A stretch of DNA of 64,000 bases from positions 2,046,001 to 2,110,000 of the forward strand of contig NZ_JADWYR010000001.1 in the NCBI RefSeq assembly GCF_015831355.1, written 5' to 3'. The translations under genes and the position numbers were made by a program. The DNA comes from Panacibacter microcysteis. Lineage in GTDB: Bacteria > Bacteroidota > Bacteroidia > Chitinophagales > Chitinophagaceae. Below the pieces are notes generated by a model, which was not told the DNA's origin, made no database searches, and worked only from the letters and a program-made list of their open reading frames with translations. Shown here one piece after another: positions 1 to 64,000 of the stretch; positions within the stretch are counted from its first letter, which is position 1, and the number at the start of each line of letters is the position of its first letter.

Positions 1-320
1 TTAAAACCATTTCCATTAAACTCAGGAAAGATGGCTACGATGTAATAACCTGCCAGGACGGACAGGAGGCAATTGCGAAGATCAATGAGCTGCATCCTGA
101 CTTGGTTATTGCAGATATTATGTTGCCCTATGCATCTGGTTTTGAAATTGTAAACGCAGTAAAAGCGATCGCCGAAAAGAAAATATACGTGATCATGTTA
201 TCTGCACTGGGACAGGAAAAAACAGTGGCCGAGGCTTTTAGTCTTGGTGCTGATGATTATATGACGAAGCCTTTTAGTTTATCAGAACTATCGATCAGGG
301 TAAAGAAGCTGATCAGGTAA
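1..320 (+). CDS. Response regulator receiver domain, 5' end outside window
   Basis: The reading frame is open from base 3 to the stop at 320, so this is the C-terminal part of a protein that starts before the window. It is a CheY-like receiver: the phospho-acceptor Asp lies in the VIADIMLP stretch, a conserved Ser in MLSAL and the invariant Lys in TKPFS. It ends right after the last receiver helix (RVKKLIR), so there is no C-terminal output domain; any output domain would have to be upstream. It lies 64 bases before the HEAT-repeat gene and is probably the first visible gene of the 1-4984 operon, where it would signal to envelope polymer synthesis by protein contact. That role is inference from context. 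Confidence 0.85.
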   Translation, partial: KTISIKLRKDGYDVITCQDGQEAIAKINELHPDLVIADIMLPYASGFEIVNAVKAIAEKKIYVIMLSALGQEKTVAEAFSLGADDYMTKPFSLSELSIRVKKLIR

Positions 321-384
321 AATGAGAGCCGGTGATAACCGGTTTTGTTATTGTACAGACGTTTAAAAATTCCAATATCCATCA

Positions 385-1476
385 ATGCCGGTACTGCTGA
401 ACCATACCAGTTTTTTTCATTATGTAAGACCGGCTTACCTCATTAACGCTGCGTTTTTCTTTGCTATACTGGCTGCAGTTTTTCTAACCCTTTCTTTTAC
501 CAGTCTCTACCGCCGGAAAAGGAGCTACTTTATTAAGCGCAAGGTGGAAAAGCGTTTTGAAACGCTGATCAGCAACGCATTGCTCGAAGAAGAAACGGCT
601 GCTGAAATACCGGCAGGAATTACAAGACATTTACGCAGTAAAATAAAACGTGCATATGCGATACAGTTATTGGTCAATGCACGGAGAAGCATGCGCGGTA
701 TTGCGGGTGAGAACATCGTTTCTCTTTACCTGCAACTTGGTTTCAAGCACGATTCCATCAGTAAATTCAAAAGCCGCAGGTGGCATTTGAAAGCAGAAGG
801 GATACATGAGTTGTATATGATGAACCAGCAGGATATGCTGGTGCATATATACCGTCATACTAATAACGCTAACGAGTATGTGCGTACAGAAGCACAAACC
901 GCAGTGGTATACTTTTCTGGTTTTGATGGTCTTCGTTTTCTTGATTTGGTTTCCACACCCATATCAGACTGGCAGCAGGTAAAATTGTTGGAACAACTAA
1001 AACAGCTTACGCCAAAGGAGTTGACAGGGTTAAGCAAATGGCTGCGTTCTGAGAATGAGTCAGTGGTGTTGTTTGCATTGAGACTTGCAGAAGTGTACCA
1101 GCAGTTCCAGGTACATGAAGCAGTTGTGCATGCACTTTCTCACCAAAGTGAAAAAGTAAGGATACAGGCTGTAAAAACACTGGTACATATTGCCGATGAA
1201 ACAACGGCCGCCGCACTGACCAGGCAATATTATAAAGAACGCTTTACCAATAAACTGAATATTCTCAATAATATCAGCGCTGTTGCGTCTGACGAAGACC
1301 TGGATTTTCTTGCGGCGGAGCTGGAAAACAGTAACCACTTTTTAAAAGTAGCTGCAGCAAATGTTATTGCTGCATGCTGCTCAAACGGAATTCAGTTATT
1401 GAAGGATAAGGCCAGCCTTGCTCCGCAATTGTATGCCGATATTTATCAACATGTAAAATTCCAGGTAAGCAGATGA
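385..1476 (+). CDS. Membrane-anchored HEAT-repeat protein
   Basis: 363 aa. A hydrophobic segment at about residues 18-42 is followed by a basic stretch (YRRKRSYFIKRK), which predicts an N-terminal anchor with the rest in the cytoplasm. The remainder is helical and shows HEAT-like repeats, for example around residues 150-200 and 225-350 with the recurring pattern of a hydrophobic helix, V/I-R/K-x-x-A and a second helix. HEAT repeats are protein-binding scaffolds with no catalysis expected. The gene overlaps the glycosyltransferase by 4 bases (ATGA at 1473-1476), so the two are translationally coupled, and it follows a stand-alone receiver domain. I infer that it links the regulator to the glycosyltransferase. 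The exact biological role is not known. Confidence 0.8.
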   Translation: MPVLLNHTSFFHYVRPAYLINAAFFFAILAAVFLTLSFTSLYRRKRSYFIKRKVEKRFETLISNALLEEETAAEIPAGITRHLRSKIKRAYAIQLLVNARRSMRGIAGENIVSLYLQLGFKHDSISKFKSRRWHLKAEGIHELYMMNQQDMLVHIYRHTNNANEYVRTEAQTAVVYFSGFDGLRFLDLVSTPISDWQQVKLLEQLKQLTPKELTGLSKWLRSENESVVLFALRLAEVYQQFQVHEAVVHALSHQSEKVRIQAVKTLVHIADETTAAALTRQYYKERFTNKLNILNNISAVASDEDLDFLAAELENSNHFLKVAAANVIAACCSNGIQLLKDKASLAPQLYADIYQHVKFQVSR

Positions 1477-2930
1477 ACTGGACAAATTTGATATTTGATT
1501 ATTTCACCTATGCGATCTTCACCTATTCGGTTACGTTGCTGTTGTTTTATATTTTTATTGCAGTTTATTCAGTAGGAGAGACCCGCCGTTACCTGCACAA
1601 AAATAACTATACGGATTACAGGTTGCTTGCTTCTTCTGTCCACTCGCCTTCTATCAGTATTATAGCTCCGGCGTATAATGAAGGTGTGACCATCATTGAA
1701 AATGTGCGTTCGCTGCTTTCTATCTACTATACCAACCTTGAGGTGATCATTGTAAATGATGGCAGTAAAGATGATACGCTGCAGAAGATGATTGATGCCT
1801 ACCAACTGGAAAAGATTGATTTCCTTGTATCGTACCAGGTAAAAACAAAAGAGGTAAGAGGAATTTATAAAAGTAAAAATCCGGTATTTAATAAGCTGGT
1901 AGTAGTTGACAAAATGAACGGCGGCAAAGCCGATGCATTGAATGTAGGTGTAAATGTATCGGCCAATGATTACATTGTTTGTATAGATGTGGATTGTATA
2001 CTGGAGCAGGATGCCATACTAAAAATGGTGAAGCCATTTATGGAAGAGACCGATGGTGTAAAAGTAATTGCATCGGGCGGCGTAATACGCATTGCAAATT
2101 CCTGTGATATAAAACATGGCAAGCTGGATAAAGTGCGGTTACCCCGGCAATACCTTCCACGCATGCAGTCTTTGGAGTATATCCGCGCATTTATACTGGG
2201 CCGCATGGCTTGGGCAAGACTGAACGGGTTGTTGCTTATATCCGGGGCATTCGGTGCATTTGATAAAGAACTTGTTATTAAATGCAACGGTTACAATACC
2301 AATACCGTTGGTGAAGACATGGAACTGGTGGTGCGCATGCGGAGGTATATGGAAGAAAAAAAACTGCCTTACCGCGTTAATTACATTCCCGATCCGCTTT
2401 GCTGGACCGAAGTGCCCTACAACTATACCATTCTTGGCAGGCAAAGAAACCGGTGGACACGCGGCACTATTGAAACATTGTCGATTCACAAAAAAATGTT
2501 TTTAAATCCTCGCTATGGCCTGCTGGGCATGCTTAGCTACCCCTATTGGTTCTTTTTCGAAATGCTGGCGCCGGTAATAGAATTTATAGGGTTCATTGCT
2601 TTCGTGTTTATGGCCGTTATGGGCATTATAGATTGGGAAATGTTTTTTTCGTTTTTCGTTTTCATTATCTGCTTTGGTTATTTGTATTCTGCGTTTTCCA
2701 TTTATATGGAGGTAACCACTTACAACCAGTACAAACGAAAAACAGAAATAGCCAGGTTATTCCTGGCAGCGCTTACGGAGCCTTTTATTTTTCATCCTTT
2801 TGTAATATGGTCAGCCATAAAAGGATTTATGGATAAGATAAAAAGCGATAAACATGAATGGGGCGATATGGCCAGGGCGGGCTTTAATACAACGCCTGCC
2901 GCAACACCTCCTAAACCGAAGGCATCATGA
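1473..2930 (+). CDS. Processive family 2 glycosyltransferase (PgaC/BcsA-like)
   Basis: 485 aa membrane glycosyltransferase. There is one transmembrane helix at about 12-34, then a GT-A domain with the nucleotide-sugar motif VNDGS (94-98), the metal-binding DVD at 172-174, the catalytic ED at 281-282 and the Q-x-x-R-W motif at 324-328 (QRNRW). About three to four further helices run from about 348 to 450. Q-x-x-R-W is the signature of processive beta-glycan synthases such as cellulose, chitin, hyaluronan and poly-GlcNAc synthases, so it should polymerise a sugar from a UDP or GDP donor and extrude the chain. The sugar cannot be read from the sequence. It overlaps its neighbours by 4 bases on both sides. 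Confidence 0.88.
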   Translation: MNWTNLIFDYFTYAIFTYSVTLLLFYIFIAVYSVGETRRYLHKNNYTDYRLLASSVHSPSISIIAPAYNEGVTIIENVRSLLSIYYTNLEVIIVNDGSKDDTLQKMIDAYQLEKIDFLVSYQVKTKEVRGIYKSKNPVFNKLVVVDKMNGGKADALNVGVNVSANDYIVCIDVDCILEQDAILKMVKPFMEETDGVKVIASGGVIRIANSCDIKHGKLDKVRLPRQYLPRMQSLEYIRAFILGRMAWARLNGLLLISGAFGAFDKELVIKCNGYNTNTVGEDMELVVRMRRYMEEKKLPYRVNYIPDPLCWTEVPYNYTILGRQRNRWTRGTIETLSIHKKMFLNPRYGLLGMLSYPYWFFFEMLAPVIEFIGFIAFVFMAVMGIIDWEMFFSFFVFIICFGYLYSAFSIYMEVTTYNQYKRKTEIARLFLAALTEPFIFHPFVIWSAIKGFMDKIKSDKHEWGDMARAGFNTTPAATPPKPKAS

Positions 2931-4984
2931 GTGAGCAAGGGAAAAATATTAAATCTTTTTTTGCCAACAGCGGCAAAGGCTTTATGCAATTGTTCATGGT
3001 GTATAGCATGGCGGCTGTTATTACAGGCGTTGTTGAAATTTTATACGGTTATTACACGTTTGGTTCGGGTGAAGCAGCAGGCATTTTAGTGCTACAGGCT
3101 TTTGTAAAAACCTTCTTTGTGTTGTTGCCATTATGTGTGATGCTCTATATTTTTTATAGTTGTTGTTTCTTCTTCAGTAAAAAGCTGGCCGACTTTGTTC
3201 TCATCACCGTTGCTATCCTGTTATTGATTACGCAAATGGCACTTGCCAAATATTTTCTAACAGCATTGGTGCCACTAGGCGGAGATATATGGGGTTATTC
3301 TTTGCAGGAAGTAAAACAAACCGTAGGTGCCGGCGGTGCCTTATCTGCAGGCATGGTGATCTTTGGTGTTGTTATCATTGCATCACTGGTGCTGTTATTT
3401 ATTTACGTGCCGCATAAAATAAGTATAAGCTTGTATGTAGCACCAGTGCTATTGGTATTGTCTATAACTGGCAATATATGCGCTGTTGCCGCCAAAGCAG
3501 ACCAATGGAAAGCATCAGCAAAAGAATTTGACAATGCGCTTGCAACAAACAAATTATTTTTCTTCTGGCACCAGTCTGTACTGCATTTTTTTCCACCGGT
3601 GTATGAGGTGGACATTTATGCAGATAACTATATAGACGATCCTGCAGCTGCAGGGATTTTTTCGATGGCTGCTGCATTTAGCTACGTGGATGAACAATCA
3701 TTTCCTTTTCTACACCAAAATGCAGTGCCCGATGTGCTCGGTAGTTTTTTTGATTCAACGGCGGAGAAACCGAACATTGTTTTCATTATTGTAGAAGGGC
3801 TCGGCAGGTCATTTGCTAACGAAGATGCTCCTTTGGGAAACTTTACGCCGTTTCTGGACTCGTTATCCAAACAAAGTTTGTACTGGCCCAACTTTTTGAG
3901 TGAAGGTGGAAGGACTTTCGCTGTATTGCCTTCCCTGCTTGGTTCTTTGCCTTTTGGTGAAAACGGTTTTGCAGAGCTTGGCAACACCATGCCACATAAC
4001 ATCAACCTCTTGAATACGCTGCATCACAACGGTTATGAAAGCATATTTTATTATGGTGGAGATGCGCATTTCGATAACATGGATCTGTTTGTAAAAAACA
4101 GCAACGGTATGGTGCAGGATATGCGGTCTTTTCCCGCCGGCTATACAAAACAACCTTCAGAAAATGGGTTTTCATGGGGTTATGGAGATAAAGATTTGTT
4201 CCGCTTTTACCTGTCGCAGTTACCCGCTAAAAAGCAACCTGCGCTAGATGTTTTGTTAACGGTTTCCATGCACAGCCCTTTCAAAATCAATGAGCAGGAA
4301 AAATATCTCGGTGCAGCAGAAGACCGCATCAGTAAGATCGCCACGTCTGAAGCAGAAAAATCCATGTTACTAAAGTTTAAACCACAATTTGCCAGTGTAT
4401 TGTACACCGATGATGCACTGCGCAACTTTATCAGTCAATATGCACAACAGCCATCTTTCCGGCATACGATCTTTGTTATAACAGGCGATCATAGGATGCC
4501 CGAAATTCCAATGGAAAATAAACTGGAACGCTATCATGTGCCGCTGATCGTTTACTCGCCTATGCTCAGTCGTACCGCGACTTTCAGGGCCGTTTCCACG
4601 CATTTTGATGTGGCGCCTACTTTGCTCTCATTTTTAAACCACCGGTATAATATTGCCGTTCCTTCGCAAACAACATTTATCGGCACAGGGCTCGATACCA
4701 GCCGCGCATTTGGTAACGTTCACGCCTATCCGTTAAAGCAAACAAAAACCGACCTGGTAGATTTTATATACGGCAATTACCTGCTCAATAACAACCAGCT
4801 CTTTGAAATTACAAATAAGATGGATCTTATACCTGTAAATGATGAGTCCATAAAAGTAAAGATCACCGCGGCCTTCAATGGCTTCAGGCAGAAAAACGAA
4901 ATGGTGAAAGCAAACAGCAGGCTTGTTCCTGATTCACTGTACCGGCATTACCAAACAGCCAATACACCGCTGGCAGTAAAATAA
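2927..4984 (+). CDS. LTA synthase-like membrane sulfatase-fold transferase
   Basis: 685 aa. Five hydrophobic segments between residues 20 and 190 precede an extracytoplasmic sulfatase/alkaline-phosphatase-fold domain from about residue 280. The LtaS pattern is visible: metal ligand Glu290 (FIIVEGLG), candidate nucleophile Thr330 (GGRTFAV), the HSPF stretch and the GDHR motif near residue 525. LtaS and OpgB relatives transfer phosphoglycerol and EptA relatives phosphoethanolamine onto envelope polymers. Here it overlaps the processive glycosyltransferase by 4 bases, so I infer that it decorates the glycan made by that enzyme with a phosphorylated group. The substrate and product are unknown. 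An alternative is an unrelated phosphatase or sulfatase role. Confidence 0.82.
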   Translation: MSEQGKNIKSFFANSGKGFMQLFMVYSMAAVITGVVEILYGYYTFGSGEAAGILVLQAFVKTFFVLLPLCVMLYIFYSCCFFFSKKLADFVLITVAILLLITQMALAKYFLTALVPLGGDIWGYSLQEVKQTVGAGGALSAGMVIFGVVIIASLVLLFIYVPHKISISLYVAPVLLVLSITGNICAVAAKADQWKASAKEFDNALATNKLFFFWHQSVLHFFPPVYEVDIYADNYIDDPAAAGIFSMAAAFSYVDEQSFPFLHQNAVPDVLGSFFDSTAEKPNIVFIIVEGLGRSFANEDAPLGNFTPFLDSLSKQSLYWPNFLSEGGRTFAVLPSLLGSLPFGENGFAELGNTMPHNINLLNTLHHNGYESIFYYGGDAHFDNMDLFVKNSNGMVQDMRSFPAGYTKQPSENGFSWGYGDKDLFRFYLSQLPAKKQPALDVLLTVSMHSPFKINEQEKYLGAAEDRISKIATSEAEKSMLLKFKPQFASVLYTDDALRNFISQYAQQPSFRHTIFVITGDHRMPEIPMENKLERYHVPLIVYSPMLSRTATFRAVSTHFDVAPTLLSFLNHRYNIAVPSQTTFIGTGLDTSRAFGNVHAYPLKQTKTDLVDFIYGNYLLNNNQLFEITNKMDLIPVNDESIKVKITAAFNGFRQKNEMVKANSRLVPDSLYRHYQTANTPLAVK

Positions 4985-5020
4985 ATAATCCTGGAGTAGA
5001 TTTTTTGGGGATAGTATTTG

Positions 5021-5095
5021 TCAGCAGCGGTACACTATGGCATCGCCTGTTGTGTCACTCACTTGTGCGTTCCGTTTGTTATGGCAACTGTAGCG
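5021..5095 (+). repeat. Intergenic repeat copy 1 (core B)
   Basis: Core TTGTGTCACTCACTTGTGC at 5050-5068 with the usual left extension GGCATCGCCTG and right arm GTTCCGTTTGTTATGGCAACTG. It lies between the convergent genes ending at 4984 (+) and 5148 (-). Only one core base differs from the other B copies. Confidence 0.85.
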
Positions 5096-5147
5096 TTCCT
5101 GCAACCAATCGTGTTGCGGGGCATATCCTCCATGAACACTATTGTTT

Positions 5148-5858
5148 CTATTTTTTCAGCAGTTTATCAAACACAATCTTTTGCATTACGTCATCTTTCA
5201 GGCTGCGGCTTACCGGTATTGCATGTTGCGCAATATTGATGATGTTTCCTTCTATGCTTTTTATTTTATCAAGTGCAACAATGTAAGATTTGTGCACTTT
5301 TATAAACCTGTTTACAGGAAGTTGTTTTTCAACCTGTGCAAGCGTTATGTAACTGAGCATCTTTTTGTCGGCCGTGTAAATGGCAACATAGTTTTGCAAC
5401 GCTTCTGCCAGCAGGATTTCATCGTAATTGATCTTTTCAAAGCGGTTGTCAACCTTCAGGTAAAAATAGCTGGCATCCTGTGGTTGTTGCTTTTGCTTCA
5501 ATGCTATAAAGTCTTTTGCTTTATTTACCGCTTTTACAAATCTGCTAAAAGCAACGGGTTTCACCAGGTAGTCCACTACATCCAGCTCGTAACCTTCCAG
5601 TGCGTACTCCTGGTAAGCTGTTGTAATAATTACCACCGGCGGCTGCTGCAGAGATTTCAGAAATTCAATACCGCTCAGTTTGGGCATCTGTATATCGAGT
5701 AAAATAAGATCAACCGTATTTGTCTTTAGAAAGCTGTTTGCCTGCAATCCGTTTTCGCATACTGCAACAAGATCCAGGAATTCGATGTCCTGTACATATT
5801 CCTGCATGCCTTTTCGGGCCAGCGGTTCATCGTCTGCGATCATGCATGTTAGTTTCAT
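5148..5858 (-). CDS. LytTR-family response regulator
   Basis: 236 aa. An N-terminal receiver has acidic residues at ADDEP, phospho-Asp in LLDIQMP and Lys in VKPVAF. A C-terminal LytTR DNA-binding domain covers about 135-236, with the NRFIKVHKSYIV signature and VSRSLKDD at the end. It is a transcription factor of the LytR/AlgR type. Its start overlaps the last codon of the histidine kinase upstream by 4 bases (5855-5858), so the two form a cognate pair. Target genes are not evident from the sequence. Confidence 0.93.
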   Translation of the reverse strand: MKLTCMIADDEPLARKGMQEYVQDIEFLDLVAVCENGLQANSFLKTNTVDLILLDIQMPKLSGIEFLKSLQQPPVVIITTAYQEYALEGYELDVVDYLVKPVAFSRFVKAVNKAKDFIALKQKQQPQDASYFYLKVDNRFEKINYDEILLAEALQNYVAIYTADKKMLSYITLAQVEKQLPVNRFIKVHKSYIVALDKIKSIEGNIINIAQHAIPVSRSLKDDVMQKIVFDKLLKK

Positions 5859-6877
5859 GGCAGTGTAATGTTTAGTTGCACAGAAAATGTTTCGGCATTG
5901 TCATCAATGTATAGTTCATGATTGCCATTGTATAAAAGTTCCAGTCTTCTTTCTACATTTTTTAAACCAATACCACCCTCTTCATACACAGGCGCTGTTG
6001 CATCTTTGGTGTTTACAATATTGAAGGAAAACATATTGCCGGTTTTGTTTATATGAATATTGATGTAGTTGGGTTTATCTGTATGTGCAGATAAATATTT
6101 AAAGGCATTTTCTATAAAGGGGAGCAATAATAAAGGTGCAATGCTAAAGTTTCCTGTGGTGGCGCTTGCATTAAAGTTGATCTGGTAATGGTTGTCTTTA
6201 CGAAGCCGCTGCATATCTACATAATGTTGCAGGTAATTGATTTCTTTTTCTATGGGTACGGTATCTGCATTGCATTCATATAACTGGTAGCGCAGCATAG
6301 CTGAAAACTTTTGTAAAGATTCCCTGGCAGTGGTATTTGCTTTGTCAATCTGGAAATGAATAGAATTAAGCGAATTGAAAAGGAAATGCGGGTTCATCTG
6401 CGCTTTAAGATATTGCAGCTCGGTGTTTAATTTTTCTACCTGTATTTTTTGCAACAGTTGTTGTTGATTATACCAACGTTTACTTAATTCCAGCGCTAGT
6501 GTGAAAGCAACATAGAATAAGGCTGTAGAAAAATTATAGTAACTATTAAGAAAGAAGTTGCGTTTGGCAACATCGCCTATTACATAGCCGTTAAGCCATG
6601 TATCGTGCAGGTTTTTAAGGGCAGTATAAACTACAAGGCATAACATGAGTGAAAAAATATAAAAGCTGTAACTGCCTTTCTTAAAAAACCGCGGAAACAG
6701 GTAAAGCATATTAAAGTAACAAACAGCGGCCAATAAACCATTGCGTAGAATGATCTCCAGAACAAAATGAAAAGGGCCGGCCTTCGTCCAGGTGAAACTT
6801 TTTAAAAAGCAGTGAAACAGGATGGTTACAAACCAGAATAAAACATGGTCGAGTTTATATTTAAAAAAAAGTTTCAC
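5855..6877 (-). CDS. LytS-type sensor histidine kinase
   Basis: 340 aa. Four predicted transmembrane helices occupy the first 140 residues, followed by a His_kinase (PF06580-type) domain. The phospho-acceptor His is in QMNPHFLFNSLN, the N box in LLLLPFIENAFKYL and a G-rich ATP lid in GGIGLKNVERRLELL. There is no separate periplasmic sensor domain, so the signal is probably perceived in or near the membrane. It is the partner of the LytTR regulator that follows it with a 4-base overlap. Confidence 0.92.
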   Translation of the reverse strand: MKLFFKYKLDHVLFWFVTILFHCFLKSFTWTKAGPFHFVLEIILRNGLLAAVCYFNMLYLFPRFFKKGSYSFYIFSLMLCLVVYTALKNLHDTWLNGYVIGDVAKRNFFLNSYYNFSTALFYVAFTLALELSKRWYNQQQLLQKIQVEKLNTELQYLKAQMNPHFLFNSLNSIHFQIDKANTTARESLQKFSAMLRYQLYECNADTVPIEKEINYLQHYVDMQRLRKDNHYQINFNASATTGNFSIAPLLLLPFIENAFKYLSAHTDKPNYINIHINKTGNMFSFNIVNTKDATAPVYEEGGIGLKNVERRLELLYNGNHELYIDDNAETFSVQLNITLP

Positions 6878-7074
6878 CCGTATAAATTACGCCAAACCTG
6901 CAATATGAGAAAGGGTATTATGCAAAATGTAGCCCGTTCGTGATGAATTGCGTAAGCTTCGTTTTATGCTGTAAATGTTACAGGTAGTCAATTATTGAAT
7001 AATAGCGTTTGGTACCACAGGATTTGCTTACCGGGTTTTCTATAATGGTTGGGTTTGTACAGGGTCTATACGCG

Positions 7075-7162
7075 GCATGAAGATCGCTATTGCCCAATAT
7101 AGTTATGCAGTACAAGAGTGCGACGCAACAGGAGCTTAATAGTAGCAATACTGCCGGGTACA
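7075..7162 (-). repeat. Intergenic repeat copy 2 (core A)
   Basis: Core (reverse strand) TTGCGTCGCACTCTTGTAC at 7110-7128. The left arm on the minus strand is TACCCGGCAGTATTGCTACTA, given here over 7142-7162. The right arm contains TTGGGCAATAGCG. It fills much of the 290-base gap between the dehydrogenase and the kinase gene; I see no gene in the rest of that gap. Confidence 0.88.
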
Positions 7163-7167
7163 TAATA

Positions 7168-8091
7168 TTAAATACCCAGTTTGTCTAACACAATCTTTGC
7201 CATAAGGTAATATGCTTCGTGACTGTAACCGGCAATATGTGGTGTAACGATTACATTGGGCTGCGTACACAACCAGGATAATTGTTCCTGTTGCATGGTT
7301 GTATGTGTTTCCAGCTTTTCGTTTTCCAGCACATCGAGTGCGGCGGCTTTTATTTTGTTTTCTTTCAATGCAAGGATGAGTGCCGCCGTATCTGTAACCT
7401 TACCCCTGCAGGTTGTAAGAAAATAAGGTGGTTGTTTGAATGCGTTGAAAAATGTTTCATTGGCATAATGATGCGTTTCTTCTGTAAGCGGTATATGCAG
7501 GCTTATAACGTCTGCATAGCGGAAGATCTGCTCCGGTGCGGCTTCCCGTATGTAATCATGCGCAAAACCGTGCTTGTATTTATCGTACGCAAGTACGGTA
7601 ACATTAAAAGGAGCCAGCAGTTTTGCAAAGGTTGAGCCCGTATTGCCAAAGCCGATGATGCCAACTGTTTTGCCGCTAAGCTCAGTGCCGCGGTTGGCAT
7701 CCCGTATCCATTTGCCCTGCTTTACTTCATCGAAGCTGCTGCTGATTTTGTTCGTCAGGTTAAGCAATAAGCCAAGCGTATGTTCGGCAACAGCATTGCG
7801 GTTGCCTTCGGGGCTGCTAACACACCGGATGTTTTTTGATTCCGCATAAGGCACATCAATAAGTTCCATACCGCTGCCCAGCCGCCCTATCCATTGCAGT
7901 TGTGTAGCATTATCTAGCACAGGCCGATCTATCTTCAGCCTTGTTGTTATAATAAGCCCGGTGATATTTTCGATAACGGTTAATAATTCATCGTATGTAA
8001 TGGCGGGTTCAAATAATACTTCGTAACCACTGTTCTGCAGGCGCTCAATTAAAGAGTCGTGGACTTTGGCAGTAACTAAAACTTTTTTCAT
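7168..8091 (-). CDS. D-2-hydroxyacid dehydrogenase (phosphoglycerate dehydrogenase-like)
   Basis: 307 aa, NAD-dependent. The NAD-binding Rossmann motif is GIIGFGNTG (about residues 145-153). The catalytic set of the family is present: Arg in TTCRGKVTD, Glu in LDVLENEK and His in TPHIAGYS. It lacks the C-terminal ACT domain of long-form SerA, and the exact substrate cannot be read from sequence (3-phosphoglycerate, glyoxylate or another 2-keto acid). It overlaps the start-proximal rsmA gene by 4 bases (8088-8091), so it is co-transcribed with it. The two functions have no obvious link. Confidence 0.88.
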
Positions 8092-8855
8092 TTCATCTTA
8101 TACGTTAAGGCGGCAAAATCTGCAATGCTCAGTTGTTCTGCCCGTTTGTTGAAAATATCGTTTGTCAGTTCGTCTTCTGTAAAAAGGCTTTTGGTAGCGT
8201 TGCGTAAAGTTTTACGGCGCTGGTTAAAGGCGGCTTTTACAAGTACAACAAAAGACCGTTCACTCTTCACTGCTATGCTGTCTTTTCTCCTGTGCAGTTT
8301 TATTACGCCGCTCATTACTTTTGGTGGCGGGTTAAAACAGCCGGGCGGTACATCGAAGAGGTACTCCACATTGTAAAAAGCCTGTGTAAGCACACTCATA
8401 ATACCATAGACCTTGCTGCCCGGCCCGGAAGCTATACGTTGGGCCACCTCTTTTTGAAACATACCAATGGTAACCGGAACAAGATCTTTCCATTCCAGTA
8501 CTTTGAATACGATCTGCGTGGAAATATTATAAGGGAAGTTGCCAATTACAATAAACGGATCAGTAAAAGGTGCCGCTACATCAAGAAAACTCTGGTGAAT
8601 GATCTTATCTTTTAGTGCCGGGTAGGTATGTAGCAGGTAAGCTACCTTTTCATCGTCAAGCTCTACGGCCTTAAATTCAATACCGTGCAGGCCAAGCATA
8701 TACTTTGTGATAGCGCCTGCGCCCGGGCCTACTTCCACTACTTTGTTGATGGCGGTGCTGTGCATCGTTTCTTCCAATGCTGCAACAATTTTCCTGCTGA
8801 TGTTTTCATCTTTCAGGAAATGCTGGCCAAGTGATTTTTTTAGCGTGTACTGCAT
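8088..8855 (-). CDS. rsmA: 16S rRNA dimethyladenosine transferase RsmA (KsgA)
   Basis: 255 aa when started at the ATG at 8855 ([14 protein letters not shown]); the open frame extends to 8951, but the extra 32 codons do not resemble the family. It dimethylates two adjacent adenines near the 3' end of 16S rRNA using S-adenosylmethionine. Visible motifs are GQHFLKD, the SAM-binding [10 protein letters not shown] and the catalytic N-F-P-Y (GNFPYNIS). A C-terminal helical domain follows. It is the first gene of a two-gene unit with the downstream dehydrogenase. Confidence 0.96.
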
Positions 8856-8870
8856 GCAGGGCAAAAGTAA

Positions 8871-8894
8871 GGCAATGAGGCAATGAGGCAATGC
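8871..8894. repeat. Three tandem 8-mers upstream of rsmA
   Basis: GGCAATGA, GGCAATGA, GGCAATGC in a row, 16 bases upstream of the rsmA start codon. This is a short tandem repeat that could vary in copy number; no function is evident. Confidence 0.8.
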
Positions 8895-8944
8895 GAGGGT
8901 AGAAGGTGCGATTTTTTTTGTTTTCTTGTGGATAGATAAAATAA

Positions 8945-8980
8945 AAAACACCCCGTTTTTTTTTGCGGAGTGTTTAATTC
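8945..8980 (-). terminator. Rho-independent terminator of the universal stress protein gene
   Basis: Read on the minus strand, AAACACTCCG pairs with CGGGGTGTTT (one G-T wobble) around a short A-rich loop and is followed by a T run. It lies just downstream of the stress protein gene and upstream of rsmA, separating the two transcripts. Confidence 0.8.
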
Positions 8981-9035
8981 GTTATGCCCTAAGCCTAATA
9001 AGCCCTAATCTTTCAACCTTCTTTTTTGCCTGCTT

Positions 9036-9824
9036 TTATTCATGTACCACCAGCAGCGGCACCTTGCTCTGGAAAGCCAGTTTCTTTGTATGGCTGTTGA
9101 TAAAAAGTTTATGAAAAATAGAATGCTCCCTGTGTACAGTAATAATCAGGTCAATGCTTTTGTCAGATGCAAATTGGTTAATGGCCTCTTCCACATCAAA
9201 CAGGCGCAGGAAATAGAATTGCGGAAAGAACTCAGCAAACATCGTTTCCAGTTTTTTCTTCTCGCCTTCATACTCTTCAGAAAGCGCTATGTAATGGTCT
9301 TCGTTTACATTAATAATGTGCAGGCTCAGCTGAAATTCTTTCAATATCTTTTTTACCGGCACAGATGGTACGGTACTAACAACATCTTTTAAATCTGTTG
9401 CCAGCAAAACATTTTTCATACCCGTATATTTACTGTCTTCGGGTACAATCAATACCGGAATATATTTGTTGTCTGCAAGCTTCAGGGTATTGCTTCCCAT
9501 AAAACGTTGTTCTGCTCTCGATTTACCGCCGGTTATACCCATAATCACCAGGTCTGCCTGGCGGTGGCGGGCAAGCTTTTCAAGTTCATCTAAAAAGTCT
9601 TCCGATTGCTCTACCAGCAAAGTAATTTTTAGTGGTGTAATATCCAGCAGCCTGTTTTTAAGGTTTTCCAGGTTTTCAAGTGCGTTTACATCACCAAAAT
9701 CCATTTCATAGCAATGGTATAAGATCAGTTCAACGCCATAGTGGCCTGCCAAAAAATTGGCAGCATATTCTGCCGCATTCAACGATGTATCAGAGAAATC
9801 TACCGGAACAATAACAGTGTTCAT
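9036..9824 (-). CDS. Universal stress protein with two tandem UspA domains
   Basis: 262 aa when started at the ATG at 9824 (MNTVIVPVDFSDTS); the open frame runs 21 codons further without family similarity. Residues 1-140 form the first Usp domain with the ATP-binding-like G-x-x-G stretch MGITGGKSRAEQ and GSNTLKLADNKYIPVLIVP. Residues 145-262 form a second domain ending in LINSHTKKLAFQSKVPLLVV. The glycine-rich phosphate-binding loop is clear only in the first domain; the second has IITVHREHS instead and is probably degenerate. It is a cytoplasmic stress or energy-state protein with unknown specific output. It is a single-gene transcript with its own terminator. Confidence 0.9.
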   Translation of the reverse strand: MNTVIVPVDFSDTSLNAAEYAANFLAGHYGVELILYHCYEMDFGDVNALENLENLKNRLLDITPLKITLLVEQSEDFLDELEKLARHRQADLVIMGITGGKSRAEQRFMGSNTLKLADNKYIPVLIVPEDSKYTGMKNVLLATDLKDVVSTVPSVPVKKILKEFQLSLHIINVNEDHYIALSEEYEGEKKKLETMFAEFFPQFYFLRLFDVEEAINQFASDKSIDLIITVHREHSIFHKLFINSHTKKLAFQSKVPLLVVHE

Positions 9825-9981
9825 AAGCTGGTTGGTTTTGTATAGTAAATTAATCGCAATGAAGTTATTGTTTTTTATGAAACCCATATCAACTGCGCCG
9901 TTTCATTTTAGAAAAATAAGATCGCACAGCGCAGCATAGTTATATCAATCATAAAGTATAATTATGTAAAAATTTTTGTGA

Positions 9982-10050
9982 GCCCGGCAGCGGAATAAAA
10001 ATGAAGCTTCCGTTGCGTCGCACTCTTGTACGGCTATAACGCTGCTGGGC
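9982..10050 (+). repeat. Intergenic repeat copy 3 (core A, clear inverted ends)
   Basis: Core TTGCGTCGCACTCTTGTAC at 10013-10031. The ends GCCCGGCAGCG (9982-9992) and CGCTGCTGGGC (10040-10050) are inverted repeats with one mismatch, giving the clearest unit boundaries in the window (69 bp). It sits upstream of the GH140-like gene. Confidence 0.9.
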
Positions 10051-10119
10051 AGTGCGAAGATCTTAGCGGGTATTCATTTTTAGGAGAAGTGTTTCCGTCT
10101 TATTATCTTCAATACAATA

Positions 10120-11490
10120 ATGCTTTCTATGAAACAATTAGTTTGCCTGCTGCTGTTCGTTACAATCACTGTCCACCTCTTTGCCCAGTTACGCATAGGT
10201 GCCGATAAACATTACCTGCAGAAAAAAGACGGTACGCCATTTTTCTGGCTGGGAGATACCGCCTGGGAACTGTTTCACCGGTTAAGCAGGGAAGAGGCTG
10301 TTACATACCTGCAAAACCGCGCAGACAAAGGTTTTACCGTAATACAGGCTGTTGTACTTGCAGAGCTCGACGGTTTGAATACACCTAACGTATACGGCGA
10401 TAAGCCGCTTATTGACAATGACCCGGCCAAACCCAACGAAGCATACTTTAAACATGTTGATTTTATTGTAAAGGAAGCAGCAAAACGAAACCTTTACATT
10501 GCCATGTTGCCAACATGGGCAGATAAATGGTATAAAGACCAATGGGGCGTGGGGCCGGAAATATTCAATGCACAAAATGCAAAAGCATATGGTGCATGGA
10601 TAGCAAAGAGGTACGCCGGCGCTGCCAATATCATTTGGGTAATGGGTGGCGACCGTATGCCGCAAAATGATGTTCACCTCTCCATCATCAGGGCAATGGC
10701 AGAGGGTGTAAGAAGTGTTGATACAAATCATTTAATGACGTTTCACCCCAACGGCGGGCATAGTTCTTACGAGTTTTTTCCCGAAGATGCGTGGATTGAT
10801 TTTCATATGTCTCAAACAGGCCATAAAGTAGGTAACGCCGACTATAAGCAAAACATAAACGCTTATGCATTGGAAGTAATAAAACCGCATATAAATGGTG
10901 AACCAAACTATGAAGATCACCCCAACGACTGGAACCCAGGCGAAAAAGGCTGGATGGATGATTTTGACACACGGGAAGCGGCATACTGGAACATGCTTTC
11001 CGGTGGTGCCGGGCATACATATGGCAACCACAATATATGGCAAATGTATACAGAAGAACGTGTACCGGTAAACAATGCAAGAACACACTGGCAAACAGCC
11101 ATGGATTACCGCGGGGCATTCTGTGTGGGTTACATGCGCAGGATGTTCGAAAAGCGTAATTGGCAAAAACTGGTAATGGATCAGTCAGTGATTACCGATG
11201 AAAACCCGGAGGGGGTGGAGTATAAGGTGGCAGCGGTTTCGGCAGACAAAGATTTTATGTTTGTGTATATTCCTTATGGAATAAAGACCACGGTAGATAT
11301 GTCACGCATTGCCGCCGGAACCATACGCGGCTGGTGGTTTAACCCAAGGGATGGGCGGGCAATCAAACTTGGTGAATTTGGAAACACCGGGAAGAAAACA
11401 TTTACACCAACATCTGTTGGCAGGGGCAGCGATTGGGTACTGGTACTCGATGATGCCTCTAAAAATTACCCCCCGCCAGAAGGAAGATAG
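10120..11490 (+). CDS. Secreted glycoside hydrolase, DUF4038/GH140-like
   Basis: 456 aa with an N-terminal signal peptide (cleavage after LFAQ, about residue 23). ATG codons at 10120 and 10129 are both possible. The body is a TIM barrel of the DUF4038 type: it opens with the family pattern of a substrate-facing GTPFFWLGDTAW, then AKRYAGAANIIWVMGGDR and INGEPNYED with likely catalytic acids at the strand ends. A C-terminal beta domain (from about 350, FVYIPYG...WWFNPRDG) resembles the putative collagen-binding domain that follows DUF4038. The characterised GH140 enzyme is an apiosidase acting on rhamnogalacturonan II, but the family is broad and substrate is not certain. There is no SusC/D or other hydrolase beside it. 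Confidence 0.82.
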   Translation: MLSMKQLVCLLLFVTITVHLFAQLRIGADKHYLQKKDGTPFFWLGDTAWELFHRLSREEAVTYLQNRADKGFTVIQAVVLAELDGLNTPNVYGDKPLIDNDPAKPNEAYFKHVDFIVKEAAKRNLYIAMLPTWADKWYKDQWGVGPEIFNAQNAKAYGAWIAKRYAGAANIIWVMGGDRMPQNDVHLSIIRAMAEGVRSVDTNHLMTFHPNGGHSSYEFFPEDAWIDFHMSQTGHKVGNADYKQNINAYALEVIKPHINGEPNYEDHPNDWNPGEKGWMDDFDTREAAYWNMLSGGAGHTYGNHNIWQMYTEERVPVNNARTHWQTAMDYRGAFCVGYMRRMFEKRNWQKLVMDQSVITDENPEGVEYKVAAVSADKDFMFVYIPYGIKTTVDMSRIAAGTIRGWWFNPRDGRAIKLGEFGNTGKKTFTPTSVGRGSDWVLVLDDASKNYPPPEGR

Positions 11491-11701
11491 CGGCATGGCC
11501 CGTATTGGTCGTATGATGGGTTACGCCTTGATCTGTATTTAGGAGTTTATCACTTGTGTTGCTGAATGTGGAATACAGTCTGTAAGAATGATATTCCCCC
11601 CGGAGTTTGCACGGTTGTACGCTACTGTTGGCTTACCGCTTATGTTTTCCCTCTCAAACCCTGCTGCCTGCGCTTTACGTGTTGCGCTGGTACATCCGGA
11701 G

Positions 11702-11778
11702 CCTGCAGCCGCCATGAAAGTGGAACCCTGAAGTGAGTGACACAACAGGCGATAATAAGTATTACTGCTGCCGGCACC
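11702..11778 (-). repeat. Intergenic repeat copy 4 (core B, CTTCAG type)
   Basis: Minus strand: GTGCCGGCAGCAGTAATACT, then TTGTGTCACTCACTTCAGGG, then TTCCACTTTCATGGCGGCTG. After CACTT this copy has CAG instead of GTAC, as does the copy at 41561-41640. It lies in the 408-base gap 11491-11898; I see no gene or other signal in the rest of that gap. Confidence 0.85.
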
Positions 11779-11898
11779 AAAAAATAAAAGAATAAAGGCG
11801 GCCGTATCAATTTTAATAAAATATTCAGGCATCTATAAGATGGAGGCATTAGTTTGCGTTATAAAGCATAGTGTTTCAATTTTAAGCCTAAAACCCCC

Positions 11899-14800
11899 AT
11901 GCACAAACAACCATTATTTGTCGCTATCCTGAGTTTTCTCTCGCTCTCTTTGCATGCACAAAATAACGATGAGCCGCTGAACAGTGGCGAAGTTTTAGAG
12001 CAATGCGTTAAATATTACGAAGAGGGCAATTACAAAAAAGTAATAGCAGCATGCAAAACAGTATCGCGCAACGATACCAATTATAAGCGTGTTTTACATG
12101 AGTTATCTTATGCAAGTTACCTCGACAGCCAGTTTGACAACAGCGTGAGTTATGCCAGGCTTGGCATGGCGGCTTATCCTGAAAAAGCTGTTGACTGGTA
12201 CAATCTTTTGGGAAACAGCTATGATGGTCTTGGTAAAACAAAAGAGGCGCTTGGCAGTTACGACAGCATGCTTACGCGTAATCCATACAATTACCAGGGC
12301 TGGTTTAACAAAGGTCTTGTATACTACCACAAAGACAATTTTGCAGACGCAAAAACATGTTTTGAAAAAGCATTAATGATCAATCCTTATCATCCATCGT
12401 CTCATTATTTTTTGGGTGCCTGTGCCGTAAAGGATGGTAAGGTAGTACCTGCAATGCTCAGCTTTTCAACATGCCTGCTGATGGGTACAGAAGGTAAATA
12501 TGCAGGTAACTGTGTAAAATTCCTGAGCAGCATTGCCAATGCTGCAGATGATATTACAAAATATACGGCATCGCCCAAACAATGGAGTGATGATGATTTT
12601 GACCTGTTGCAGGAAATTGTCATCAGCAAGATTGCGCTTAATGCAAAGTACAAGTTAAAGACAGACCTGGAAGACCCAATAACAAGGCAGTTACAGGTGA
12701 TCATGGAAAAGCTGGAGTACAATGAGGCAGACAAAGGGTTCTGGATGCAGTATTATGTTCCTTTCTTTACAGATGTATATAAAAAAGGATCATTTAATGT
12801 CATGGTGAATTACATGTTTAGCGGTCTTGATATTAAAGCAGTAAAAAGCTACAACCAGAAAAACAAAAAAGAGATCAATGCCTTTGCAAACGATGCCGGC
12901 CTGTATTTTACAGGCATAAGAAGAACCGGCAAACTGATGGTAAACGAGCGAACAGATGCAAATAAAAAATATTATTTCTCAGATGGGTACCTGCTGGGTA
13001 TTGGTAGCTGGACAACTGTTGGTTCAGAAGATCAACTTACCGGCCCGTGGACCTTCTATTTTGAAAATGGAAATGTAAAATCAAAAGGCACATTTGATGC
13101 CAGCGGTGAAAAAACAGGTGAGTGGAGCTATTACCATGAGAATGGCCAGTTAAAGCAAACCTGCCCTTTTGCAGACGGTAAAATACATGGCAAAGTGTAT
13201 TCGTGGTACGACAATGGTAATCCATCAGAAGAAAACGAGTATAAAAATGATAAGCTGAACGGGCCAACGAAAGTTTACTACTACAACGGTCTTATAAAAA
13301 GAACCAGCAATTACAGCGATGATAAAAGAGAAGGCGAAGAAAAAGGATACACGTACGATGGTTTTCCCGATTATGTGGCCATTTATAAAAATGATGAATT
13401 AGACGGGGAGGTTACCGGTTATCACAACAATGGTAAAGTACACGTAATCAAACATTATACAAATGGTAAACTAAACGGCTTATATAAAGTATTTGCAGCC
13501 AATGGAACATTAACGCAGGAAGGTAATTATGCAGATGATGAATTGGTCGGGGAATGGAAAGAGTACTATGATGATAAAAAGATCAAAAGTGAGTATGCAT
13601 ATAAAGACGGTAAGTTAACAGGGCCCTACAAAACTTACTACGAAAATGGAAAGCCCCGCCAAATACAAAATTATAACAATGGCAAGGTTGATGGCAAAGA
13701 AGAGAATTTTGATGAAGACGGCATCAAATTCAGTGAAAGTATTTATGAGAACGGCCGCCTGAGAGAGCTTTCTTTCTTCGATAAAAAAGGCAATGCAGTG
13801 AATAACTTCACTACACGTCGCGGCGCCGGTAATCTTACTTTTTATAATGCGCATGGTACAAAAACAGATGAGGGCTATTTTAATAAAGATGGCTACCGGG
13901 AAGGTAAAACTACCTATTACTACGCTTCGGGTAAAGTGCGTACAGAAGCAAATTTCAAAGATGGTTTGTTGCAGGGTGAAAGAACGATCTATTATACCAA
14001 TGGAAAAGTGTCCGAGAAAATAAACTTTGAAAATGATAATGAACAGGGCATCCTTAAAGGATTTCATATAAACGGAAACAAGCGGTACAATGGCTATTAT
14101 AATGGCGGGTCTAAAGAGGCAGAGCATATTACGTATAATCTTTTTGGAACACCCGTGTCATCCTTTTATTACCTGGATAATGACCAGAATGGTTATACTG
14201 TTTACTATTCAGCCAACGGGAAAAAAGACTATGAAGAGTTGTATAAAAATGGCTGGTTGTGCAAAGCAATTCAGTATGACACAATGGGTAACATTCTTGC
14301 AGAAACAGATTTTCCCAAAGGCAACGGAGATCTTGTTTATAAGCACTACAACGGCAAAGTGTATATAAAAAGCGCTTATCGTAATTACATGGTACAGGGC
14401 AACTACGAAGCATTCTTTTTCGATGGTACACCAAATACTTTTATTCACTACAAAAACGGTTATAGAGACAGCCTTAGCAAAACATATTTTTATGGCGGCA
14501 AAGTAAGAAGCGAAGGACGCTATAATATGGGCGACAAAACCGCGGAATGGAAATATTATTACAGCAATGGCAAACTAAATTATATAGAGAATTATATAGA
14601 TGGAGAAGAAGAAGGTACAGAAATATTATATAATGATGACGGCACCAAAGACAGGGTTATCACCTATCACAAAGGCAATCTCGAAGGCCCGTATATTTAC
14701 TATGGAGATAATAATGAGCCGGCATTGCAGCTCAACTATCACAATGATGAAGTGGTAAGCTACACGTACAACGGTAAAGATGGAAAGCTCCTTGCGCCAA

Positions 14801-15198
14801 TACCGGTAAAAAACGGTACAGTAAAAATAGTTGCGTACTATAGCAATGGGAATAAAAGTGTGGAAGTAAATTATGAAAACAATGAAATAGATGGCGTGCG
14901 TAAATTTTACCATACCAACGGAGAACTTTTTGTAGAAAGTGCCTGGATACACGGTTATCAGCATGGTCCGCGAAAGGTTTATTATACCGGCAACAAAAAG
15001 CAGCGGGAAGAAGAGTATTATTATGGAAACCAACATGGCGTAGCCAGGTCTTATTTTCCCAATGGAAAGGTTAGATTAGAAGAAAACTGGTACAACGGAG
15101 AATTGAATGGCCCCAGTAAATTGTACGACGAAACGGGAAAGCTAAAAGAGACACGTGTGTATTATTACGACCTGCTGGTAAACGTAATAAAAGAGTAA
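11899..15198 (+). CDS. Secreted TPR plus MORN_2 (YwqK-type) repeat protein
   Basis: 1099 aa. A signal peptide (cleavage after LHAQ, about residue 21) is followed by three to four tetratricopeptide repeats (about 25-180), including NYQGWFNKGLVYY and PYHPSSHYFLGAC. From about residue 375 to the end there are about 26 MORN-like beta repeats with the pattern G-x-W/x-x-Y-Y-x-N-G-K, spaced about 23 residues. This is the MORN_2 repeat, annotated in many proteins as YwqK-family antitoxin; that name comes from a small Bacillus protein and says nothing about function here. The architecture suggests a long beta-solenoid on an exported protein, perhaps for binding. Tyr, Asn, Gly and Lys are strongly enriched. 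Confidence 0.85.
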   Translation: MHKQPLFVAILSFLSLSLHAQNNDEPLNSGEVLEQCVKYYEEGNYKKVIAACKTVSRNDTNYKRVLHELSYASYLDSQFDNSVSYARLGMAAYPEKAVDWYNLLGNSYDGLGKTKEALGSYDSMLTRNPYNYQGWFNKGLVYYHKDNFADAKTCFEKALMINPYHPSSHYFLGACAVKDGKVVPAMLSFSTCLLMGTEGKYAGNCVKFLSSIANAADDITKYTASPKQWSDDDFDLLQEIVISKIALNAKYKLKTDLEDPITRQLQVIMEKLEYNEADKGFWMQYYVPFFTDVYKKGSFNVMVNYMFSGLDIKAVKSYNQKNKKEINAFANDAGLYFTGIRRTGKLMVNERTDANKKYYFSDGYLLGIGSWTTVGSEDQLTGPWTFYFENGNVKSKGTFDASGEKTGEWSYYHENGQLKQTCPFADGKIHGKVYSWYDNGNPSEENEYKNDKLNGPTKVYYYNGLIKRTSNYSDDKREGEEKGYTYDGFPDYVAIYKNDELDGEVTGYHNNGKVHVIKHYTNGKLNGLYKVFAANGTLTQEGNYADDELVGEWKEYYDDKKIKSEYAYKDGKLTGPYKTYYENGKPRQIQNYNNGKVDGKEENFDEDGIKFSESIYENGRLRELSFFDKKGNAVNNFTTRRGAGNLTFYNAHGTKTDEGYFNKDGYREGKTTYYYASGKVRTEANFKDGLLQGERTIYYTNGKVSEKINFENDNEQGILKGFHINGNKRYNGYYNGGSKEAEHITYNLFGTPVSSFYYLDNDQNGYTVYYSANGKKDYEELYKNGWLCKAIQYDTMGNILAETDFPKGNGDLVYKHYNGKVYIKSAYRNYMVQGNYEAFFFDGTPNTFIHYKNGYRDSLSKTYFYGGKVRSEGRYNMGDKTAEWKYYYSNGKLNYIENYIDGEEEGTEILYNDDGTKDRVITYHKGNLEGPYIYYGDNNEPALQLNYHNDEVVSYTYNGKDGKLLAPIPVKNGTVKIVAYYSNGNKSVEVNYENNEIDGVRKFYHTNGELFVESAWIHGYQHGPRKVYYTGNKKQREEEYYYGNQHGVARSYFPNGKVRLEENWYNGELNGPSKLYDETGKLKETRVYYYDLLVNVIKE

Positions 15199-15204
15199 AC
15201 CTGT

Positions 15205-15285
15205 TGGCCGGGCTGCATTGCTGCTATAAAGCTTTACTTGCGTCGCACTCTTGTACGGCATATCATTATTCAGCAAGGTTCGGTC
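15205..15285 (+). repeat. Intergenic repeat copy 5 (core A)
   Basis: Core TTGCGTCGCACTCTTGTAC at 15238-15256, left arm GGCCGGGCTGCATTGCTGC, right arm CAGCAAGGTTCGGTC. It begins 7 bases after the stop of the MORN protein gene. Confidence 0.88.
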
Positions 15286-15376
15286 ATCATAATTTTTCTC
15301 AGGCAATCTGTAATGCAATCTTGCGTGTGAAGTGTGTTTAAAATAATGGTGCGGCGGGCAAGAGTATTGCTGCCCG

Positions 15377-17347
15377 ATGATCACTAAAAAATCAAAAAAC
15401 GTGAAAACAGCGCGATTAAAAGTAAAGGAATTGTTTTTTGTTGTAGTCTGTGTCGTAGCATCACAACAATTGTCTGCGCAGGATTTTGATGAGATTGCAG
15501 CAAAATACCCAAATGAATATGCGGTTATTGAGCATATGTATGAGTCATTAACGTTATCCATCAAAGATGGGCAGCCGTATGCAGAAAGCAAAACAGACCA
15601 GGATATTTTAGTCTTAAGCGACAAAGCAAACGGTGTTTATAACCGGCAATACATCTACAACAGCTCTTACAATAAACTGCTGGAGTTTGAAGCGTATACA
15701 AAAGTGCCCGATGGCAGAAAATACAATAAGCTAAAGGTTACTGATGTAAAGACTGAAAGCGCAAGAGGCCGTAGCGTTTTTTACGACGATACCAAACAAA
15801 CAGGTTTCGATTTTCCGTCACTCATCAAAGGTGCGGTAGCGCATATGGAATATTCAGAGGCACACAAAGACGTACACCTGATAACACCATTTTATTGCGA
15901 GTCGTATATGCCTGTTATAAAGGCAGTCTATATTGTAACGGTTCCCGCAGAAATGCAGATTAAATACACCATCCGCAACGATGCAGACAAAAAAGTAAAA
16001 GTAGAGGAAACCTCCAAAGGCCGTCAGCGCATCTACACTTTTACAGCTACAGATGTAAAGCCTACAGCCCGTTTTTCTAATGCGCCTGCCGCATCCTATT
16101 ACGAACCTCATATTATTGTACAACTGGTAAGCTACAGGAACGAAAAAAATGAGCTGGTTAATTTTCTCGATGATGTTAATGATCTCTATAAATGGAATTA
16201 TGGGTTTATCAATAATGTGAATACCGATACAAAAGATTTGCAAAAGCTTGCTGATAGTTTAACGTTGGGTGTTAAAGATGAGCTGACCAAAGCAAGAAAG
16301 ATTTACGAATGGGTACAATCAAATATCAAGTATGTGGCTTTTGAAGATGGGCTTGAAGGCTTTGTGCCACGCCAGGCCGCTGTTGTATGTACACGCCGCT
16401 ACGGAGATTGTAAAGACATGGCAAGTGTATTGACGGCATTGCTGCAACTGGCAGGTCTAAAAGCATACTTTACATGGATTGGCACAAGAGACATCCCGTA
16501 TGATTATACAGAGGTTGCGCTGCCCATTACAGATAACCACATGATAGCCGCACTCAACATAAATAATGACTGGATATTTCTCGATGGTACAGATCCCAAC
16601 TGCATCTTCGGGTTGCCAAGTGCATTTATACAAGGCAAACAGGCATTGATTGGTATTTCCGGCAAAGAATACAAAATCATCCGCGTGCCGGAAGTGGATG
16701 TGGCCAAAAGTTCTGTGGTAGACAGTACATACATAACATTGAGCGGCAATGGTATAAAAGGCTTTTCAAGTGTTTATTATAATGGTTATATGGGTTCAGA
16801 TGTATATACGCGGTTAATGTACAGCGATGCAAAAGAAACAAAAGACTATGTAAAATACCGCATGGGTAAAGCAAGCAATAAGTTTATCCTTGGTAGTTAC
16901 ACTATAAACAAGTTAAGTGCAACCGATAAATCTGTAAACATCAAAGCAGATTTTGAAGTGCCTGACTACAGCAGGAAGGTAGCCAATGAATTATACATTA
17001 ATCTCAACCTCGAAAAATTTTTTACAGACTACAGCATTATTGATACCGCAAAACGAAAAGGTGTTCCATTGGAGAATGAGTATAAATATCTCATCAAACA
17101 ATACACTATCCTGGAAGTTCCGGAATCGTATAATGTAACCTATATACCGAAAGACTTTAATCTCAATACAGGCATATTCAGTTTTGCTATAAAATATACG
17201 CAACAGGGAAATAAAGTTATTGCCATGCAGGAAATGAGTAATAATTACCTGCTGATGCATCCCAAAGATTTTACTGAATGGAACAACGCCGTAAAAAAAA
17301 TAAACAATCAATATAAAGAACAAGTGGTGCTAGAGGCACGTAAATAA
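15377..17347 (+). CDS. DUF3857 / transglutaminase-like protein with intact catalytic triad
   Basis: 656 aa. A signal peptide ends near LSAQD (about residue 35). A beta-rich DUF3857 domain (about 60-265) is followed by a transglutaminase-like domain (about 285-440) with Cys345 in RYGDCKD, His388 in DNHM and Asp403 in FLDGTD, the papain-like triad of this fold. A C-terminal DUF2569/DUF3858-like beta region follows. It is predicted to be exported to the periplasm or cell surface and to act as a peptidase or transamidase; substrate unknown. The next gene, 8 bases downstream, encodes a paralogue that lacks the triad, so the two are likely one transcript and may form a complex. Confidence 0.88.
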   Translation: MITKKSKNVKTARLKVKELFFVVVCVVASQQLSAQDFDEIAAKYPNEYAVIEHMYESLTLSIKDGQPYAESKTDQDILVLSDKANGVYNRQYIYNSSYNKLLEFEAYTKVPDGRKYNKLKVTDVKTESARGRSVFYDDTKQTGFDFPSLIKGAVAHMEYSEAHKDVHLITPFYCESYMPVIKAVYIVTVPAEMQIKYTIRNDADKKVKVEETSKGRQRIYTFTATDVKPTARFSNAPAASYYEPHIIVQLVSYRNEKNELVNFLDDVNDLYKWNYGFINNVNTDTKDLQKLADSLTLGVKDELTKARKIYEWVQSNIKYVAFEDGLEGFVPRQAAVVCTRRYGDCKDMASVLTALLQLAGLKAYFTWIGTRDIPYDYTEVALPITDNHMIAALNINNDWIFLDGTDPNCIFGLPSAFIQGKQALIGISGKEYKIIRVPEVDVAKSSVVDSTYITLSGNGIKGFSSVYYNGYMGSDVYTRLMYSDAKETKDYVKYRMGKASNKFILGSYTINKLSATDKSVNIKADFEVPDYSRKVANELYINLNLEKFFTDYSIIDTAKRKGVPLENEYKYLIKQYTILEVPESYNVTYIPKDFNLNTGIFSFAIKYTQQGNKVIAMQEMSNNYLLMHPKDFTEWNNAVKKINNQYKEQVVLEARK

Positions 17348-17355
17348 TTTACAAT

Positions 17356-19323
17356 ATGAAAAGATCGCTATTGGCACTGTTGATATTTTCTGGTATAACA
17401 AATGGTTATGCGCAGGAGTATAATTATGATACACAGCAAAAATGGGAAGATAAACCAGTACTGCATAAAGTAAATACGAGATACGATTCTGCCAGCGCCG
17501 TCGCAATTCTTGATGAGCGTTCAATAGAATATGTAAAGATAAAAGAAGACCTTGTTGTGCATGAAACAGACCACGTTATAATCCACATTATGGATGACAA
17601 TGGTATTGAAATGTACAACAAGATTTACATTCCCCTTTACAGATCATCATCCATAAAGAATATAAAAGCAAGAACAATTTTACCAGGCGGCAAAATTATT
17701 GAACTCTCACAGTCCGCCATAAAAGAGATAGAAGAAGATGGCAGGCTTTACAAGCTTTTTGCCATGGACGGCCTCGAAAAAGGTTGCGAAGTAGAGTATT
17801 CATGGCAGGAAGAAAGACCCCTTTCAATTTTTGGTTCAGAAGTGTTCCAGCGTGGTAACATTCCGTCCCAAAGCACACGCTTTGTCCTGAGTACGCCATC
17901 TCATTTAAAATTCGATGTTAAAGGTTACAACGGCTTCCGGATTAGCCAGGATTCTTTAATAGGCGAGGAACGTATCATTGCCGGCTTCTCTGATAACATA
18001 GACCAGATGGAAGAAGAGAAATATGCATTTACAGACCCATACCTGCAGAGAGTAGACTACAAGCTAAGTTATAATCTTTCAAAAAATGAAAACATCAGGA
18101 TGTATACCTGGAAAGATCTTGCAAAGCAGGTTTATCCCTATTACACAGTACGCACTTCCAAAGAAGAAAAAGCGCTTGAATCGTTCATTAAAAAGATGCC
18201 TGCCATTGATGCGCTAAAAACCGCCAATGCCATTCTTGCTATTGAAGATTATATAAAGACCAACATTAATGTAAATGAAGAACTGATTGCTGATGAGGCA
18301 GCAAATATTGAATTCATTGTAAAGAATAAATCCACTAATCATTCAGGTATCATCAGGCTTTTTGCAGGTGTATTTGACAAAATGAACATCAGTTACCAGT
18401 TGGTTTACCCCGGCACAAGAACCGGCTTTACGTTAGATGAACAGCTTGAGAACTGGGACAGGGCTGATGATATGATCATTTATTTTCCTTCAGTAAAAAA
18501 ATTCATTTCACCGGTTAATGTTGAATTAAGGTATCCCTACATACCATACCAGTATATATACACAAAAGGCCTGTTTCTAAAAGGAACAGTGGTGGGCGAA
18601 TTAAAAACAGCAGTAGGCAGCTTCGCCACAATAGGTGCAGAAAGTTTTGATCAGCATGCCATGAATATGGAAGCTGCAATTAAGTTTTCCCGTGAAATGG
18701 ACACGGTTATCATTTCAAGCAGGCAAATACTTACAGGCTATGGCGCCACTAATTACAGGCCCATTTATACATTCCTGCCGCAAGACAAACAGGATGAAGC
18801 AAACAAAGAAATTATTAAAGGGGTGGCTGGCAGTGAAGATATTTCCAATATAAAAATTGAGGGTACTAACCTCAACGATTATTTCGACAATAAACCGCTG
18901 ACAATCGGCGCAGATATCAAAAGCACTACGCTACTTGAGCGCGCCGGCAATAAAGTCTTATTTAAACTCGGTGAAATCATCGGTCAGCAGGCAGAAATGT
19001 ACCAGGAAAAACCACGGCATCTACCTGTTGAATTGCCTTACCCGCATGTGTTGAACAGGAAGATTGTTTTTGAAATACCAGGCGGTTACAGCGTCAAAAA
19101 TCTCGACGATATAAACCTGAGCGTGGTACACAAAGAAAACGATACCGTAACAATGGGCTTTGTAAGCAACTATACGAAATCCGGCAATGCAGTTACCGTA
19201 AATATTTACGAGACCTATGCCAAAATTTATTATCCTTTAGAGCAATTTGAAGACTTTAAAAAGGTAATCAATGCATCTGCCGACTTCAATAAAATTACAC
19301 TGGTGTTACAAAAAGAAAATTAA
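17356..19323 (+). CDS. DUF3857 paralogue with degenerate transglutaminase domain
   Basis: 655 aa, signal peptide ending at GYAQE (about residue 20). It has the same DUF3857 plus transglutaminase-like layout and almost the same length as the upstream gene. By eye-alignment the catalytic Cys is replaced by His329 (KSTNHSG), the His by Asp (ADDMIIYF) and the Asp by a non-acidic residue (KKFISPV). It therefore looks like a pseudoenzyme that keeps the fold. The two genes are 8 bases apart. A regulatory or structural role beside the active paralogue is inference. Confidence 0.82.
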   Translation: MKRSLLALLIFSGITNGYAQEYNYDTQQKWEDKPVLHKVNTRYDSASAVAILDERSIEYVKIKEDLVVHETDHVIIHIMDDNGIEMYNKIYIPLYRSSSIKNIKARTILPGGKIIELSQSAIKEIEEDGRLYKLFAMDGLEKGCEVEYSWQEERPLSIFGSEVFQRGNIPSQSTRFVLSTPSHLKFDVKGYNGFRISQDSLIGEERIIAGFSDNIDQMEEEKYAFTDPYLQRVDYKLSYNLSKNENIRMYTWKDLAKQVYPYYTVRTSKEEKALESFIKKMPAIDALKTANAILAIEDYIKTNINVNEELIADEAANIEFIVKNKSTNHSGIIRLFAGVFDKMNISYQLVYPGTRTGFTLDEQLENWDRADDMIIYFPSVKKFISPVNVELRYPYIPYQYIYTKGLFLKGTVVGELKTAVGSFATIGAESFDQHAMNMEAAIKFSREMDTVIISSRQILTGYGATNYRPIYTFLPQDKQDEANKEIIKGVAGSEDISNIKIEGTNLNDYFDNKPLTIGADIKSTTLLERAGNKVLFKLGEIIGQQAEMYQEKPRHLPVELPYPHVLNRKIVFEIPGGYSVKNLDDINLSVVHKENDTVTMGFVSNYTKSGNAVTVNIYETYAKIYYPLEQFEDFKKVINASADFNKITLVLQKEN

Positions 19324-19423
19324 TAGGCCGGCAATGCGTCAGTGTTAACAACAAAAAATTTAAGCTGATCATGGTCATACACCAGCACTAAAAGTTTCGT
19401 AACTTTTCTGGAAATATACCGCC

Positions 19424-19912
19424 ATGATTTATACTCAACCTAATTCTCAGGAAAGAGTAAGCATGCGCTACACTTTAGCAAGGCTGGAACCGCTACGGGA
19501 ACTGCTCAGCGCAGTTAGGATAAAGATGGAACAGATTGCACTTAACACAAAAGAAAAGGGATTACGAAACAACATTCTAAACTTTGTTATCGAAACAGCG
19601 CCTTACGAAGAACAGGTAAAAAATGCAATTGCTTCTTTACAGCAATTGTTTCCTGTAAACGACATTTCTCATGTAAAAAAAGATGAGAACGATGATTATC
19701 AGCCTAATTGCCCTTTCGAATGTGCCCGAACGTATGAAAAGAAAATCCTCCGGTCTTTTCGTGCAATCATAAATGACATACAGGTACAGCAGGAAATCAG
19801 GGAACTTATCAGGTCTCAGCAAAACGAAATGCTTTTCGCATTCTTAAAGATCAAAATGCTAAATGGTTTCTCGCCCCGGGAGTTACGGTTCATTGGCAAC
19901 AATATGTTGTAA
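19424..19912 (+). CDS. Small helical protein of unknown function
   Basis: 162 aa, not recognised with confidence. It is predicted to be almost entirely helical, with heptad-like hydrophobic spacing in residues 15-75 and 105-155, no signal peptide and no membrane segment. Two cysteines occur in CPFEC near the middle. The arrangement of four helices recalls ferritin-like or DUF2383-type proteins, but the iron-binding E-x-x-H motifs are not visible, so I do not assign it. It begins 100 bases after the DUF3857 paralogue and is followed by a repeat copy. Confidence 0.65.
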   Translation: MIYTQPNSQERVSMRYTLARLEPLRELLSAVRIKMEQIALNTKEKGLRNNILNFVIETAPYEEQVKNAIASLQQLFPVNDISHVKKDENDDYQPNCPFECARTYEKKILRSFRAIINDIQVQQEIRELIRSQQNEMLFAFLKIKMLNGFSPRELRFIGNNML

Positions 19913-19922
19913 TTTTTTTGGA

Positions 19923-19985
19923 GCCAGGCTGTATTACTACTATTAAACATCGTTGCGTCGCACTCTTCAACGCTTTATACGCTGT
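19923..19985 (+). repeat. Intergenic repeat copy 6 (core A, CTTCAA end)
   Basis: GCCAGGCTGTATTACTACTATTAA type left arm, core TTGCGTCGCACTCTT at 19953-19967 followed by CAACG instead of GTAC. The 22 bases TACTATTAAACATCG plus TTGCGTC are identical to the copy at 32391. Confidence 0.85.
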
Positions 19986-20343
19986 TAAACATGTGCGTAC
20001 AACATCAACCTCAGCAGCCTCGCAAAAAGCTAAAGGCAAATCATTATCCGTACTTTAATATGGCTATGCAGCAGACCTTTTGAAAGAAGGTATCAACCCA
20101 CTTACCTGTGCGGTAATGATTTGTTTTATGCCATAATGTTGCCTGTTGCCAGTATCCGCAACAGCCTGCGAAGCGTGTACGCGCCTGAAATCATTTGCAG
20201 GCACTCTCGGCAACTGCTTAGTAAGTAAAGCATGTTTTGTTTCGTAATACAAACCCAATATTACCAGGAATTCAGAAGATTGTTTATAATCCAGGAAGGG
20301 TACATTTGGCCTCATAAGTTAGCATTTAATACAATTTACAAAA

Positions 20344-20544
20344 TTAATTACAACACTCACTGTTTAGTTGTTCACTGTTTCGGTGTGCAGGTTTCAATAA
20401 TTCTACAATTTTTTTATGCGGTGTAGAATTTTCTTCTTTTTCGTTGACTGTGTGGCGCACCAGAAAGTAAATAACAATAAACTGAATCGCAGCAATGGTA
20501 ATCATACACAACATGACAGTCTCGCTAATATTTTCCATTTCCAT
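20344..20544 (-). CDS. Small single-span membrane protein (66 aa)
   Basis: 66 aa, not recognised. Residues 8-30 form one strongly hydrophobic helix (VMLCMITIAAIQFIVIYFLV), followed by a charged tail with KEEN and two terminal cysteines. An N-out orientation with the tail in the cytoplasm is predicted from the positive charges after the helix. Two near-identical 13-bp direct repeats lie 44-80 bases upstream of the start, which supports a real and regulated gene. No family can be named. Confidence 0.5.
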   Translation of the reverse strand: MEMENISETVMLCMITIAAIQFIVIYFLVRHTVNEKEENSTPHKKIVELLKPAHRNSEQLNSECCN

Positions 20545-20587
20545 AAGTTTTGAAATGCAAAGCTAATTTTTCAAAACTCATTTACAA

Positions 20588-20624
20588 GGTGAAAAACCAC
20601 CGTTTTTGTGGTGAAAAATCACGG
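20588..20624 (-). promoter_or_regulatory. Tandem operator-like 13-mers upstream of the 66-aa gene
   Basis: GGTGAAAAACCAC (20588-20600) and GGTGAAAAATCAC (20610-20622) differ at one base and start 22 bp apart, close to two helical turns, as expected for two binding sites on one DNA face. Each is followed by CGT/GGT. The regulator is unknown. Confidence 0.5.
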
Positions 20625-20761
20625 TAAATAGCAATTTTTCATATACCTGGTCCGGGCGGCAATAAAGCCCGATAACCGGCAACTAGTGCAATGACAAGCT
20701 ATTGATATTGTGCGCAATAAAGATTGCAATACAGTTTTTATAGTTATTATTAACAAACTGT

Positions 20762-20887
20762 TTACCACATTATCCAATCATATTCATCAACTTCTTCTTT
20801 TTCTTTCTTTTTTATAAACCATATTACTGCGAGAATGGCGGCTGCCGAAAGTAGTATGCCGGCTGTTTTTTTGGATTTGTTTGTCAT
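20762..20887 (-). CDS. Very small single-span membrane protein (41 aa)
   Basis: 41 aa from ATG at 20887 to TAA at 20762-20764. A short polar N-terminus (MTNKSKKT) is followed by a hydrophobic helix (AGILLSAAAILAVIWF), a lysine/glutamate run (KKKEKEE) and an acidic, Trp-rich end (DEYDWIMW). This is the typical layout of a small regulatory or structural membrane peptide. Conservation in relatives would be needed to prove it. A Bacteroidota start needs no strong Shine-Dalgarno, and none is seen. Confidence 0.45.
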   Translation of the reverse strand: MTNKSKKTAGILLSAAAILAVIWFIKKKEKEEVDEYDWIMW

Positions 20888-20955
20888 AAAGATGCCCGGT
20901 TTAATTGTGTCAGATTTCTTTTAACCCTATTAGCCAAATATTATTCCAGAACGCT

Positions 20956-21022
20956 ACAGCCGAAAAGTGTTATACAGTACAAGTGAGTGACACAACCGGG
21001 ATGAGTAGCGCTCCAAAGCCGG
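20956..21022 (-). repeat. Intergenic repeat copy 7 (core B)
   Basis: Minus-strand core TTGTGTCACTCACTTGTAC at 20977-20995, preceded by CATCCCGG and followed by TGTATAACAC. The left arm is shorter or more diverged than in other copies. Confidence 0.85.
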
Positions 21023-21107
21023 AAAAACATAATTTTTTGGTCATTTAAGAAAAAAGCGAAGTATTTTTTTGCAATTACCTAATTAGCAGTATATTCGACG
21101 GCCAAAA

Positions 21108-21277
21108 TGAAAAAAGCCCTCCTGTGGAAACAGGACGGCCTCTAACGATTGCTTGCCATATGAAAATTCTTGAATAATCTTTTTTAGTTTTGCAACCTTA
21201 AGTTGCTTTTCAGGCCTCTTAACTTTTTGCTTGTTTTGCTTATCTCTAACGATTGCCTGCTATGTGTTTCGCGTTTA
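21108..21277 (-). ncRNA. Candidate small RNA with own promoter and terminator
   Basis: On the minus strand a TACATTTG box (21284-21291) matches the Bacteroidota -7 consensus TAnnTTTG, placing a start near 21277; a TTG lies 25 bases further upstream, somewhat more than the usual spacing. The transcript would end at a hairpin (GCCGTCCTG, loop TTTCCA, CAGGAGGGC, 21116-21139) followed by a T-rich run. Inside are two direct copies of GCAATCGTTAGAG, at 21140-21152 and 21244-21256, and a short hairpin with GCAAC/GTTGC arms (21192-21206). No reading frame is convincing. The duplicated, presumably unpaired 13-mer suggests a double target-binding site. Not 6S-like, because the repeats are direct and not inverted. 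Confidence 0.5.
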
Positions 21278-21401
21278 CGAGTACAAATGTATAACGCGTT
21301 TACACACTGTTATAATCAATTTAGTCCTTGTTTAATGATGCCAAAGCAGGATAAATTTTGTTAAAACTATTGATGGCATTGAGTTCTGGGAGATTTTCGT
21401 T

Positions 21402-22982
21402 ATGATGTCCAACCGTTTTACAGACGCATTATTTCAATTGGTAAGGTCCTTGGAAAAGGCTGAAAAAAGGCATTTTAAGCTGTATATAAAGCGGAGTTCT
21501 GCAAAAGAAGACCTCAAAATAATTCAGCTTTTTGATGCAATGGATAAAATGGAGGAGTATGACGAGAAACACCTGTTGAAAAGACTTTCGCCTGTAACAA
21601 AGCCGCAGCTGGCAAATTTAAAAACACATCTTTATAAAGAATTGCTTGGCAGCCTGCGCTTACTGAAAACTTCGGTAAGCATTGATCTGCAATTAAGTGA
21701 ACTTCTTGATCATGCCAGGATATTATACAATAAAGGTCTTAAAATCCAGAGTCTGAAAATTCTTGAAAAAGCCAAAGAGCTTGCAAAAGCAAATCATAAA
21801 TACAATTACCTGGCCCAGGTAATATCACTGGAAAAGAAGATTGAAACACTGCATATTACAAGAAGTTCCCTCGAAAAAACGGAATACCTCGCAGTCGAAT
21901 CAAATGATATCAGCGGTCATATCACCCGTGTTTCCCAGCTATCGAACCTGGCATTGCTCCTATATCGTTGGTATGTTAAGAATGGTCATGCCCGGCACGA
22001 CCAGGATATTAAGGCCATCAATGAATTCTTCAAAAGCAGCCTGCCGCAACATGTAGAAGGTATTACAGACTTTTATGAGCTCATGTACCTGTACCAGAGT
22101 TACAGCTGGTATGCCTTTATCAAGCAGGATTTCCTGATGTATTACCGTTACAGCAGAAAGTGGATCGGTCTCTTCGAAAAAGAACCGGCTATGATAGCCG
22201 TGGAAACCGGGCACTATATTAAAGGCATGCACAATCTGCTCAATGCACATTTCGACCTGCGCAATTTTGAACAGTTCGAGATCACCTTACATGATTTTGA
22301 GACTTTTGCACAAACCGAGGCTGCCAACCTGCATGACAACTTTCGCATTCACACATTTGTTTACATCTACAGTGCCAAGATAAACTGGCATTTAATGACC
22401 GGTACTTTTAAAGAAGGGCTTGCAGCCGTACCGTATATTGAAGAGAAACTGGCAGAGTATGGTCTCTATATAGACAGGCATCGCATACTTGTATTCAATT
22501 ATAAAATTGCATCCCTTTATTTTGGCAACGGGGATTATAGCAGGGCCATAGATTTCCTGCAGAAAATTATTACAGACAGCGCCGATCTGCGTATCGATCT
22601 GCAATGTTACGCACGTCTTTTACACCTCATGTCGCATTATGAAATGGGCAACGATGATATCATTGAATCATTGATGAAGTCAGTATATCGCTTCATGGCC
22701 AGGATGAAAAACCTTACTGTGGTTGAAGAAGAGATGTTCCGATTTGTACGGACTTCTTTTAGTTTAACTACGCGCCAGTTGAAGCCTGAACTGGAAAAAT
22801 TTCTCAGCAAGATTAAGCACCTCGAAAAAAGCCGTTTCGAAACACGTGCATTCGCATACCTCGACGTTATCTCCTGGCTCGAAGGAAAAGTTTACAACAA
22901 ATCCATGGGCGATGTAATTCACGGTAAATACCTGGACAGGCAAAAAAGGCATAAAAACCAATACACACAAAAGGTTGCGTAG
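21402..22982 (+). CDS. TPR-like helical protein of unknown function
   Basis: 526 aa, soluble and almost all helical. ATG codons at 21402 and 21405 are both possible. Helix pairs resembling tetratricopeptide repeats are seen at about 105-180, 330-410 and elsewhere (for example ILYNKGLKIQSLKILEKAKELAK and IASLYFGNGDYSRAIDFLQK). There is no signal peptide, DNA-binding motif or enzyme motif. Proteins of this length and opening (NRFTDALFQLVRSLEKAEKRHFKLY) are typical of Bacteroidota but have no assigned role that I know. It precedes the sigma54-type activator by 114 bases on the same strand. Confidence 0.75.
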   Translation: MMSNRFTDALFQLVRSLEKAEKRHFKLYIKRSSAKEDLKIIQLFDAMDKMEEYDEKHLLKRLSPVTKPQLANLKTHLYKELLGSLRLLKTSVSIDLQLSELLDHARILYNKGLKIQSLKILEKAKELAKANHKYNYLAQVISLEKKIETLHITRSSLEKTEYLAVESNDISGHITRVSQLSNLALLLYRWYVKNGHARHDQDIKAINEFFKSSLPQHVEGITDFYELMYLYQSYSWYAFIKQDFLMYYRYSRKWIGLFEKEPAMIAVETGHYIKGMHNLLNAHFDLRNFEQFEITLHDFETFAQTEAANLHDNFRIHTFVYIYSAKINWHLMTGTFKEGLAAVPYIEEKLAEYGLYIDRHRILVFNYKIASLYFGNGDYSRAIDFLQKIITDSADLRIDLQCYARLLHLMSHYEMGNDDIIESLMKSVYRFMARMKNLTVVEEEMFRFVRTSFSLTTRQLKPELEKFLSKIKHLEKSRFETRAFAYLDVISWLEGKVYNKSMGDVIHGKYLDRQKRHKNQYTQKVA

Positions 22983-23096
22983 TATTCTGGTCAGCAAAAA
23001 ACGGGGAACCATATCGTCCGCACAAACCAGGCGTTAACTTTCTTTTATAACTTGCACAAACAATTACATATATCTTAGCGGCAAACAAGTATTATC

Positions 23097-24257
23097 ATGT
23101 CTAACATACTTATTATAGACGACGAAAGGGCCATACGCAAAACCCTTAGTGAAATTTTGGGTTATGAGGGCTTTAAAGTAGATGAGGCGGCAGATGGCGA
23201 AGAAGGGTGGAAGTTATTTACAGAAAAGAATTACGATGTGGTGCTTTGCGATATTAAAATGCCAAAGTTAGATGGGCTGGAATTTCTTACCAGGGCATCA
23301 GAAAAATTGCCCGATGTGCCCGTTATTATGATCAGCGGCCACGGTACCATTGAAACTGCTGTTGATGCGGTCAAGAAAGGCGCTTACGATTATGTTGCAA
23401 AGCCACCAGATCTCAACCGGCTGCTGATTACTATCCGCAATGCGCTGGATAAAAATAAACTCAGTAAAGAGACAAGGGTGCTAAAGCGCCGTGTTAATCG
23501 TGTGCAGGAAATGATTGGCAGCAGCGAGCCAATAAGCAGGATTAAAGAAACAATAGAAAAAGTAGCTCCAACAGATGCACGTGTGTTGGTTACAGGTGAA
23601 AATGGTGTAGGTAAAGAACTGGTGGCAAAATGGATACATGAAAAGAGCAGCCGCGCAGAGGGGCCGTTGGTGGAGGTTAACTGCGCAGCTATACCCGGGG
23701 AGCTTATCGAAAGCGAATTATTTGGTCACGAAAAAGGCTCATTTACTTCTGCAATCAAACAACGCATTGGTAAGTTCGAACAGGCAAACGGTGGTACACT
23801 TTTCCTTGATGAAATAGGAGATATGAGTCTAAGCGCACAGGCTAAAGTGTTACGTGCATTGCAGGAAGGAAAAATTACACGTGTAGGTGCAGACAAAGAG
23901 ATACCTGTCGATGTGCGTGTAATTGCCGCTACCAACAAAGACCTGTTGAAAGAAACTGAAGCAAAGAATTTCAGGCTCGATCTTTATCACAGGCTAAGCG
24001 TAATATTGATCCATGTGCCTTCGCTGAATGAACGAAGAAATGATATACCATTACTGGTAGAAAAATTCCTGGAAGATATTGCAGAAGATTACGGACAGGC
24101 CAAAAAATCCATAGATCCTACAGCAATGAAGGAGTTACAGGAGCATAACTGGACAGGCAACATACGCGAACTGAGAAATGTTGTTGAAAGACTGGTAATT
24201 CTCTCAGGTAAAATCATTACAGAAGCTGATGTAAAAAGTTATGTGGCGCCAAGGTAA
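23097..24257 (+). CDS. NtrC-type AAA+ response regulator lacking a DNA-binding domain
   Basis: 386 aa. The receiver (1-120) has Asp52 and Lys102. The AAA+ sigma54-interaction domain (about 140-370) has Walker A GENGVGKE (167-174) and Walker B GGTLFLDEIG (232-241). The usual GAFTGA loop that contacts sigma54 reads GSFTSA (214-219), and the protein ends at ITEADVKSYVAPR, right after the AAA+ lid, so the C-terminal Fis-type helix-turn-helix seen in NtrC (about 60 more residues) is absent. It may act from solution on sigma54 holoenzyme or be recruited by a partner. No kinase gene is adjacent. Confidence 0.9.
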   Translation: MSNILIIDDERAIRKTLSEILGYEGFKVDEAADGEEGWKLFTEKNYDVVLCDIKMPKLDGLEFLTRASEKLPDVPVIMISGHGTIETAVDAVKKGAYDYVAKPPDLNRLLITIRNALDKNKLSKETRVLKRRVNRVQEMIGSSEPISRIKETIEKVAPTDARVLVTGENGVGKELVAKWIHEKSSRAEGPLVEVNCAAIPGELIESELFGHEKGSFTSAIKQRIGKFEQANGGTLFLDEIGDMSLSAQAKVLRALQEGKITRVGADKEIPVDVRVIAATNKDLLKETEAKNFRLDLYHRLSVILIHVPSLNERRNDIPLLVEKFLEDIAEDYGQAKKSIDPTAMKELQEHNWTGNIRELRNVVERLVILSGKIITEADVKSYVAPR

Positions 24258-24267
24258 TTTTTATGTA

Positions 24268-24335
24268 ACCGGCAGTAGAAACATTAATCATCGCCTGTTG
24301 CGTCGCACTCTTGTACTTTGGGAACATATCTGAGC
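24268..24335 (+). repeat. Intergenic repeat copy 8 (core A)
   Basis: AACCGGCAGTAGAAACATTA, then ATCGCCTG and core TTGCGTCGCACTCTTGTAC at 24298-24316. It lies between the activator gene and miaA. Confidence 0.87.
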
Positions 24336-24418
24336 ATCGATTCGAAAAGCGTCTGGCATTTTTAATATGCATTTGCGCCACTTAAATATTGAACGCTTAT
24401 TAGTCTGTACAACTAATC

Positions 24419-25327
24419 ATGAGCAAAAAACAGCATACAGTAATAATTATTACAGGCCCCACTGCATCCGGTAAAACGGCACTTGCCATTCAACTTGCCC
24501 AACGTTTTAATACAGAAATCATCTCCGCAGATTCAAGGCAATGCTATAAAGAGTTGAATATTGGTGTTGCAAAACCGTCTGCTAAAGAACTGCAGCTTGT
24601 CAAGCACCATTTTATCAGCTCCCATTCAATACACGATAATGTAACCGCCCAGGTTTTTGAAACTTATGCGCTTAATGCAGTTGACAAAATTTTTCAAAAA
24701 AGCAGGGTTGCCGTTATGGCCGGTGGCACGGGGTTATACGTTAAAGCCTTTTGCGAAGGTCTCGATGAAATGCCAGCAATAGATCCAATCGTGCGAAGCA
24801 AAATTCAAAATGCTTATGAAATAAAAGGGTTGTCATGGCTACAGCATGAAGTGCAAAGCCAGGATCCTTTGTTTTGGTCACAGGCGGAACAACAAAATCC
24901 GCAAAGACTTATGCGTGCGCTGGAAGTAAAATTAGCCACAGGCAAATCTTTTACAGACTTTAGAAGAGGCAATAAAAAGGATCGGGATTTTAATATTATA
25001 ACGCTTGGCATTCAGTTACCAAAAGATGTGTTGTATAGCTACATCAATACAAGAACAGATCAAATGCTGAAAGAAGGTTTAATAGATGAGGTAGCTTCTC
25101 TTTTAAGCTGGCAGAATGTAAATGCACTGCAAACTGTTGGTTACAAGGAAATCTTCGCTGCACTTAAAAATGAAATGCCGGTTTCCGGTGCAGTCGAAAA
25201 AATCAAACAAAATACCCGGCATTACGCGAAAAGACAACTCACATGGTTTAGGAAGATGGATGGTATAATCTGGGGTAATTCTGATGAATTATTGTCTTGG
25301 ATTGATGAAAATTTAGCATTCCAATAA
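24419..25327 (+). CDS. miaA: tRNA dimethylallyltransferase MiaA
   Basis: 302 aa, the usual length. It transfers a dimethylallyl group to the N6 of A37 of tRNAs reading codons that start with U. The P-loop is GPTASGKT (about residues 13-20), followed by the family motifs DSRQCYKELNIGVAKPS and AGGTGLYVKAF and the insertion domain with LPKDVLY and NTRTDQM; the C-terminal part has TVGYKEIF and NTRHYAKRQLTWFRK. It is a single gene with the repeat copy and a short spacer upstream. Confidence 0.96.
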   Translation: MSKKQHTVIIITGPTASGKTALAIQLAQRFNTEIISADSRQCYKELNIGVAKPSAKELQLVKHHFISSHSIHDNVTAQVFETYALNAVDKIFQKSRVAVMAGGTGLYVKAFCEGLDEMPAIDPIVRSKIQNAYEIKGLSWLQHEVQSQDPLFWSQAEQQNPQRLMRALEVKLATGKSFTDFRRGNKKDRDFNIITLGIQLPKDVLYSYINTRTDQMLKEGLIDEVASLLSWQNVNALQTVGYKEIFAALKNEMPVSGAVEKIKQNTRHYAKRQLTWFRKMDGIIWGNSDELLSWIDENLAFQ

Positions 25328-25447
25328 TTTTCTTCGCATATGTCTAAGATATTAAAAATCAATTAAATCCAACTACCATTGTGTCAACAAAACACAAGCG
25401 TCAATGTGTACCAAAGACACAATAAAATTTTTTTTTCATTTTTGTTT

Positions 25448-25515
25448 TAACAAAAGATTAATTCCCTAATTTTAGCTCGTCCCAATTAAATAACACAACC
25501 ATAACTTGCCCGCTT
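25448..25515 (+). promoter_or_regulatory. Promoter and leader of susC 1
   Basis: TTTTG at 25440-25444 and TAATTTTA at about 25467-25474 fit the Bacteroidota -33/-7 promoter (about 22 bases apart). A block TTAACAAAA...CCCTAATTTTAG...CGTCCCAATTAA is shared with the region before the second susC gene at 34548-34620. This shows that regulation is shared or the cassettes were duplicated. Confidence 0.45.
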
Positions 25516-28500
25516 ATGAGACAAAAAATCGATTGCTTGGCTGTGCGCCTATGCGCAGCCTTTTTCTTCGTTTTTCTATCTGCTACAGCATTTGCACAAA
25601 AAACAGTATCGGGTACTGTTACAAGTGCAAAAGACAACCAGCCCATCATTGGTGCTTCAGTTTTAGTTAAAGGAACAAACGTGGGTGTAGCAACATCCGC
25701 CACCGGCTCATTTTCAATTAATGTTCCTTCCGGTAAGAACAAACTCGTAATTTCTTCCGTTGGTTTTGACGACATGGAAGTAGATGTTACAAGCCAGTCA
25801 TCCGTGACTGTTTCCCTGAAAGAAAAATCTTCATCTTTAGACGAGATTGTTGTTACAGGTTATACAGCACAAAAGAAAAAAGAGATTACCGGCGCTGTAG
25901 CGGTAGTAAACGTAAAAGACATGAGACAGGTACCAGTTGGTACCGGTGAGGAAGCATTACAAGGTCGTGCTTCAGGTCTTACAGTTATTAGTTCTGGTCA
26001 GCCAGGTGCGCCGAGCGACATTCGTATTCGCGGAGTGACCACTTTCGGTAATAACCAGCCATTGGTTATTATTGATGGTGTTCGCGGAAACATCACAAAC
26101 ATTAATACAAATGATATTGAGTCAATCCAGGTATTAAAGGATGCATCTGCAGCGATTTATGGCGTGGCAGGTGCAAATGGCGTAATCATCGTTACAACAA
26201 AAAGAGGAAAGGCCGGTAAAGCCAAGGTTTCTTATGATGGCTATTATGGAGTAACAACTAAAGGTCCCGGGTATGATATGGCTAACACTGCTGAGGAAGG
26301 TAATGCTATTTGGCAGCAGCGTATCAATTCAGGTCTTTCAGTAGGTGATGAAGGTTGGGGGCACAAACAATTTGGATATGGAGCAACGCCCGTAATTCCT
26401 GATTACATTACTCCTGCAGGCGCTTCTGAAGGAGATCCCGGTACAAATCCTGAACTCTACAATATCAATTCAAATCAGATAACCAAGGCTAATAAGATTG
26501 GTACCGATTGGTATGATGTTATAACCAGGAATGCTCCAATGCAAAGTCACAACATATCTGTCAGTTCCGGTACTGATAAAAGTGCTTTTTACTTTTCATT
26601 TGGTTATCTGAATCAGCAGGGCATAGCTCGATTTCAGTATAATAAAAGGTATTCTGTGAGAGCTAACACTATCTTTAATGTAGGCAATAAAATTCGTATT
26701 GGGGAGAACGCTTTTGTTTTCTATCAGCAAAATCCAAAGTTTGGCAATCAGGGTGAAGGAAGTCCCTTCAGTGTTGCATTTCGTGAGGATGCAATTATTC
26801 CCGTGTATGATATAATGGGAAATTTTGCCGGAACAAAATCTCAGGATTTGGGTAATGCACGTAACCCTTACGCGGATATTTACAGAACAAAAGATAATCG
26901 TTCTAATAAATGGAATATCCAGGGTAATGTATTTGCTGAGGTTGACTTGTTGAAACATTTTACTGCCCGAACAAGTTTTGGAGGAGTTGTAGATAATAAT
27001 TATTACTATAATTTCAATTTTGTAGGTTACGAAAATGCTGAAGGTAACACAGGTGCAAATTCATTTTCTGAAGGATCAAGTTATAACTCTAACTGGACTT
27101 TCACAAACACTTTGACTTACAACAACAGTTTCGGTAATCATAATGTGAAACTACTCTTAGGTACAGAGGCCGTAAATTACTATGGAAGAAATCTATCGGG
27201 TACGAGAAGCAATTATTTTTCTGAAGATCCCAATTATTGGGTATTAGGTGCAGGAACTGGTGCTCAATCTAATGCAGGTGGTGCCTATCAAAGTTCATTT
27301 TGGTCACAGTTTGCTAAGCTAGAATATGGATATGCAGGGAAATATCTCTTAAATGCGAGTATAAGAAGAGACGGTGCTTCTGTTTTTGCCGAAGATGTGA
27401 GATATGGATATTTTCCTGGAGCATCCGCAGCGTGGAGAATATCTCAGGAAAATTTTATGAAGAATGTCTCCTTTTTTAATGATTTAAAGTTGCGTGTAAG
27501 CTGGGGTATTATGGGTACATCTGGTAACGTACTTAATACAAATCCATACAATCTTTACAGCACTCGTTTAGGTAAATCTGCCTATGATATAAGTGGAAAC
27601 AGCACAACTCCATACGCAGGATTTTATAAAAGTAATGTAGGAAATCCCGGCACCACATGGGAAGAAGACGTTATAACAAATGTTGGTATTGACGCCACTA
27701 TCCTTAAAAATAAAATAGACGTAACAATTGAGTGGTATAAAAAACGAGTGAACGGACTATTATATCAGGCTCAGGGTCCGCAATGGGCTTCTATTCTTGT
27801 GGGAGACGCAGATTTACCGTATGTTAACGTTGCTGACAACCAGAACACAGGTATAGATCTGAACCTTACATATCATGCAAACCTAAATAAAGATCTTAAG
27901 TTAGATGTAACCGGAATCTTTACGTCATATAAAAATAAGATCATCTCTATCCCTGGTTCAGGTTACTTTTTTGGTCCAACAATCAGGAATGTTCAGATTC
28001 AGCGTAATGAAGTTGGCCATCCTTTAGGTGCATTTTATGGATACGAGGTTGTTGGTCTTTACCAGAGCCAGGAAGATATTGATAAATCTCCTACTCAATC
28101 AGGATCTAGACTCGGTAATTTCAAATACCGCGATGTAAATTCGGATGGTAAGATTGATGATCAGGACAGAACATATATCGGCAATCCCCACCCGGATTTT
28201 ACTTATGGTCTGAACTTAGCGTTAAGTTATAAGAATATTGATCTGTCAGCATTTTTCTATGGATCAAAAGGAAATGACATTTTTAATCAAACACAATACT
28301 ACACCGACTTCCCGGATTTCTTCAAGGGCGGTATAAGGAGAGAAGTGGCAGTAAATTCATGGACTCCAGAAAATACAAATACGTCTATACCTGCACTTTA
28401 TAACACAGGAAGTTTTAGTTCAGATCAGGCTGTGAACAGTTATTTTTTAAGTAAAGGTTCTTATTTACGTTGTAAACAACTGCAGATTGGTTACAGACTT

Positions 28501-28725
28501 CCTTCTAACTTTTTGAAGAAATTAAGTATTGAGAATTTCCGAATTTATTTGCAGTCTGCTAATCTTTTTACCATTACCAAGTATAAGGGACTTGATCCGG
28601 AATTGCAGTCAATTACAGATGTTAATAATCCTGGTAGTGCCGCAGGTGCAACAAATCTGGGTATTGATCAGGGTAATTATCCACACACGCCGTCTTATTT
28701 GATTGGCATTAATCTTAATTTCTAA
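25516..28725 (+). CDS. SusC/RagA TonB-dependent outer membrane transporter 1
   Basis: 1069 aa. The signal peptide ends near AFAQK (about residue 29). A carboxypeptidase-regulatory-like beta domain (about 30-110) and the TonB box DEIVVTGY precede the plug domain (about 125-240, with IIDGVRGNI and GVIIVTTKRG) and a large beta-barrel to the C-terminal aromatic strand. No STN domain is seen, so anti-sigma signalling is not predicted. It imports a glycan, peptide or other bulky ligand through the outer membrane with its SusD partner 11 bases downstream. No glycoside hydrolase is in the immediate vicinity, so the ligand cannot be inferred. Confidence 0.95.
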   Translation: MRQKIDCLAVRLCAAFFFVFLSATAFAQKTVSGTVTSAKDNQPIIGASVLVKGTNVGVATSATGSFSINVPSGKNKLVISSVGFDDMEVDVTSQSSVTVSLKEKSSSLDEIVVTGYTAQKKKEITGAVAVVNVKDMRQVPVGTGEEALQGRASGLTVISSGQPGAPSDIRIRGVTTFGNNQPLVIIDGVRGNITNINTNDIESIQVLKDASAAIYGVAGANGVIIVTTKRGKAGKAKVSYDGYYGVTTKGPGYDMANTAEEGNAIWQQRINSGLSVGDEGWGHKQFGYGATPVIPDYITPAGASEGDPGTNPELYNINSNQITKANKIGTDWYDVITRNAPMQSHNISVSSGTDKSAFYFSFGYLNQQGIARFQYNKRYSVRANTIFNVGNKIRIGENAFVFYQQNPKFGNQGEGSPFSVAFREDAIIPVYDIMGNFAGTKSQDLGNARNPYADIYRTKDNRSNKWNIQGNVFAEVDLLKHFTARTSFGGVVDNNYYYNFNFVGYENAEGNTGANSFSEGSSYNSNWTFTNTLTYNNSFGNHNVKLLLGTEAVNYYGRNLSGTRSNYFSEDPNYWVLGAGTGAQSNAGGAYQSSFWSQFAKLEYGYAGKYLLNASIRRDGASVFAEDVRYGYFPGASAAWRISQENFMKNVSFFNDLKLRVSWGIMGTSGNVLNTNPYNLYSTRLGKSAYDISGNSTTPYAGFYKSNVGNPGTTWEEDVITNVGIDATILKNKIDVTIEWYKKRVNGLLYQAQGPQWASILVGDADLPYVNVADNQNTGIDLNLTYHANLNKDLKLDVTGIFTSYKNKIISIPGSGYFFGPTIRNVQIQRNEVGHPLGAFYGYEVVGLYQSQEDIDKSPTQSGSRLGNFKYRDVNSDGKIDDQDRTYIGNPHPDFTYGLNLALSYKNIDLSAFFYGSKGNDIFNQTQYYTDFPDFFKGGIRREVAVNSWTPENTNTSIPALYNTGSFSSDQAVNSYFLSKGSYLRCKQLQIGYRLPSNFLKKLSIENFRIYLQSANLFTITKYKGLDPELQSITDVNNPGSAAGATNLGIDQGNYPHTPSYLIGINLNF

Positions 28726-28745
28726 TCCTAACTTATTTGGTCTAT

Positions 28746-30515
28746 ATGAAAAAGATAAAATTTAAATTTATAATACCAGCCGGACTCTCGCTTTTTGCAG
28801 TCTTAGCTGCCTGTAGTAAAGATTTTCTGAATAAACCACCTTTAGGAACCTTAAACCCGGAAATTGTTGCCACTGAAACAGGGGTTCAGGGGATTCTCAT
28901 AGGAGCTTATTCACTAGTCGATGGCGAAGGTGCTTCTGGTGACGGTTTTGCATCCGGGGCTTCCAACTGGATTTATGGTGGTGTAGCAGGGGATGATTCA
29001 TATAAAGGATCAGACCCGTCCGATGTAGCTGATGCTGCTCCTATGGAAGACTGGTCGATCACTCCTACCAATGGGGCAATTCCTCAGAAATGGAAGCTTT
29101 GTTATTCAGGTGCGTCGCGTTGTAATGATGTGTTAAGAGTATTGCCTTTGGCAACTGATATCGCCCCTGAGTTGTCAACAACAATAACCGCCCAAGCCAG
29201 ATTCTTACGCGCTTATTTTCATATGGAATTGAAAAAAGTTTTCAATAACATTGTCTATGCAGACGAGTTGAATACTTTAGAGACAACTACAAACACGGTA
29301 GATGCGTGGCCTAAAATTGAAGCTGATCTACAATTTGCGGCGGATAATCTCCCTGACTCATGGGGCGCTGACGTTGGTAGAGCTAATAAATGGGCTGCTA
29401 AAGCAATGCTTGCGAAGGCATACATGTTTGAGCATAAATATGCAGAGGCATATACACTTCTGAAAGACATTATTGCAAATGGTAAAACAGCTAAAGGCGA
29501 GAAGTATGCGCTAATGCCTCACTACTACTCCAATTTTAATCCTGCACAAAAGAATAGTGCTGAGTCGGTTTTTGCAGCGCAGACATCAGTACAGGATCAA
29601 TCTTCTGTAGACTGGGGTGGCGATCCGAATGGTAACTACGGAGACATTTTAAACTTTCCTTATAACGGTGGTCCTGGTGGTTGTTGCGGTTTCTACAACC
29701 CATCACAGGATCTTGCCAATGCATACAAAACAGACGCTAATGGCTTGCCATTGCTTGATACCTGGTACACTGGTTTAAGTGTTAGCGCTGTTACAAGTCC
29801 CTATGTTGGAACGCTTGATCCAAGAATTGACTGGGTAATGGGTAGAAAAGGAATCCCTTACCTGGATTGGGGTCCACATCCAGGTGACGCATGGATCAGG
29901 AATCCCGGTGCCGATGGCCACTTTAGCCCTAAGAAGAATGTTTATGCATCATCTCAAAAAGATCAGTATTCTGACGTAGGTAGTGCATACTGGGGACCTA
30001 CCCAACTTGTGGCAAACAACGTGAATATTATACGTTTTTCCGATGTAATTCTTTGGGCTGCCGAATGTGCTGCCGATGCAGGCGATCTTACAGCCGCTAA
30101 AGATTATGTGAACCAGGTTCGTAGCAGGGCAGCAGATCCAACAGGATGGGTTTACAAGAACAGCGATTACAATGCCGGTGCAGCAATGTATGCTACACAA
30201 ACTACTCCTGCTGACAACTACAAGATCGGTTTGTATACATCATTCCCTTCTAAGGAGTATGCTGTTAAAGCTGTTCAGTTCGAAAGAAGATTGGAACTTG
30301 CAATGGAAGGCCACCGTTTCTTCGACCTTGTAAGGTATGGAACCGCAAACACCGTGTTGAATGCGTATTACGACAGGGAGAGAGCATTCATGCCATTAAA
30401 AGCAAATGCTAAATGGACTCCAAACAAAAACGAGTACTTCCCAATACCACAGGGCGAGATTGACAACCTTAATTCAGATGGTACTGAAAGATTGGTGCAA
30501 AACCAGGGTTACTAG
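28746..30515 (+). CDS. SusD/RagB outer membrane lipoprotein 1
   Basis: 589 aa when started at MKKIKFK (28746). The lipobox is AVLAAC with Cys at about residue 23, giving a surface lipoprotein that forms the lid over the SusC barrel. The SusD fold is supported by the TPR-rich middle (RFLRAYFHMELKKVFN, NKWAAKAMLAKAYMF) and the RagB C-terminal block (FERRLELAMEGHRFFDLVRYG). A GGCCGFYNPSQ motif is shared with the second SusD. It is 20 bases downstream of SusC 1, and a strong terminator follows. Confidence 0.93.
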   Translation: MKKIKFKFIIPAGLSLFAVLAACSKDFLNKPPLGTLNPEIVATETGVQGILIGAYSLVDGEGASGDGFASGASNWIYGGVAGDDSYKGSDPSDVADAAPMEDWSITPTNGAIPQKWKLCYSGASRCNDVLRVLPLATDIAPELSTTITAQARFLRAYFHMELKKVFNNIVYADELNTLETTTNTVDAWPKIEADLQFAADNLPDSWGADVGRANKWAAKAMLAKAYMFEHKYAEAYTLLKDIIANGKTAKGEKYALMPHYYSNFNPAQKNSAESVFAAQTSVQDQSSVDWGGDPNGNYGDILNFPYNGGPGGCCGFYNPSQDLANAYKTDANGLPLLDTWYTGLSVSAVTSPYVGTLDPRIDWVMGRKGIPYLDWGPHPGDAWIRNPGADGHFSPKKNVYASSQKDQYSDVGSAYWGPTQLVANNVNIIRFSDVILWAAECAADAGDLTAAKDYVNQVRSRAADPTGWVYKNSDYNAGAAMYATQTTPADNYKIGLYTSFPSKEYAVKAVQFERRLELAMEGHRFFDLVRYGTANTVLNAYYDRERAFMPLKANAKWTPNKNEYFPIPQGEIDNLNSDGTERLVQNQGY

Positions 30516-30533
30516 TAGTCTTATATGTATAGT

Positions 30534-30566
30534 AAAAAGGTAGAGCTCTGGCTCTACCTTTTTTAT
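30534..30566 (+). terminator. Strong terminator after susD 1
   Basis: Perfect 8-bp stem GGTAGAGC / GCTCTACC with a 4-base loop (TCTG), preceded by five A and followed by six T, so it can work on both strands. It ends the susC/susD 1 operon. Confidence 0.93.
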
Positions 30567-30619
30567 TATTGTGTGAACAAAACCAACCGATATAATGGTC
30601 GCGTGGTTTACATTTACGC

Positions 30620-30692
30620 ACCCGATGCCATATTTGTTGCAGTACAAGAGTGCGACGCAACAAAAGCTTCATTGAAAGTATTTGCCGGGTAC
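30620..30692 (-). repeat. Intergenic repeat copy 9 (core A)
   Basis: Minus-strand core TTGCGTCGCACTCTTGTAC at 30642-30660; left arm GTACCCGGCAAATACTTTC and right arm ATGGCATCGGGTGCG, giving an ACCCG...CGGGT inverted end pair. Confidence 0.9.
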
Positions 30693-30740
30693 ATACTACA
30701 ATACACTATTCGTTTAAAGCTTAAAACATCAGGAGATAAC

Positions 30741-32303
30741 GTGAGCGTAAGGAACCAGTTAATTACAGCCTTTTGCATATTGATAACTTGTATTAGCCTG
30801 GCTTCATGTAAGCAATATCAAAAAAATAGAAGTCACCAACACGTAAGCGATGAAAGTATTGAAGCGGGTGAGAAACTGGCCGCAATTTATTGCCAGTCCT
30901 GCCATGCATTGCCAGACCCGAAAGACCTCGATGCCAAAAGCTGGGAGAGCGGCGTGCTTCCTATGATGGGGCCGCGTCTGGGCATCTTTGAGCACAACTA
31001 TAAAACTTATCCGTCTTATAAGCATGATAAAGATATTGGTGCTGCTTTTTATCCCGCCCGGGCTGTACTTACCAGCACGCAATGGCAGAACATTGTAGAT
31101 TATTATACGTCACTTGCGCCAGACAGTCTGCATGCTTCCGCAAACGATCGACCCATCGAAAAACAACTGCCATTGTTCCAGGCTTTGAATCCTCAGACAA
31201 CCAATGATAGTGCCCGCATTTGCTTTGTAGGGATAGATACCAGCAGGCAAAATCATACACTGCTCATCAATGATGTAAACAACAGGAGTGTAACAAGATA
31301 TAACAACAGGTTACAGGCAGTTGACTCAATTTATGCACAGTGGCCCGTTGTTGACGTTGACCAACTGAATGATAGCGCTATCGCATGTAACATTGGTATT
31401 ATGATACCAAACAATGGCACTACAGGTACCGCAAATAAGATCAGGCTTGGTAAAGAACAACGAATGGAATATGATACTTCGGTAATGTTCGGCGGCCTGA
31501 GGCGGCCTGTTCAGATCACCGCTGTTGATTTTAATAATGATGGTAAGCAGGACTACCTGGTATGTGAATATGGCAATCTTAAAGGAATGCTATCGTGGTT
31601 TGAAAACAAAGGGAGTAATGTGTATGACAAGCATGTAATAAGAGAGGTGCCGGGTGCTATTAAAGCATTTATTCAAGATGATAACAATGATGGCTTGCAG
31701 GACATATTTGTTTTGTTTGCACAGGGCGATGAAAGTATCTTTTTGTATACCAATAAAGGCAAAGGCAGCTTCGAAGAAAAGCGCCTGCTGCGCTTTATCC
31801 CGTCTTTTGGTTCAACAAGTTTCGATCTTGCAGACATTAACAAAGATGGTTTTAATGACATCGTGTATACCTGCGGAGATAATGCAGATTTTTCTCCGGT
31901 ATTAAAGCCGTATCACGGCTTATACATTTACCTGAATGATGGTAAGAATAATTTTACCCAACAATTTTTCTTTCATATCAATGGATGCTTTAAAGCAATT
32001 GCAAGAGATTTTGATAAAGACGGGGATATCGATATTGCTACCATTTCATTTTTCGCAGATTACATCAACAGGCCGGAAGAAGGTTTTGTCTATTTCGAAA
32101 ACAAAGGCAGCTTAAACTTCAGCGCATCTACCATTCCCGCCACACAATCGGGCCGGTGGCTAACAATGGACGCAGGCGATCTGGATGGTGATGGCAGGCT
32201 GGATATAGTGCTCGGGAATTTTTCAGCACCGGCAATGTTCAAATCTGCCAGGTCATTTGAAAAGGGACCTCCATTCCTGCTGCTCAAAAATGTAAAAAAA
32301 TAG
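30741..32303 (+). CDS. Lipoprotein with c-type heme motif and FG-GAP repeats
   Basis: 520 aa from GTG at 30741, chosen because AGGAG lies 5 bases upstream and because the lipobox SLASC (Cys23) then falls at the right place; an open frame further upstream runs through a repeat copy. Residues 51-55 are CQSCH, the covalent heme c motif, and a Met a few dozen residues on (MMG) could be the axial ligand. From about residue 230, five Ca-binding FG-GAP/VCBS motifs (DFNNDGKQD, DDNNDGLQD, DINKDGFND, DFDKDGDID, DLDGDGRLD) suggest a beta-propeller. The role of a heme on a propeller protein is not known here; a surface electron-transfer or oxidoreductase role is inference. Confidence 0.78.
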   Translation: MSVRNQLITAFCILITCISLASCKQYQKNRSHQHVSDESIEAGEKLAAIYCQSCHALPDPKDLDAKSWESGVLPMMGPRLGIFEHNYKTYPSYKHDKDIGAAFYPARAVLTSTQWQNIVDYYTSLAPDSLHASANDRPIEKQLPLFQALNPQTTNDSARICFVGIDTSRQNHTLLINDVNNRSVTRYNNRLQAVDSIYAQWPVVDVDQLNDSAIACNIGIMIPNNGTTGTANKIRLGKEQRMEYDTSVMFGGLRRPVQITAVDFNNDGKQDYLVCEYGNLKGMLSWFENKGSNVYDKHVIREVPGAIKAFIQDDNNDGLQDIFVLFAQGDESIFLYTNKGKGSFEEKRLLRFIPSFGSTSFDLADINKDGFNDIVYTCGDNADFSPVLKPYHGLYIYLNDGKNNFTQQFFFHINGCFKAIARDFDKDGDIDIATISFFADYINRPEEGFVYFENKGSLNFSASTIPATQSGRWLTMDAGDLDGDGRLDIVLGNFSAPAMFKSARSFEKGPPFLLLKNVKK

Positions 32304-32390
32304 CTCCACCCATGCCTTTGTTTGTAAAAGAATAAGTTTGCCAAAGCAATGCATGGCTGTGTAAAACACATAAATTGCAATAAATATTTT

Positions 32391-32483
32391 GTACCCGGCA
32401 GCAGTAATACTATTAAACATCGTTGCGTCGCACTCTTCAACTGCACAGCAGGTATGAGCTGAAGCGATCTGTTTTTTGGCTGC
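32391..32483 (+). repeat. Intergenic repeat copy 10 (core A, long right arm)
   Basis: GTACCCGGCAGCAGTAATAC, core TTGCGTCGCACTCTT at 32423-32437 then CAAC, and a right arm with GCTGAAGCGATCTG. The GAAGCGATCTG/CAGATCGCTTC arm also occurs in the copies at 41561 and 50601. Confidence 0.85.
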
Positions 32484-32524
32484 TATTGTAATACAAACAT
32501 TCATCCTGCCTTGAAATCGATGCC

Positions 32525-34468
32525 ATGAAAAGTTACTTTCTCTTTTGTTGTTTCGTTATCATCGCGCCTTTGGTGAAGGCACAGTTATGTTCCGGAACAT
32601 TAGGAGATCCTATCATCAACATGAATTTTGGAGCAGGTGGAAACTTTAGCATGCCCGGGAAAACTACCACCTTTGAGCGTACAGGTGGCTGCCCCGGCAA
32701 GGGTCAGTACGTTATAAGCAGTTTTCTTTTTGGCTGCGGCAGTAATGATGATAAATCGTGGATCAAAATGATTGGCGATCATACCGGAGATCTCAATGGC
32801 AATTACATGCTCATTAACGCAGAGAGTACGCCCGGCACTGTTTTTACAGATACAGCCAATGATCTGTGCGATAACACCAACTATGTCTTTTCCGGTTGGA
32901 TTTCGAATGCTATGCAGCATTTCACCTGCGGTGGAAACCCTGTTCTGGCCAACGTTACTTTTACCATCAAAACACTTGATGGTACAATACTCGCATCAGC
33001 TTCCACAGGGGATATTCCGGTTGCAGATGACAGGCTATGGGTACAATATGGTGTTGCATTCAATACGCCGGCCAATACACCATCTGTAATTGCCAGTATT
33101 ACTACAAATCCCAGTCCCGGCTGCGGAAGCGGTTTTGTAATAGATGATATCACATTGCAAAGTTGTGGGCCTTTGGCGGCCATCACACTTGATGGCAGTA
33201 CAGAGCCTGGTTACGTGTGTGCTGATTACTCAAATCCATTTATATTACAGGGAAATATATCTGCCGGTTTTGCAAATCCTGCTGTTCAATGGCAGGCCAG
33301 TACAGACTCAGGTAAAACATGGCAGGATATTGCGGGGGCTCAATCTGCCCTGTATGCCATTCCACGAAGAACTAGTGGACACATTGAATATCGGATGGTT
33401 GCGGCAGAAAATGCAAACATTGGTTCCATCAATTGCAGAATTGCGTCTAATGTTATACCGACCGAAATTTACCCCGTACCACCGCACGATCCTCCACAAA
33501 ACATTATTGGCTGTTTACAGAAAGATCTTTTACTTCCTGCAACAGATCCGTCGGCTTTGGAGGTATTGTGGAGAGGCCCCAACAGTTATGTTTATTCCGT
33601 AGCCGATCCCCGTGCCACTATTCCATCAGTCGGCTATAAAGACACAGGGCTATATACACTCAAGCAAACATTTTATTATGGCTGCACAAAGTTTGATTCG
33701 TTTTACCTGAAAATTTACCCGGGCACTACTATCTCAGCGCAACCGGCTAAAGCGGTTTGTGAAGGGCAGAGTCAGCAGTTGCTCGTGTCCGCTTCCGGAG
33801 GAGGGTCATTTAAATGGTATCCTTCTGCAGGATTGTCAGATGATGCTGTTCCTAACCCTGTTGCCACTCCGGGAGATACAACTGAATATAAGATTGTTGT
33901 AACAAATAGTTACGGTTGCAAAGATTCCACTTACCTAACTATCAACGTATATAGAAATCTCGAACTCAGTGCAGGAATAGATAAAGTCATTCTTGAAGGA
34001 GATACTGCTGTTTTGGATGCCAGGGTAAAAGGTACATTGGTTAATTTTTCATGGGCTCCCAATACGTTTATTGACAATATCAATACAGTGAAACCAAAGG
34101 TCAATCCGGTGAAAAGCACAGAATATACTATCACAGCAAGTTCAGCAGTCGGCTGCGGATCAGGTACTGATAAAGTAATGGTAACTGTTTATAAGGACAT
34201 CAGGGTACCGAATGCTTTTACTCCAAACGGGGATGGTAAAAATGATAAATTCAGGATAATCCCGTTGGATACTTATCGAGTACAACAATTTTTGATATTT
34301 AACCGATGGGGTAAATTATTATTCAGAACCAATGACAAGTACAAAGGTTGGGATGGAACTTACAATGGCATGCTTCAACCTGCCGGCGTTTATGTTTATC
34401 GATTGGAGCTGGTGAATGTCCAGGAAAAATCGCTCGTGAAGCAGGGAACGCTTACGTTGCTTCGGTAA
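32525..34468 (+). CDS. Type IX secretion (type B sorting) surface protein
   Basis: 647 aa, signal peptide ending at VKAQL. The N-terminal 190 residues form a disulphide-rich beta domain with eight or more cysteines (for example CGSND, CGGNP, GCGSG) resembling a carbohydrate-binding module. Ig/PKD-like beta domains follow, with the repeated GGSFKWYPSAGLSDDAVPNP and SFSWAPN type elements. The last 85 residues are the gliding-motility/CHU_C sorting domain (VPNAFTPNGDGKNDKF, IFNRWGKLLF, WDGTYNGMLQPAGVYVYRLE). It is exported by the type IX system and displayed or released; binding of extracellular polymer is inference. It lies between the two SusC/D cassettes. Confidence 0.9.
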   Translation: MKSYFLFCCFVIIAPLVKAQLCSGTLGDPIINMNFGAGGNFSMPGKTTTFERTGGCPGKGQYVISSFLFGCGSNDDKSWIKMIGDHTGDLNGNYMLINAESTPGTVFTDTANDLCDNTNYVFSGWISNAMQHFTCGGNPVLANVTFTIKTLDGTILASASTGDIPVADDRLWVQYGVAFNTPANTPSVIASITTNPSPGCGSGFVIDDITLQSCGPLAAITLDGSTEPGYVCADYSNPFILQGNISAGFANPAVQWQASTDSGKTWQDIAGAQSALYAIPRRTSGHIEYRMVAAENANIGSINCRIASNVIPTEIYPVPPHDPPQNIIGCLQKDLLLPATDPSALEVLWRGPNSYVYSVADPRATIPSVGYKDTGLYTLKQTFYYGCTKFDSFYLKIYPGTTISAQPAKAVCEGQSQQLLVSASGGGSFKWYPSAGLSDDAVPNPVATPGDTTEYKIVVTNSYGCKDSTYLTINVYRNLELSAGIDKVILEGDTAVLDARVKGTLVNFSWAPNTFIDNINTVKPKVNPVKSTEYTITASSAVGCGSGTDKVMVTVYKDIRVPNAFTPNGDGKNDKFRIIPLDTYRVQQFLIFNRWGKLLFRTNDKYKGWDGTYNGMLQPAGVYVYRLELVNVQEKSLVKQGTLTLLR

Positions 34469-34547
34469 TTGGAAACGCTCTAAAATGTGGAGAATTCATT
34501 CATTCAGAATGAGATATCACAACAAATTCCTAAAAAATAGTATAATT

Positions 34548-34620
34548 TTTTTAACAAAATATTATTTTTCCCCTAATTTAGACTGTCCCAATTAATAAAA
34601 ACAACACCAAACAGCCGTTT
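34548..34620 (+). promoter_or_regulatory. Promoter and leader of susC 2
   Basis: TTTAACAAAAT, TTCCCCTAATTTAG and GTCCCAATTAA line up with the region before the first susC gene (25448-25515). TAATTTAG is the probable -7 element. No clear -33 TTTG is seen. Confidence 0.42.
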
Positions 34621-37600
34621 ATGAGACAAAAAATCGATTGCTTGGCCGTGCGCCTTTGCGCGGCCTTTATTCTCGTTTTTCTTTCCGTTGCAGCATTTGC
34701 GCAAAAAACCGTCTCGGGCACTGTAAAAAGTGCGAAAGACAATCAGCCGATCGTTGGTGCATCGGTTTTGGTTAAAGGCACAAGTGTAGGTGTAGCAACT
34801 TCCGCTACAGGTACATTTACAATTAATGTACCTGCCGGCAAAAACACGCTTGTAATCTCTTCTGTGGGCTTTGACGAAATGGAAGTAGATGTTACGAGCC
34901 AGACGAATGTAACCGTATCGCTAAAAGACAAATCGTCTACGCTGGATGAGATTGTGGTTACAGGTTATACAGCACAACGGAAAAAGGATATCACTGGTTC
35001 CGTTACGGTGGTGAATACCAAAGAATTGCTGGCAAATCCAGGCTCTAACGTTGAAAGCCTTCTACAAGGTAAAGCTTCAGGCGTTACCGTTGGTACATCG
35101 GGCGTACCAGGTGCCGGTGCGTCAATCCGTATTCGTGGATTTACTACTTTCAATCAGAATGAACCTCTGTACGTAGTGGATGGTGCACGCGTTAGCTCTA
35201 TCTCTGATCTTAACCCGAATGATATTGAGTCTCTGCAGGTACTGAAAGATGGTTCTTCCGCTGCCGCCTATGGTGCAGCCGCAGCTAATGGTGTAATCAT
35301 CATCACAACCAAAAGAGGAAAAGGTAAACCGAAAGTTACTTATGATGCATATTATGGTGTGCAGTCACTCACAAAAAAATATGACCTGTTAAATACCGCT
35401 GAATATGGCGAGTATCTTTTAAGACTTCAGCTTGGCTCCGACCTACCTCCAGGAACTACTAAGTATAATTTAGGACAATACAATGGCGGTCAAGACTCAA
35501 CAGATGTTCCAATCATTCCTGACTACATTCTAGCTGGCTCTGGTAGTAGCGTAATGGAAGGTGATCCCGAAGATCGCGCAAACCCTGCAAAATACAAGCT
35601 AAATCTTAATGACGTTAATGGATCCGGTACCTATTTAATAGTTGCTGCAAATAAAACAGGAACAGACTGGATGGATGCTATTACTAAAGCCGCCCCAATG
35701 CAAAGCCATAATCTTAGCGTATCGGGAGGATCGGAAACAGGTAACTATGTTTTAGGTTTAAACTATTTTGACCAGGATGGGATTATAGTATTCACTGGTT
35801 ACAAAAGATATTCAATCAGGGCGAATACCAATTTTGTAATTAAAAATAAGGTTCGCCTTGGAGAGAATTTACAGGTAAGCATAATTGATAAGCATGGGTT
35901 TAACAACCAGGATGAAGGAAATGCTATTTCAATGTCTTACCGTATGCAGCCTATCGTTCCGGTATATGATATAGCGGGAAATTTCGCAGGAACAAGAGGA
36001 TCAAACCTTGGAAATGCCTCTAATCCATATGCTGATCTTTACAGGGGGCAAAATAACAAAGACAAAAAGGTTGGTATCATAGGATCGGCGTACGCTGAAG
36101 TAGATTTCCTTAAGTATTTCACGTTGAAAACAGTACTTGGAATGGATTATAGCAACGGATGGTATAATTATTTCAACATACCGGCTTATGAAAATGCAGA
36201 AGGCAGAGGTGGAGTAGGAGAATATGGCGAGGGTCATAATTATGGATATACGATGACATGGTACAATACATTAAATTTTCATAAAACATTTGGATTAGAT
36301 CATGACATAAGAGCCCTTATCGGAACTGAAATGGTACAGGGACAGGGAAGAGGTGTTTTTGCAAGAAATAACAATTACTTTTTGTTTGAGAGGCTTTTTC
36401 AGCAGGTTAGTACCGGCCTGGGAACTACACCCTATGGTGAGAGCTACGAATATAGATTCCGCAAATATTCACCGATTATAGGTAAAATCGATTACACTTA
36501 TTCAAATAAATATCTACTTAGTGGAACGTTTAGAAGAGACGGATCATCAAACGCATTTGGTCCTAATTCCAAATATGGAAACTTTATTTCTGGTAGCGCG
36601 GGATGGAGAATATCAGAAGAAAAATTTATGCAGGGAAAGATCGATTGGCTTAACGATCTTAAGCTTCGGGTCGGATATGGTCTACTAGGAAATGACAACA
36701 CTGTAGATTTTGGATTTATAACTTCTTACGTATTTGATCCTTTTGCAGCAGGATATCCTATTGACGGAAATAATACAGGATTTACCCCGGGAATGATGCA
36801 CAGATCCATAGGTAATCCAGATATTAAATGGGAACAGTCAGCAACTACAAATGTTGGTTTGGATGCCACTTTATTCAAAAGTAGCCTTAATATAGTTTTA
36901 GATCTTTATACCCGCAAAACCACTGATCTGATTTATGACAGACAATTAGACCCCACTTTATACGGTGGAAATATATTCAGACAGCCAACAAATATTGGTG
37001 ATATGACTAATAAAGGTATTGATTTGGCTGTGAGCTATAGAGGTGGTAACCGAGATTTCAAATATGATGCTGGTATAAACTTCTCTTTATATCGTAACAA
37101 GGTGGGTAATATCGCTGATCCATATTTCGAAGGAAGTAGATCTAGAATTGATCCATTTAACAGGTCTGTTACAGGTCAGCCTATTTCGATGTTTTATGGT
37201 TATATCATCGATGGATTTTTTCAAACGCAGGCAGACATGGACGCAATCGTTCAGAATAATGAGGGTATTGGGAAATGGAGATACAAAGACTTATCTGGTC
37301 CGGAAGGAAAGCCTGATGGTATTATTGATGTAAACGATAGAACTTTCATGGGAAATCCACATCCTAATTTCACGATGGGATTTAATTTCAATGCTTCTTA
37401 CAAGAATTTTGACGTAAGCACGTCTTTATATTGGAAAAATGGTGGCGATATTGTGAACTATGTTCGGTATTGGACTGATTTCAATACATTTCAGGGCAAC
37501 AGGGACAGAAGGGTTTTATATGATAGCTGGACTCCTGAGAATACCAATGCCAAGCTGCCTGTACTTGATGGTTCTGATGGCGCTAGCGGCCAGGTACCCG

Positions 37601-37896
37601 TAAGTTATTACGTAGAATCTGGTGGATACTTGAGACTTAGAAATTTATCCATCGGTTACTCCTTGCCTGCAAATATTCTTAAGAGGTTAAGCATTGACAG
37701 ATTCCGCATTTATGTTCAGGCCCAGAACCTATTTACAATTACAAAATATACTGGCTTAGATCCTGAAATCTCAACTCAAATTGTAGGTCGGAACGACTAC
37801 AGATCTAGAAGATCCGATGCAAACAGCCTCGGGGTAGATTACGGAAATTTCCCAACGCCAAGAATAATTTCTGTAGGAGCTAACGTTGTATTTTAG
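34621..37896 (+). CDS. SusC/RagA TonB-dependent outer membrane transporter 2
   Basis: 1091 aa. Same organisation as SusC 1: signal peptide, regulatory-like beta domain, TonB box DEIVVTGY, plug domain, barrel. Its first about 115 residues are nearly identical to SusC 1 (MRQKIDCLAVRLCAAF opens both) and the DNA is similar there too, while the barrels are more diverged, as expected for duplication followed by ligand divergence. It is paired with SusD 2, starting 36 bases downstream. The ligand is not known. Confidence 0.95.
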   Translation: MRQKIDCLAVRLCAAFILVFLSVAAFAQKTVSGTVKSAKDNQPIVGASVLVKGTSVGVATSATGTFTINVPAGKNTLVISSVGFDEMEVDVTSQTNVTVSLKDKSSTLDEIVVTGYTAQRKKDITGSVTVVNTKELLANPGSNVESLLQGKASGVTVGTSGVPGAGASIRIRGFTTFNQNEPLYVVDGARVSSISDLNPNDIESLQVLKDGSSAAAYGAAAANGVIIITTKRGKGKPKVTYDAYYGVQSLTKKYDLLNTAEYGEYLLRLQLGSDLPPGTTKYNLGQYNGGQDSTDVPIIPDYILAGSGSSVMEGDPEDRANPAKYKLNLNDVNGSGTYLIVAANKTGTDWMDAITKAAPMQSHNLSVSGGSETGNYVLGLNYFDQDGIIVFTGYKRYSIRANTNFVIKNKVRLGENLQVSIIDKHGFNNQDEGNAISMSYRMQPIVPVYDIAGNFAGTRGSNLGNASNPYADLYRGQNNKDKKVGIIGSAYAEVDFLKYFTLKTVLGMDYSNGWYNYFNIPAYENAEGRGGVGEYGEGHNYGYTMTWYNTLNFHKTFGLDHDIRALIGTEMVQGQGRGVFARNNNYFLFERLFQQVSTGLGTTPYGESYEYRFRKYSPIIGKIDYTYSNKYLLSGTFRRDGSSNAFGPNSKYGNFISGSAGWRISEEKFMQGKIDWLNDLKLRVGYGLLGNDNTVDFGFITSYVFDPFAAGYPIDGNNTGFTPGMMHRSIGNPDIKWEQSATTNVGLDATLFKSSLNIVLDLYTRKTTDLIYDRQLDPTLYGGNIFRQPTNIGDMTNKGIDLAVSYRGGNRDFKYDAGINFSLYRNKVGNIADPYFEGSRSRIDPFNRSVTGQPISMFYGYIIDGFFQTQADMDAIVQNNEGIGKWRYKDLSGPEGKPDGIIDVNDRTFMGNPHPNFTMGFNFNASYKNFDVSTSLYWKNGGDIVNYVRYWTDFNTFQGNRDRRVLYDSWTPENTNAKLPVLDGSDGASGQVPVSYYVESGGYLRLRNLSIGYSLPANILKRLSIDRFRIYVQAQNLFTITKYTGLDPEISTQIVGRNDYRSRRSDANSLGVDYGNFPTPRIISVGANVVF

Positions 37897-37932
37897 TCAA
37901 TAAAAGTTATTAATTATTTTAAAATTTGTGTA

Positions 37933-39660
37933 ATGAAAAATACAAATAAGATTATAATCGCAATCATCCTGACGGGATTTGTGACTGTAATTTATAGTTG
38001 CAAGGAAGATTTTTTGACTGCCCAACCATACGGTCAGTATGGTTTGGATCAAGTAAAAAATAAAAAGGCAATTGACGCGCTGTTGGTGGGAGCCTACGGG
38101 GTTTTAGACGGCCAGGGTGTAAATAGTACATGGGCCCCTTCTGCTGTAAACTGGGCTACTGCAGGTGTTGCCGCAGATGATGCTTATAAAGGTACGGATG
38201 CAAATGATCAGCCACAAATGACTGAGGTTGAAATGTATCAATCACAATCTGCAAATCCTTATTTTTATGACAAATGGGTTGCAGTCTATGAAGGTGTGTC
38301 TCGTGCAAACGATGTTATTAGATTAACATCTGATCCAGCGGTTGTAGATATGACAGACGATGAAAAGAAAGTTGTTATTGCCCAGGCGAGATTTTTACGT
38401 GGACATTACCATTTTGATGCAAAGCGCTTGTGGAATAAGGTGCCGTTTATCAGTGACACAACAACAGTATACAATAATTCAAGTGATATATGGCCTGAAA
38501 TTGAAGCAGATTTCCAGTTTGCTTATGATAATCTTCCTGAAACACAATCTCAGGTTGGAAGGGTAAACAAATGGGCTGCTGCAGCTTACCTGGCTAAATG
38601 CTACATGTTCCAGAGTAAGTTTACGCAGGCAAAAGCATTATTCGATGTTATCATTACCAGTGGTAAAAATTCATCAGGTGCTGCATACGGCTTACAGGAT
38701 GCTTACTGGAAAAATTTTGATCCAGCTTATGATAACAGTATGGAAAGTGTTTTTGCAGTAGCCTCAGCGGCTTCTGGAACTGTGGACGGTAGCGGTGAAC
38801 GTTCTTTAGGTCTTGCATTCCCTTACGGTGGCGACTTTGGTTGCTGCGGCTTCTTTCAGCCTTCGCAAAATCTTGTGAACGCGTATAAGACTGACGCTAA
38901 CGGATTGCCGTTGTTCTCTACTTTCAATAACGCTGATCTTAAGAACGACCAGGGTGTTGCAGATGGAGCAGCATATCAGAATGATAATGTTACTCCGCTG
39001 GATCCAAGGTTAGACTGGACAGTAGGTAGAAAAGGTATATTTTTCTGGGACTGGGGTGTGCATCCGGGTGTTTCATGGATTCGCGACCAGAACTATGCAG
39101 GCCCTTTCAGCCCTAAAAAACACATCTTCTCCAAAAAAGAAGCGAATGTATTAACGTCTTCCGGCTGGAAAAATATCACAGCAAAAGATATTTATATTAT
39201 CCGTTATGCAGATGTGTTGCTAATGGCTGCAGAAGCTGAAATAGAAGTTGGTTCTTTAGAAGTGGCACGTGGTTATATAAACAGGGTACGTGCAAGAGCT
39301 GAAAACCCGATAAGCTGGGTGAGAGAAGTACCTGGCGATCTTACGTCTGAGCAGGCAGATGCGAACTACCAGATCGGATTGTATGCATCTTTCCCTAACC
39401 AGGATTATGCAAGAACAGCCGTGCGTTTCGAAAGAAGGTTAGAGCTTGCCCAGGAAGGTCATCGTTTCTTTGACCTTGTAAGATGGGGAATAGCCGCCGA
39501 AACACTTAACGCATACATTGAAAAGGAAAAAACAAAAAGAGTGTATAAAGCCGGGGCAGTTTTTGTAAAAGGTAAACACGAATATTTTCCAATACCTTCT
39601 TCAATTATTGATCTTGCAACAAAGTATGGCTCCAGCCTGACACAAAATCCAGGTTACTAG
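37933..39660 (+). CDS. SusD/RagB outer membrane lipoprotein 2
   Basis: 575 aa. Lipobox VIYSC with Cys at about residue 23. The SusD blocks are present: GVSRANDVIRL, RFLRGHYHFDAKRLWN, NKWAAAAYLAKCYMF and the C-terminal FERRLELAQEGHRFFDLVRWG. The GGCCGF-x-x-PSQ motif is shared with SusD 1. It forms the lid for SusC 2 on the cell surface. A terminator follows 30 bases after the stop. Confidence 0.93.
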   Translation: MKNTNKIIIAIILTGFVTVIYSCKEDFLTAQPYGQYGLDQVKNKKAIDALLVGAYGVLDGQGVNSTWAPSAVNWATAGVAADDAYKGTDANDQPQMTEVEMYQSQSANPYFYDKWVAVYEGVSRANDVIRLTSDPAVVDMTDDEKKVVIAQARFLRGHYHFDAKRLWNKVPFISDTTTVYNNSSDIWPEIEADFQFAYDNLPETQSQVGRVNKWAAAAYLAKCYMFQSKFTQAKALFDVIITSGKNSSGAAYGLQDAYWKNFDPAYDNSMESVFAVASAASGTVDGSGERSLGLAFPYGGDFGCCGFFQPSQNLVNAYKTDANGLPLFSTFNNADLKNDQGVADGAAYQNDNVTPLDPRLDWTVGRKGIFFWDWGVHPGVSWIRDQNYAGPFSPKKHIFSKKEANVLTSSGWKNITAKDIYIIRYADVLLMAAEAEIEVGSLEVARGYINRVRARAENPISWVREVPGDLTSEQADANYQIGLYASFPNQDYARTAVRFERRLELAQEGHRFFDLVRWGIAAETLNAYIEKEKTKRVYKAGAVFVKGKHEYFPIPSSIIDLATKYGSSLTQNPGY

Positions 39661-39682
39661 TATCACTTAAAACAAGCAGTTG

Positions 39683-39719
39683 AAAAAAAGCTCGCCGGTT
39701 ATTTCCGGTGAGCTTTTTA
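39683..39719 (+). terminator. Terminator after susD 2
   Basis: GCTCGCCGG (39690-39698), loop TTATTT, CCGGTGAGC (39705-39713, one G-T wobble) and a T run. It ends the second susC/susD operon. Confidence 0.9.
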
Positions 39720-39772
39720 ATTATAAGGTGTAGATACACATACGATAATTCAAAAACAGAATGCATTAAGGC

Positions 39773-40180
39773 CTAAGCTTCAAGCGCATCATATACAACT
39801 ACTTTCGCCCACAGGTGCCCATAGTTTTTAATAAATTCCTGGTGTATAGGATGCGTTTGGTAAGTGGCCTGGCCTTCAAGATCATCAAAAAACATGATTT
39901 CAGAAACCTGCCAGCTGGTATCTACTACTTCCCGCTTTTCTGTACTCGCCAGTACACCTACATGTATTTGTTTAATCGTCTCTATTTTGGCAAGACCTTT
40001 TACGCCTTCCACCAGTTTATCCCTGTCTTCCACTGAAGTTGGGTTTTTTAACCAAAATAATGCATGGTGTGCTACCTGTTTGCTTTTTGCTTTCATGTTT
40101 AATGGCTTTGCTGAAACTGCAACAGCAAAACCGGCAGATGTTGCTGTTGCTATAAATTTTCTTCTGCTGGTTTTTTTCAT
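39773..40180 (-). CDS. Tat-exported Dabb (stress-responsive alpha/beta barrel) protein
   Basis: 135 aa when started at ATG 40180. The N-terminus [12 protein letters not shown] has the twin-arginine motif and a hydrophobic stretch, so export by Tat to the periplasm is predicted. The rest is a single Dabb domain ([34 protein letters not shown]). Dabb proteins form dimeric barrels, some with enzymatic activity, but none is assigned here. It lies alone, convergent to the susD 2 gene. Confidence 0.85.
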
Positions 40181-40244
40181 GTTATGAAAATACAAAAGAA
40201 GATGCACATAAAACAAACACTGTAAATGAGCCCTCTAAAATAAA

Positions 40245-41432
40245 ATGCAGAATGCTTTTGACATTAAATTTGTGCATATGTTAGCAGGCAACATTGCGCT
40301 CCATCGCCCGGCAAGAATTGGCGTGAGCAATTTTTTCTTCATCTCCGGCTTGTGTTTTGCCACATGGGCAGCACGCATACCAGATATACAACATCATTTA
40401 AACTTAAGTGAGGCAGCACTTGGTTCTGTACTCTTTGCTTCGCCTGTAGGTTCTATGTTGTGCCTGCCATTAGCAGGGTTTCTTGTTACAAGATTTGGCA
40501 GCCGCAACTGTTTGCTGGCAGGCTCTTTCATCTATGCCGTTATTCTTTGTTGCATAGGCCTTGTCGATACCGTTTGGCAACTCGTGGCGGCGCTTTTCTT
40601 TTTCGGTATGGCCGGTAATCTTATGAATATCTCGGTAAATACACAGGCTGTGGGGGTAGAGGCGTTGTACAAACGTTCTATCATGGCGTCATTTCACGGG
40701 TTGTGGAGCCTTGCAGGGTTTACAGGTGCTGCCATCGGTACATTAATGGTCTCACAAGGCATATCACCTTTACACCATTTTATACTGGTGGCATCGTTGA
40801 TGATAATCGCCGTAATCATTTTTTTTCGACACACACTACGCGAAGATGATCATGGTCGTGAAAAAACCAAATTCCAGTTTAAATGGAGCAATATAAAGTC
40901 TGTTATAACACTTGGTATTATTGCGTTTTGTTGTATGGGTTGCGAAGGTTGCATGTTTGACTGGAGTGGTATTTATTTCAGAGATATAGTAAAAGCACCA
41001 TCGTACCTGGTAACCGTAGGCTACACTGTGTTTATGGCAACAATGGCAACAGGCCGGTTTATTGCAGATACAATGGTTACAAAATTTGGTGCTACACGCG
41101 TTTTACAGGCCAGTGGTACGCTTATTACAACCGGGTTATTAACCGCAGTTATTTTTCCAAATATCTACGCAGCTGCATTCGGTTTTTTTCTCACCGGTTT
41201 TGGGGTTTCTTCTGTAGTGCCACTCAGTTATGGTCTTGCCGGCAAATCAACAAAACTCTCTGCCGGTATAGCTATCTCACTTGTTTCGAGTGTAGGGTTT
41301 CTTGGTTTCCTTTTTGGCCCGCCAATTATTGGTTATATAGCGGAAGCACTTAGCTTACAATGGTCGTTTGGGCTTATGGCTATTATTGGTTTTGGCACAG
41401 CCGTATTGGCATCTAATGCTAAAGTGGAATAA
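40245..41432 (+). CDS. Major facilitator superfamily transporter
   Basis: 395 aa with about 12 transmembrane segments. A second start at ATG 40278 (MLAGNIAL) is also possible and would remove 11 residues. The opening NFFFISGLCFATWAARIPDIQ and the loop VTRFGSRN match the YbjJ/FucP-like MFS group. Proteins of this group move sugars or other small solutes; the substrate is not predictable. It is upstream of an aldose epimerase-like gene and a Gfo/Idh/MocA oxidoreductase, which suggests sugar uptake, but each gene is separated by repeats or spacers. Confidence 0.82.
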   Translation: MQNAFDIKFVHMLAGNIALHRPARIGVSNFFFISGLCFATWAARIPDIQHHLNLSEAALGSVLFASPVGSMLCLPLAGFLVTRFGSRNCLLAGSFIYAVILCCIGLVDTVWQLVAALFFFGMAGNLMNISVNTQAVGVEALYKRSIMASFHGLWSLAGFTGAAIGTLMVSQGISPLHHFILVASLMIIAVIIFFRHTLREDDHGREKTKFQFKWSNIKSVITLGIIAFCCMGCEGCMFDWSGIYFRDIVKAPSYLVTVGYTVFMATMATGRFIADTMVTKFGATRVLQASGTLITTGLLTAVIFPNIYAAAFGFFLTGFGVSSVVPLSYGLAGKSTKLSAGIAISLVSSVGFLGFLFGPPIIGYIAEALSLQWSFGLMAIIGFGTAVLASNAKVE

Positions 41433-41433
41433 T

Positions 41434-41505
41434 GTACCAGGCAGCAGTATAAGAGTGAAGCTTTCGTTGCGTCGCACTCTTGTACTGTAGAAGCATTGTG
41501 CAGCC
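41434..41505 (+). repeat. Intergenic repeat copy 11 (core A)
   Basis: GTACCAGGCAGCAGTATAAG and core TTGCGTCGCACTCTTGTAC at 41467-41485. It is one of two copies in the 334-base gap 41433-41766, which holds nothing else I can identify. Confidence 0.88.
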
Positions 41506-41560
41506 ACGCGAAGAACGAAGCAAAGATTTTCCCGTAATCCAACAATGCGAAATATACATA

Positions 41561-41640
41561 CAGATCGCTTCAGACGCCATAAAAGAGGAACGCTGAAGTG
41601 AGTGACACAACCGGCGATGCCATGAAAAACCAATGCCCGC
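41561..41640 (-). repeat. Intergenic repeat copy 12 (core B, CTTCAG type)
   Basis: Minus strand: GGCATTGG, ATGGCATCGCCGG, TTGTGTCACTCACTTCAGCG, TTCCTCTTTTATGGCGTCTG, AAGCGATCTG. It is in opposite orientation to copy 11, 55 bases away. Confidence 0.86.
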
Positions 41641-41766
41641 TCTCAAAACCATCCACCTGTTTAAATCGTGCGATCACAAACTATCAGGTGCCCTACGAAC
41701 ATTTACACAAACGATTGAATTTTTACCGGCCGGCAAAATTTATTAGCTTGACCGAAATTTGAGATC

Positions 41767-42714
41767 ATGGCATGCTCGGTAAGTATTACAAAACAAGGTG
41801 AAGAAAACATTATACTGCTGCAGGATAATATTAGCGGGTGCACGGCAGAGATATATTCTTTTGGTGCATTGCTCAATACATTTGCTGTTCCGGTAGATCA
41901 TAAGCCCGTAAACGTTATAGATGGGTTTATCTCAATGCAGGATGCCGTGGCCAATGTTTCCAAAGGTTTTAAAAGTACAAAGCTTAGTCCGTTTGTATGC
42001 AGGTTAAAGAATGGTGAATACACATTTAACAGCGTGGCGCACAAAATAAAAAAGTTTTACATGGGCAGCGCTGCAATACATGGCCTGCTCTTCGATCAGT
42101 CTTTTAAGGTAAAAGAGCATGGTGCAGATGAGCACGCCGCTTATGTAGTGCTGTTATACACCTATAACAAAACAGACGAGGGTTTCCCATTCGGGTTTGA
42201 AATGGAGGTCACCTATAAACTGCACGAAGAAAACCGATTATTGCTTTCAACAAAAGTTACGAATAAAGCTGGTACAGCCATACCAATAAGCGATGGCTGG
42301 CACCCATACTTTACTTTTGGTGTAAAGGTTGATGAACTGCTGGTACAGTTTAACAGCAGGCGTATGGTTGTATTTGACAATGGCCTTTTGCCGACAGGCG
42401 ATCTTGTACCTTACACAACTTTTGCACGCACAAAAAGATTTGGAAACACCGCGCTGGATAATTGTTTCGAGCTCGCAGCTACAAATGAAGTTTCGTGCAC
42501 TATCAGAAACCCTTTTAACGGGCTTCAGCTAAGTATAACGCCTGCTGCCTCATACCCCTACCTGCAAATATTTACACCAAACGACAGGCGCAGCATTGCT
42601 ATTGAAAATCTCAGCAGTGTTCCCGATGCGTTTAATAATGGCATAGGGTTAATAGTATTACCGCCAGGTAATGCTACAACGTTTGAAACTACGTACCAGT
42701 TGGCCATTGTATAG
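41767..42714 (+). CDS. Aldose 1-epimerase (galactose mutarotase)-like protein
   Basis: 315 aa, all-beta GalM fold. Likely active-site pieces include IHGLLFD with a His, the SDGWHPYFTF stretch with the second catalytic His and the general-base Glu near the end (IENLSSVPDAF). It interconverts alpha and beta anomers of sugars. There is no signal peptide, so it is cytoplasmic. It follows the MFS transporter, but a 334-base gap with two repeat copies lies between them. GalM and related apiose or glucose-6-phosphate epimerases are hard to tell apart at this level. Confidence 0.85.
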   Translation: MACSVSITKQGEENIILLQDNISGCTAEIYSFGALLNTFAVPVDHKPVNVIDGFISMQDAVANVSKGFKSTKLSPFVCRLKNGEYTFNSVAHKIKKFYMGSAAIHGLLFDQSFKVKEHGADEHAAYVVLLYTYNKTDEGFPFGFEMEVTYKLHEENRLLLSTKVTNKAGTAIPISDGWHPYFTFGVKVDELLVQFNSRRMVVFDNGLLPTGDLVPYTTFARTKRFGNTALDNCFELAATNEVSCTIRNPFNGLQLSITPAASYPYLQIFTPNDRRSIAIENLSSVPDAFNNGIGLIVLPPGNATTFETTYQLAIV

Positions 42715-42887
42715 ATAAGATTACAATGCCTGGCAACCACAAACCGAAAGATCAAAATCTATATAATTCTGTAAAATATCAATGTAAAATTTTTTGATTG
42801 CCTGTATGGCACAACTTGTGTTACAGTCTATACCTTTATCATCTTGTCTGGCAATGTGCGCAGGAATAAACCGGAAAAACACTAAGC

Positions 42888-44261
42888 ATGACACTGAGGG
42901 AACTTCTATCACCAACACGGGCACTTAAAACAGCAACGGAATCGATATTGCTAACGTGGAAAGAGATTGCCAATCTTTTCGGGCTAAGCCAGGATATCTA
43001 TGTAAACCCTTTGCACAGGCCACTTTCAAAGCCTGTAACAGCTATATTGATCGGTGCCGGCCACAGGGGTAATATATACGCCGATTATTCCTTTATACGA
43101 CCAGATGAGGTAAATATAGTGGGTATTGCCGAACCCAATGCAGTACGCAATGGCAGGTTTGCACGCAAGCACGACATACCTGCCGCCAACAGGTTTTATG
43201 ACTGGGAAGATGTATTCAAACGCGAAAAATTTGCCGATGCAGTTATCATTGCAACACCCGATAACCTGCACTTTGAGCCCTGCATGAAAGCACTTGAATG
43301 TGGTTATGATGTGCTGCTTGAAAAGCCGGCCGCACCTACAGAAGAGCAATGCAGGATCATACTCGAAACAGCAAAAAACTATGGGCGCATTGTAAGTGTT
43401 TGCCATGTGCTGCGTTATTCCCCATACTTCCGGCAACTGAAACAAATTCTGGATGCAAAAACCATCGGCGAAATCATCAGTGTGCAACACCTGGAGCCTA
43501 TAGAGTATGTACATATGACGCATTCGTACGTACGTGGTAACTGGAGAAACAGCAAACAAACTTCACCAATCATTTTGGCCAAAAGTTGTCATGATACAGA
43601 TATACTTCGCTGGCTTATCAACGAACCGTCCCGGTATGTTCAGTGTTTTGGAGGCCTTTCCTGGTTTAAACAAGAGAATGCGCCTGAAGGAAGTACAGAG
43701 CGGTGTACCGATGGTTGTGCAGTAGAAGGCGAATGCCCGTTTTCTGCAATACAGATTTATTTAAGAGATAAAAAGCGCTTGTACGTTTTCGACTTGCCTG
43801 AAGATACCGGCAAATGGAATAAGATCATTCTGCGCAATCTTTTCAATACCAACTATGGGCGCTGTGTGTATCGTATGGATAATGACCAGCCTGATCATCT
43901 TACGGTAAACATCCAGTTCGAAAAAAATATTACTGCCGCATTTTCTATGGAGGCCTTTACTTCTTACGAAGGCCGCTGTACACGCGTAATGGGCACAAAA
44001 GGCGACATAGTGGGGAACATGGAGACCTATACCATTACAGATTTTAAAACAGGCCGCGAAACAAGCTGGAGCCTTAAAACAGATTACCATGGTGGCGGAG
44101 ATCACCGCCTGATGCAGGACTGGGTGCAGGCTGTTGGTCACCAGGATGCACAGGTACTTTCTTCAACCATCGACGTTTCTGTTGAAAGCCACCTCATGGC
44201 ATTTGCTGCAGAACGCAGCAGGTTAAACAAAACCATCGAGCCTGTTATGTTGAACAAGTAG
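42888..44261 (+). CDS. Gfo/Idh/MocA family NAD(P)-dependent oxidoreductase
   Basis: 457 aa. A Rossmann domain begins only at about residue 50 (AILIGAGHRGN), with E-x-N at GIAEPN and the family EKPAAPT stretch (Lys). The substrate domain contains CTDGCAVEGECPFSA, a cysteine set that occurs in part of the family, and His-containing YVHMTHSYVRG and CHDTDILRWL. The about 50-residue N-terminal extension (including LTWKEIANLFGLS) has no in-frame ATG closer to the Rossmann motif, so it is kept. The substrate is a sugar or inositol derivative in most relatives; here it is undetermined. Confidence 0.85.
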   Translation: MTLRELLSPTRALKTATESILLTWKEIANLFGLSQDIYVNPLHRPLSKPVTAILIGAGHRGNIYADYSFIRPDEVNIVGIAEPNAVRNGRFARKHDIPAANRFYDWEDVFKREKFADAVIIATPDNLHFEPCMKALECGYDVLLEKPAAPTEEQCRIILETAKNYGRIVSVCHVLRYSPYFRQLKQILDAKTIGEIISVQHLEPIEYVHMTHSYVRGNWRNSKQTSPIILAKSCHDTDILRWLINEPSRYVQCFGGLSWFKQENAPEGSTERCTDGCAVEGECPFSAIQIYLRDKKRLYVFDLPEDTGKWNKIILRNLFNTNYGRCVYRMDNDQPDHLTVNIQFEKNITAAFSMEAFTSYEGRCTRVMGTKGDIVGNMETYTITDFKTGRETSWSLKTDYHGGGDHRLMQDWVQAVGHQDAQVLSSTIDVSVESHLMAFAAERSRLNKTIEPVMLNK

Positions 44262-44269
44262 TTTTGGAA

Positions 44270-44357
44270 GCCGGCCTTTGTGCTTCGTGGCATCGCCTGT
44301 TGTGTCACTCACTTGTACTGTATATCGTTATGCAGCAACGATGCTTCGTTGGCTGCC
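44270..44357 (+). repeat. Intergenic repeat copy 13 (core B)
   Basis: GCCGGCCTTTG, TGGCATCGCCTG and core TTGTGTCACTCACTTGTAC at 44300-44318, then TGCAGCAACGATGC. GGCATCG and CGATGC can pair across the core. Confidence 0.87.
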
Positions 44358-44447
44358 ATCTTTTATTCGGAGTTTTGATGTTCATACAAGTCTTTTGATG
44401 TCCATACATAAAGGTTGTAAATAGTTATCTTTACGGCAATCTTTTTC

Positions 44448-44855
44448 ATGGATAATAATACTGATATAGCCGCAAAAAAAACTGCTGGTCCTGCAGATCA
44501 CCTCGCCAATGAACGAACATTTCTGGCCTGGATAAGAACAAGCATAGCATTGATGGGTTTTGGTTTTGTTATTGTAAAGTTTGCGTTGTTTATAAAACAG
44601 ATTGGTATTGTGCTGGGCGAAAAAACGAATAGCGCGGTTAGCACCGGCAGGGGCTACTCGGTAATTATTGGTGTCATTATGGTAGCATTGGGTGCTATTA
44701 TGGCCGTACTGGCTTTCTGGCGTTACCGTGCTATTGAAAAGCAACTAAAGAGCGGTTCTTTTTTTCCTTCGCAATGGCTAAGTGTAGTGGTTACTATAAG
44801 CATTGTTGCAGGCAGCATTTTGTTGGTAATTTACCTGTTGCCAAATATAAAATAA
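44448..44855 (+). CDS. YidH/DUF202 family inner membrane protein
   Basis: 135 aa. The DUF202 signature HLANERTFLAWIRTSIALMGFGF begins at about residue 18, and three transmembrane segments are predicted (about 33-55, 75-97 and 110-132). The family includes E. coli YidH; function is unknown. It precedes the DUF1275 gene on the same strand with 60 bases between. Confidence 0.9.
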   Translation: MDNNTDIAAKKTAGPADHLANERTFLAWIRTSIALMGFGFVIVKFALFIKQIGIVLGEKTNSAVSTGRGYSVIIGVIMVALGAIMAVLAFWRYRAIEKQLKSGSFFPSQWLSVVVTISIVAGSILLVIYLLPNIK

Positions 44856-44915
44856 CCTTGCGCCGTAATTGTATCAGTAATAGTTTAATGTCAACTCCCG
44901 TTAATTACTTTCTGC

Positions 44916-45638
44916 ATGTTCAGGCATACTGGTAAAACAAGAACATTAGCCCACAATCTTAAAATTGCATCGTTACTTTCTTTTGTTGCAGGCATGGTAA
45001 ATGTGGTTGGGTTTCTTGCTGTGCAAAGGTTAACAACCAATGTTACCGGGCATTTTGCTTTTTTGGTAGATGAAGTATTCAGGCTAAACTTTTTGAAGGC
45101 GCTTGTTTTTTTCTCATATATCTTTTTTTTCCTGCTTGGCTCTTTTGTATCGGGCGTTATGGTGGAGTATCTGCAGCGTGTAAATGAACGCTACGAGTTT
45201 ATTGTACCGGTTATTGCAGAAAGCCTTATTCTGCTGGTTGTTGCCGTATATGGGCCTGCATATGCAACACGTTTGCCTGATGCAATTGCATGCAGCCTGC
45301 TTTTTGCTATGGGTATGCAAAATTCGCTGGTTACAAAAATTTCCAATGCGGTTGTAAGAACCACGCATCTTACGGGTTTGTTTACAGACCTTGGTATTGA
45401 GTTATCTCAGTTGTTTTTTTATAAAGAAGCACAACAGAAAAAGCAGTTGCTTTCTTCCATAAGGCTGCGGCTGACGATTATAAGCTTCTTCTTTACCGGT
45501 GGTATAGTTGGCGGTGTATTTTACAACCGCTTTAATATGCATGTATTACTGGTAAGCGTTGTTTGCCTGCTGGCAGGTATTATTTATGATTACTTCAAAT
45601 TCAAAGTAATTACCATTGCCAGAAAGCTGAAGAAGTAA
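44916..45638 (+). CDS. YoaK/DUF1275 family membrane protein
   Basis: 240 aa with about six transmembrane segments. The family motifs are clear: LSFVAGMVNVVGFLAV, TTNVTGHFAFLVDE, LLFAMGMQNSLVTK and TTHLTGLFTDLGIELS. The function of DUF1275 proteins is unknown; small-molecule transport is often suggested. It may be co-transcribed with the DUF202 gene upstream. A basic C-terminal tail (KLKK) ends in the cytoplasm. Confidence 0.9.
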   Translation: MFRHTGKTRTLAHNLKIASLLSFVAGMVNVVGFLAVQRLTTNVTGHFAFLVDEVFRLNFLKALVFFSYIFFFLLGSFVSGVMVEYLQRVNERYEFIVPVIAESLILLVVAVYGPAYATRLPDAIACSLLFAMGMQNSLVTKISNAVVRTTHLTGLFTDLGIELSQLFFYKEAQQKKQLLSSIRLRLTIISFFFTGGIVGGVFYNRFNMHVLLVSVVCLLAGIIYDYFKFKVITIARKLKK

Positions 45639-45640
45639 GT

Positions 45641-45717
45641 GCCCGCAACTGCCGCGCAAAGAACAGGACGTACAAGTGAGTGACACAACAAAAGCTTCAT
45701 GCATGCACAACTGCCCG
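45641..45717 (-). repeat. Intergenic repeat copy 14 (core B)
   Basis: Minus-strand core TTGTGTCACTCACTTGTAC at 45670-45688, flanked by CGGGCAGTTG and AAGCTTTTG on its left. It fills the gap between the convergent DUF1275 and RidA genes. Confidence 0.86.
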
Positions 45718-45725
45718 TAAACAAA

Positions 45726-46112
45726 CTATAATGCTACCGTTGCAATCATACTGATCTCCACATTTACATTGCGTGGCAGCGCTTTTACTGCTACTGTTTC
45801 CCTGGCTGGGTAATCGCCGTTAAAGAATGATCCGTACACGCCATTTACAGCAGTAAACAAACCCATATCAGTCAGGAAAATTGTTGTCTTTACTACATGC
45901 TCAAAGGTTAGTTTGGCTTCAGCTAAAATAGCTTCCAGGTTTTTCATTACCTGTGTTGTTTCTGCAATGATGTCGCCACTTACAATTTCACTTGTTTCCG
46001 GGTGCATAGGAATTTGTCCGCTGATAAACAGCAGCCCGCCGGCTTTTACAGATTGGTTATAAGGGCCGATGGGAGCGGGTGCATTGGTGGTATTTATGAT
46101 TTGTTTGCTCAT
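45726..46112 (-). CDS. RidA (YjgF/YER057c/UK114) family enamine/imine deaminase
   Basis: 128 aa, the typical length. The conserved N-x-P...G-P-Y-(N/S)-Q opening (NAPAPIGPYNQSV), GQIP and the catalytic Arg within AVKALPRNVNVEISMIA are all visible. RidA proteins hydrolyse 2-aminoacrylate and other reactive imines in the cytosol and form trimers. It is a single gene, convergent to the DUF1275 gene. Confidence 0.93.
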   Translation of the reverse strand: MSKQIINTTNAPAPIGPYNQSVKAGGLLFISGQIPMHPETSEIVSGDIIAETTQVMKNLEAILAEAKLTFEHVVKTTIFLTDMGLFTAVNGVYGSFFNGDYPARETVAVKALPRNVNVEISMIATVAL

Positions 46113-46183
46113 ACAAAATTTTCAGGCAAGTTGCAGCATTTGGCTGAACCGGGCAACCTATTTTTGTTGCTTATTTTTTTACC

Positions 46184-46792
46184 ATGCGTATAATTGTCAG
46201 ATCCTCCCCGCAGCAGCAGGAAGAATGGTTAAGCAAGCCTGCAGGCGCTGCTGATGTTTCATTTGTGTATGGTGATGATGTATTCAATGTGGACGCTGAC
46301 GTATATGTTGACCTTTTGTTTGAAGAAAAATCTGCTCTCTTTTACCCGGAGCAAAAACCAGTTTTTGTTAGTGCCGTTATTAAAACATTGGAAGAATTGC
46401 CTGCTAACTTTATTCGCATAAACGCATGGAATGGATTTTTGAAGCGGGAACGTGTGGAAGTAGCGAGTTCGGAAAAAAACAAGCCGATCGTAAAAAAAGT
46501 TATGGACGAACTTGGCTGGACACATACTTTTGCCCCCGACGTGGCGGGGATGATAGCGGCCAGAACAATTGCAATGATTGTAAATGAAGCATATTTTGCC
46601 CTGGAAGAGGGCGTAAGCACAAAAGAAAACATAGATACAGCAATGAAGCTTGGCACCAATTATCCATACGGGCCGTTTGAATGGGCGCAGGTGATTGGGT
46701 TAAAAAAAATTTATATGTTACTTATTGCGCTTTCTGTTAAGGAAAATAGGTACCTTACAGCACCAATAATTGAACAGGAGGTGTTTTCTTAA
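46184..46792 (+). CDS. Truncated 3-hydroxyacyl-CoA dehydrogenase-like protein (C-terminal domain)
   Basis: 202 aa. Residues about 113-200 (VAGMIAARTIAMIVNEAYFAL, IDTAMKLGTNYPYGPFEWAQVIG) are a clear 3HCDH C-terminal domain. The N-terminal part corresponds only to the end of a Rossmann domain: FIRINAWNGF sits where the family has x-H-F-F-N-P, and its catalytic His is absent; no G-x-G-x-x-G NAD motif is visible. It is thus probably a non-oxidising protein that binds acyl-CoA or another partner. It is directly upstream of tsaB (65 bases) on the same strand. An alternative is a full but strongly diverged enzyme. Confidence 0.75.
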   Translation: MRIIVRSSPQQQEEWLSKPAGAADVSFVYGDDVFNVDADVYVDLLFEEKSALFYPEQKPVFVSAVIKTLEELPANFIRINAWNGFLKRERVEVASSEKNKPIVKKVMDELGWTHTFAPDVAGMIAARTIAMIVNEAYFALEEGVSTKENIDTAMKLGTNYPYGPFEWAQVIGLKKIYMLLIALSVKENRYLTAPIIEQEVFS

Positions 46793-46856
46793 AGGTCAAT
46801 TTTCCCCACTACTGCCAGGCCTCTTTTATTATTGAGCTTAATAAATATTGTAAGAA

Positions 46857-47549
46857 TTGGCTTTATTACTAAGCATAGATACCGCTACAGGCTATGCCGG
46901 TGTTTGTATTAGCGAAAATGCATATATATTAGCATTGGAGGAGAGTCGTGATCAAAAAAATCATGGCGCTTTTTTACAACCGGCAATTGCATCACTACGT
47001 AATTATACAGGAGTTGATTTAAACATGCTTGATGCCGTTGCTGTAACAGCCGGTCCGGGTAGCTATACAGGGTTACGTGTAGGCCTGGCAACTGCAAAAG
47101 GGTTATGCTACGCCTTGCAAAAGCCTTTGATCATGATCAACACACTGGAGGTAATGGCGCAGGCGGTAATTGAAACAGGCGAGATTATTGATACACAAAA
47201 TGTGGTTTATTGCCCCATGATTGACGCAAGACGCATGGAGGTTTTTACAGCATTGTTTGACAGTTCTTTGAATTACATCCGGCAGGCCTGTGCAATGATT
47301 TTAAGTGAAATTCCGCCGGATTTTTTTCCGCCGCATACGCACATAGTTTTTAGCGGCAGCGGAAGCAATAAATTAAAGCAATTGGAAGTTAAAATGCATA
47401 CATCATTTTCGCCGGTTGAGCACACTATACGGCAAACAGCCGTTTTGGGCCACAAAGCATTTGATAAACAACTATTTAATAACCTGGCATACAGTGAGCC
47501 GGTGTACGTAAAGGAGTTCTTTACACATCAATCAGTGCCAAAAACTTAA
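46857..47549 (+). CDS. tsaB: tRNA N6-threonylcarbamoyladenosine biosynthesis protein TsaB
   Basis: 230 aa. The ASKHA-like fold is indicated by LLLSIDTATGYAGVCI near the start and VTAGPGSYTGLRVGLATAKGL at about 64-84. TsaB is a dimerisation and scaffold partner of TsaD in t6A37 synthesis. The start is TTG at 46857, as no ATG lies before SIDTATGY. It follows the truncated dehydrogenase gene with a 64-base gap. Confidence 0.92.
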   Translation: MALLLSIDTATGYAGVCISENAYILALEESRDQKNHGAFLQPAIASLRNYTGVDLNMLDAVAVTAGPGSYTGLRVGLATAKGLCYALQKPLIMINTLEVMAQAVIETGEIIDTQNVVYCPMIDARRMEVFTALFDSSLNYIRQACAMILSEIPPDFFPPHTHIVFSGSGSNKLKQLEVKMHTSFSPVEHTIRQTAVLGHKAFDKQLFNNLAYSEPVYVKEFFTHQSVPKT

Positions 47550-47609
47550 AAAATTATTATAATTTTACATATACCTGTTACTATTTTTTAATCTCAGAAT
47601 GAAACCGTA

Positions 47610-47951
47610 ATGACGAACCACCAGCAAATCGCAGTTATTAACGACCCCGAAACAAACGAGAACGTACGGTTAGACTTTTTGCACATGAAAAAAGCAATGC
47701 TCATTCTACGGGCATTGAATCACAAACTGAGGCAACAAATTTTAAAGTTGCTGGACGAAAAACGAAAAGTAACCGTAACAGAAATCTACATTGAGTTACG
47801 ACTCGAGCAGTCAGTTACCTCACAACACCTCGCTATTCTAAGAAGAGCAGGTTTGGTAGTTGCACTCCGGGAGGGAAAATTTATTTACTACGCTGTTAAT
47901 TACAAGCGTATTAAAGAAGTGAACAACTTTGTAGAACAACTCGTGGGTTAA
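47610..47951 (+). CDS. ArsR-type winged-helix transcriptional regulator
   Basis: 113 aa. The fold is an ArsR/SmtB winged helix: LRALNHKLRQQILKLLDEKRKVTVTEIYIEL, the recognition helix EQSVTSQHLAILRRAGLV and a beta wing (LREGKFIYYAV). The metal-binding E-L-C-V-C-D-L motif of the metal-sensing members is missing, so the signal is something else, perhaps redox or protein interaction. It is followed 17 bases later by a strong terminator, so it is a single gene. Confidence 0.9.
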   Translation: MTNHQQIAVINDPETNENVRLDFLHMKKAMLILRALNHKLRQQILKLLDEKRKVTVTEIYIELRLEQSVTSQHLAILRRAGLVVALREGKFIYYAVNYKRIKEVNNFVEQLVG

Positions 47952-47968
47952 AAAATTTTGCTAGCAGT

Positions 47969-48007
47969 GCGACTATAACAGCAGCACGCTGTTATGGTCG
48001 CTTTTTT
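47969..48007 (+). terminator. Strong terminator after the ArsR-type gene
   Basis: 13-bp stem GCGACTATAACAG / CTGTTATGGTCGC (one G-T wobble) with a 7-base loop and six T. It is among the clearest terminators in the window. Confidence 0.95.
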
Positions 48008-48030
48008 ATGCCCCTGGTAAAAAACTGATG

Positions 48031-48110
48031 GGCCGGGCAGTTGTATTCTATGGCATCGTCTGTTGCGTCGCACTCTTGTACAGCAGGTCAACAAGCAACA
48101 ACTCCGGGCC
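48031..48110 (+). repeat. Intergenic repeat copy 15 (core A, clear inverted ends)
   Basis: GGCCGGGCAGTTGT (48031-48044) and ACAACTCCGGGCC (48098-48110) face each other around core TTGCGTCGCACTCTTGTAC at 48063-48081. The ends are imperfect inverted repeats, which gives an 80-bp unit. It separates the ArsR-type gene from glpF. Confidence 0.9.
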
Positions 48111-48168
48111 TAACAACTTGCATTTTACCAGTCTTCTGATCTAAGGGTTTGTACCGGCGCAGTCAATC

Positions 48169-48882
48169 TTATACCAGCGCATTATACAGCAGTACAGCAG
48201 CCATGGCACCTGCGATAGGCGCAACAACCGGTATCCAGCTGTAACTCCAGTCGCTGTCCCGCTTGTTTTTAATAGGTAGCAGAAAATGCATAATGCGTGG
48301 CCCCAGGTCACGTGCAGGGTTTATAGCATAGCCTGTAGGCCCGCCCAGGCTTAAACCAATTGCCAGTACAACCAACGCAACAGGTAAAGCATCTAAAGAA
48401 CCAAGACTTGAAGAAGCCTTGCTTATAGACAACACCGCAAACATAAAAACAAATGTTCCGATAAACTCCGTTATAAAATTATGCATCGAATGCCGTTTGG
48501 CCGGTGCAGTACAAAATACGCCCAGTTTTACATCCGGGTCTGGTGTTTCATCAAAATGCTGCTTATAAGCAACCCATACAAGAAAAGCACCGGTCATTGC
48601 ACCAATCATTTGCGCTGCCAGGTATTGCGGCACCAGCGCCCAGTCAAACTTTCCTGCATATGCCAGTGCAATGGTTACAGCAGGATTTAAATGCGCACCA
48701 CTGGCTGCTGCAGAAACATACACACCAACAAATACGGCCATACACCAGCCAATCGTTATAGAAATAAGGCCACCGTTGAAACCCTTTGTCCGGGTAAGTA
48801 TAACATTGGCAACAACGCCATCGCCAAGGATAAGTAAAATGGCGGTGCCCACCGCTTCTGCAATAAATGGTGACATAATCAA
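48169..48882 (-). CDS. glpF: Glycerol facilitator (aquaglyceroporin, GlpF-like)
   Basis: 237 aa, six transmembrane segments in a MIP fold with the two NPA boxes: NPAVT in AHLNPAVTIAL and NPARD in GYAINPARDLGPR. The Asp after the second NPAR is typical of glycerol facilitators. It is the last of the three glycerol genes on the minus strand and overlaps neither neighbour; its start is 17 bases after the glpD stop. Starts at 48882 or 48876 (MSPFIA) are possible. It lets glycerol diffuse in for GlpK. Confidence 0.92.
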   Translation of the reverse strand: MIMSPFIAEAVGTAILLILGDGVVANVILTRTKGFNGGLISITIGWCMAVFVGVYVSAAASGAHLNPAVTIALAYAGKFDWALVPQYLAAQMIGAMTGAFLVWVAYKQHFDETPDPDVKLGVFCTAPAKRHSMHNFITEFIGTFVFMFAVLSISKASSSLGSLDALPVALVVLAIGLSLGGPTGYAINPARDLGPRIMHFLLPIKNKRDSDWSYSWIPVVAPIAGAMAAVLLYNALV

Positions 48883-48899
48883 TAGAGGTTTATAAAATG

Positions 48900-50378
48900 T
48901 TAGATGGTATAATTATTAGCCAGTTGTAAAAAGTCTTCCACCTGGTTGTTTATCCATTCTTCATCTTTGGCAAGCACACCGGCCATAATACGTGCTACAT
49001 GGGGTGCCATAGCCATGGCTTTTTTTGCGTCGAGCAATAAAATTCTTGTCCTTCTTGCCAGGATATCATCTACAGTCATGGCCATTTCTTCCTGTGTCAT
49101 ACGCACGATCTCATCATCTGTAAGTGCATATTCTCTTTGAAGAAAGCCTGTTCCCTTACCCGCATTACTGTTGCCGATAACAAGTGTTTTTGTTATGCAT
49201 GCTTTTTTAGGAAGTTTAGCAGCAAATGCAGCGTTGTTAACCACATCTTCTGCCATTCGCCGGTACGTTGTCCATTTACCACCGGTAATCGTTACAAGGT
49301 TGGATGTAGAAACAATGATGGTATGGTCCCTGCTTACCATAGAAGTGCTTTTTGCCCCTTTTTGTTTCACCAGCGGCCGTAAACCCGCAAAGGCGCTTCG
49401 TACATCGCTGCGTTCTATTTGCCGCGACAAATAGCGATTGGCGTGTTGCAGTACAAAGACAATTTCTTCTTCCAGCGGCACAGGCTCAAAACTTATGTTG
49501 TCTACAGGCGTGTCTGTTGTGCCAAGTACAACTTTATTATGCCATGGTACGGCAAAGAGTACACGTCCGTCGTCTGTTTTAGGTATCATCAATGCATTCT
49601 CACCAGGAAAAAATTGTTTGTCTACAACAAGATGAATGCCCTGTGATGGCAGAACAAGCATTTCGTTTTCCGGATCATCCATTTGCATAATGTCATCTGT
49701 AAAAACGCCTGTTGCATTGATGACAACTTTTGTTTTAACGGTGTAGGAGACATTGTTTAGTATATCTTCAAAACTTACGCTGTTTATTTTTCCGCCGGTT
49801 TTATCAAGCGCGGTAACCTCGCAATAGTTGATGATTACAGCATTGTGTTTTGCGGCTGTAGAGGCCAGGTCGGTTGCAAGTCTTGCATCATCAAACTGTC
49901 CGTCAAAATATAAAATGCCGCCCTTAAGATTTTTTGGATTGATACCAGGCAGTTTTTCAAGCGTGGCTTTTTTACTGAGCAGTTGTGTTTTGCCGAGGCT
50001 TAGTTTGCCTGCAAGAATATCATACATTTTAAGTCCGACGCCGTAAAAGAATTTATCAAACCACTTGTATACGGGTACAATAAAAGGTGCCGGGGCTGTA
50101 ATGTGCGGTGCATTTTTTAGCAGGTAACCTCTTTCCCGTAATGCTTCCATTACCAGTTTTATATTACCCTGTGCAAGATATCTTACACCTCCATGCACCA
50201 GTTTGGTAGAGCGGCTGGAAGTGCCTTTGCCAAAATCGTAGGCTTCCAGCAAGAGAGTTTTATAACCACGTGTGGCCGCATCAACTGCTGCGCCAAGACC
50301 GGTAGCGCCGCCGCCGATGATTACAATATCCCATTCTGAAGTTTGTTGCAATTGCTGCAACATGTTGTTCCTGTTCAT
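48900..50378 (-). CDS. glpD: Aerobic glycerol-3-phosphate dehydrogenase GlpD
   Basis: 492 aa FAD flavoprotein. The dinucleotide-binding motif DIVIIGGGATGLGAA lies near residue 17-30, followed by the family block SRSTKLVHGGVRYL; a C-terminal DAO_C region follows. It oxidises glycerol-3-phosphate to dihydroxyacetone phosphate and feeds electrons to the quinone pool. It lies between glpK and glpF on the same strand; the 316-base gap to glpK holds a repeat copy and no gene. Confidence 0.95.
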   Translation of the reverse strand: MNRNNMLQQLQQTSEWDIVIIGGGATGLGAAVDAATRGYKTLLLEAYDFGKGTSSRSTKLVHGGVRYLAQGNIKLVMEALRERGYLLKNAPHITAPAPFIVPVYKWFDKFFYGVGLKMYDILAGKLSLGKTQLLSKKATLEKLPGINPKNLKGGILYFDGQFDDARLATDLASTAAKHNAVIINYCEVTALDKTGGKINSVSFEDILNNVSYTVKTKVVINATGVFTDDIMQMDDPENEMLVLPSQGIHLVVDKQFFPGENALMIPKTDDGRVLFAVPWHNKVVLGTTDTPVDNISFEPVPLEEEIVFVLQHANRYLSRQIERSDVRSAFAGLRPLVKQKGAKSTSMVSRDHTIIVSTSNLVTITGGKWTTYRRMAEDVVNNAAFAAKLPKKACITKTLVIGNSNAGKGTGFLQREYALTDDEIVRMTQEEMAMTVDDILARRTRILLLDAKKAMAMAPHVARIMAGVLAKDEEWINNQVEDFLQLANNYTI

Positions 50379-50600
50379 GCTGCCTGCCTGTCTTTTTCTT
50401 TGGTTATAAAAGCTGTTGCCTGTATTCTAATCAATATTGTTGTTTGTTAAATGTCAGTCTTTACATGTGTGCCTGGCGAAGATTTTTTATTGATGCATGA
50501 GACGCTTATACATTATCAAACCCGTGTGCCATTTACATCTAATATAAAAGAAATTCTGTTTAGCGCATTTTTCGGGCATTACATTTTGACGGCACGTTTA

Positions 50601-50681
50601 AACAGATCGCTTCAGCCTCCATGAAAACGGGACGTTGAACCGAGCGTGGCAACAGGCGATGCCATAAAAAACTGCTGCCCG
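50601..50681 (-). repeat. Intergenic repeat copy 16 (variant core C)
   Basis: Minus strand: GGGCAGCAG, TTTTTTATGGCATCGCCTG, TTGCCACGCTCGGTTCAACG, TCCCGTTTTCATGGAGGCTG, AAGCGATCTG. The flanks match other copies closely, but the core is TTGCCACGCTCGGTTCAAC and matches neither A nor B. It sits in the glpD-glpK gap (50379-50694), which otherwise shows no gene. Confidence 0.8.
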
Positions 50682-50694
50682 TTACATCATCATT

Positions 50695-52191
50695 TTACGC
50701 ATGGTCTGCCCAGTAGCGTGTTGCTGCAATAGCTCTTTTCCAATTGCCGGCATGTGTTGCTCTTTCATCTGCTGCAATTGTTGATTCAAAAACCTGGTCT
50801 ACCTGCCACTGCGCTTTTATGGCATCCATATTTTCCCAGTAGCCAACGGCAAGGCCTGCAAGGTATGCGGCACCCAGGGCAGTAGTTTCAGTAACTTTTG
50901 GGCGGATAACTTTTGTATTCAACAGGTTACTTTGAAACTGCATGAGAAAATTATTGGTTGTTGCACCACCATCTACACGCAGTTCTTTTACGGAAATTTT
51001 TGAATCTGCCTCCATTGCTTTTACCACATCCATTGTTTGAAATGCTATGCTTTCCAGCGCAGCTCTTGCGATATGTGCCGTGCCGGTACCCCTGGTTATA
51101 CCGACGATGGTGCCACGGGCATGCTGGTTCCAGTAAGGCGCGCCAAGACCGGCAAATGCAGGCACAAGATATACGCCGTCAGTAGTATCGCACTGCTGTG
51201 CCAGTGCTTCTATTTCTTTGGAAGAGCGGATGATGTTTAAACCATCCCGAAGCCATTGCACCACTGCACCTGCTATAAACACGCTGCCTTCCAATGCGTA
51301 ATTCGTTTTGCCATTGATTTGCCAGGCAACTGTTGTAAGCAGGTTGTTGTTGGAAAATACGGGCTGCTCTCCTGTATTCATGAGCATAAAGCAACCGGTA
51401 CCGTATGTGTTTTTTACCATGCCTTCGTGTGTGCACATCTGGCCAAACAATGCGGCCTGCTGATCTCCCGCAATGCCTGCGATGGGTATATTGGCAGGTG
51501 TAATAATGTTTTCTGTATAGCCATAGATTTCGCTGCTGCTTTTAACTTCGGGCAACATATTCTTTGGTATATCCATGAGTTGAAGCAGGTCTTCATCCCA
51601 GGCGAGTGTATGAATGTTGAATAACATGGTTCTTGATGCATTGGAAACATCTGTAGCATGTACCTTTCCATTGGTCAGTTTCCACAACAACCAGCTATCG
51701 ACAGTACCAAAACAGAGGTCTCCATTTTCTGCTTTCTTTCTTGCGTCCTGCACATTATCGAGTATCCATTTTAGTTTGGTTGCCGAGAAGTAAGCATCTA
51801 CTATTAAACCTGTTTTGCGCTGGATCGGTTGCAGGTAACCCTGTTCTTTCAACTGATCGCAATAAGTTGAGGTTCTCCTGTCCTGCCATACAATAGCATG
51901 ATGAATTGGCTGGCCTGTTCTACGGTCCCATACAACGGTTGTTTCGCGTTGGTTGGTAATGCCAATTGCAGCAATATCTTTTACGGTAATGCCTGCCTGC
52001 GAAACGGCCTCAGCAGCAACGCCCAGTTGAGTGCTCCAGATTTCCCCTGCGTCGTGCTCTACCCAGCCGGGCTGGGGAAATATCTGTGTAAATTCTTTTT
52101 GCGCAACAGCAACAATGCTGCCGTTATAATCGAATACGATGGCCCTGGAACTTGTTGTGCCCTGGTCGAAAGCGAGTATAAATTTTTTCAT
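50695..52191 (-). CDS. glpK: Glycerol kinase GlpK
   Basis: 498 aa FGGY kinase. The phosphate-1 motif [18 protein letters not shown] opens the protein, with the ATP-binding ADRID-type segment and [13 protein letters not shown], and the FGGY signature near [14 protein letters not shown]. It phosphorylates glycerol to glycerol-3-phosphate. It is the first gene in the transcription order of the glpK-glpD-glpF set. Confidence 0.96.
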
Positions 52192-52311
52192 TAAGCAAAT
52201 CGTTTTGTAAAGAAGCGATGGGCATTCAAGATACAGGATTCAGCTTAGATGAAGCACATTTATACAACAAGTAATGATAAATTTTTTTGAGGTTTTATAG
52301 AGTATGAATAA

Positions 52312-53913
52312 CTATTCTTTCGCAAATAGTTTATCAGCCAGTTTCTCGTCGTGTTTGTAAATATCTCGCCGGAAATTGAGAATGCCCTGGTCGTCTACAA
52401 ATGCAGTAAAATAAGTGATTACAACGGGTATTGCCCTCGGTAATGTTACCCATTTTTCTTTCACACCACTCATGAGTGTATCAATCCGTGTTTCATTCCA
52501 TGAAGTGTCGTTGCGCAGCAGGAACTCTGCAAGTTTCTTAGGTTCTCCCACTCTTATACAGCCATGGCTAAAACTTCTGCTGGACGCTGAAAAAAGATTC
52601 CTGTTGGGTGTATCATGGAAATAGATATCGTAATTATTGGGAAACAGGAACTTGACCTTGCCCAGCGAGTTTAATGGTCCGGGTAACTGCCTTATTGCCG
52701 GAAGTGTGTCGGGGCCGCCTGTACGTTCCATCTGGTGTTTACGCAGGTAGCCGGTATCTTTTCGCATGGCGGGCAAAATCTCGTTGCGCACAATTTTAGA
52801 AGGAACTTTCCAATAAGGAGCGAACACAATGTATTTCAGATCACCGGAAAACACTACCGTACTATTGGCAGCGGTACCTACAATAACATTGATATCCATC
52901 TTCAACGTGTCTTCATTGTAAACATACATCTTGTATTCGGGTATGTTTACAGCAATAAATTCATGATCGCGGTGCGGCGGCGGCATCCAGCGCATGCGCT
53001 CCAGGTTTACCATTACCTGTTGTATTCTTTGTGCAGGCGTAATGTTTAATTCTTCGATCATTTTAGGGCCAATCGCACCGTCGGCCCCAATGCCCATTCT
53101 ACGCTGGAATGATTGTACGGCTGAAAACAAAGCCGAATCAAATAATGTAGTAGAGTCGTTATAGGCAAGATCTCCCAGTCGGTATAAGCGGTCTTTTATT
53201 GTCGCGATTATAACAGTATCGTCATTAATATGCAATGCTTTCTTTCGTTGCGGAATAGAATCCCAGTTTCCTTCTTTCTCTAATTTATATAGAAACGGTA
53301 AGAAGGAACTCAGCTTTTTATACTCCGCATTAAGTGCAGCAAACTTATCTACCTCTGTGTTCCCGGTCTGAATAACGGAATCGAGCAATGCTGTGATATT
53401 AATTTTTTTTCGCGGAATAAACCATCCAAGGTCTGCGATATTACTATCCGTACCCTTGTACATTTTTGCAGCATAATGAAAGAACTGGCCTGTAAGCAGC
53501 AGTTCTGTATTCAGCACTTCTTCTGCCGTGTGTTTTCTTACTGCATTATCTTCAAAAGCATTGTATAGTGTTACAAGTTTACTGTTATATAAACTGCTGT
53601 CGTGCATGGTACTGATTGTACTGCTAAGCAGGTTGATGAAACCACGTGCCTGTTCGCCAAGGCCACTGCTGTCAAACCATGCATACTCGTAATTTCTTTG
53701 TTTGTAAAAGTCAATAAACTGCTTTTCATATTTGCGAAAGCGATTGTTGCCGGACAGGAAACCTTCCAGCTTATTGCTGTCTAAAAAGAGATTATTGAAA
53801 GAAGTAATTTCATTAATGCTGGTGTCGCGCTCCACGTTTTTATCATCACCATTTCCGCAGGCAACGCATAAGTATAGCAACATGATTGATACAAAAATGC
53901 CTATCGATTTCAT
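52312..53913 (-). CDS. L,D-transpeptidase (YkuD) lipoprotein, YcbB-like
   Basis: 533 aa. The lipobox LCVAC (Cys at about residue 19) predicts membrane anchoring on the periplasmic side. A peptidoglycan-binding domain (YRLGDLAYNDSTTLFDSALFSAVQSF, about 235-285) is followed by a YkuD catalytic domain with the triad block HDTPNRNLF and SRSFSHGCIRVGEPKKL, where Ser-His-Gly-Cys carries the nucleophile. It forms 3-3 cross-links in peptidoglycan or attaches lipoproteins. It is divergent from the deacylase gene at 54084 with a 170-base shared regulatory region. Confidence 0.93.
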   Translation of the reverse strand: MKSIGIFVSIMLLYLCVACGNGDDKNVERDTSINEITSFNNLFLDSNKLEGFLSGNNRFRKYEKQFIDFYKQRNYEYAWFDSSGLGEQARGFINLLSSTISTMHDSSLYNSKLVTLYNAFEDNAVRKHTAEEVLNTELLLTGQFFHYAAKMYKGTDSNIADLGWFIPRKKINITALLDSVIQTGNTEVDKFAALNAEYKKLSSFLPFLYKLEKEGNWDSIPQRKKALHINDDTVIIATIKDRLYRLGDLAYNDSTTLFDSALFSAVQSFQRRMGIGADGAIGPKMIEELNITPAQRIQQVMVNLERMRWMPPPHRDHEFIAVNIPEYKMYVYNEDTLKMDINVIVGTAANSTVVFSGDLKYIVFAPYWKVPSKIVRNEILPAMRKDTGYLRKHQMERTGGPDTLPAIRQLPGPLNSLGKVKFLFPNNYDIYFHDTPNRNLFSASSRSFSHGCIRVGEPKKLAEFLLRNDTSWNETRIDTLMSGVKEKWVTLPRAIPVVITYFTAFVDDQGILNFRRDIYKHDEKLADKLFAKE

Positions 53914-54083
53914 AGAAACGTGTTAGTAATATGAATTTAGTGTTTAGCAGAATGATCACAAACTTTTTTATCGCTATCAAAGCAGGCTTAAGTAAACAAA
54001 ATAGTATAGCCATGTACAAAGAGAAGTCGTCATGCCGGTTGAAATGTTTCCCACATTCACTGTAATCTGTTTAACTTAAAGTC

Positions 54084-55652
54084 ATGAAAGTTTTGTTCAT
54101 TTTGCTGGTACTGTGCACAGGAAACCTTATGGCACAAAACCGTGCCGACATTATTATACGCAATGGTAAAATTATAGATGGCACAGGCAACCCGTGGTAT
54201 TATGGCGATGTAGCCATAAGAGCCCATACCATTGTTGCCACCGGGAATTTAAACACCTGGAGTGCTGATAACATTATTGATGCCACAGGGCTTATTATAG
54301 CGCCGGGTTTTATAGATGTGCATACGCACATTGAAGATGATGAGGTAAAAAACCCTACAGCAAACAATTTTATCAGGGATGGCGTTACCACGGTTATTAC
54401 CGGAAATTGCGGTTCATCTCACGTTAATACAGGTGCCTATCTTGCTTTTATCGATAGTCTGCGATTATCCGTAAACACCGCCACGTTTATTGGGCACAAT
54501 GATGTGCGTGAAGCCGTAATGGGGAAAGCCAACAGGCCGCCAACCAGCCAGGAACTGGATAAAATGATTGCCCTGGTTAATAAGGCAATGCAAGAAGGTG
54601 CAGTTGGTTTTTCAACAGGGCTCATCTATACACCGGGTTCCTATGCTTCGACTGATGAAATTATTGCCCTTGCAAAAGTTGCGGCCGCCTATAATGGTGT
54701 GTATGCTACACACATGCGCAATGAAAGTGACAGCGTAACATATGCAATTCATGAAGCTTTGCGCATTGCAAAAGCTGCGGGTATACCACTGCAGATATCT
54801 CATTTTAAAATTGGCGGACAACAAAACTGGGGCCGCAGCAGGCAAACAATTGAAATGGTTAAGAAGGCAAGGACAGACGGCCTGGATGTAACCATCGATC
54901 AATATCCATACACTGCAAGCAGTACTGCATTGAATACATTACTGCCAGACTGGATACTGGCCGGCAACGATTCTGTTGTAAAACAGCGCCTGCGGCAGCC
55001 GGCTGTTGTAAAAGAAGCTACCGGTTACATGTTGAAAAAGCTTGCGGCCCGGAAAATGCATCATTTCAGTTATGCTGTGGTGGCATTTTATAAAGCAGAC
55101 ACAACCCTTAATGGAAAAAGTATTGAAGCGATCAACCTGTTATGGAAAAGAAAACACACCGCTGCAGCAGAGGCTACCACAATTATTGACATGGTTATCG
55201 GCGGGGGAGCTTCCATGGTTTTTCATGGCATGAGTGAAGACGATGTAAAGTGTATTATGCAATACCCGTTTAATATGCCTGCTTCTGATGCGAGCATTCG
55301 GGTAATGAATGAAGGTGCCCCACATCCGCGTGGTTATGGAACCAATGCAAGAATTTTAGGCAGGTATGTAAGGGAACAAAAAATAATAACCCTCGAAGAA
55401 GCCATAAGAAGAATGACATCGTTACCGGCGCAGAAATTTCATCTTACAGATCGTGGGTTACTAAGGCCGGGATTTGCCGCAGACATCGTGCTCTTTGATG
55501 CAGATGCGGTAACAGATCTTTCAACCTTTCAACAGCCACATCAATATTCAGCAGGCTTTAAATATGTAATTGTAAATGGGAAAATTACTTTGAATAATGG
55601 TATACACACCGGCGTAAGAAATGGTATGGCATTGTACAACAAACCACGGTGA
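54084..55652 (+). CDS. Secreted N-acyl-D-amino-acid deacylase family amidohydrolase
   Basis: 522 aa with a signal peptide (cleavage near NLMAQN, about residue 18). It is an amidohydrolase TIM barrel: metal ligands in PGFIDVHTHIEDD, the conserved GVTTVITGNCGSS, STGLIYTPGSYAST, HMRNESDSV and HGMSEDDVK. D-aminoacylase relatives release D-amino acids from N-acyl forms, plausibly from peptidoglycan, which would fit the L,D-transpeptidase next to it. The pathway link is inference. The start of the next gene, if taken at 55649, would overlap by 4 bases; I prefer 55718. Confidence 0.9.
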   Translation: MKVLFILLVLCTGNLMAQNRADIIIRNGKIIDGTGNPWYYGDVAIRAHTIVATGNLNTWSADNIIDATGLIIAPGFIDVHTHIEDDEVKNPTANNFIRDGVTTVITGNCGSSHVNTGAYLAFIDSLRLSVNTATFIGHNDVREAVMGKANRPPTSQELDKMIALVNKAMQEGAVGFSTGLIYTPGSYASTDEIIALAKVAAAYNGVYATHMRNESDSVTYAIHEALRIAKAAGIPLQISHFKIGGQQNWGRSRQTIEMVKKARTDGLDVTIDQYPYTASSTALNTLLPDWILAGNDSVVKQRLRQPAVVKEATGYMLKKLAARKMHHFSYAVVAFYKADTTLNGKSIEAINLLWKRKHTAAAEATTIIDMVIGGGASMVFHGMSEDDVKCIMQYPFNMPASDASIRVMNEGAPHPRGYGTNARILGRYVREQKIITLEEAIRRMTSLPAQKFHLTDRGLLRPGFAADIVLFDADAVTDLSTFQQPHQYSAGFKYVIVNGKITLNNGIHTGVRNGMALYNKPR

Positions 55653-55717
55653 TCTTACGATCTTCTGTAAACTGTATCTTAGCATTATACTTCCTTTTAT
55701 TATTTAATCAGCCAGAC

Positions 55718-56998
55718 ATGAAAACAAAACTACTTATTACCTTATGTATATTTTTTGCCCAGTTATCTTTTGCCCAGACCAAAACATTAAAGGCTATCAG
55801 GGCAGGTAAACTGATAGATGTGGAGCATGCAACTGTGCTGGAAAATGTGATCATTCTTATTGATCATGATACTATAAAGGCTGTCGGTAAAAATATTCCA
55901 ATACCAGATTCGGCGCAGATCATTGATCTTGGTGGCAGTACAGTGTTGCCTGGCCTTATAGATTGTCATACGCATATAACAGCGCAACCAAGTGGCGATT
56001 ATTATGCAGATATTTTTCGTGCCACGCAGGTAGATGATGCAATTATGGGAACCGTGTTTGCAAGAAAAACACTGGAAGCCGGTTTTACCACGTGCAGGGA
56101 TGTTGGTGCAAGAGGTTTTGCAGATGTAGCCTTGCGCAATGCTATTAACCGCGGTGCAGTGCCCGGGCCACGTTTGTTTGTCGCAACATTGTTTATCGGG
56201 GCCACAGGAAGTCATGGAGATATCAGCGGGTTTTCACCTTACCTGCAGTGGGATCTGCCCAGGCAAATGCTGGGCGTGGCAGATGGTATAGATGAATTGC
56301 GTAAGCAGGTACGTTACAATATAAAATATGGTGCAGATATCATTAAGTTCGGGGCCAGTGCAGGAGTATTAAGCGAAGAAGAAAGCGTTGGTGCACCGCA
56401 GTATACGCAGGAAGAAATGAACGCCATTGTAGCAGAAACAAAAGCATGGGGCAAAAAAGCCTGTGCACATGCGCACGGTACCGAAGCTATAAAAATGGCA
56501 GTAAAAGCAGGCGTGGCATCTATAGAGCATGGCAGTATGCTGGATGATGAAGCAATTGCATTAATGAAACAATATGGAACCTACCTTGTTGCAGACATTT
56601 ACAACGACGATTATATACGCACAGAATATGCAAGACTGGGCTACCCGGATAAGATCATTGAGAAAGAAAAACTGGTGGGGCAGGTACAGCGGGAAAGTTT
56701 TCAGCAGGCAGTAAAAGCGGGTGTAAAAATTGCTTTTGGTACAGATGCCGGTGTATACCCCCACGGCTGGAATGCGAAACAGTTCTATTATATGGTAAAG
56801 TTTGGTTGCACGCCTATGCAGGCCATACAAGCCGCAACAATAAATGCTGCCGACCTCATTGGCAATGCAAAAATTGGCAATATAAAAGCGGGCTGTTATG
56901 CAGATATCATTGCTGTAAAAGCTGATGTGTTAAAAGACATTACTACGCTGGAGAACGTAGCGTTTGTAATGAAGGGCGGCGAAGTTTTTAAACAATAA
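55718..56998 (+). CDS. Secreted metal-dependent amidohydrolase (imidazolonepropionase/Xaa-Pro dipeptidase-like)
   Basis: 426 aa from ATG 55718, which gives a typical signal peptide (LITLCIFFAQLSFAQ); an open frame begins 23 codons earlier. It has the metal-binding PGLIDCHTHI, the DVGARGFADVALR segment, HAHGTEAIKMAV, IEHGSMLDDEA and FGTDAGVYPHGWN. Relatives hydrolyse dipeptides or cyclic amides. It follows the deacylase gene closely on the same strand, so the two probably form one transcript for degradation of exogenous amide substrates. The substrate is unknown. Confidence 0.88.
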   Translation: MKTKLLITLCIFFAQLSFAQTKTLKAIRAGKLIDVEHATVLENVIILIDHDTIKAVGKNIPIPDSAQIIDLGGSTVLPGLIDCHTHITAQPSGDYYADIFRATQVDDAIMGTVFARKTLEAGFTTCRDVGARGFADVALRNAINRGAVPGPRLFVATLFIGATGSHGDISGFSPYLQWDLPRQMLGVADGIDELRKQVRYNIKYGADIIKFGASAGVLSEEESVGAPQYTQEEMNAIVAETKAWGKKACAHAHGTEAIKMAVKAGVASIEHGSMLDDEAIALMKQYGTYLVADIYNDDYIRTEYARLGYPDKIIEKEKLVGQVQRESFQQAVKAGVKIAFGTDAGVYPHGWNAKQFYYMVKFGCTPMQAIQAATINAADLIGNAKIGNIKAGCYADIIAVKADVLKDITTLENVAFVMKGGEVFKQ

Positions 56999-57069
56999 TG
57001 AAAAGTTTTACATAGAAGATTATTCAATGTTATATACAATACCAGGTTATAAATAAATATTATGAACTA

Positions 57070-57146
57070 AGCTGTATTACTACTATCATCGCCTGTTGTG
57101 TCACTCACTTGTACTGCACTGCATAATGCAGCAATGGCAAAGCCGC
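57070..57146 (+). repeat. Intergenic repeat copy 17 (core B)
   Basis: GCTGTATTACTACTATCATC, GCCTG and core TTGTGTCACTCACTTGTAC at 57096-57114, then GCATAATGCAGCAATGGC. First of two copies in the long leader region before the cobalamin riboswitch (56999-57605). Confidence 0.87.
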
Positions 57147-57242
57147 TTATTTTTCTTTCCACATGCTATGTGTAATAAAAAATTTTGCTTCATGGCATCA
57201 ACACTTATTTTTGCCGTGGATTTGGTTCTCAAGATAATGGAA

Positions 57243-57330
57243 ACCCGGATCGCTGAAGCCTCATCTTTATTCTACAGATGAAAGGATTGCGACGCAAGGG
57301 ACGATGCCACAACGATCTGTTGCCGGTATC
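57243..57330 (-). repeat. Intergenic repeat copy 18 (degraded core A)
   Basis: Minus strand: ATACCGGCAACAGATCG, TTGTGGCATCGTCCC, core TTGCGTCGCAATCC at 57284-57297, then CTTCAGCGATCC. It lies directly before the riboswitch; the core has diverged after TTGCGTCGCA. Confidence 0.75.
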
Positions 57331-57337
57331 AAAAAAA

Positions 57338-57496
57338 TTATCACGAGATTAAAAGGGAAGTCCGGTGTAAATCCGGCGCTATCCCCGTAGCTGTAAGCTT
57401 TTTATACTGTTGAATCTGCATACCACTGTTATATACGGGAAGGTGTTCAACAGGAAGCGAGCCAGAAGACCTGCCATATCCAGCATTTATCACGAG
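57338..57496 (+). promoter_or_regulatory. Cobalamin (B12) riboswitch
   Basis: The conserved aptamer parts are present in order: AAAAGGGAAG (57351-57360), GGTGTAAATCCGGCGCT then CCCCGTAGCTGTAA (57364-57396) and the B12 box GCGAGCCAGAAGACCTGCC (57457-57475). A direct repeat TTATCACGAG flanks the aptamer (57338-57347 and 57487-57496). Downstream hairpin-forming segments (CTTTCGGGTGAAAAG, GAGATGAGAGGGTCTC) up to 57530 probably form the expression platform. It controls the operon starting with btuB. Binding of adenosylcobalamin or a related form should turn expression down. Boundaries are approximate. Confidence 0.93.
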
Positions 57497-57605
57497 CTTT
57501 CGGGTGAAAAGCCGGAGATGAGAGGGTCTCAAAGACATTTTCATTTCTACTACTTTCATTTTACGGAGGCTTATTCTTCAAACAACAACTTAAACATTCA
57601 GAAGA

Positions 57606-59477
57606 ATGAGCATGAAAAAATTATTTTTACTGGCTGCCATTGCAGCAGCACAAGGCGTTTGCGCCCAGTCAGATTCTACAGGCAATGCATTGGATGAAGT
57701 AGTGGTTACCGCTACCAAAAGTCCTAAAAAGCTGAGCGAGACAGGCAAAGTCTTAACCGTTATAACAAAAGCACAGATTGAGCGCAGCGGTGGAAAGGAT
57801 TTTGCGCAACTCATTACCGAACAAACGGGCATTATTGTTAACGGCGCTGTAAGTAATGCGGGTAAAGACAAGTCTTTGTTTTTGCGGGGTGCAACAGATA
57901 AATACACGCTTATACTTTTAGATGATATACCGTTGAATGAACCGGCAGGCGTTGGCGGCAGCTTTGATCTTCGTTTGCTATCATTAGATAACATTGAACG
58001 CATAGAAATTTTAAAAGGTAGCCAGAGTACGCTCTACGGTTCCAATGCTGTAGCAGGTGTAATCAATATCATTTCTAAAAAGCCTGCTACTGCTAAGCCA
58101 CAATTCAATGCGCTGGCTACTTACGGCAGTTTCAATACTTTTAAAGGCAATGCAAACATCAGCCAGAAAGCCAAGGTGCTGGAGTACGATCTCAACTACA
58201 CGTACTACAATACAGATGGTATTTCTGAAGCGAAAGACACAACGGGCAAGGCAAATTTTGATAAAGACGGTTTCACACAACATGCCGTGCAGGCGGTTGT
58301 GGGTATAAATATTACAAAGCAGCTAAAAATTTCACCCTACTACCGCTTTACACAGTTTACCGGCGGGTATGATGCGGATGCATTTACAGACGCGCCCAAT
58401 AACTACAATGCATCGCTGGTGAACAGCGGGCTCGATGGCCGTTACAACTATGCAAAAGGAACCGTGCATGTTAACTATGGGTACGACTTTACAAAACGTT
58501 TGTACGCCGGACAGTATGGCGATTTTACTATGAAAGGTAAATTTCATCATGCAGAACTTTTTGTAAACCATACTTTCAGCAAAGCTTTGCAAATGGTGGC
58601 AGGCGCCAATTTACAAGTGTACAGGATAGATGCACCAGATACGGTAAACAGTATTGTAAGCCCTTTTGTTTCCTTGTTTTTACACAGCAACAATGGCTGG
58701 AATATAGAGTTGGGCGGACGATATAACCAGCATAACAAATATGGCGGCAACGCTACTTACAGTTTTAACCCATCTTATCTCATCAACGAAAAGATAAAAC
58801 TGTTTGCCAATGTTACCAGTGGTTTTCGTGCACCCTCAATAGGAGAGTTGTTTGGACCCTACGGGGCAAACCCGGATCTTAAACCGGAAAAATCTAACAC
58901 CCAGGAAGCAGGCGTACAGGCCGTTATAGCAAACAAAAAAATAACTGCAACAATTACCGGCTTTAACAGGACAATTACAGATGTCATCGTTTATAACACC
59001 AATTACACTTACGAAAACCGTGACAAACAGCATGACTTTGGTGCTGAACTGGAATTAAGCATTACGCCTGTTGAGCAGCTGAATATTAAAGCTTCTTATG
59101 CGTATATCGATGGTAAAATTACACAGGCACTGCAGGGGAAAGACACATCTTATTACAACCTGTTGCGCAGGCCTAAGCATAGTGTAAATCTCTACGCAGG
59201 CTACCAGGTATCCAAGCAACTTTTTATAAGTGCATCTACACAGGTTATTGGCAAGCGCACAGACAACTATTTTGATCCAAACACATTTGTGGCCACGCAG
59301 GTTGACTTGTCTGCCTATGCATTGGTAAATATGTATGCAGAATACCGTTTTTTAAAGAGCAGGCTTAATGTGTTTGTTGATGCAAAAAACCTGTTTGACA
59401 AAACGAACTTTTACGAAGTATACGGTTACGGTGTACAGGGCATTAATGTAACAGGTGGGGTACGATTGAGGTTATAA
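57606..59477 (+). CDS. btuB: TonB-dependent cobalamin receptor BtuB-like
   Basis: 623 aa. ATG codons at 57606 and 57612 are possible. The signal peptide ends at VCAQS. A TonB box (DEVVVTATKSPKK) leads the plug domain (about 45-150, with LFLRGATDKYTLILLDDIPLN and GSQSTLYGSNAVAGVINIISKKP), then a 22-strand barrel ends in an aromatic residue pattern (VTGGVRLRL). It has no SusD partner and no regulatory-like beta domain, unlike the SusC proteins at 25516 and 34621. The riboswitch upstream makes corrinoid uptake the likely role. Confidence 0.93.
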   Translation: MSMKKLFLLAAIAAAQGVCAQSDSTGNALDEVVVTATKSPKKLSETGKVLTVITKAQIERSGGKDFAQLITEQTGIIVNGAVSNAGKDKSLFLRGATDKYTLILLDDIPLNEPAGVGGSFDLRLLSLDNIERIEILKGSQSTLYGSNAVAGVINIISKKPATAKPQFNALATYGSFNTFKGNANISQKAKVLEYDLNYTYYNTDGISEAKDTTGKANFDKDGFTQHAVQAVVGINITKQLKISPYYRFTQFTGGYDADAFTDAPNNYNASLVNSGLDGRYNYAKGTVHVNYGYDFTKRLYAGQYGDFTMKGKFHHAELFVNHTFSKALQMVAGANLQVYRIDAPDTVNSIVSPFVSLFLHSNNGWNIELGGRYNQHNKYGGNATYSFNPSYLINEKIKLFANVTSGFRAPSIGELFGPYGANPDLKPEKSNTQEAGVQAVIANKKITATITGFNRTITDVIVYNTNYTYENRDKQHDFGAELELSITPVEQLNIKASYAYIDGKITQALQGKDTSYYNLLRRPKHSVNLYAGYQVSKQLFISASTQVIGKRTDNYFDPNTFVATQVDLSAYALVNMYAEYRFLKSRLNVFVDAKNLFDKTNFYEVYGYGVQGINVTGGVRLRL

Positions 59478-59507
59478 TTTTTATAAAAAAGAATAATACT
59501 ATTTCTG

Positions 59508-60086
59508 ATGTCTAACAGTAAAATCAATCCGCGCAATACTGTTGTATTGCTCATGATCATCGTCATCGCTGCAATACGGCTCTTCAATAATTTCAGCACC
59601 AACATCAGTGTGCTGGCAAATTATTCGCCACTTGCAGCAATGGCTTTATTTGGCAGCGCATATTTTAAAGGAAACGTAAGACCGCTCCTGTTTCCGTTAA
59701 TGGCAATTTTTATCAGTGATGTTGTTTTGTTTACAACTGTTTACAAAGACTATGGCAATGGCTTTTTGTACGATGGATGGGTTTGGGTATACGGCGCATT
59801 TTTAGTGATCGCTGTTTCAGCAAAGCTTATCATCAGGAAGATCAGCGTGCCGCGTATAGCAGCAGCGGTTATTACGGCCGTTTTAATACATTGGCTGGTT
59901 ACTGATTTTGGCGTTTGGCTGGGAAGCAAAACCTATGCGCAAACCTGGAGCGGATTTATGGCATGTCTTGCGGCGGCGATCCCGTTTGAGTTGCGTTTGC
60001 TTACCGCAACCATTATTTATAGTACTATTATGTTTGGCATATTCGAGCTTATGCAGCGTAAATATGTGGCACTAAAAGCAATGTAG
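59508..60086 (+). CDS. DUF6580 family membrane protein, possible vitamin transport component
   Basis: 192 aa with five to six transmembrane segments. The opening NYSPLAAMALFGSAYFKGN and LFPLMAIFISDVVLF match the DUF6580 family (formerly unnamed). Its small size and compact helices recall ECF-transporter S components, but no energy-coupling partner is visible. It lies 30 bases downstream of btuB in the riboswitch-controlled operon, so corrinoid movement across the inner membrane is a reasonable inference, not a demonstrated function. Confidence 0.8.
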   Translation: MSNSKINPRNTVVLLMIIVIAAIRLFNNFSTNISVLANYSPLAAMALFGSAYFKGNVRPLLFPLMAIFISDVVLFTTVYKDYGNGFLYDGWVWVYGAFLVIAVSAKLIIRKISVPRIAAAVITAVLIHWLVTDFGVWLGSKTYAQTWSGFMACLAAAIPFELRLLTATIIYSTIMFGIFELMQRKYVALKAM

Positions 60087-60138
60087 CTTAACAGTCTTCT
60101 TTATATAACATATATCCCTCAACAAAAATATTGTTACT

Positions 60139-61074
60139 ATGAAAGCCTGTTCTTTTCTTCCGGCTGCAACGCAGATGATCTATGACATGGGTTTGCAACA
60201 TTTGTTGCATGGCGTTACGTTTGAGTGCCCGGCAATAGCATTACAAGAGAAAGCAAAAGTTGTGCGTTGTGTGCTGGAGGGAAAGGCTTATTCAAGTACT
60301 GAAATCGACCGTATTTTTTCCGCCTCCAGGGCGCAGGGTAAAAGCTTGTATTATGTTGATGATACTATACTGCAGGCAATACAACCAGATGTAATTTTTA
60401 CGCAGGATGTATGCGAAGTTTGCCAGATAGATACTGCCTGCACCGCTGCAGCTGTTGCCCGGCTGGAGAAACAACCATTGCTTATACCGCTTACTCCGCA
60501 AAACCTCGATGATGTATACACTACTGCCATTACAATAGCTGCAGCATTGGGGAATGAAACAGCGGCTTATACCCACCTTGCTGCTTTATCGCAACGTACT
60601 GCTGCCATACTGGATGTACTGCGTGCGCACCGCATGCCGTTAAAACGTGTAATGCTGATGGAATGGATAGCGCCTGTATATAATTGCGGACACTGGATCC
60701 CTTTCCAGGTGGCACAGGCCGGGGGTATAGATATGCTTGGCAATCCCGGTGGTGATTCTATAGTAACGCAATGGGAAAAAATTGTGAAGTACAACCCGGA
60801 GGTCTTGGTTGTGGCACCATGCGGTTTCAATGTCAGCCGTTCTTTACAGGAAATGCACCTGCTAACCCAAAAGCCTGGATGGCATTCCCTGCAGGCTGTA
60901 CAAAACGGCCAGGTTTTTATACTCGATTTTGATTTGTTTACCCAACCCAGTGCCTCTACGCTGGTTGATGGAATAGAACTGCTCTCGGCAATTTTTCATC
61001 CGCAACTATTCCATGTGCCGGCACACCTGCAACAGAAGTTTGTTAACTTTTTTACTGTAAATGAGTATGCCTAA
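60139..61074 (+). CDS. BtuF-like corrinoid-binding protein without a signal peptide
   Basis: 311 aa with the periplasmic-binding (PF01497) fold: SFLPAATQMIYDMGL at the start, YVDDTILQAIQPDVIFTQD, VLMEWIAPVYNCGHW and PCGFNVSRSL. The protein starts directly at the binding fold (MKACSFLP) and has no hydrophobic export signal, so a cytoplasmic location is predicted; about ten cysteines are present. It follows DUF6580 and overlaps the next gene by 14 bases. Relatives are usually periplasmic parts of BtuCDF, but no BtuC or BtuD gene is in the window. Possibly it has been recruited to handle corrinoid in the cytosol. Confidence 0.85.
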   Translation: MKACSFLPAATQMIYDMGLQHLLHGVTFECPAIALQEKAKVVRCVLEGKAYSSTEIDRIFSASRAQGKSLYYVDDTILQAIQPDVIFTQDVCEVCQIDTACTAAAVARLEKQPLLIPLTPQNLDDVYTTAITIAAALGNETAAYTHLAALSQRTAAILDVLRAHRMPLKRVMLMEWIAPVYNCGHWIPFQVAQAGGIDMLGNPGGDSIVTQWEKIVKYNPEVLVVAPCGFNVSRSLQEMHLLTQKPGWHSLQAVQNGQVFILDFDLFTQPSASTLVDGIELLSAIFHPQLFHVPAHLQQKFVNFFTVNEYA

Positions 61075-61282
61075 ACATGAGCCGAAGGTTTGTCCGCGAT
61101 GCAACAACGAGTTTGAATGTCGTGCAGGGGATATTACAAATTGCCAGTGCAGTGCTGTAGCATTAACCGTAGAAGAACAGGCATTCATAGAAGACCGCTA
61201 CAACGACTGCCTTTGTACAGGTTGTTTACACGCGCTAAAGAACAGGTATGTTTTTTTCAAAGAAAAATTTTTAGGCCGTTGA
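61061..61282 (+). CDS. Cysteine-rich CWC family protein
   Basis: 73 aa (start 61061, alternative ATG 61067). It has eight cysteines in CPRC, FECR, NCQCS and DCLCTGC, typical of the Cys_rich_CWC family (PF14375), and likely binds a metal such as zinc. Function unknown. It overlaps the BtuF-like gene by 14 bases and the next gene by 4 bases (TTGA), which puts it inside the B12 operon. Confidence 0.88.
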   Translation: MSMPKHEPKVCPRCNNEFECRAGDITNCQCSAVALTVEEQAFIEDRYNDCLCTGCLHALKNRYVFFKEKFLGR

Positions 61283-61989
61283 GCAGGCTGCAGGCATATA
61301 TGAACTGGAGTGGCGGCAAAGATTCAGCACTTTGCCTGTATAGGGTTTTGCAAAGTGGTTTATACAACGTTTCTCGATTACTTACCAGTGTTAATGCTGT
61401 ACATGACCGTATTTCTATGCACGGCGTAAGGCGGTCTTTACTGCAGGTCCAGGCGGCGGCAATCGGCATTCCATTAACAACAATCGAATTGCCGGAGCAA
61501 CCGGGCATGCAGGAATACGAAGAAATGATGCAGCAAAAAGTAGCAGAACAACGTAATGCCGGTTGTACACATGCTATTTTCGGCGACATATTTTTAGAAG
61601 ATTTGAAACTTTACCGGCAGCAAAAACTGGCCGCTTCGGGTATAAACTGCGTGTTTCCTTTATGGAAGATAAATACGCTGCAACTGGTAAATGAATTTAT
61701 TGCTGCAGGTTTTAAAAGTATCATCGTTTGTGTAAATGAACAATACCTGGATGCTTCTTTTTGCGGAAGAATAATTGATCATGATTTTATCAGCGCTCTT
61801 CCGCCAAACGTAGATCCTTGTGGGGAGCATGGCGAATTTCACTCTTTCGTGTTTGATGGACCTATTTTTAAAACGCCCGTAAATTTTACCAAAGGCGACG
61901 TGGTGCGTAAAACATATGCGGCACCCGCCGGTAGCCCTGTACCAGACTATGGCTTTTATTTCTGCGATCTCCTGCCTTTGTATACATGA
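61279..61989 (+). CDS. DUF71/Dph6-type ATP-pyrophosphatase, likely of the B12-salvage subgroup
   Basis: 236 aa from TTG at 61279, which overlaps the preceding stop and keeps the first beta strand before the PP-loop SGGKDSA; ATG at 61300 would cut that strand short. Further parts are TSVNAVHDRISMHGVRR, GCTHAIFGDIF and FVFDGPIF. The DUF71/COG2102 family includes diphthine-ammonia ligase Dph6 in eukaryotes and archaea; bacteria have no diphthamide. A comparative-genomics study of the family predicted that a bacterial subgroup acts in B12 salvage, and the location in a riboswitch-controlled operon fits that. Amide ligation or hydrolysis on a corrinoid is the inferred type of reaction. Confidence 0.85.
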   Translation: MSRLQAYMNWSGGKDSALCLYRVLQSGLYNVSRLLTSVNAVHDRISMHGVRRSLLQVQAAAIGIPLTTIELPEQPGMQEYEEMMQQKVAEQRNAGCTHAIFGDIFLEDLKLYRQQKLAASGINCVFPLWKINTLQLVNEFIAAGFKSIIVCVNEQYLDASFCGRIIDHDFISALPPNVDPCGEHGEFHSFVFDGPIFKTPVNFTKGDVVRKTYAAPAGSPVPDYGFYFCDLLPLYT

Positions 61990-62096
61990 TCATATAATAA
62001 GCGGTGCACCATTTTCTGCATTTTCTGCTTTACGATTCATCAGTCACCATTGCCCATTCCCGATTCCCGATACGTACCTTTACTAAAAATGACGCC

Positions 62097-62675
62097 ATGC
62101 CAATCGACATCAGCAAACTTATCACCGTCATCTTTACGCTGTTTGCCGTTATAGATATTGTTGGTTCTATTCCCGTTCTTATTGGTTTGAAAGGCAAAAT
62201 GGGCAGTATAAGAACGCTGCAGGCAACAGTGGTTTCCGGTGTGTTTATGGTAGGTTTTCTTTTTGTGGGTGAGCAGTTCCTGGCTATTCTCAGTCTCGAT
62301 GTTCATTCGTTTGCCGTTGGAGGTTCTATTGTAATATTTTTGATAGGGCTCGAAATGGTATTAGGTAAAGAAATATTTCACAGCGAAACCAATGCAAAAA
62401 GCGGAACGGTTGTGCCCATCGCTTTTCCTATAATAGCGGGCAGTGGTACACTTACCACCGTTATGTCGCTCAAAGCAAACTATGAAGACTGGTACATACT
62501 TATTGGCATTATTATAAACCTTGTTATCGTGTACCTGGTGCTAAGATCACTCAGTTATATAGAGCGTGTGTTGGGAGAAGCAGGACTGGCGGCCATCCGC
62601 AAGTTTTTTGGTGTTATACTTCTTGCCATTGCCGTAAAGATTTTTGGTACCAATGTATCGCAGTTTATAAAATAA
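62097..62675 (+). CDS. MarC family (UPF0056) inner membrane protein
   Basis: 192 aa from ATG at 62097 (MPIDISKLITVIF), with six transmembrane segments; the open frame extends 31 codons upstream into non-family sequence. The family motifs FAVIDIVGSIPVLIGL, GGSIVIFLIGLEMVLG and PIAFPIIAGSGTLTTVMS are clear. MarC proteins were once linked to antibiotic resistance but their substrate is not known. It is outside the B12 operon in function, though only about 107 bases downstream. Confidence 0.92.
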   Translation: MPIDISKLITVIFTLFAVIDIVGSIPVLIGLKGKMGSIRTLQATVVSGVFMVGFLFVGEQFLAILSLDVHSFAVGGSIVIFLIGLEMVLGKEIFHSETNAKSGTVVPIAFPIIAGSGTLTTVMSLKANYEDWYILIGIIINLVIVYLVLRSLSYIERVLGEAGLAAIRKFFGVILLAIAVKIFGTNVSQFIK

Positions 62676-62676
62676 T

Positions 62677-62750
62677 GTACTTGGCTGCATTGCTACTATC
62701 GCCGCCTGTTGTGTCACTCACTTGTACGGCTGAATCAATATTGGGCAAGT
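62677..62750 (+). repeat. Intergenic repeat copy 19 (core B)
   Basis: GTACTTGGCTGCATTGCTAC, then GCCGCCTG and core TTGTGTCACTCACTTGTAC at 62709-62727, ending TTGGGCAAGT. ACTTGGC and GGGCAAGT form imperfect inverted ends. It begins 2 bases after the MarC stop. Confidence 0.88.
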
Positions 62751-62928
62751 TTATACGCAGCAACGTATAAACTATAAGCAATGCGTTAACAGTCATGGTA
62801 AAATGATCATATGAGTGCTGTATTGAAATGATTGCCAAACAATTCTTTGCCGCAAAAACCCCCGAAATTGGCGGATTACGCATGCATGGCCAATCAAACA
62901 GTAAATTAATTTTGACACAAAAAAACCA

Positions 62929-63342
62929 GTGAAACAAATCTTTATCAATCTGCCGGTAAAAGATGTAGAAGCATCAATGCAATTCTACAAAGAATTAGGT
63001 TTTACACTTAACCCTTTATTCACTTTTAACGACCAGAAATGCATGGTATGGACTGACCGGATCTATGTGATGTTACAGACACTCGAAATGTCTAAAAAAA
63101 GGGAGAAAAAAAATATTGCTGACCCTAAAACAAACAGAATTGCAACATTTACACTTCCTGTAGAAAGTCTTGAGACGGTCAATGAAATGATGGAACGGGG
63201 GTTAAAAGCAGGTGGAGCGGAATCAACAGAATTGATTGATGAAGGCTTTATGCAAATTAGAAACATTGAAGATTTAGACGGGCACAATTGGGCTGTAATG
63301 TTTCTTGATGTTGATAAATTTAAAACAATAACAGGTAAATAA
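62929..63342 (+). CDS. VOC-fold (glyoxalase/dioxygenase-like) protein
   Basis: 137 aa from GTG at 62929. Two beta-alpha-beta-beta-beta units make a vicinal oxygen chelate fold: INLPVKDVEASMQFYKELGF at the start and MQIRNIEDLDGHNWAVMF near the end. Possible metal ligands are scarce, so catalysis by metal is not certain; the closest relatives are annotated as extradiol dioxygenase or glyoxalase family. It is a single gene in its own unit. Confidence 0.88.
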   Translation: MKQIFINLPVKDVEASMQFYKELGFTLNPLFTFNDQKCMVWTDRIYVMLQTLEMSKKREKKNIADPKTNRIATFTLPVESLETVNEMMERGLKAGGAESTELIDEGFMQIRNIEDLDGHNWAVMFLDVDKFKTITGK

Positions 63343-63481
63343 GCAGTATGGAAAACCATCACATACAGCTTTGCTAAGCCAGGTTTTACGAAGTTGATTT
63401 ACCTCTGTCTTCATATGCCTGCAATATGAGCACTTACTTTTGAGTTTACCAGATAATAAGTAACTAAAGTCATAAGCCGAA

Positions 63482-63557
63482 GCCTAAGCTCATAGCTGAT
63501 ATGCTGTACAAGAGTGCGACGCAAGAGGTGATGCCATAAAAAACTACAGCCCGGCCC
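63482..63557 (-). repeat. Intergenic repeat copy 20 (core A)
   Basis: Minus-strand core TTGCGTCGCACTCTTGTAC at 63506-63524; left arm GGGCCGGGCTGTAG, then TTTTTTATGGCATCACC. It lies between the VOC gene and the terminator of the last gene. Confidence 0.88.
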
Positions 63558-63559
63558 AT

Positions 63560-63590
63560 AAAAAAGCCCCCTGAATGATCAGGAGGGCTT
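63560..63590 (-). terminator. Terminator of the outer-membrane barrel gene
   Basis: On the minus strand AGCCCTCCTGA, loop, TCAGGGGGCT followed by six T (63560-63567 on the + strand are A-rich). It lies 24 bases after the stop of the barrel gene. Confidence 0.82.
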
Positions 63591-63614
63591 ATCCAAACAC
63601 CGCACCAAAGCATT

Positions 63615-64000
63615 TTAACGAAGCGGGAAATGAACACCTGCGCGTAAAGACAGGTTATTCATATTGCTGTAGCCAAACTTTTTATATGAAACATAGTTGT
63701 AATCTGCACCCAAACTAAAGCCTGATGCGCCGCCTTTACTAAACGGCATCATTATACCGGCACCTGCCTGTGCCGTAAATGAACCACTGGTAGATGAACT
63801 GCCGAACTGGCCGAGATACTGTTTAAAATCTATAAGGCTTACACCTGCACCCGCAGATATGTAAGGCTGTATAAATGATCCGGTGCCACCAAGCGGTTTA
63901 AATGTTCCTTTGGCCAGCAAGGGCACAGATTGTATGGAATTGGTAAGTACAGCGGATGTCTCTTCGTTATCGCCCGTTTTATAAATAGCCCTGGGGTATT
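63615..64000 (-). CDS. Outer membrane beta-barrel protein, 5' end outside window
   Basis: The frame is open from 63615 up to the window edge at 64000 with no stop (at least 127 codons), so the start lies beyond it. The visible C-terminal part has alternating beta strands with G-rich turns (ISAGAGVSL, TAQAGAGIMMPF, FSLGADYNYV) and ends in a Phe-containing strand (AGVHFPLR), typical of an eight-stranded OmpA/OmpW-type outer membrane barrel (PF13505-like). Transported substrate, if any, is unknown. Confidence 0.85.
   Translation of the reverse strand, partial: YPRAIYKTGDNEETSAVLTNSIQSVPLLAKGTFKPLGGTGSFIQPYISAGAGVSLIDFKQYLGQFGSSSTSGSFTAQAGAGIMMPFSKGGASGFSLGADYNYVSYKKFGYSNMNNLSLRAGVHFPLR

Follow-up and report, generated by a model that had tools for sequence, protein, structure and literature searches.

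A riboswitch-controlled cobalamin import operon of Panacibacter microcysteis in which DUF6580 probably replaces the BtuCD pump

The window analyzed here, a stretch of 64,000 nucleotides from Panacibacter microcysteis (Bacteroidota), contains a cobalamin riboswitch followed on the same strand by the genes listed in Table 1. The riboswitch lies well above the Rfam gathering score of 31.5, matches the model over its full length (positions 1-189 of 189) and is the sole RF00174 match in a search of the whole genome (G000). Rfam and the family models confirmed the originally predicted order of riboswitch, btuB, DUF6580, BtuF-like, CWC and DUF71, and the predicted tight packing is seen in the sequence, with spacers of 30 bp and 52 bp, a 14-bp overlap and an overlap of a few bases between successive genes from btuB to DUF71. 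The order is not due to chance since an upstream riboswitch was found in 74 of 80 close relatives of DUF6580 and a BtuF-like neighbour in 67 of them. The btuB-like receptor scored 236 bits with TIGR01779, which is under the equivalog cut-off of 599.7. The ORF originally listed for DUF71 starts at 61117 (290 aa) and was rejected, and a start near 61279-61300 was adopted instead; homologues begin with M..AYMNWSGGKDS, hence TTG at 61279, with a 4-base overlap with CWC, or ATG at 61300 is the more likely start. The locus contains no permease or ATPase gene, as had been stated from the sequence.

Table 1. Features of the cobalamin operon, in window positions
Feature	Position	Strand	Evidence
Cobalamin riboswitch RF00174	57307-57492	+	Rfam cmscan 89.8 bits, E 6.8e-21
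btuB-like TonB-dependent outer-membrane receptor, 623 aa	57606-59477	+	PF07715, PF00593, TIGR01779
DUF6580 membrane protein, 192 aa, proposed inner-membrane cobalamin transporter	59508-60086	+	PF20221 162.7 bits
Cys-rich BtuF-like protein, signal-less, 311 aa, proposed cytosolic corrinoid acceptor	60139-61074	+	Peripla_BP_2 PF01497 55.6 bits
Cys-rich CWC protein, 73 aa	61061-61282	+	PF14375 48 bits
DUF71-B12 N-type ATP pyrophosphatase, ~236 aa	61279-61989, start inferred	+	PF01902 125.9 bits
MarC-family membrane protein, possible last operon gene	62097-62675, start inferred from homologues	+	PF01914

The original prediction left a choice between a BtuCD pump encoded elsewhere and an inner-membrane step provided by DUF6580. 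A search of the whole genome for btuC and btuD revealed no permease: FecCD/BtuC (PF01032) had no match even at E 0.001, whereas the same search found a match in 13 of 14 control genomes. Within the reach of family models, a BtuCD encoded elsewhere is thus excluded for this genome, which is rated 100% complete. An ECF-type B12 importer was rejected for this genome in the absence of a match to CbiQ/EcfT (PF02361). ABC_membrane_2 (PF06472), which we take to be the family of the BacA/Rv1819c-type importer, likewise gave no match in the genome, in a search whose control matched only 2 of 14 genomes. A secreted BtuF was not evident either; the genome encodes two PF01497 proteins, and the second, like the one in the operon, begins without an evident signal peptide on reading. 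Five B12-binding domains exceeded the cut-off, and the bacterium seems to need vitamin B12.

The distribution of DUF6580 in the phylum points to the second choice. In 198 genomes, DUF6580 and FecCD are nearly mutually exclusive: 67 contain DUF6580 only, 116 a strong FecCD match only, 14 both and 1 neither. The line between strong and weak FecCD matches (E 1e-60) is our own, and eleven weak matches were counted as absent; when they are counted as present the numbers become 56, 116, 25 and 1, respectively. One genome (G062), below the cut-off, was omitted from the DUF6580 count, and the FecCD model also takes in siderophore and heme permeases. Genomes with DUF6580 only occur in 18 of the families covered by the exclusion, 20 others are without DUF6580, and in two families (f3 and f22) the genomes that lack DUF6580 carry FecCD. 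The Fisher p of 1.7e-37 overstates the independent evidence, as the exclusion is mostly between families. No such exclusion was observed for DUF71, which occurs in 50 genomes, 34 of them with strong FecCD and 23 with DUF6580; of the three families compared over the 198 genomes (DUF6580, DUF71 and CbiQ), DUF6580 is the only one whose presence goes with a lack of FecCD. The one control Bacteroides genome presents the reverse of the P. microcysteis inventory, with FecCD present and DUF6580 absent.

The co-occurrence with B12 riboswitches in other Bacteroidota, to which the original prediction had looked for confirmation, was found as well. Of 88 distinct loci in the phylum, 25 have a B12 riboswitch upstream of DUF6580 and in the same orientation, compared with about 0.08 expected by chance when calculated with rounded values, namely 1.6 riboswitches per genome, 3.6 Mb, 4 kb and 87 loci. 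One locus with DUF6580 on the opposite strand (L110) was left out of the 25, and in three others (L114, L140, L169), where ORF calling missed DUF6580, the Pfam coordinates were used. The 80 close relatives, 74 of which have the riboswitch upstream, over-represent the riboswitch-linked branch, as the alignment used to find them (A2) was built from members linked to a riboswitch; moreover, the two samples share at least four genomes, such that the two counts are not independent. In the remaining six relatives (L212, L223, L246, L249, L263 and L271) no riboswitch was found within 2.7 kb upstream, or within the 846 bases available for L271. Riboswitches in both sets were called with a custom nucleotide profile, and Rfam confirmed all nine loci checked. 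The riboswitch directly precedes DUF6580 in eight loci (L204, L208, L233, L236, L243, L279, L112 and L150), all confirmed by Rfam; L237, in which a btuB-like gene intervenes, was not counted. In L208 the order is riboswitch-DUF6580-cobU-cobT-cobS-cobC, and L204 is identical up to cobS.

DUF6580 exceeds the curated Pfam cut-off of 27 bits by a wide margin, and its AlphaFold model has a pLDDT of 89.7. The best PDB match to the model is BtuM of Thiobacillus denitrificans (8ovv; Z 13.5, rmsd 3.4, 167 of 175 residues), a Z that is near the tool's warning level for helical bundles, with clearly unrelated rows from 7.3 down. Next come the S-components for folate, riboflavin, pantothenate, biotin and thiamin, whose fold DUF6580 thus appears to share (Z 8.3-12.6). 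A chain of MreD (Z 9.0) was also present among the S-component rows. Foldseek likewise placed BtuM first (E 0.027, probability 1.00) but none of its matches reached E 0.001, and a fold search of viral models had no match at E 0.001. The model predicts a six-helix membrane protein with the S-component fold, a fold of the substrate-binding transport type. BtuM (8ovv, 8c7p) has the same small six-helix fold, without detectable similarity in sequence: a profile of 53 DUF6580 sequences found no PDB chain up to E 10. The invariant cobalt-ligating Cys80 of the T. denitrificans protein has no invariant counterpart in DUF6580; a cysteine occupies position 153 in 39 of the 53 sequences, and three sequences are free of cysteine. 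The order of the conserved residues is similar, R24, D71, Y95, H128 and W129 in DUF6580 and H28, D67, C80, Y85 and R153 in BtuM, but this is only suggestive.

In contrast to the ECF transporter S-components, a CbiQ/EcfT match is absent not only from P. microcysteis but from 77 of the 81 DUF6580 genomes, from which it follows that DUF6580 would work on its own, which is also how BtuM functions (PMC6072759). BtuM occurs, mostly in alpha-, beta- and gamma-proteobacteria, in bacteria that have BtuB but lack BtuCDF (PMC6072759), which is the situation of DUF6580 here. In the genome inventory DUF6580 takes the place of BtuCDF, at the same position of the pathway.

Based on these observations, namely the gene content, the riboswitch, the missing matches to importer families, the patterns of co-occurrence and exclusion and the predicted fold, we consider the locus a B12 import operon in which DUF6580 has replaced the BtuCD ABC pump, with a probability of about 0.83. 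The phylogenetic exclusion, the riboswitch linkage and the BtuM-like predicted fold strongly support the suggestion that DUF6580 accounts for the inner-membrane step, and DUF6580 is most likely a BtuM-like inner-membrane B12 transporter that replaces BtuCD in many Bacteroidota. In the scheme that we infer, cobamide is the presumed substrate, and the transport activity, its direction, its energy source and the cytosolic processing step are presumed likewise. At low B12 the riboswitch would be permissive and the operon expressed, upon which BtuB would carry cobamide into the periplasm. DUF6580 would then move it across the inner membrane without BtuC or BtuD and without an ECF energizing module, and inside the cell the BtuF-like protein, CWC and DUF71 would bind and process the corrinoid. 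Besides cobalamin, DUF6580 may transport cobinamide or other corrinoids.

The cytosolic location assigned to the BtuF-like protein agrees with the start of its gene. The ORF begins at 60139, with no other possible start codon between it and the preceding stop, and residues 3-5 already form the initial beta strand in the model; the claim that the protein has no signal peptide has thus held up on reading. It differs in this respect from the binding protein of BtuCDF, which is secreted, and also in its six cysteines that, together with a histidine, are invariant in 40 aligned sequences (C30, C92, C95, C101, C183, H185 and C228). Its fold matches heme, B12 and siderophore binding proteins (Z ~19-23), BtuF among them with Z up to 21.6; by sequence, the solved structures yielded one weak match (E 0.005). 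The DUF71 protein contains the SGGKDS PP-loop motif and has EHGEFH where Dph6 has EGG(E/D)xE. According to PMC3541065, the DUF71-B12 subgroup has E-N-G-E-F/Y-H at this site, from which the window protein departs by H in place of N; 62 of 64 relatives have ENGEFH or ENGEYH and the remaining two EYGEFH and EHGEFH. The same source predicts a role of the subgroup in B12 salvage and gives as its neighbours CbiB and B12 transporter genes such as BtuCDF; here the neighbour is DUF6580, in a genome that gave no match to CobU or CobS.

The BtuF-like and DUF71 genes occur together in 58 of the 80 close relatives, and CWC lies downstream of DUF6580 in 17. In 30 loci centred on DUF71 (flanks ~1.5 kb), a Cys-rich BtuF adjoins DUF71 in four, including the window, and all four are DUF6580 operons. 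In L204 and L208, DUF6580 is under riboswitch control without BtuF-like, CWC or DUF71 genes in the stretch examined. The three proteins probably constitute a separable cytosolic module for the capture and processing of corrinoids, in which the BtuF-like protein might serve as the carrier that hands the corrinoid to DUF71. Extending this, we tentatively propose, as a possibility that we hold to be doubtful, a two-part importer: DUF6580 would merely equilibrate cobamide across the membrane, and net uptake would be driven by capture inside the cell by the BtuF-like protein, a formerly periplasmic binding protein that lost its signal peptide, gained invariant cysteines and turned into a cytosolic acceptor, with the upper ligand stripped or exchanged via CxxC and the corrinoid passed on to CWC and DUF71. 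With the replacement of the ABC pump, the binding protein would then have switched membrane sides.

A different assignment of the module, to nucleotide-loop assembly or to remodelling by a CbiZ-like conversion of pseudo-B12 into cobyric acid, concerns the cytosolic step only and does not compete with DUF6580 as the transporter. It is in line with the published DUF71-B12 prediction and with several relatives in which the BtuF-like, CWC and DUF71 genes sit among cobU, bluB, cobT, cobS and cobC. However, P. microcysteis keeps all three genes without a match to CobU or CobS, and L204 and L208, as described above, have cobU, cobT and cobS without the three genes. Since CobU and CobS were not found, the idea of salvage through remodelling agrees poorly with this genome, nucleotide-loop assembly is probably not the job of the module here and remodelling is an unlikely activity of DUF71 in P. 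microcysteis; we regard the assignment as a whole as unlikely.

Quite improbable is a role of DUF6580 limited to assistance, as a chaperone, decyanase or adaptor, with the inner-membrane step performed by an unrecognized transporter such as MarC or a BtuM homologue encoded elsewhere. In the window, and likewise in 5 of the 80 relatives, MarC is chained behind the operon genes; it is somewhere in the locus in 12 and follows a cobC-like gene in L205, L269 and L276. The importer searches of the genome covered PF01032, PF02361 and PF06472, and in 55 of the 81 DUF6580 genomes no riboswitch was found in the stretch fetched around DUF6580. Against an assisting role, no MarC match was obtained in L204 and L208, FecCD absence is tracked by DUF6580 alone among the three families compared and the predicted fold is shared with substrate-binding transport proteins. 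The presence of DUF6580 in all 80 loci is uninformative because the loci were chosen by it.

S-component folds carry many vitamins, and DUF6580 might be a general-use S-component for another vitamin or a cobamide precursor; its recruitment to the riboswitch operon would then be one of several such events. P. microcysteis itself has a second, unlinked copy at C1:662361, beside a phosphomannose isomerase gene, and given this copy and the 55 genomes in which no riboswitch was found nearby some members of the family may carry something else. We nevertheless consider this reading highly improbable for the window copy, whose branch is the one with predominant riboswitch linkage and opens the cobU, cobT, cobS operon in L204 and L208; furthermore, the exclusion of FecCD extends to DUF6580 copies unlinked to riboswitches. 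That a BtuCD is present but has diverged beyond recognition by the Pfam model, or is hidden in a gap of the assembly, is hardly credible: the assembly consists of 11 contigs, and the FecCD matches of eleven DUF6580 genomes are weak throughout (E 2.5e-5 to 1.2e-14, at least ten of which exceed the Pfam cut-off), but in P. microcysteis the search at E 0.001 of a genome rated 100% complete was negative, both PF01497 proteins lack an evident signal peptide and 55 further DUF6580 genomes are also devoid of any FecCD match.

A BtuM-like DUF6580 transporter would be a concrete candidate for the B12 importer in much of the phylum, as indicated by the 67 of 198 genomes that have DUF6580 but no strong FecCD match. 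If correct, it would give a function to a DUF family that was not found mentioned, by name or Pfam number, in the literature searched, it would put right what is predicted about B12 uptake for many Bacteroidota and it would provide a second, sequence-unrelated example of a solitary S-component fold that carries B12. The order of riboswitch and btuB is common to the Bacteroides btuB-btuG operons (PMC6143338). Six riboswitch-linked DUF6580 loci contain a btuB-adjacent gene of one cluster, two members of which match DUF5074.

The cobalamin riboswitch in the window is followed on the same strand by a compact series of genes, separated from the btuB-like gene onward by gaps of 30 bp and 52 bp and thereafter overlapping. 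Riboswitch, gene order and protein families were all found again, so that the riboswitch-led B12 operon of the original prediction is real and rests on firmer ground than first claimed. A whole-genome search of G000, the genome that contains the window, revealed no second cobalamin riboswitch. The BtuF-like ORF opens at the first possible start codon, which coincides with the first strand of the fold, and the protein therefore has no evident signal peptide.

Features of the riboswitch-led B12 locus in the window
Feature	Position	Strand	Remark
Cobalamin riboswitch	57307-57492	+	RF00174, 89.8 bits, full-length
btuB-like receptor	57606-59477	+	downstream of riboswitch
DUF6580	59508-60086	+	after btuB-like gene
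BtuF-like PF01497 protein	60139-61074	+	after DUF6580
CWC protein	61061-61282	+	after BtuF-like gene
DUF71 ATP-pyrophosphatase	end 61989	+	after CWC gene
MarC-family membrane protein	62097-62675	+	after DUF71

An ABC importer encoded elsewhere would provide the inner-membrane step without DUF6580, and a search of the genome for btuC and btuD had been proposed. In G000, which is rated 100% complete, no FecCD permease (the BtuC-type family) was matched in a whole-genome search that was positive in 13 of 14 control genomes. The whole-genome searches also yielded no match to CbiQ/EcfT or to ABC_membrane_2, the latter being positive in 2 of the 14 controls. As judged by these three sequence searches, G000 has none of the B12 pump families covered. 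It encodes two PF01497 proteins, that of the window and one of 263 residues on contig 3 (L002:1438-2229), neither with an evident signal peptide; since FecCD is not matched, it is improbable that the second works with a classical FecCD-type ABC importer. Five B12-binding domains exceed the cut-off in G000, in open frames that include 905 and 1129 residues. Neither CobS nor CobU was found in G000, so that the organism probably cannot turn cobinamide into a finished cobamide along the standard pathway and should rely on uptake of the complete molecule.

Among 198 genomes of the phylum, each at least 90% complete, a cobalamin riboswitch occurs in 194, DUF6580 over the cut-off in 81 and a FecCD match in 141 (140 over the cut-off). 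DUF6580 and FecCD nearly exclude each other. With FecCD counted as strong at E < 1e-60, a line of our own drawing (130 genomes), 67 genomes have DUF6580 only, 116 FecCD only, 14 both and 1 neither; with all FecCD matches the numbers are 56, 116, 25 and 1. Fisher's test gives p = 1.7e-37, a value inflated by shared ancestry. DUF6580-only genomes fall into 18 families and 20 families lack DUF6580; those members of f3 and f22 that have no DUF6580 carry FecCD. DUF71, by contrast, is not distributed in this manner: it scores over the cut-off in 50 genomes, of which 34 also contain strong FecCD and 23 contain DUF6580. The eleven genomes with weak FecCD matches only (G037, G064, G158, G022, G097, G104, G112, G123, G148, G160, G196; E 2.5e-5 to 1.2e-14) all carry DUF6580. 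G136 alone lacks both families, yet has a cobalamin riboswitch, which may reflect an assembly gap or yet another importer.

DUF6580 is also linked to the riboswitch. At 26 of 88 distinct loci in the phylum set (87 fetched plus the window) a riboswitch lies within the fetched stretch, and at 25 of them DUF6580 is downstream on the same strand, against about 0.08 loci expected by chance; the 26 loci span 11 of the 19 families with DUF6580. Among 80 close named relatives the riboswitch precedes DUF6580 in 74, a sample biased to the riboswitch-linked branch because the search alignment was built from such members. Their downstream chains contain the BtuF-like protein (67), DUF71 (64), a Sir2-family gene (49) and CWC (17), which bears out the suspected co-occurrence with B12 riboswitches. 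The riboswitch stands directly before DUF6580 in six relatives (L204, L208, L233, L236, L243, L279) and two loci of the phylum set (L112, L150). Two findings speak against a simple story. In 55 of the 81 DUF6580 genomes no riboswitch was found in the stretch fetched around the gene, and a second, divergent DUF6580 copy in G000 (C1:662361-662891; L094:8353-8928) adjoins genes for a phosphomannose isomerase and an RNase H-like protein, an unrelated neighbourhood that lacks a riboswitch.

A structure of DUF6580 modelled from 53 sequences (pLDDT 89.7, pTM 0.85) gave no Foldseek match at E 0.001 or better; the top match was BtuM with cyanocobalamin (E 0.027, probability 1.00). In a second structural comparison BtuM scored Z 13.5 and 13.4 (rmsd 3.4-3.5, 167-168 aligned residues), followed by the folate, riboflavin, pantothenate, biotin and thiamin S-components and CbiM at Z 8.3-12.6. 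One other protein, an MreD chain (Z 9.0), appeared in the first 22 rows, and the following rows begin at 7.3. The tool itself warns that Z values around 13 are within reach of helical bundles, so that the fold by itself proves nothing; the BtuM-like predicted fold and the genetic evidence together are telling. R24, A44, F48, D71, Y95, W129 and P159 are invariant in the 53 sequences, whose mean column identity is 54%, and H128 is kept in 52. BtuM is described as having an invariant cysteine (PMC6072759), whereas DUF6580 has no invariant counterpart, a cysteine occupying position 153 in 39 of the 53 sequences. The DUF6580 sequence matched no PDB chain up to E 10. For these two reasons DUF6580 is not considered a BtuM family member; on this evidence it is predicted to work like BtuM from outside that family.

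FecCD exclusion, riboswitch linkage and predicted fold make it very likely that DUF6580 provides the inner-membrane step, as had been conjectured. The probability of a B12 import operon in which DUF6580 replaces BtuCD is put at about 0.83, slightly lowered in view of the weak FecCD matches set aside, the majority of which exceed Pfam's cut-off. By its predicted fold, DUF6580 would be a new family within a known kind, the solitary B12 transporters of the S-component fold, and the proposed family is widely distributed. No mention of DUF6580 or PF20221 was found in the literature searched, and among the matches listed for B12 transporters (Bacteroidetes, Pedobacter, Chitinophaga, BtuM) no title or abstract opening concerned DUF6580.

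The BtuF-like protein is more conserved than DUF6580: its columns average 73% identity over 40 sequences, the two sequence sets overlapping but differing. Its invariant residues include C30, C92, C95, C101, C183, H185 and C228, and the motif TQDxC(E/Q)xC occurs in 66 of 67 ORFs, the remaining one being a fragment. The fold resembles that of binding proteins for heme, B12 and siderophores (Z about 19-23); BtuF itself reaches 21.6, a score that does not set it apart from the heme and siderophore binders. The DUF71 protein of the window has the DUF71-B12-type motif EHGEFH, and among solved proteins it is closest to the DUF71 structures 3rjz/3rk1 and 2d13. The Cys-rich BtuF-like protein adjoins DUF71 in 4 of 30 DUF71-centred loci, window included (flanks of about 1.5 kb, profile from close relatives), all of them DUF6580 operons. 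In L204 DUF6580 is followed by cobU, cobT and cobS and in L208 additionally by cobC, and neither btuB nor the BtuF-like, CWC or DUF71 gene was seen in the stretch examined around DUF6580. Because the BtuF-like, CWC and DUF71 proteins, the presumed cytosolic module, are kept in G000, where CobU and CobS were not found, and are missing beside cobU-cobT-cobS in L204 and L208, we think that they probably act on the incoming corrinoid, by binding it, removing its upper ligand or delivering it, and take no part in loop assembly.

A longer operon of somewhat variable content occurs in the relatives L205, L220, L269 and L276 (btuB, DUF6580, BtuF, CWC, cobU, (bluB), DUF71, cobT, cobS, cobC, MarC), of which the window operon looks like a reduced version. 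In the Hydrotalea operon BluB (160.6 bits, cut-off 150) is fused to CobT (L276:11049-12761). A MarC-family gene follows the B12 operon in the window and in 12 of the 80 relatives (L200-L203, L205, L220, L251, L255, L269, L275, L276, L278), and its product might be part of corrinoid handling. In Runella (L279, 7998-10266) riboswitch, DUF6580 and DUF71 are followed by the biotin synthase BioB (408.7 bits, cut-off 225). The Sir2-family gene lies near DUF71 in the riboswitch operons of L108, L109, L110 and L111 as well as the 49 relatives, mostly Pedobacter; that of L111, the sole one scanned, falls short of the cut-off set for the CobB model of NCBI. Genes of one cluster adjoin btuB in six DUF6580 riboswitch operons (L115, L150, L154, L165, L169, L175); two members match DUF5074, and the cluster may encode a BtuG-like surface binder.
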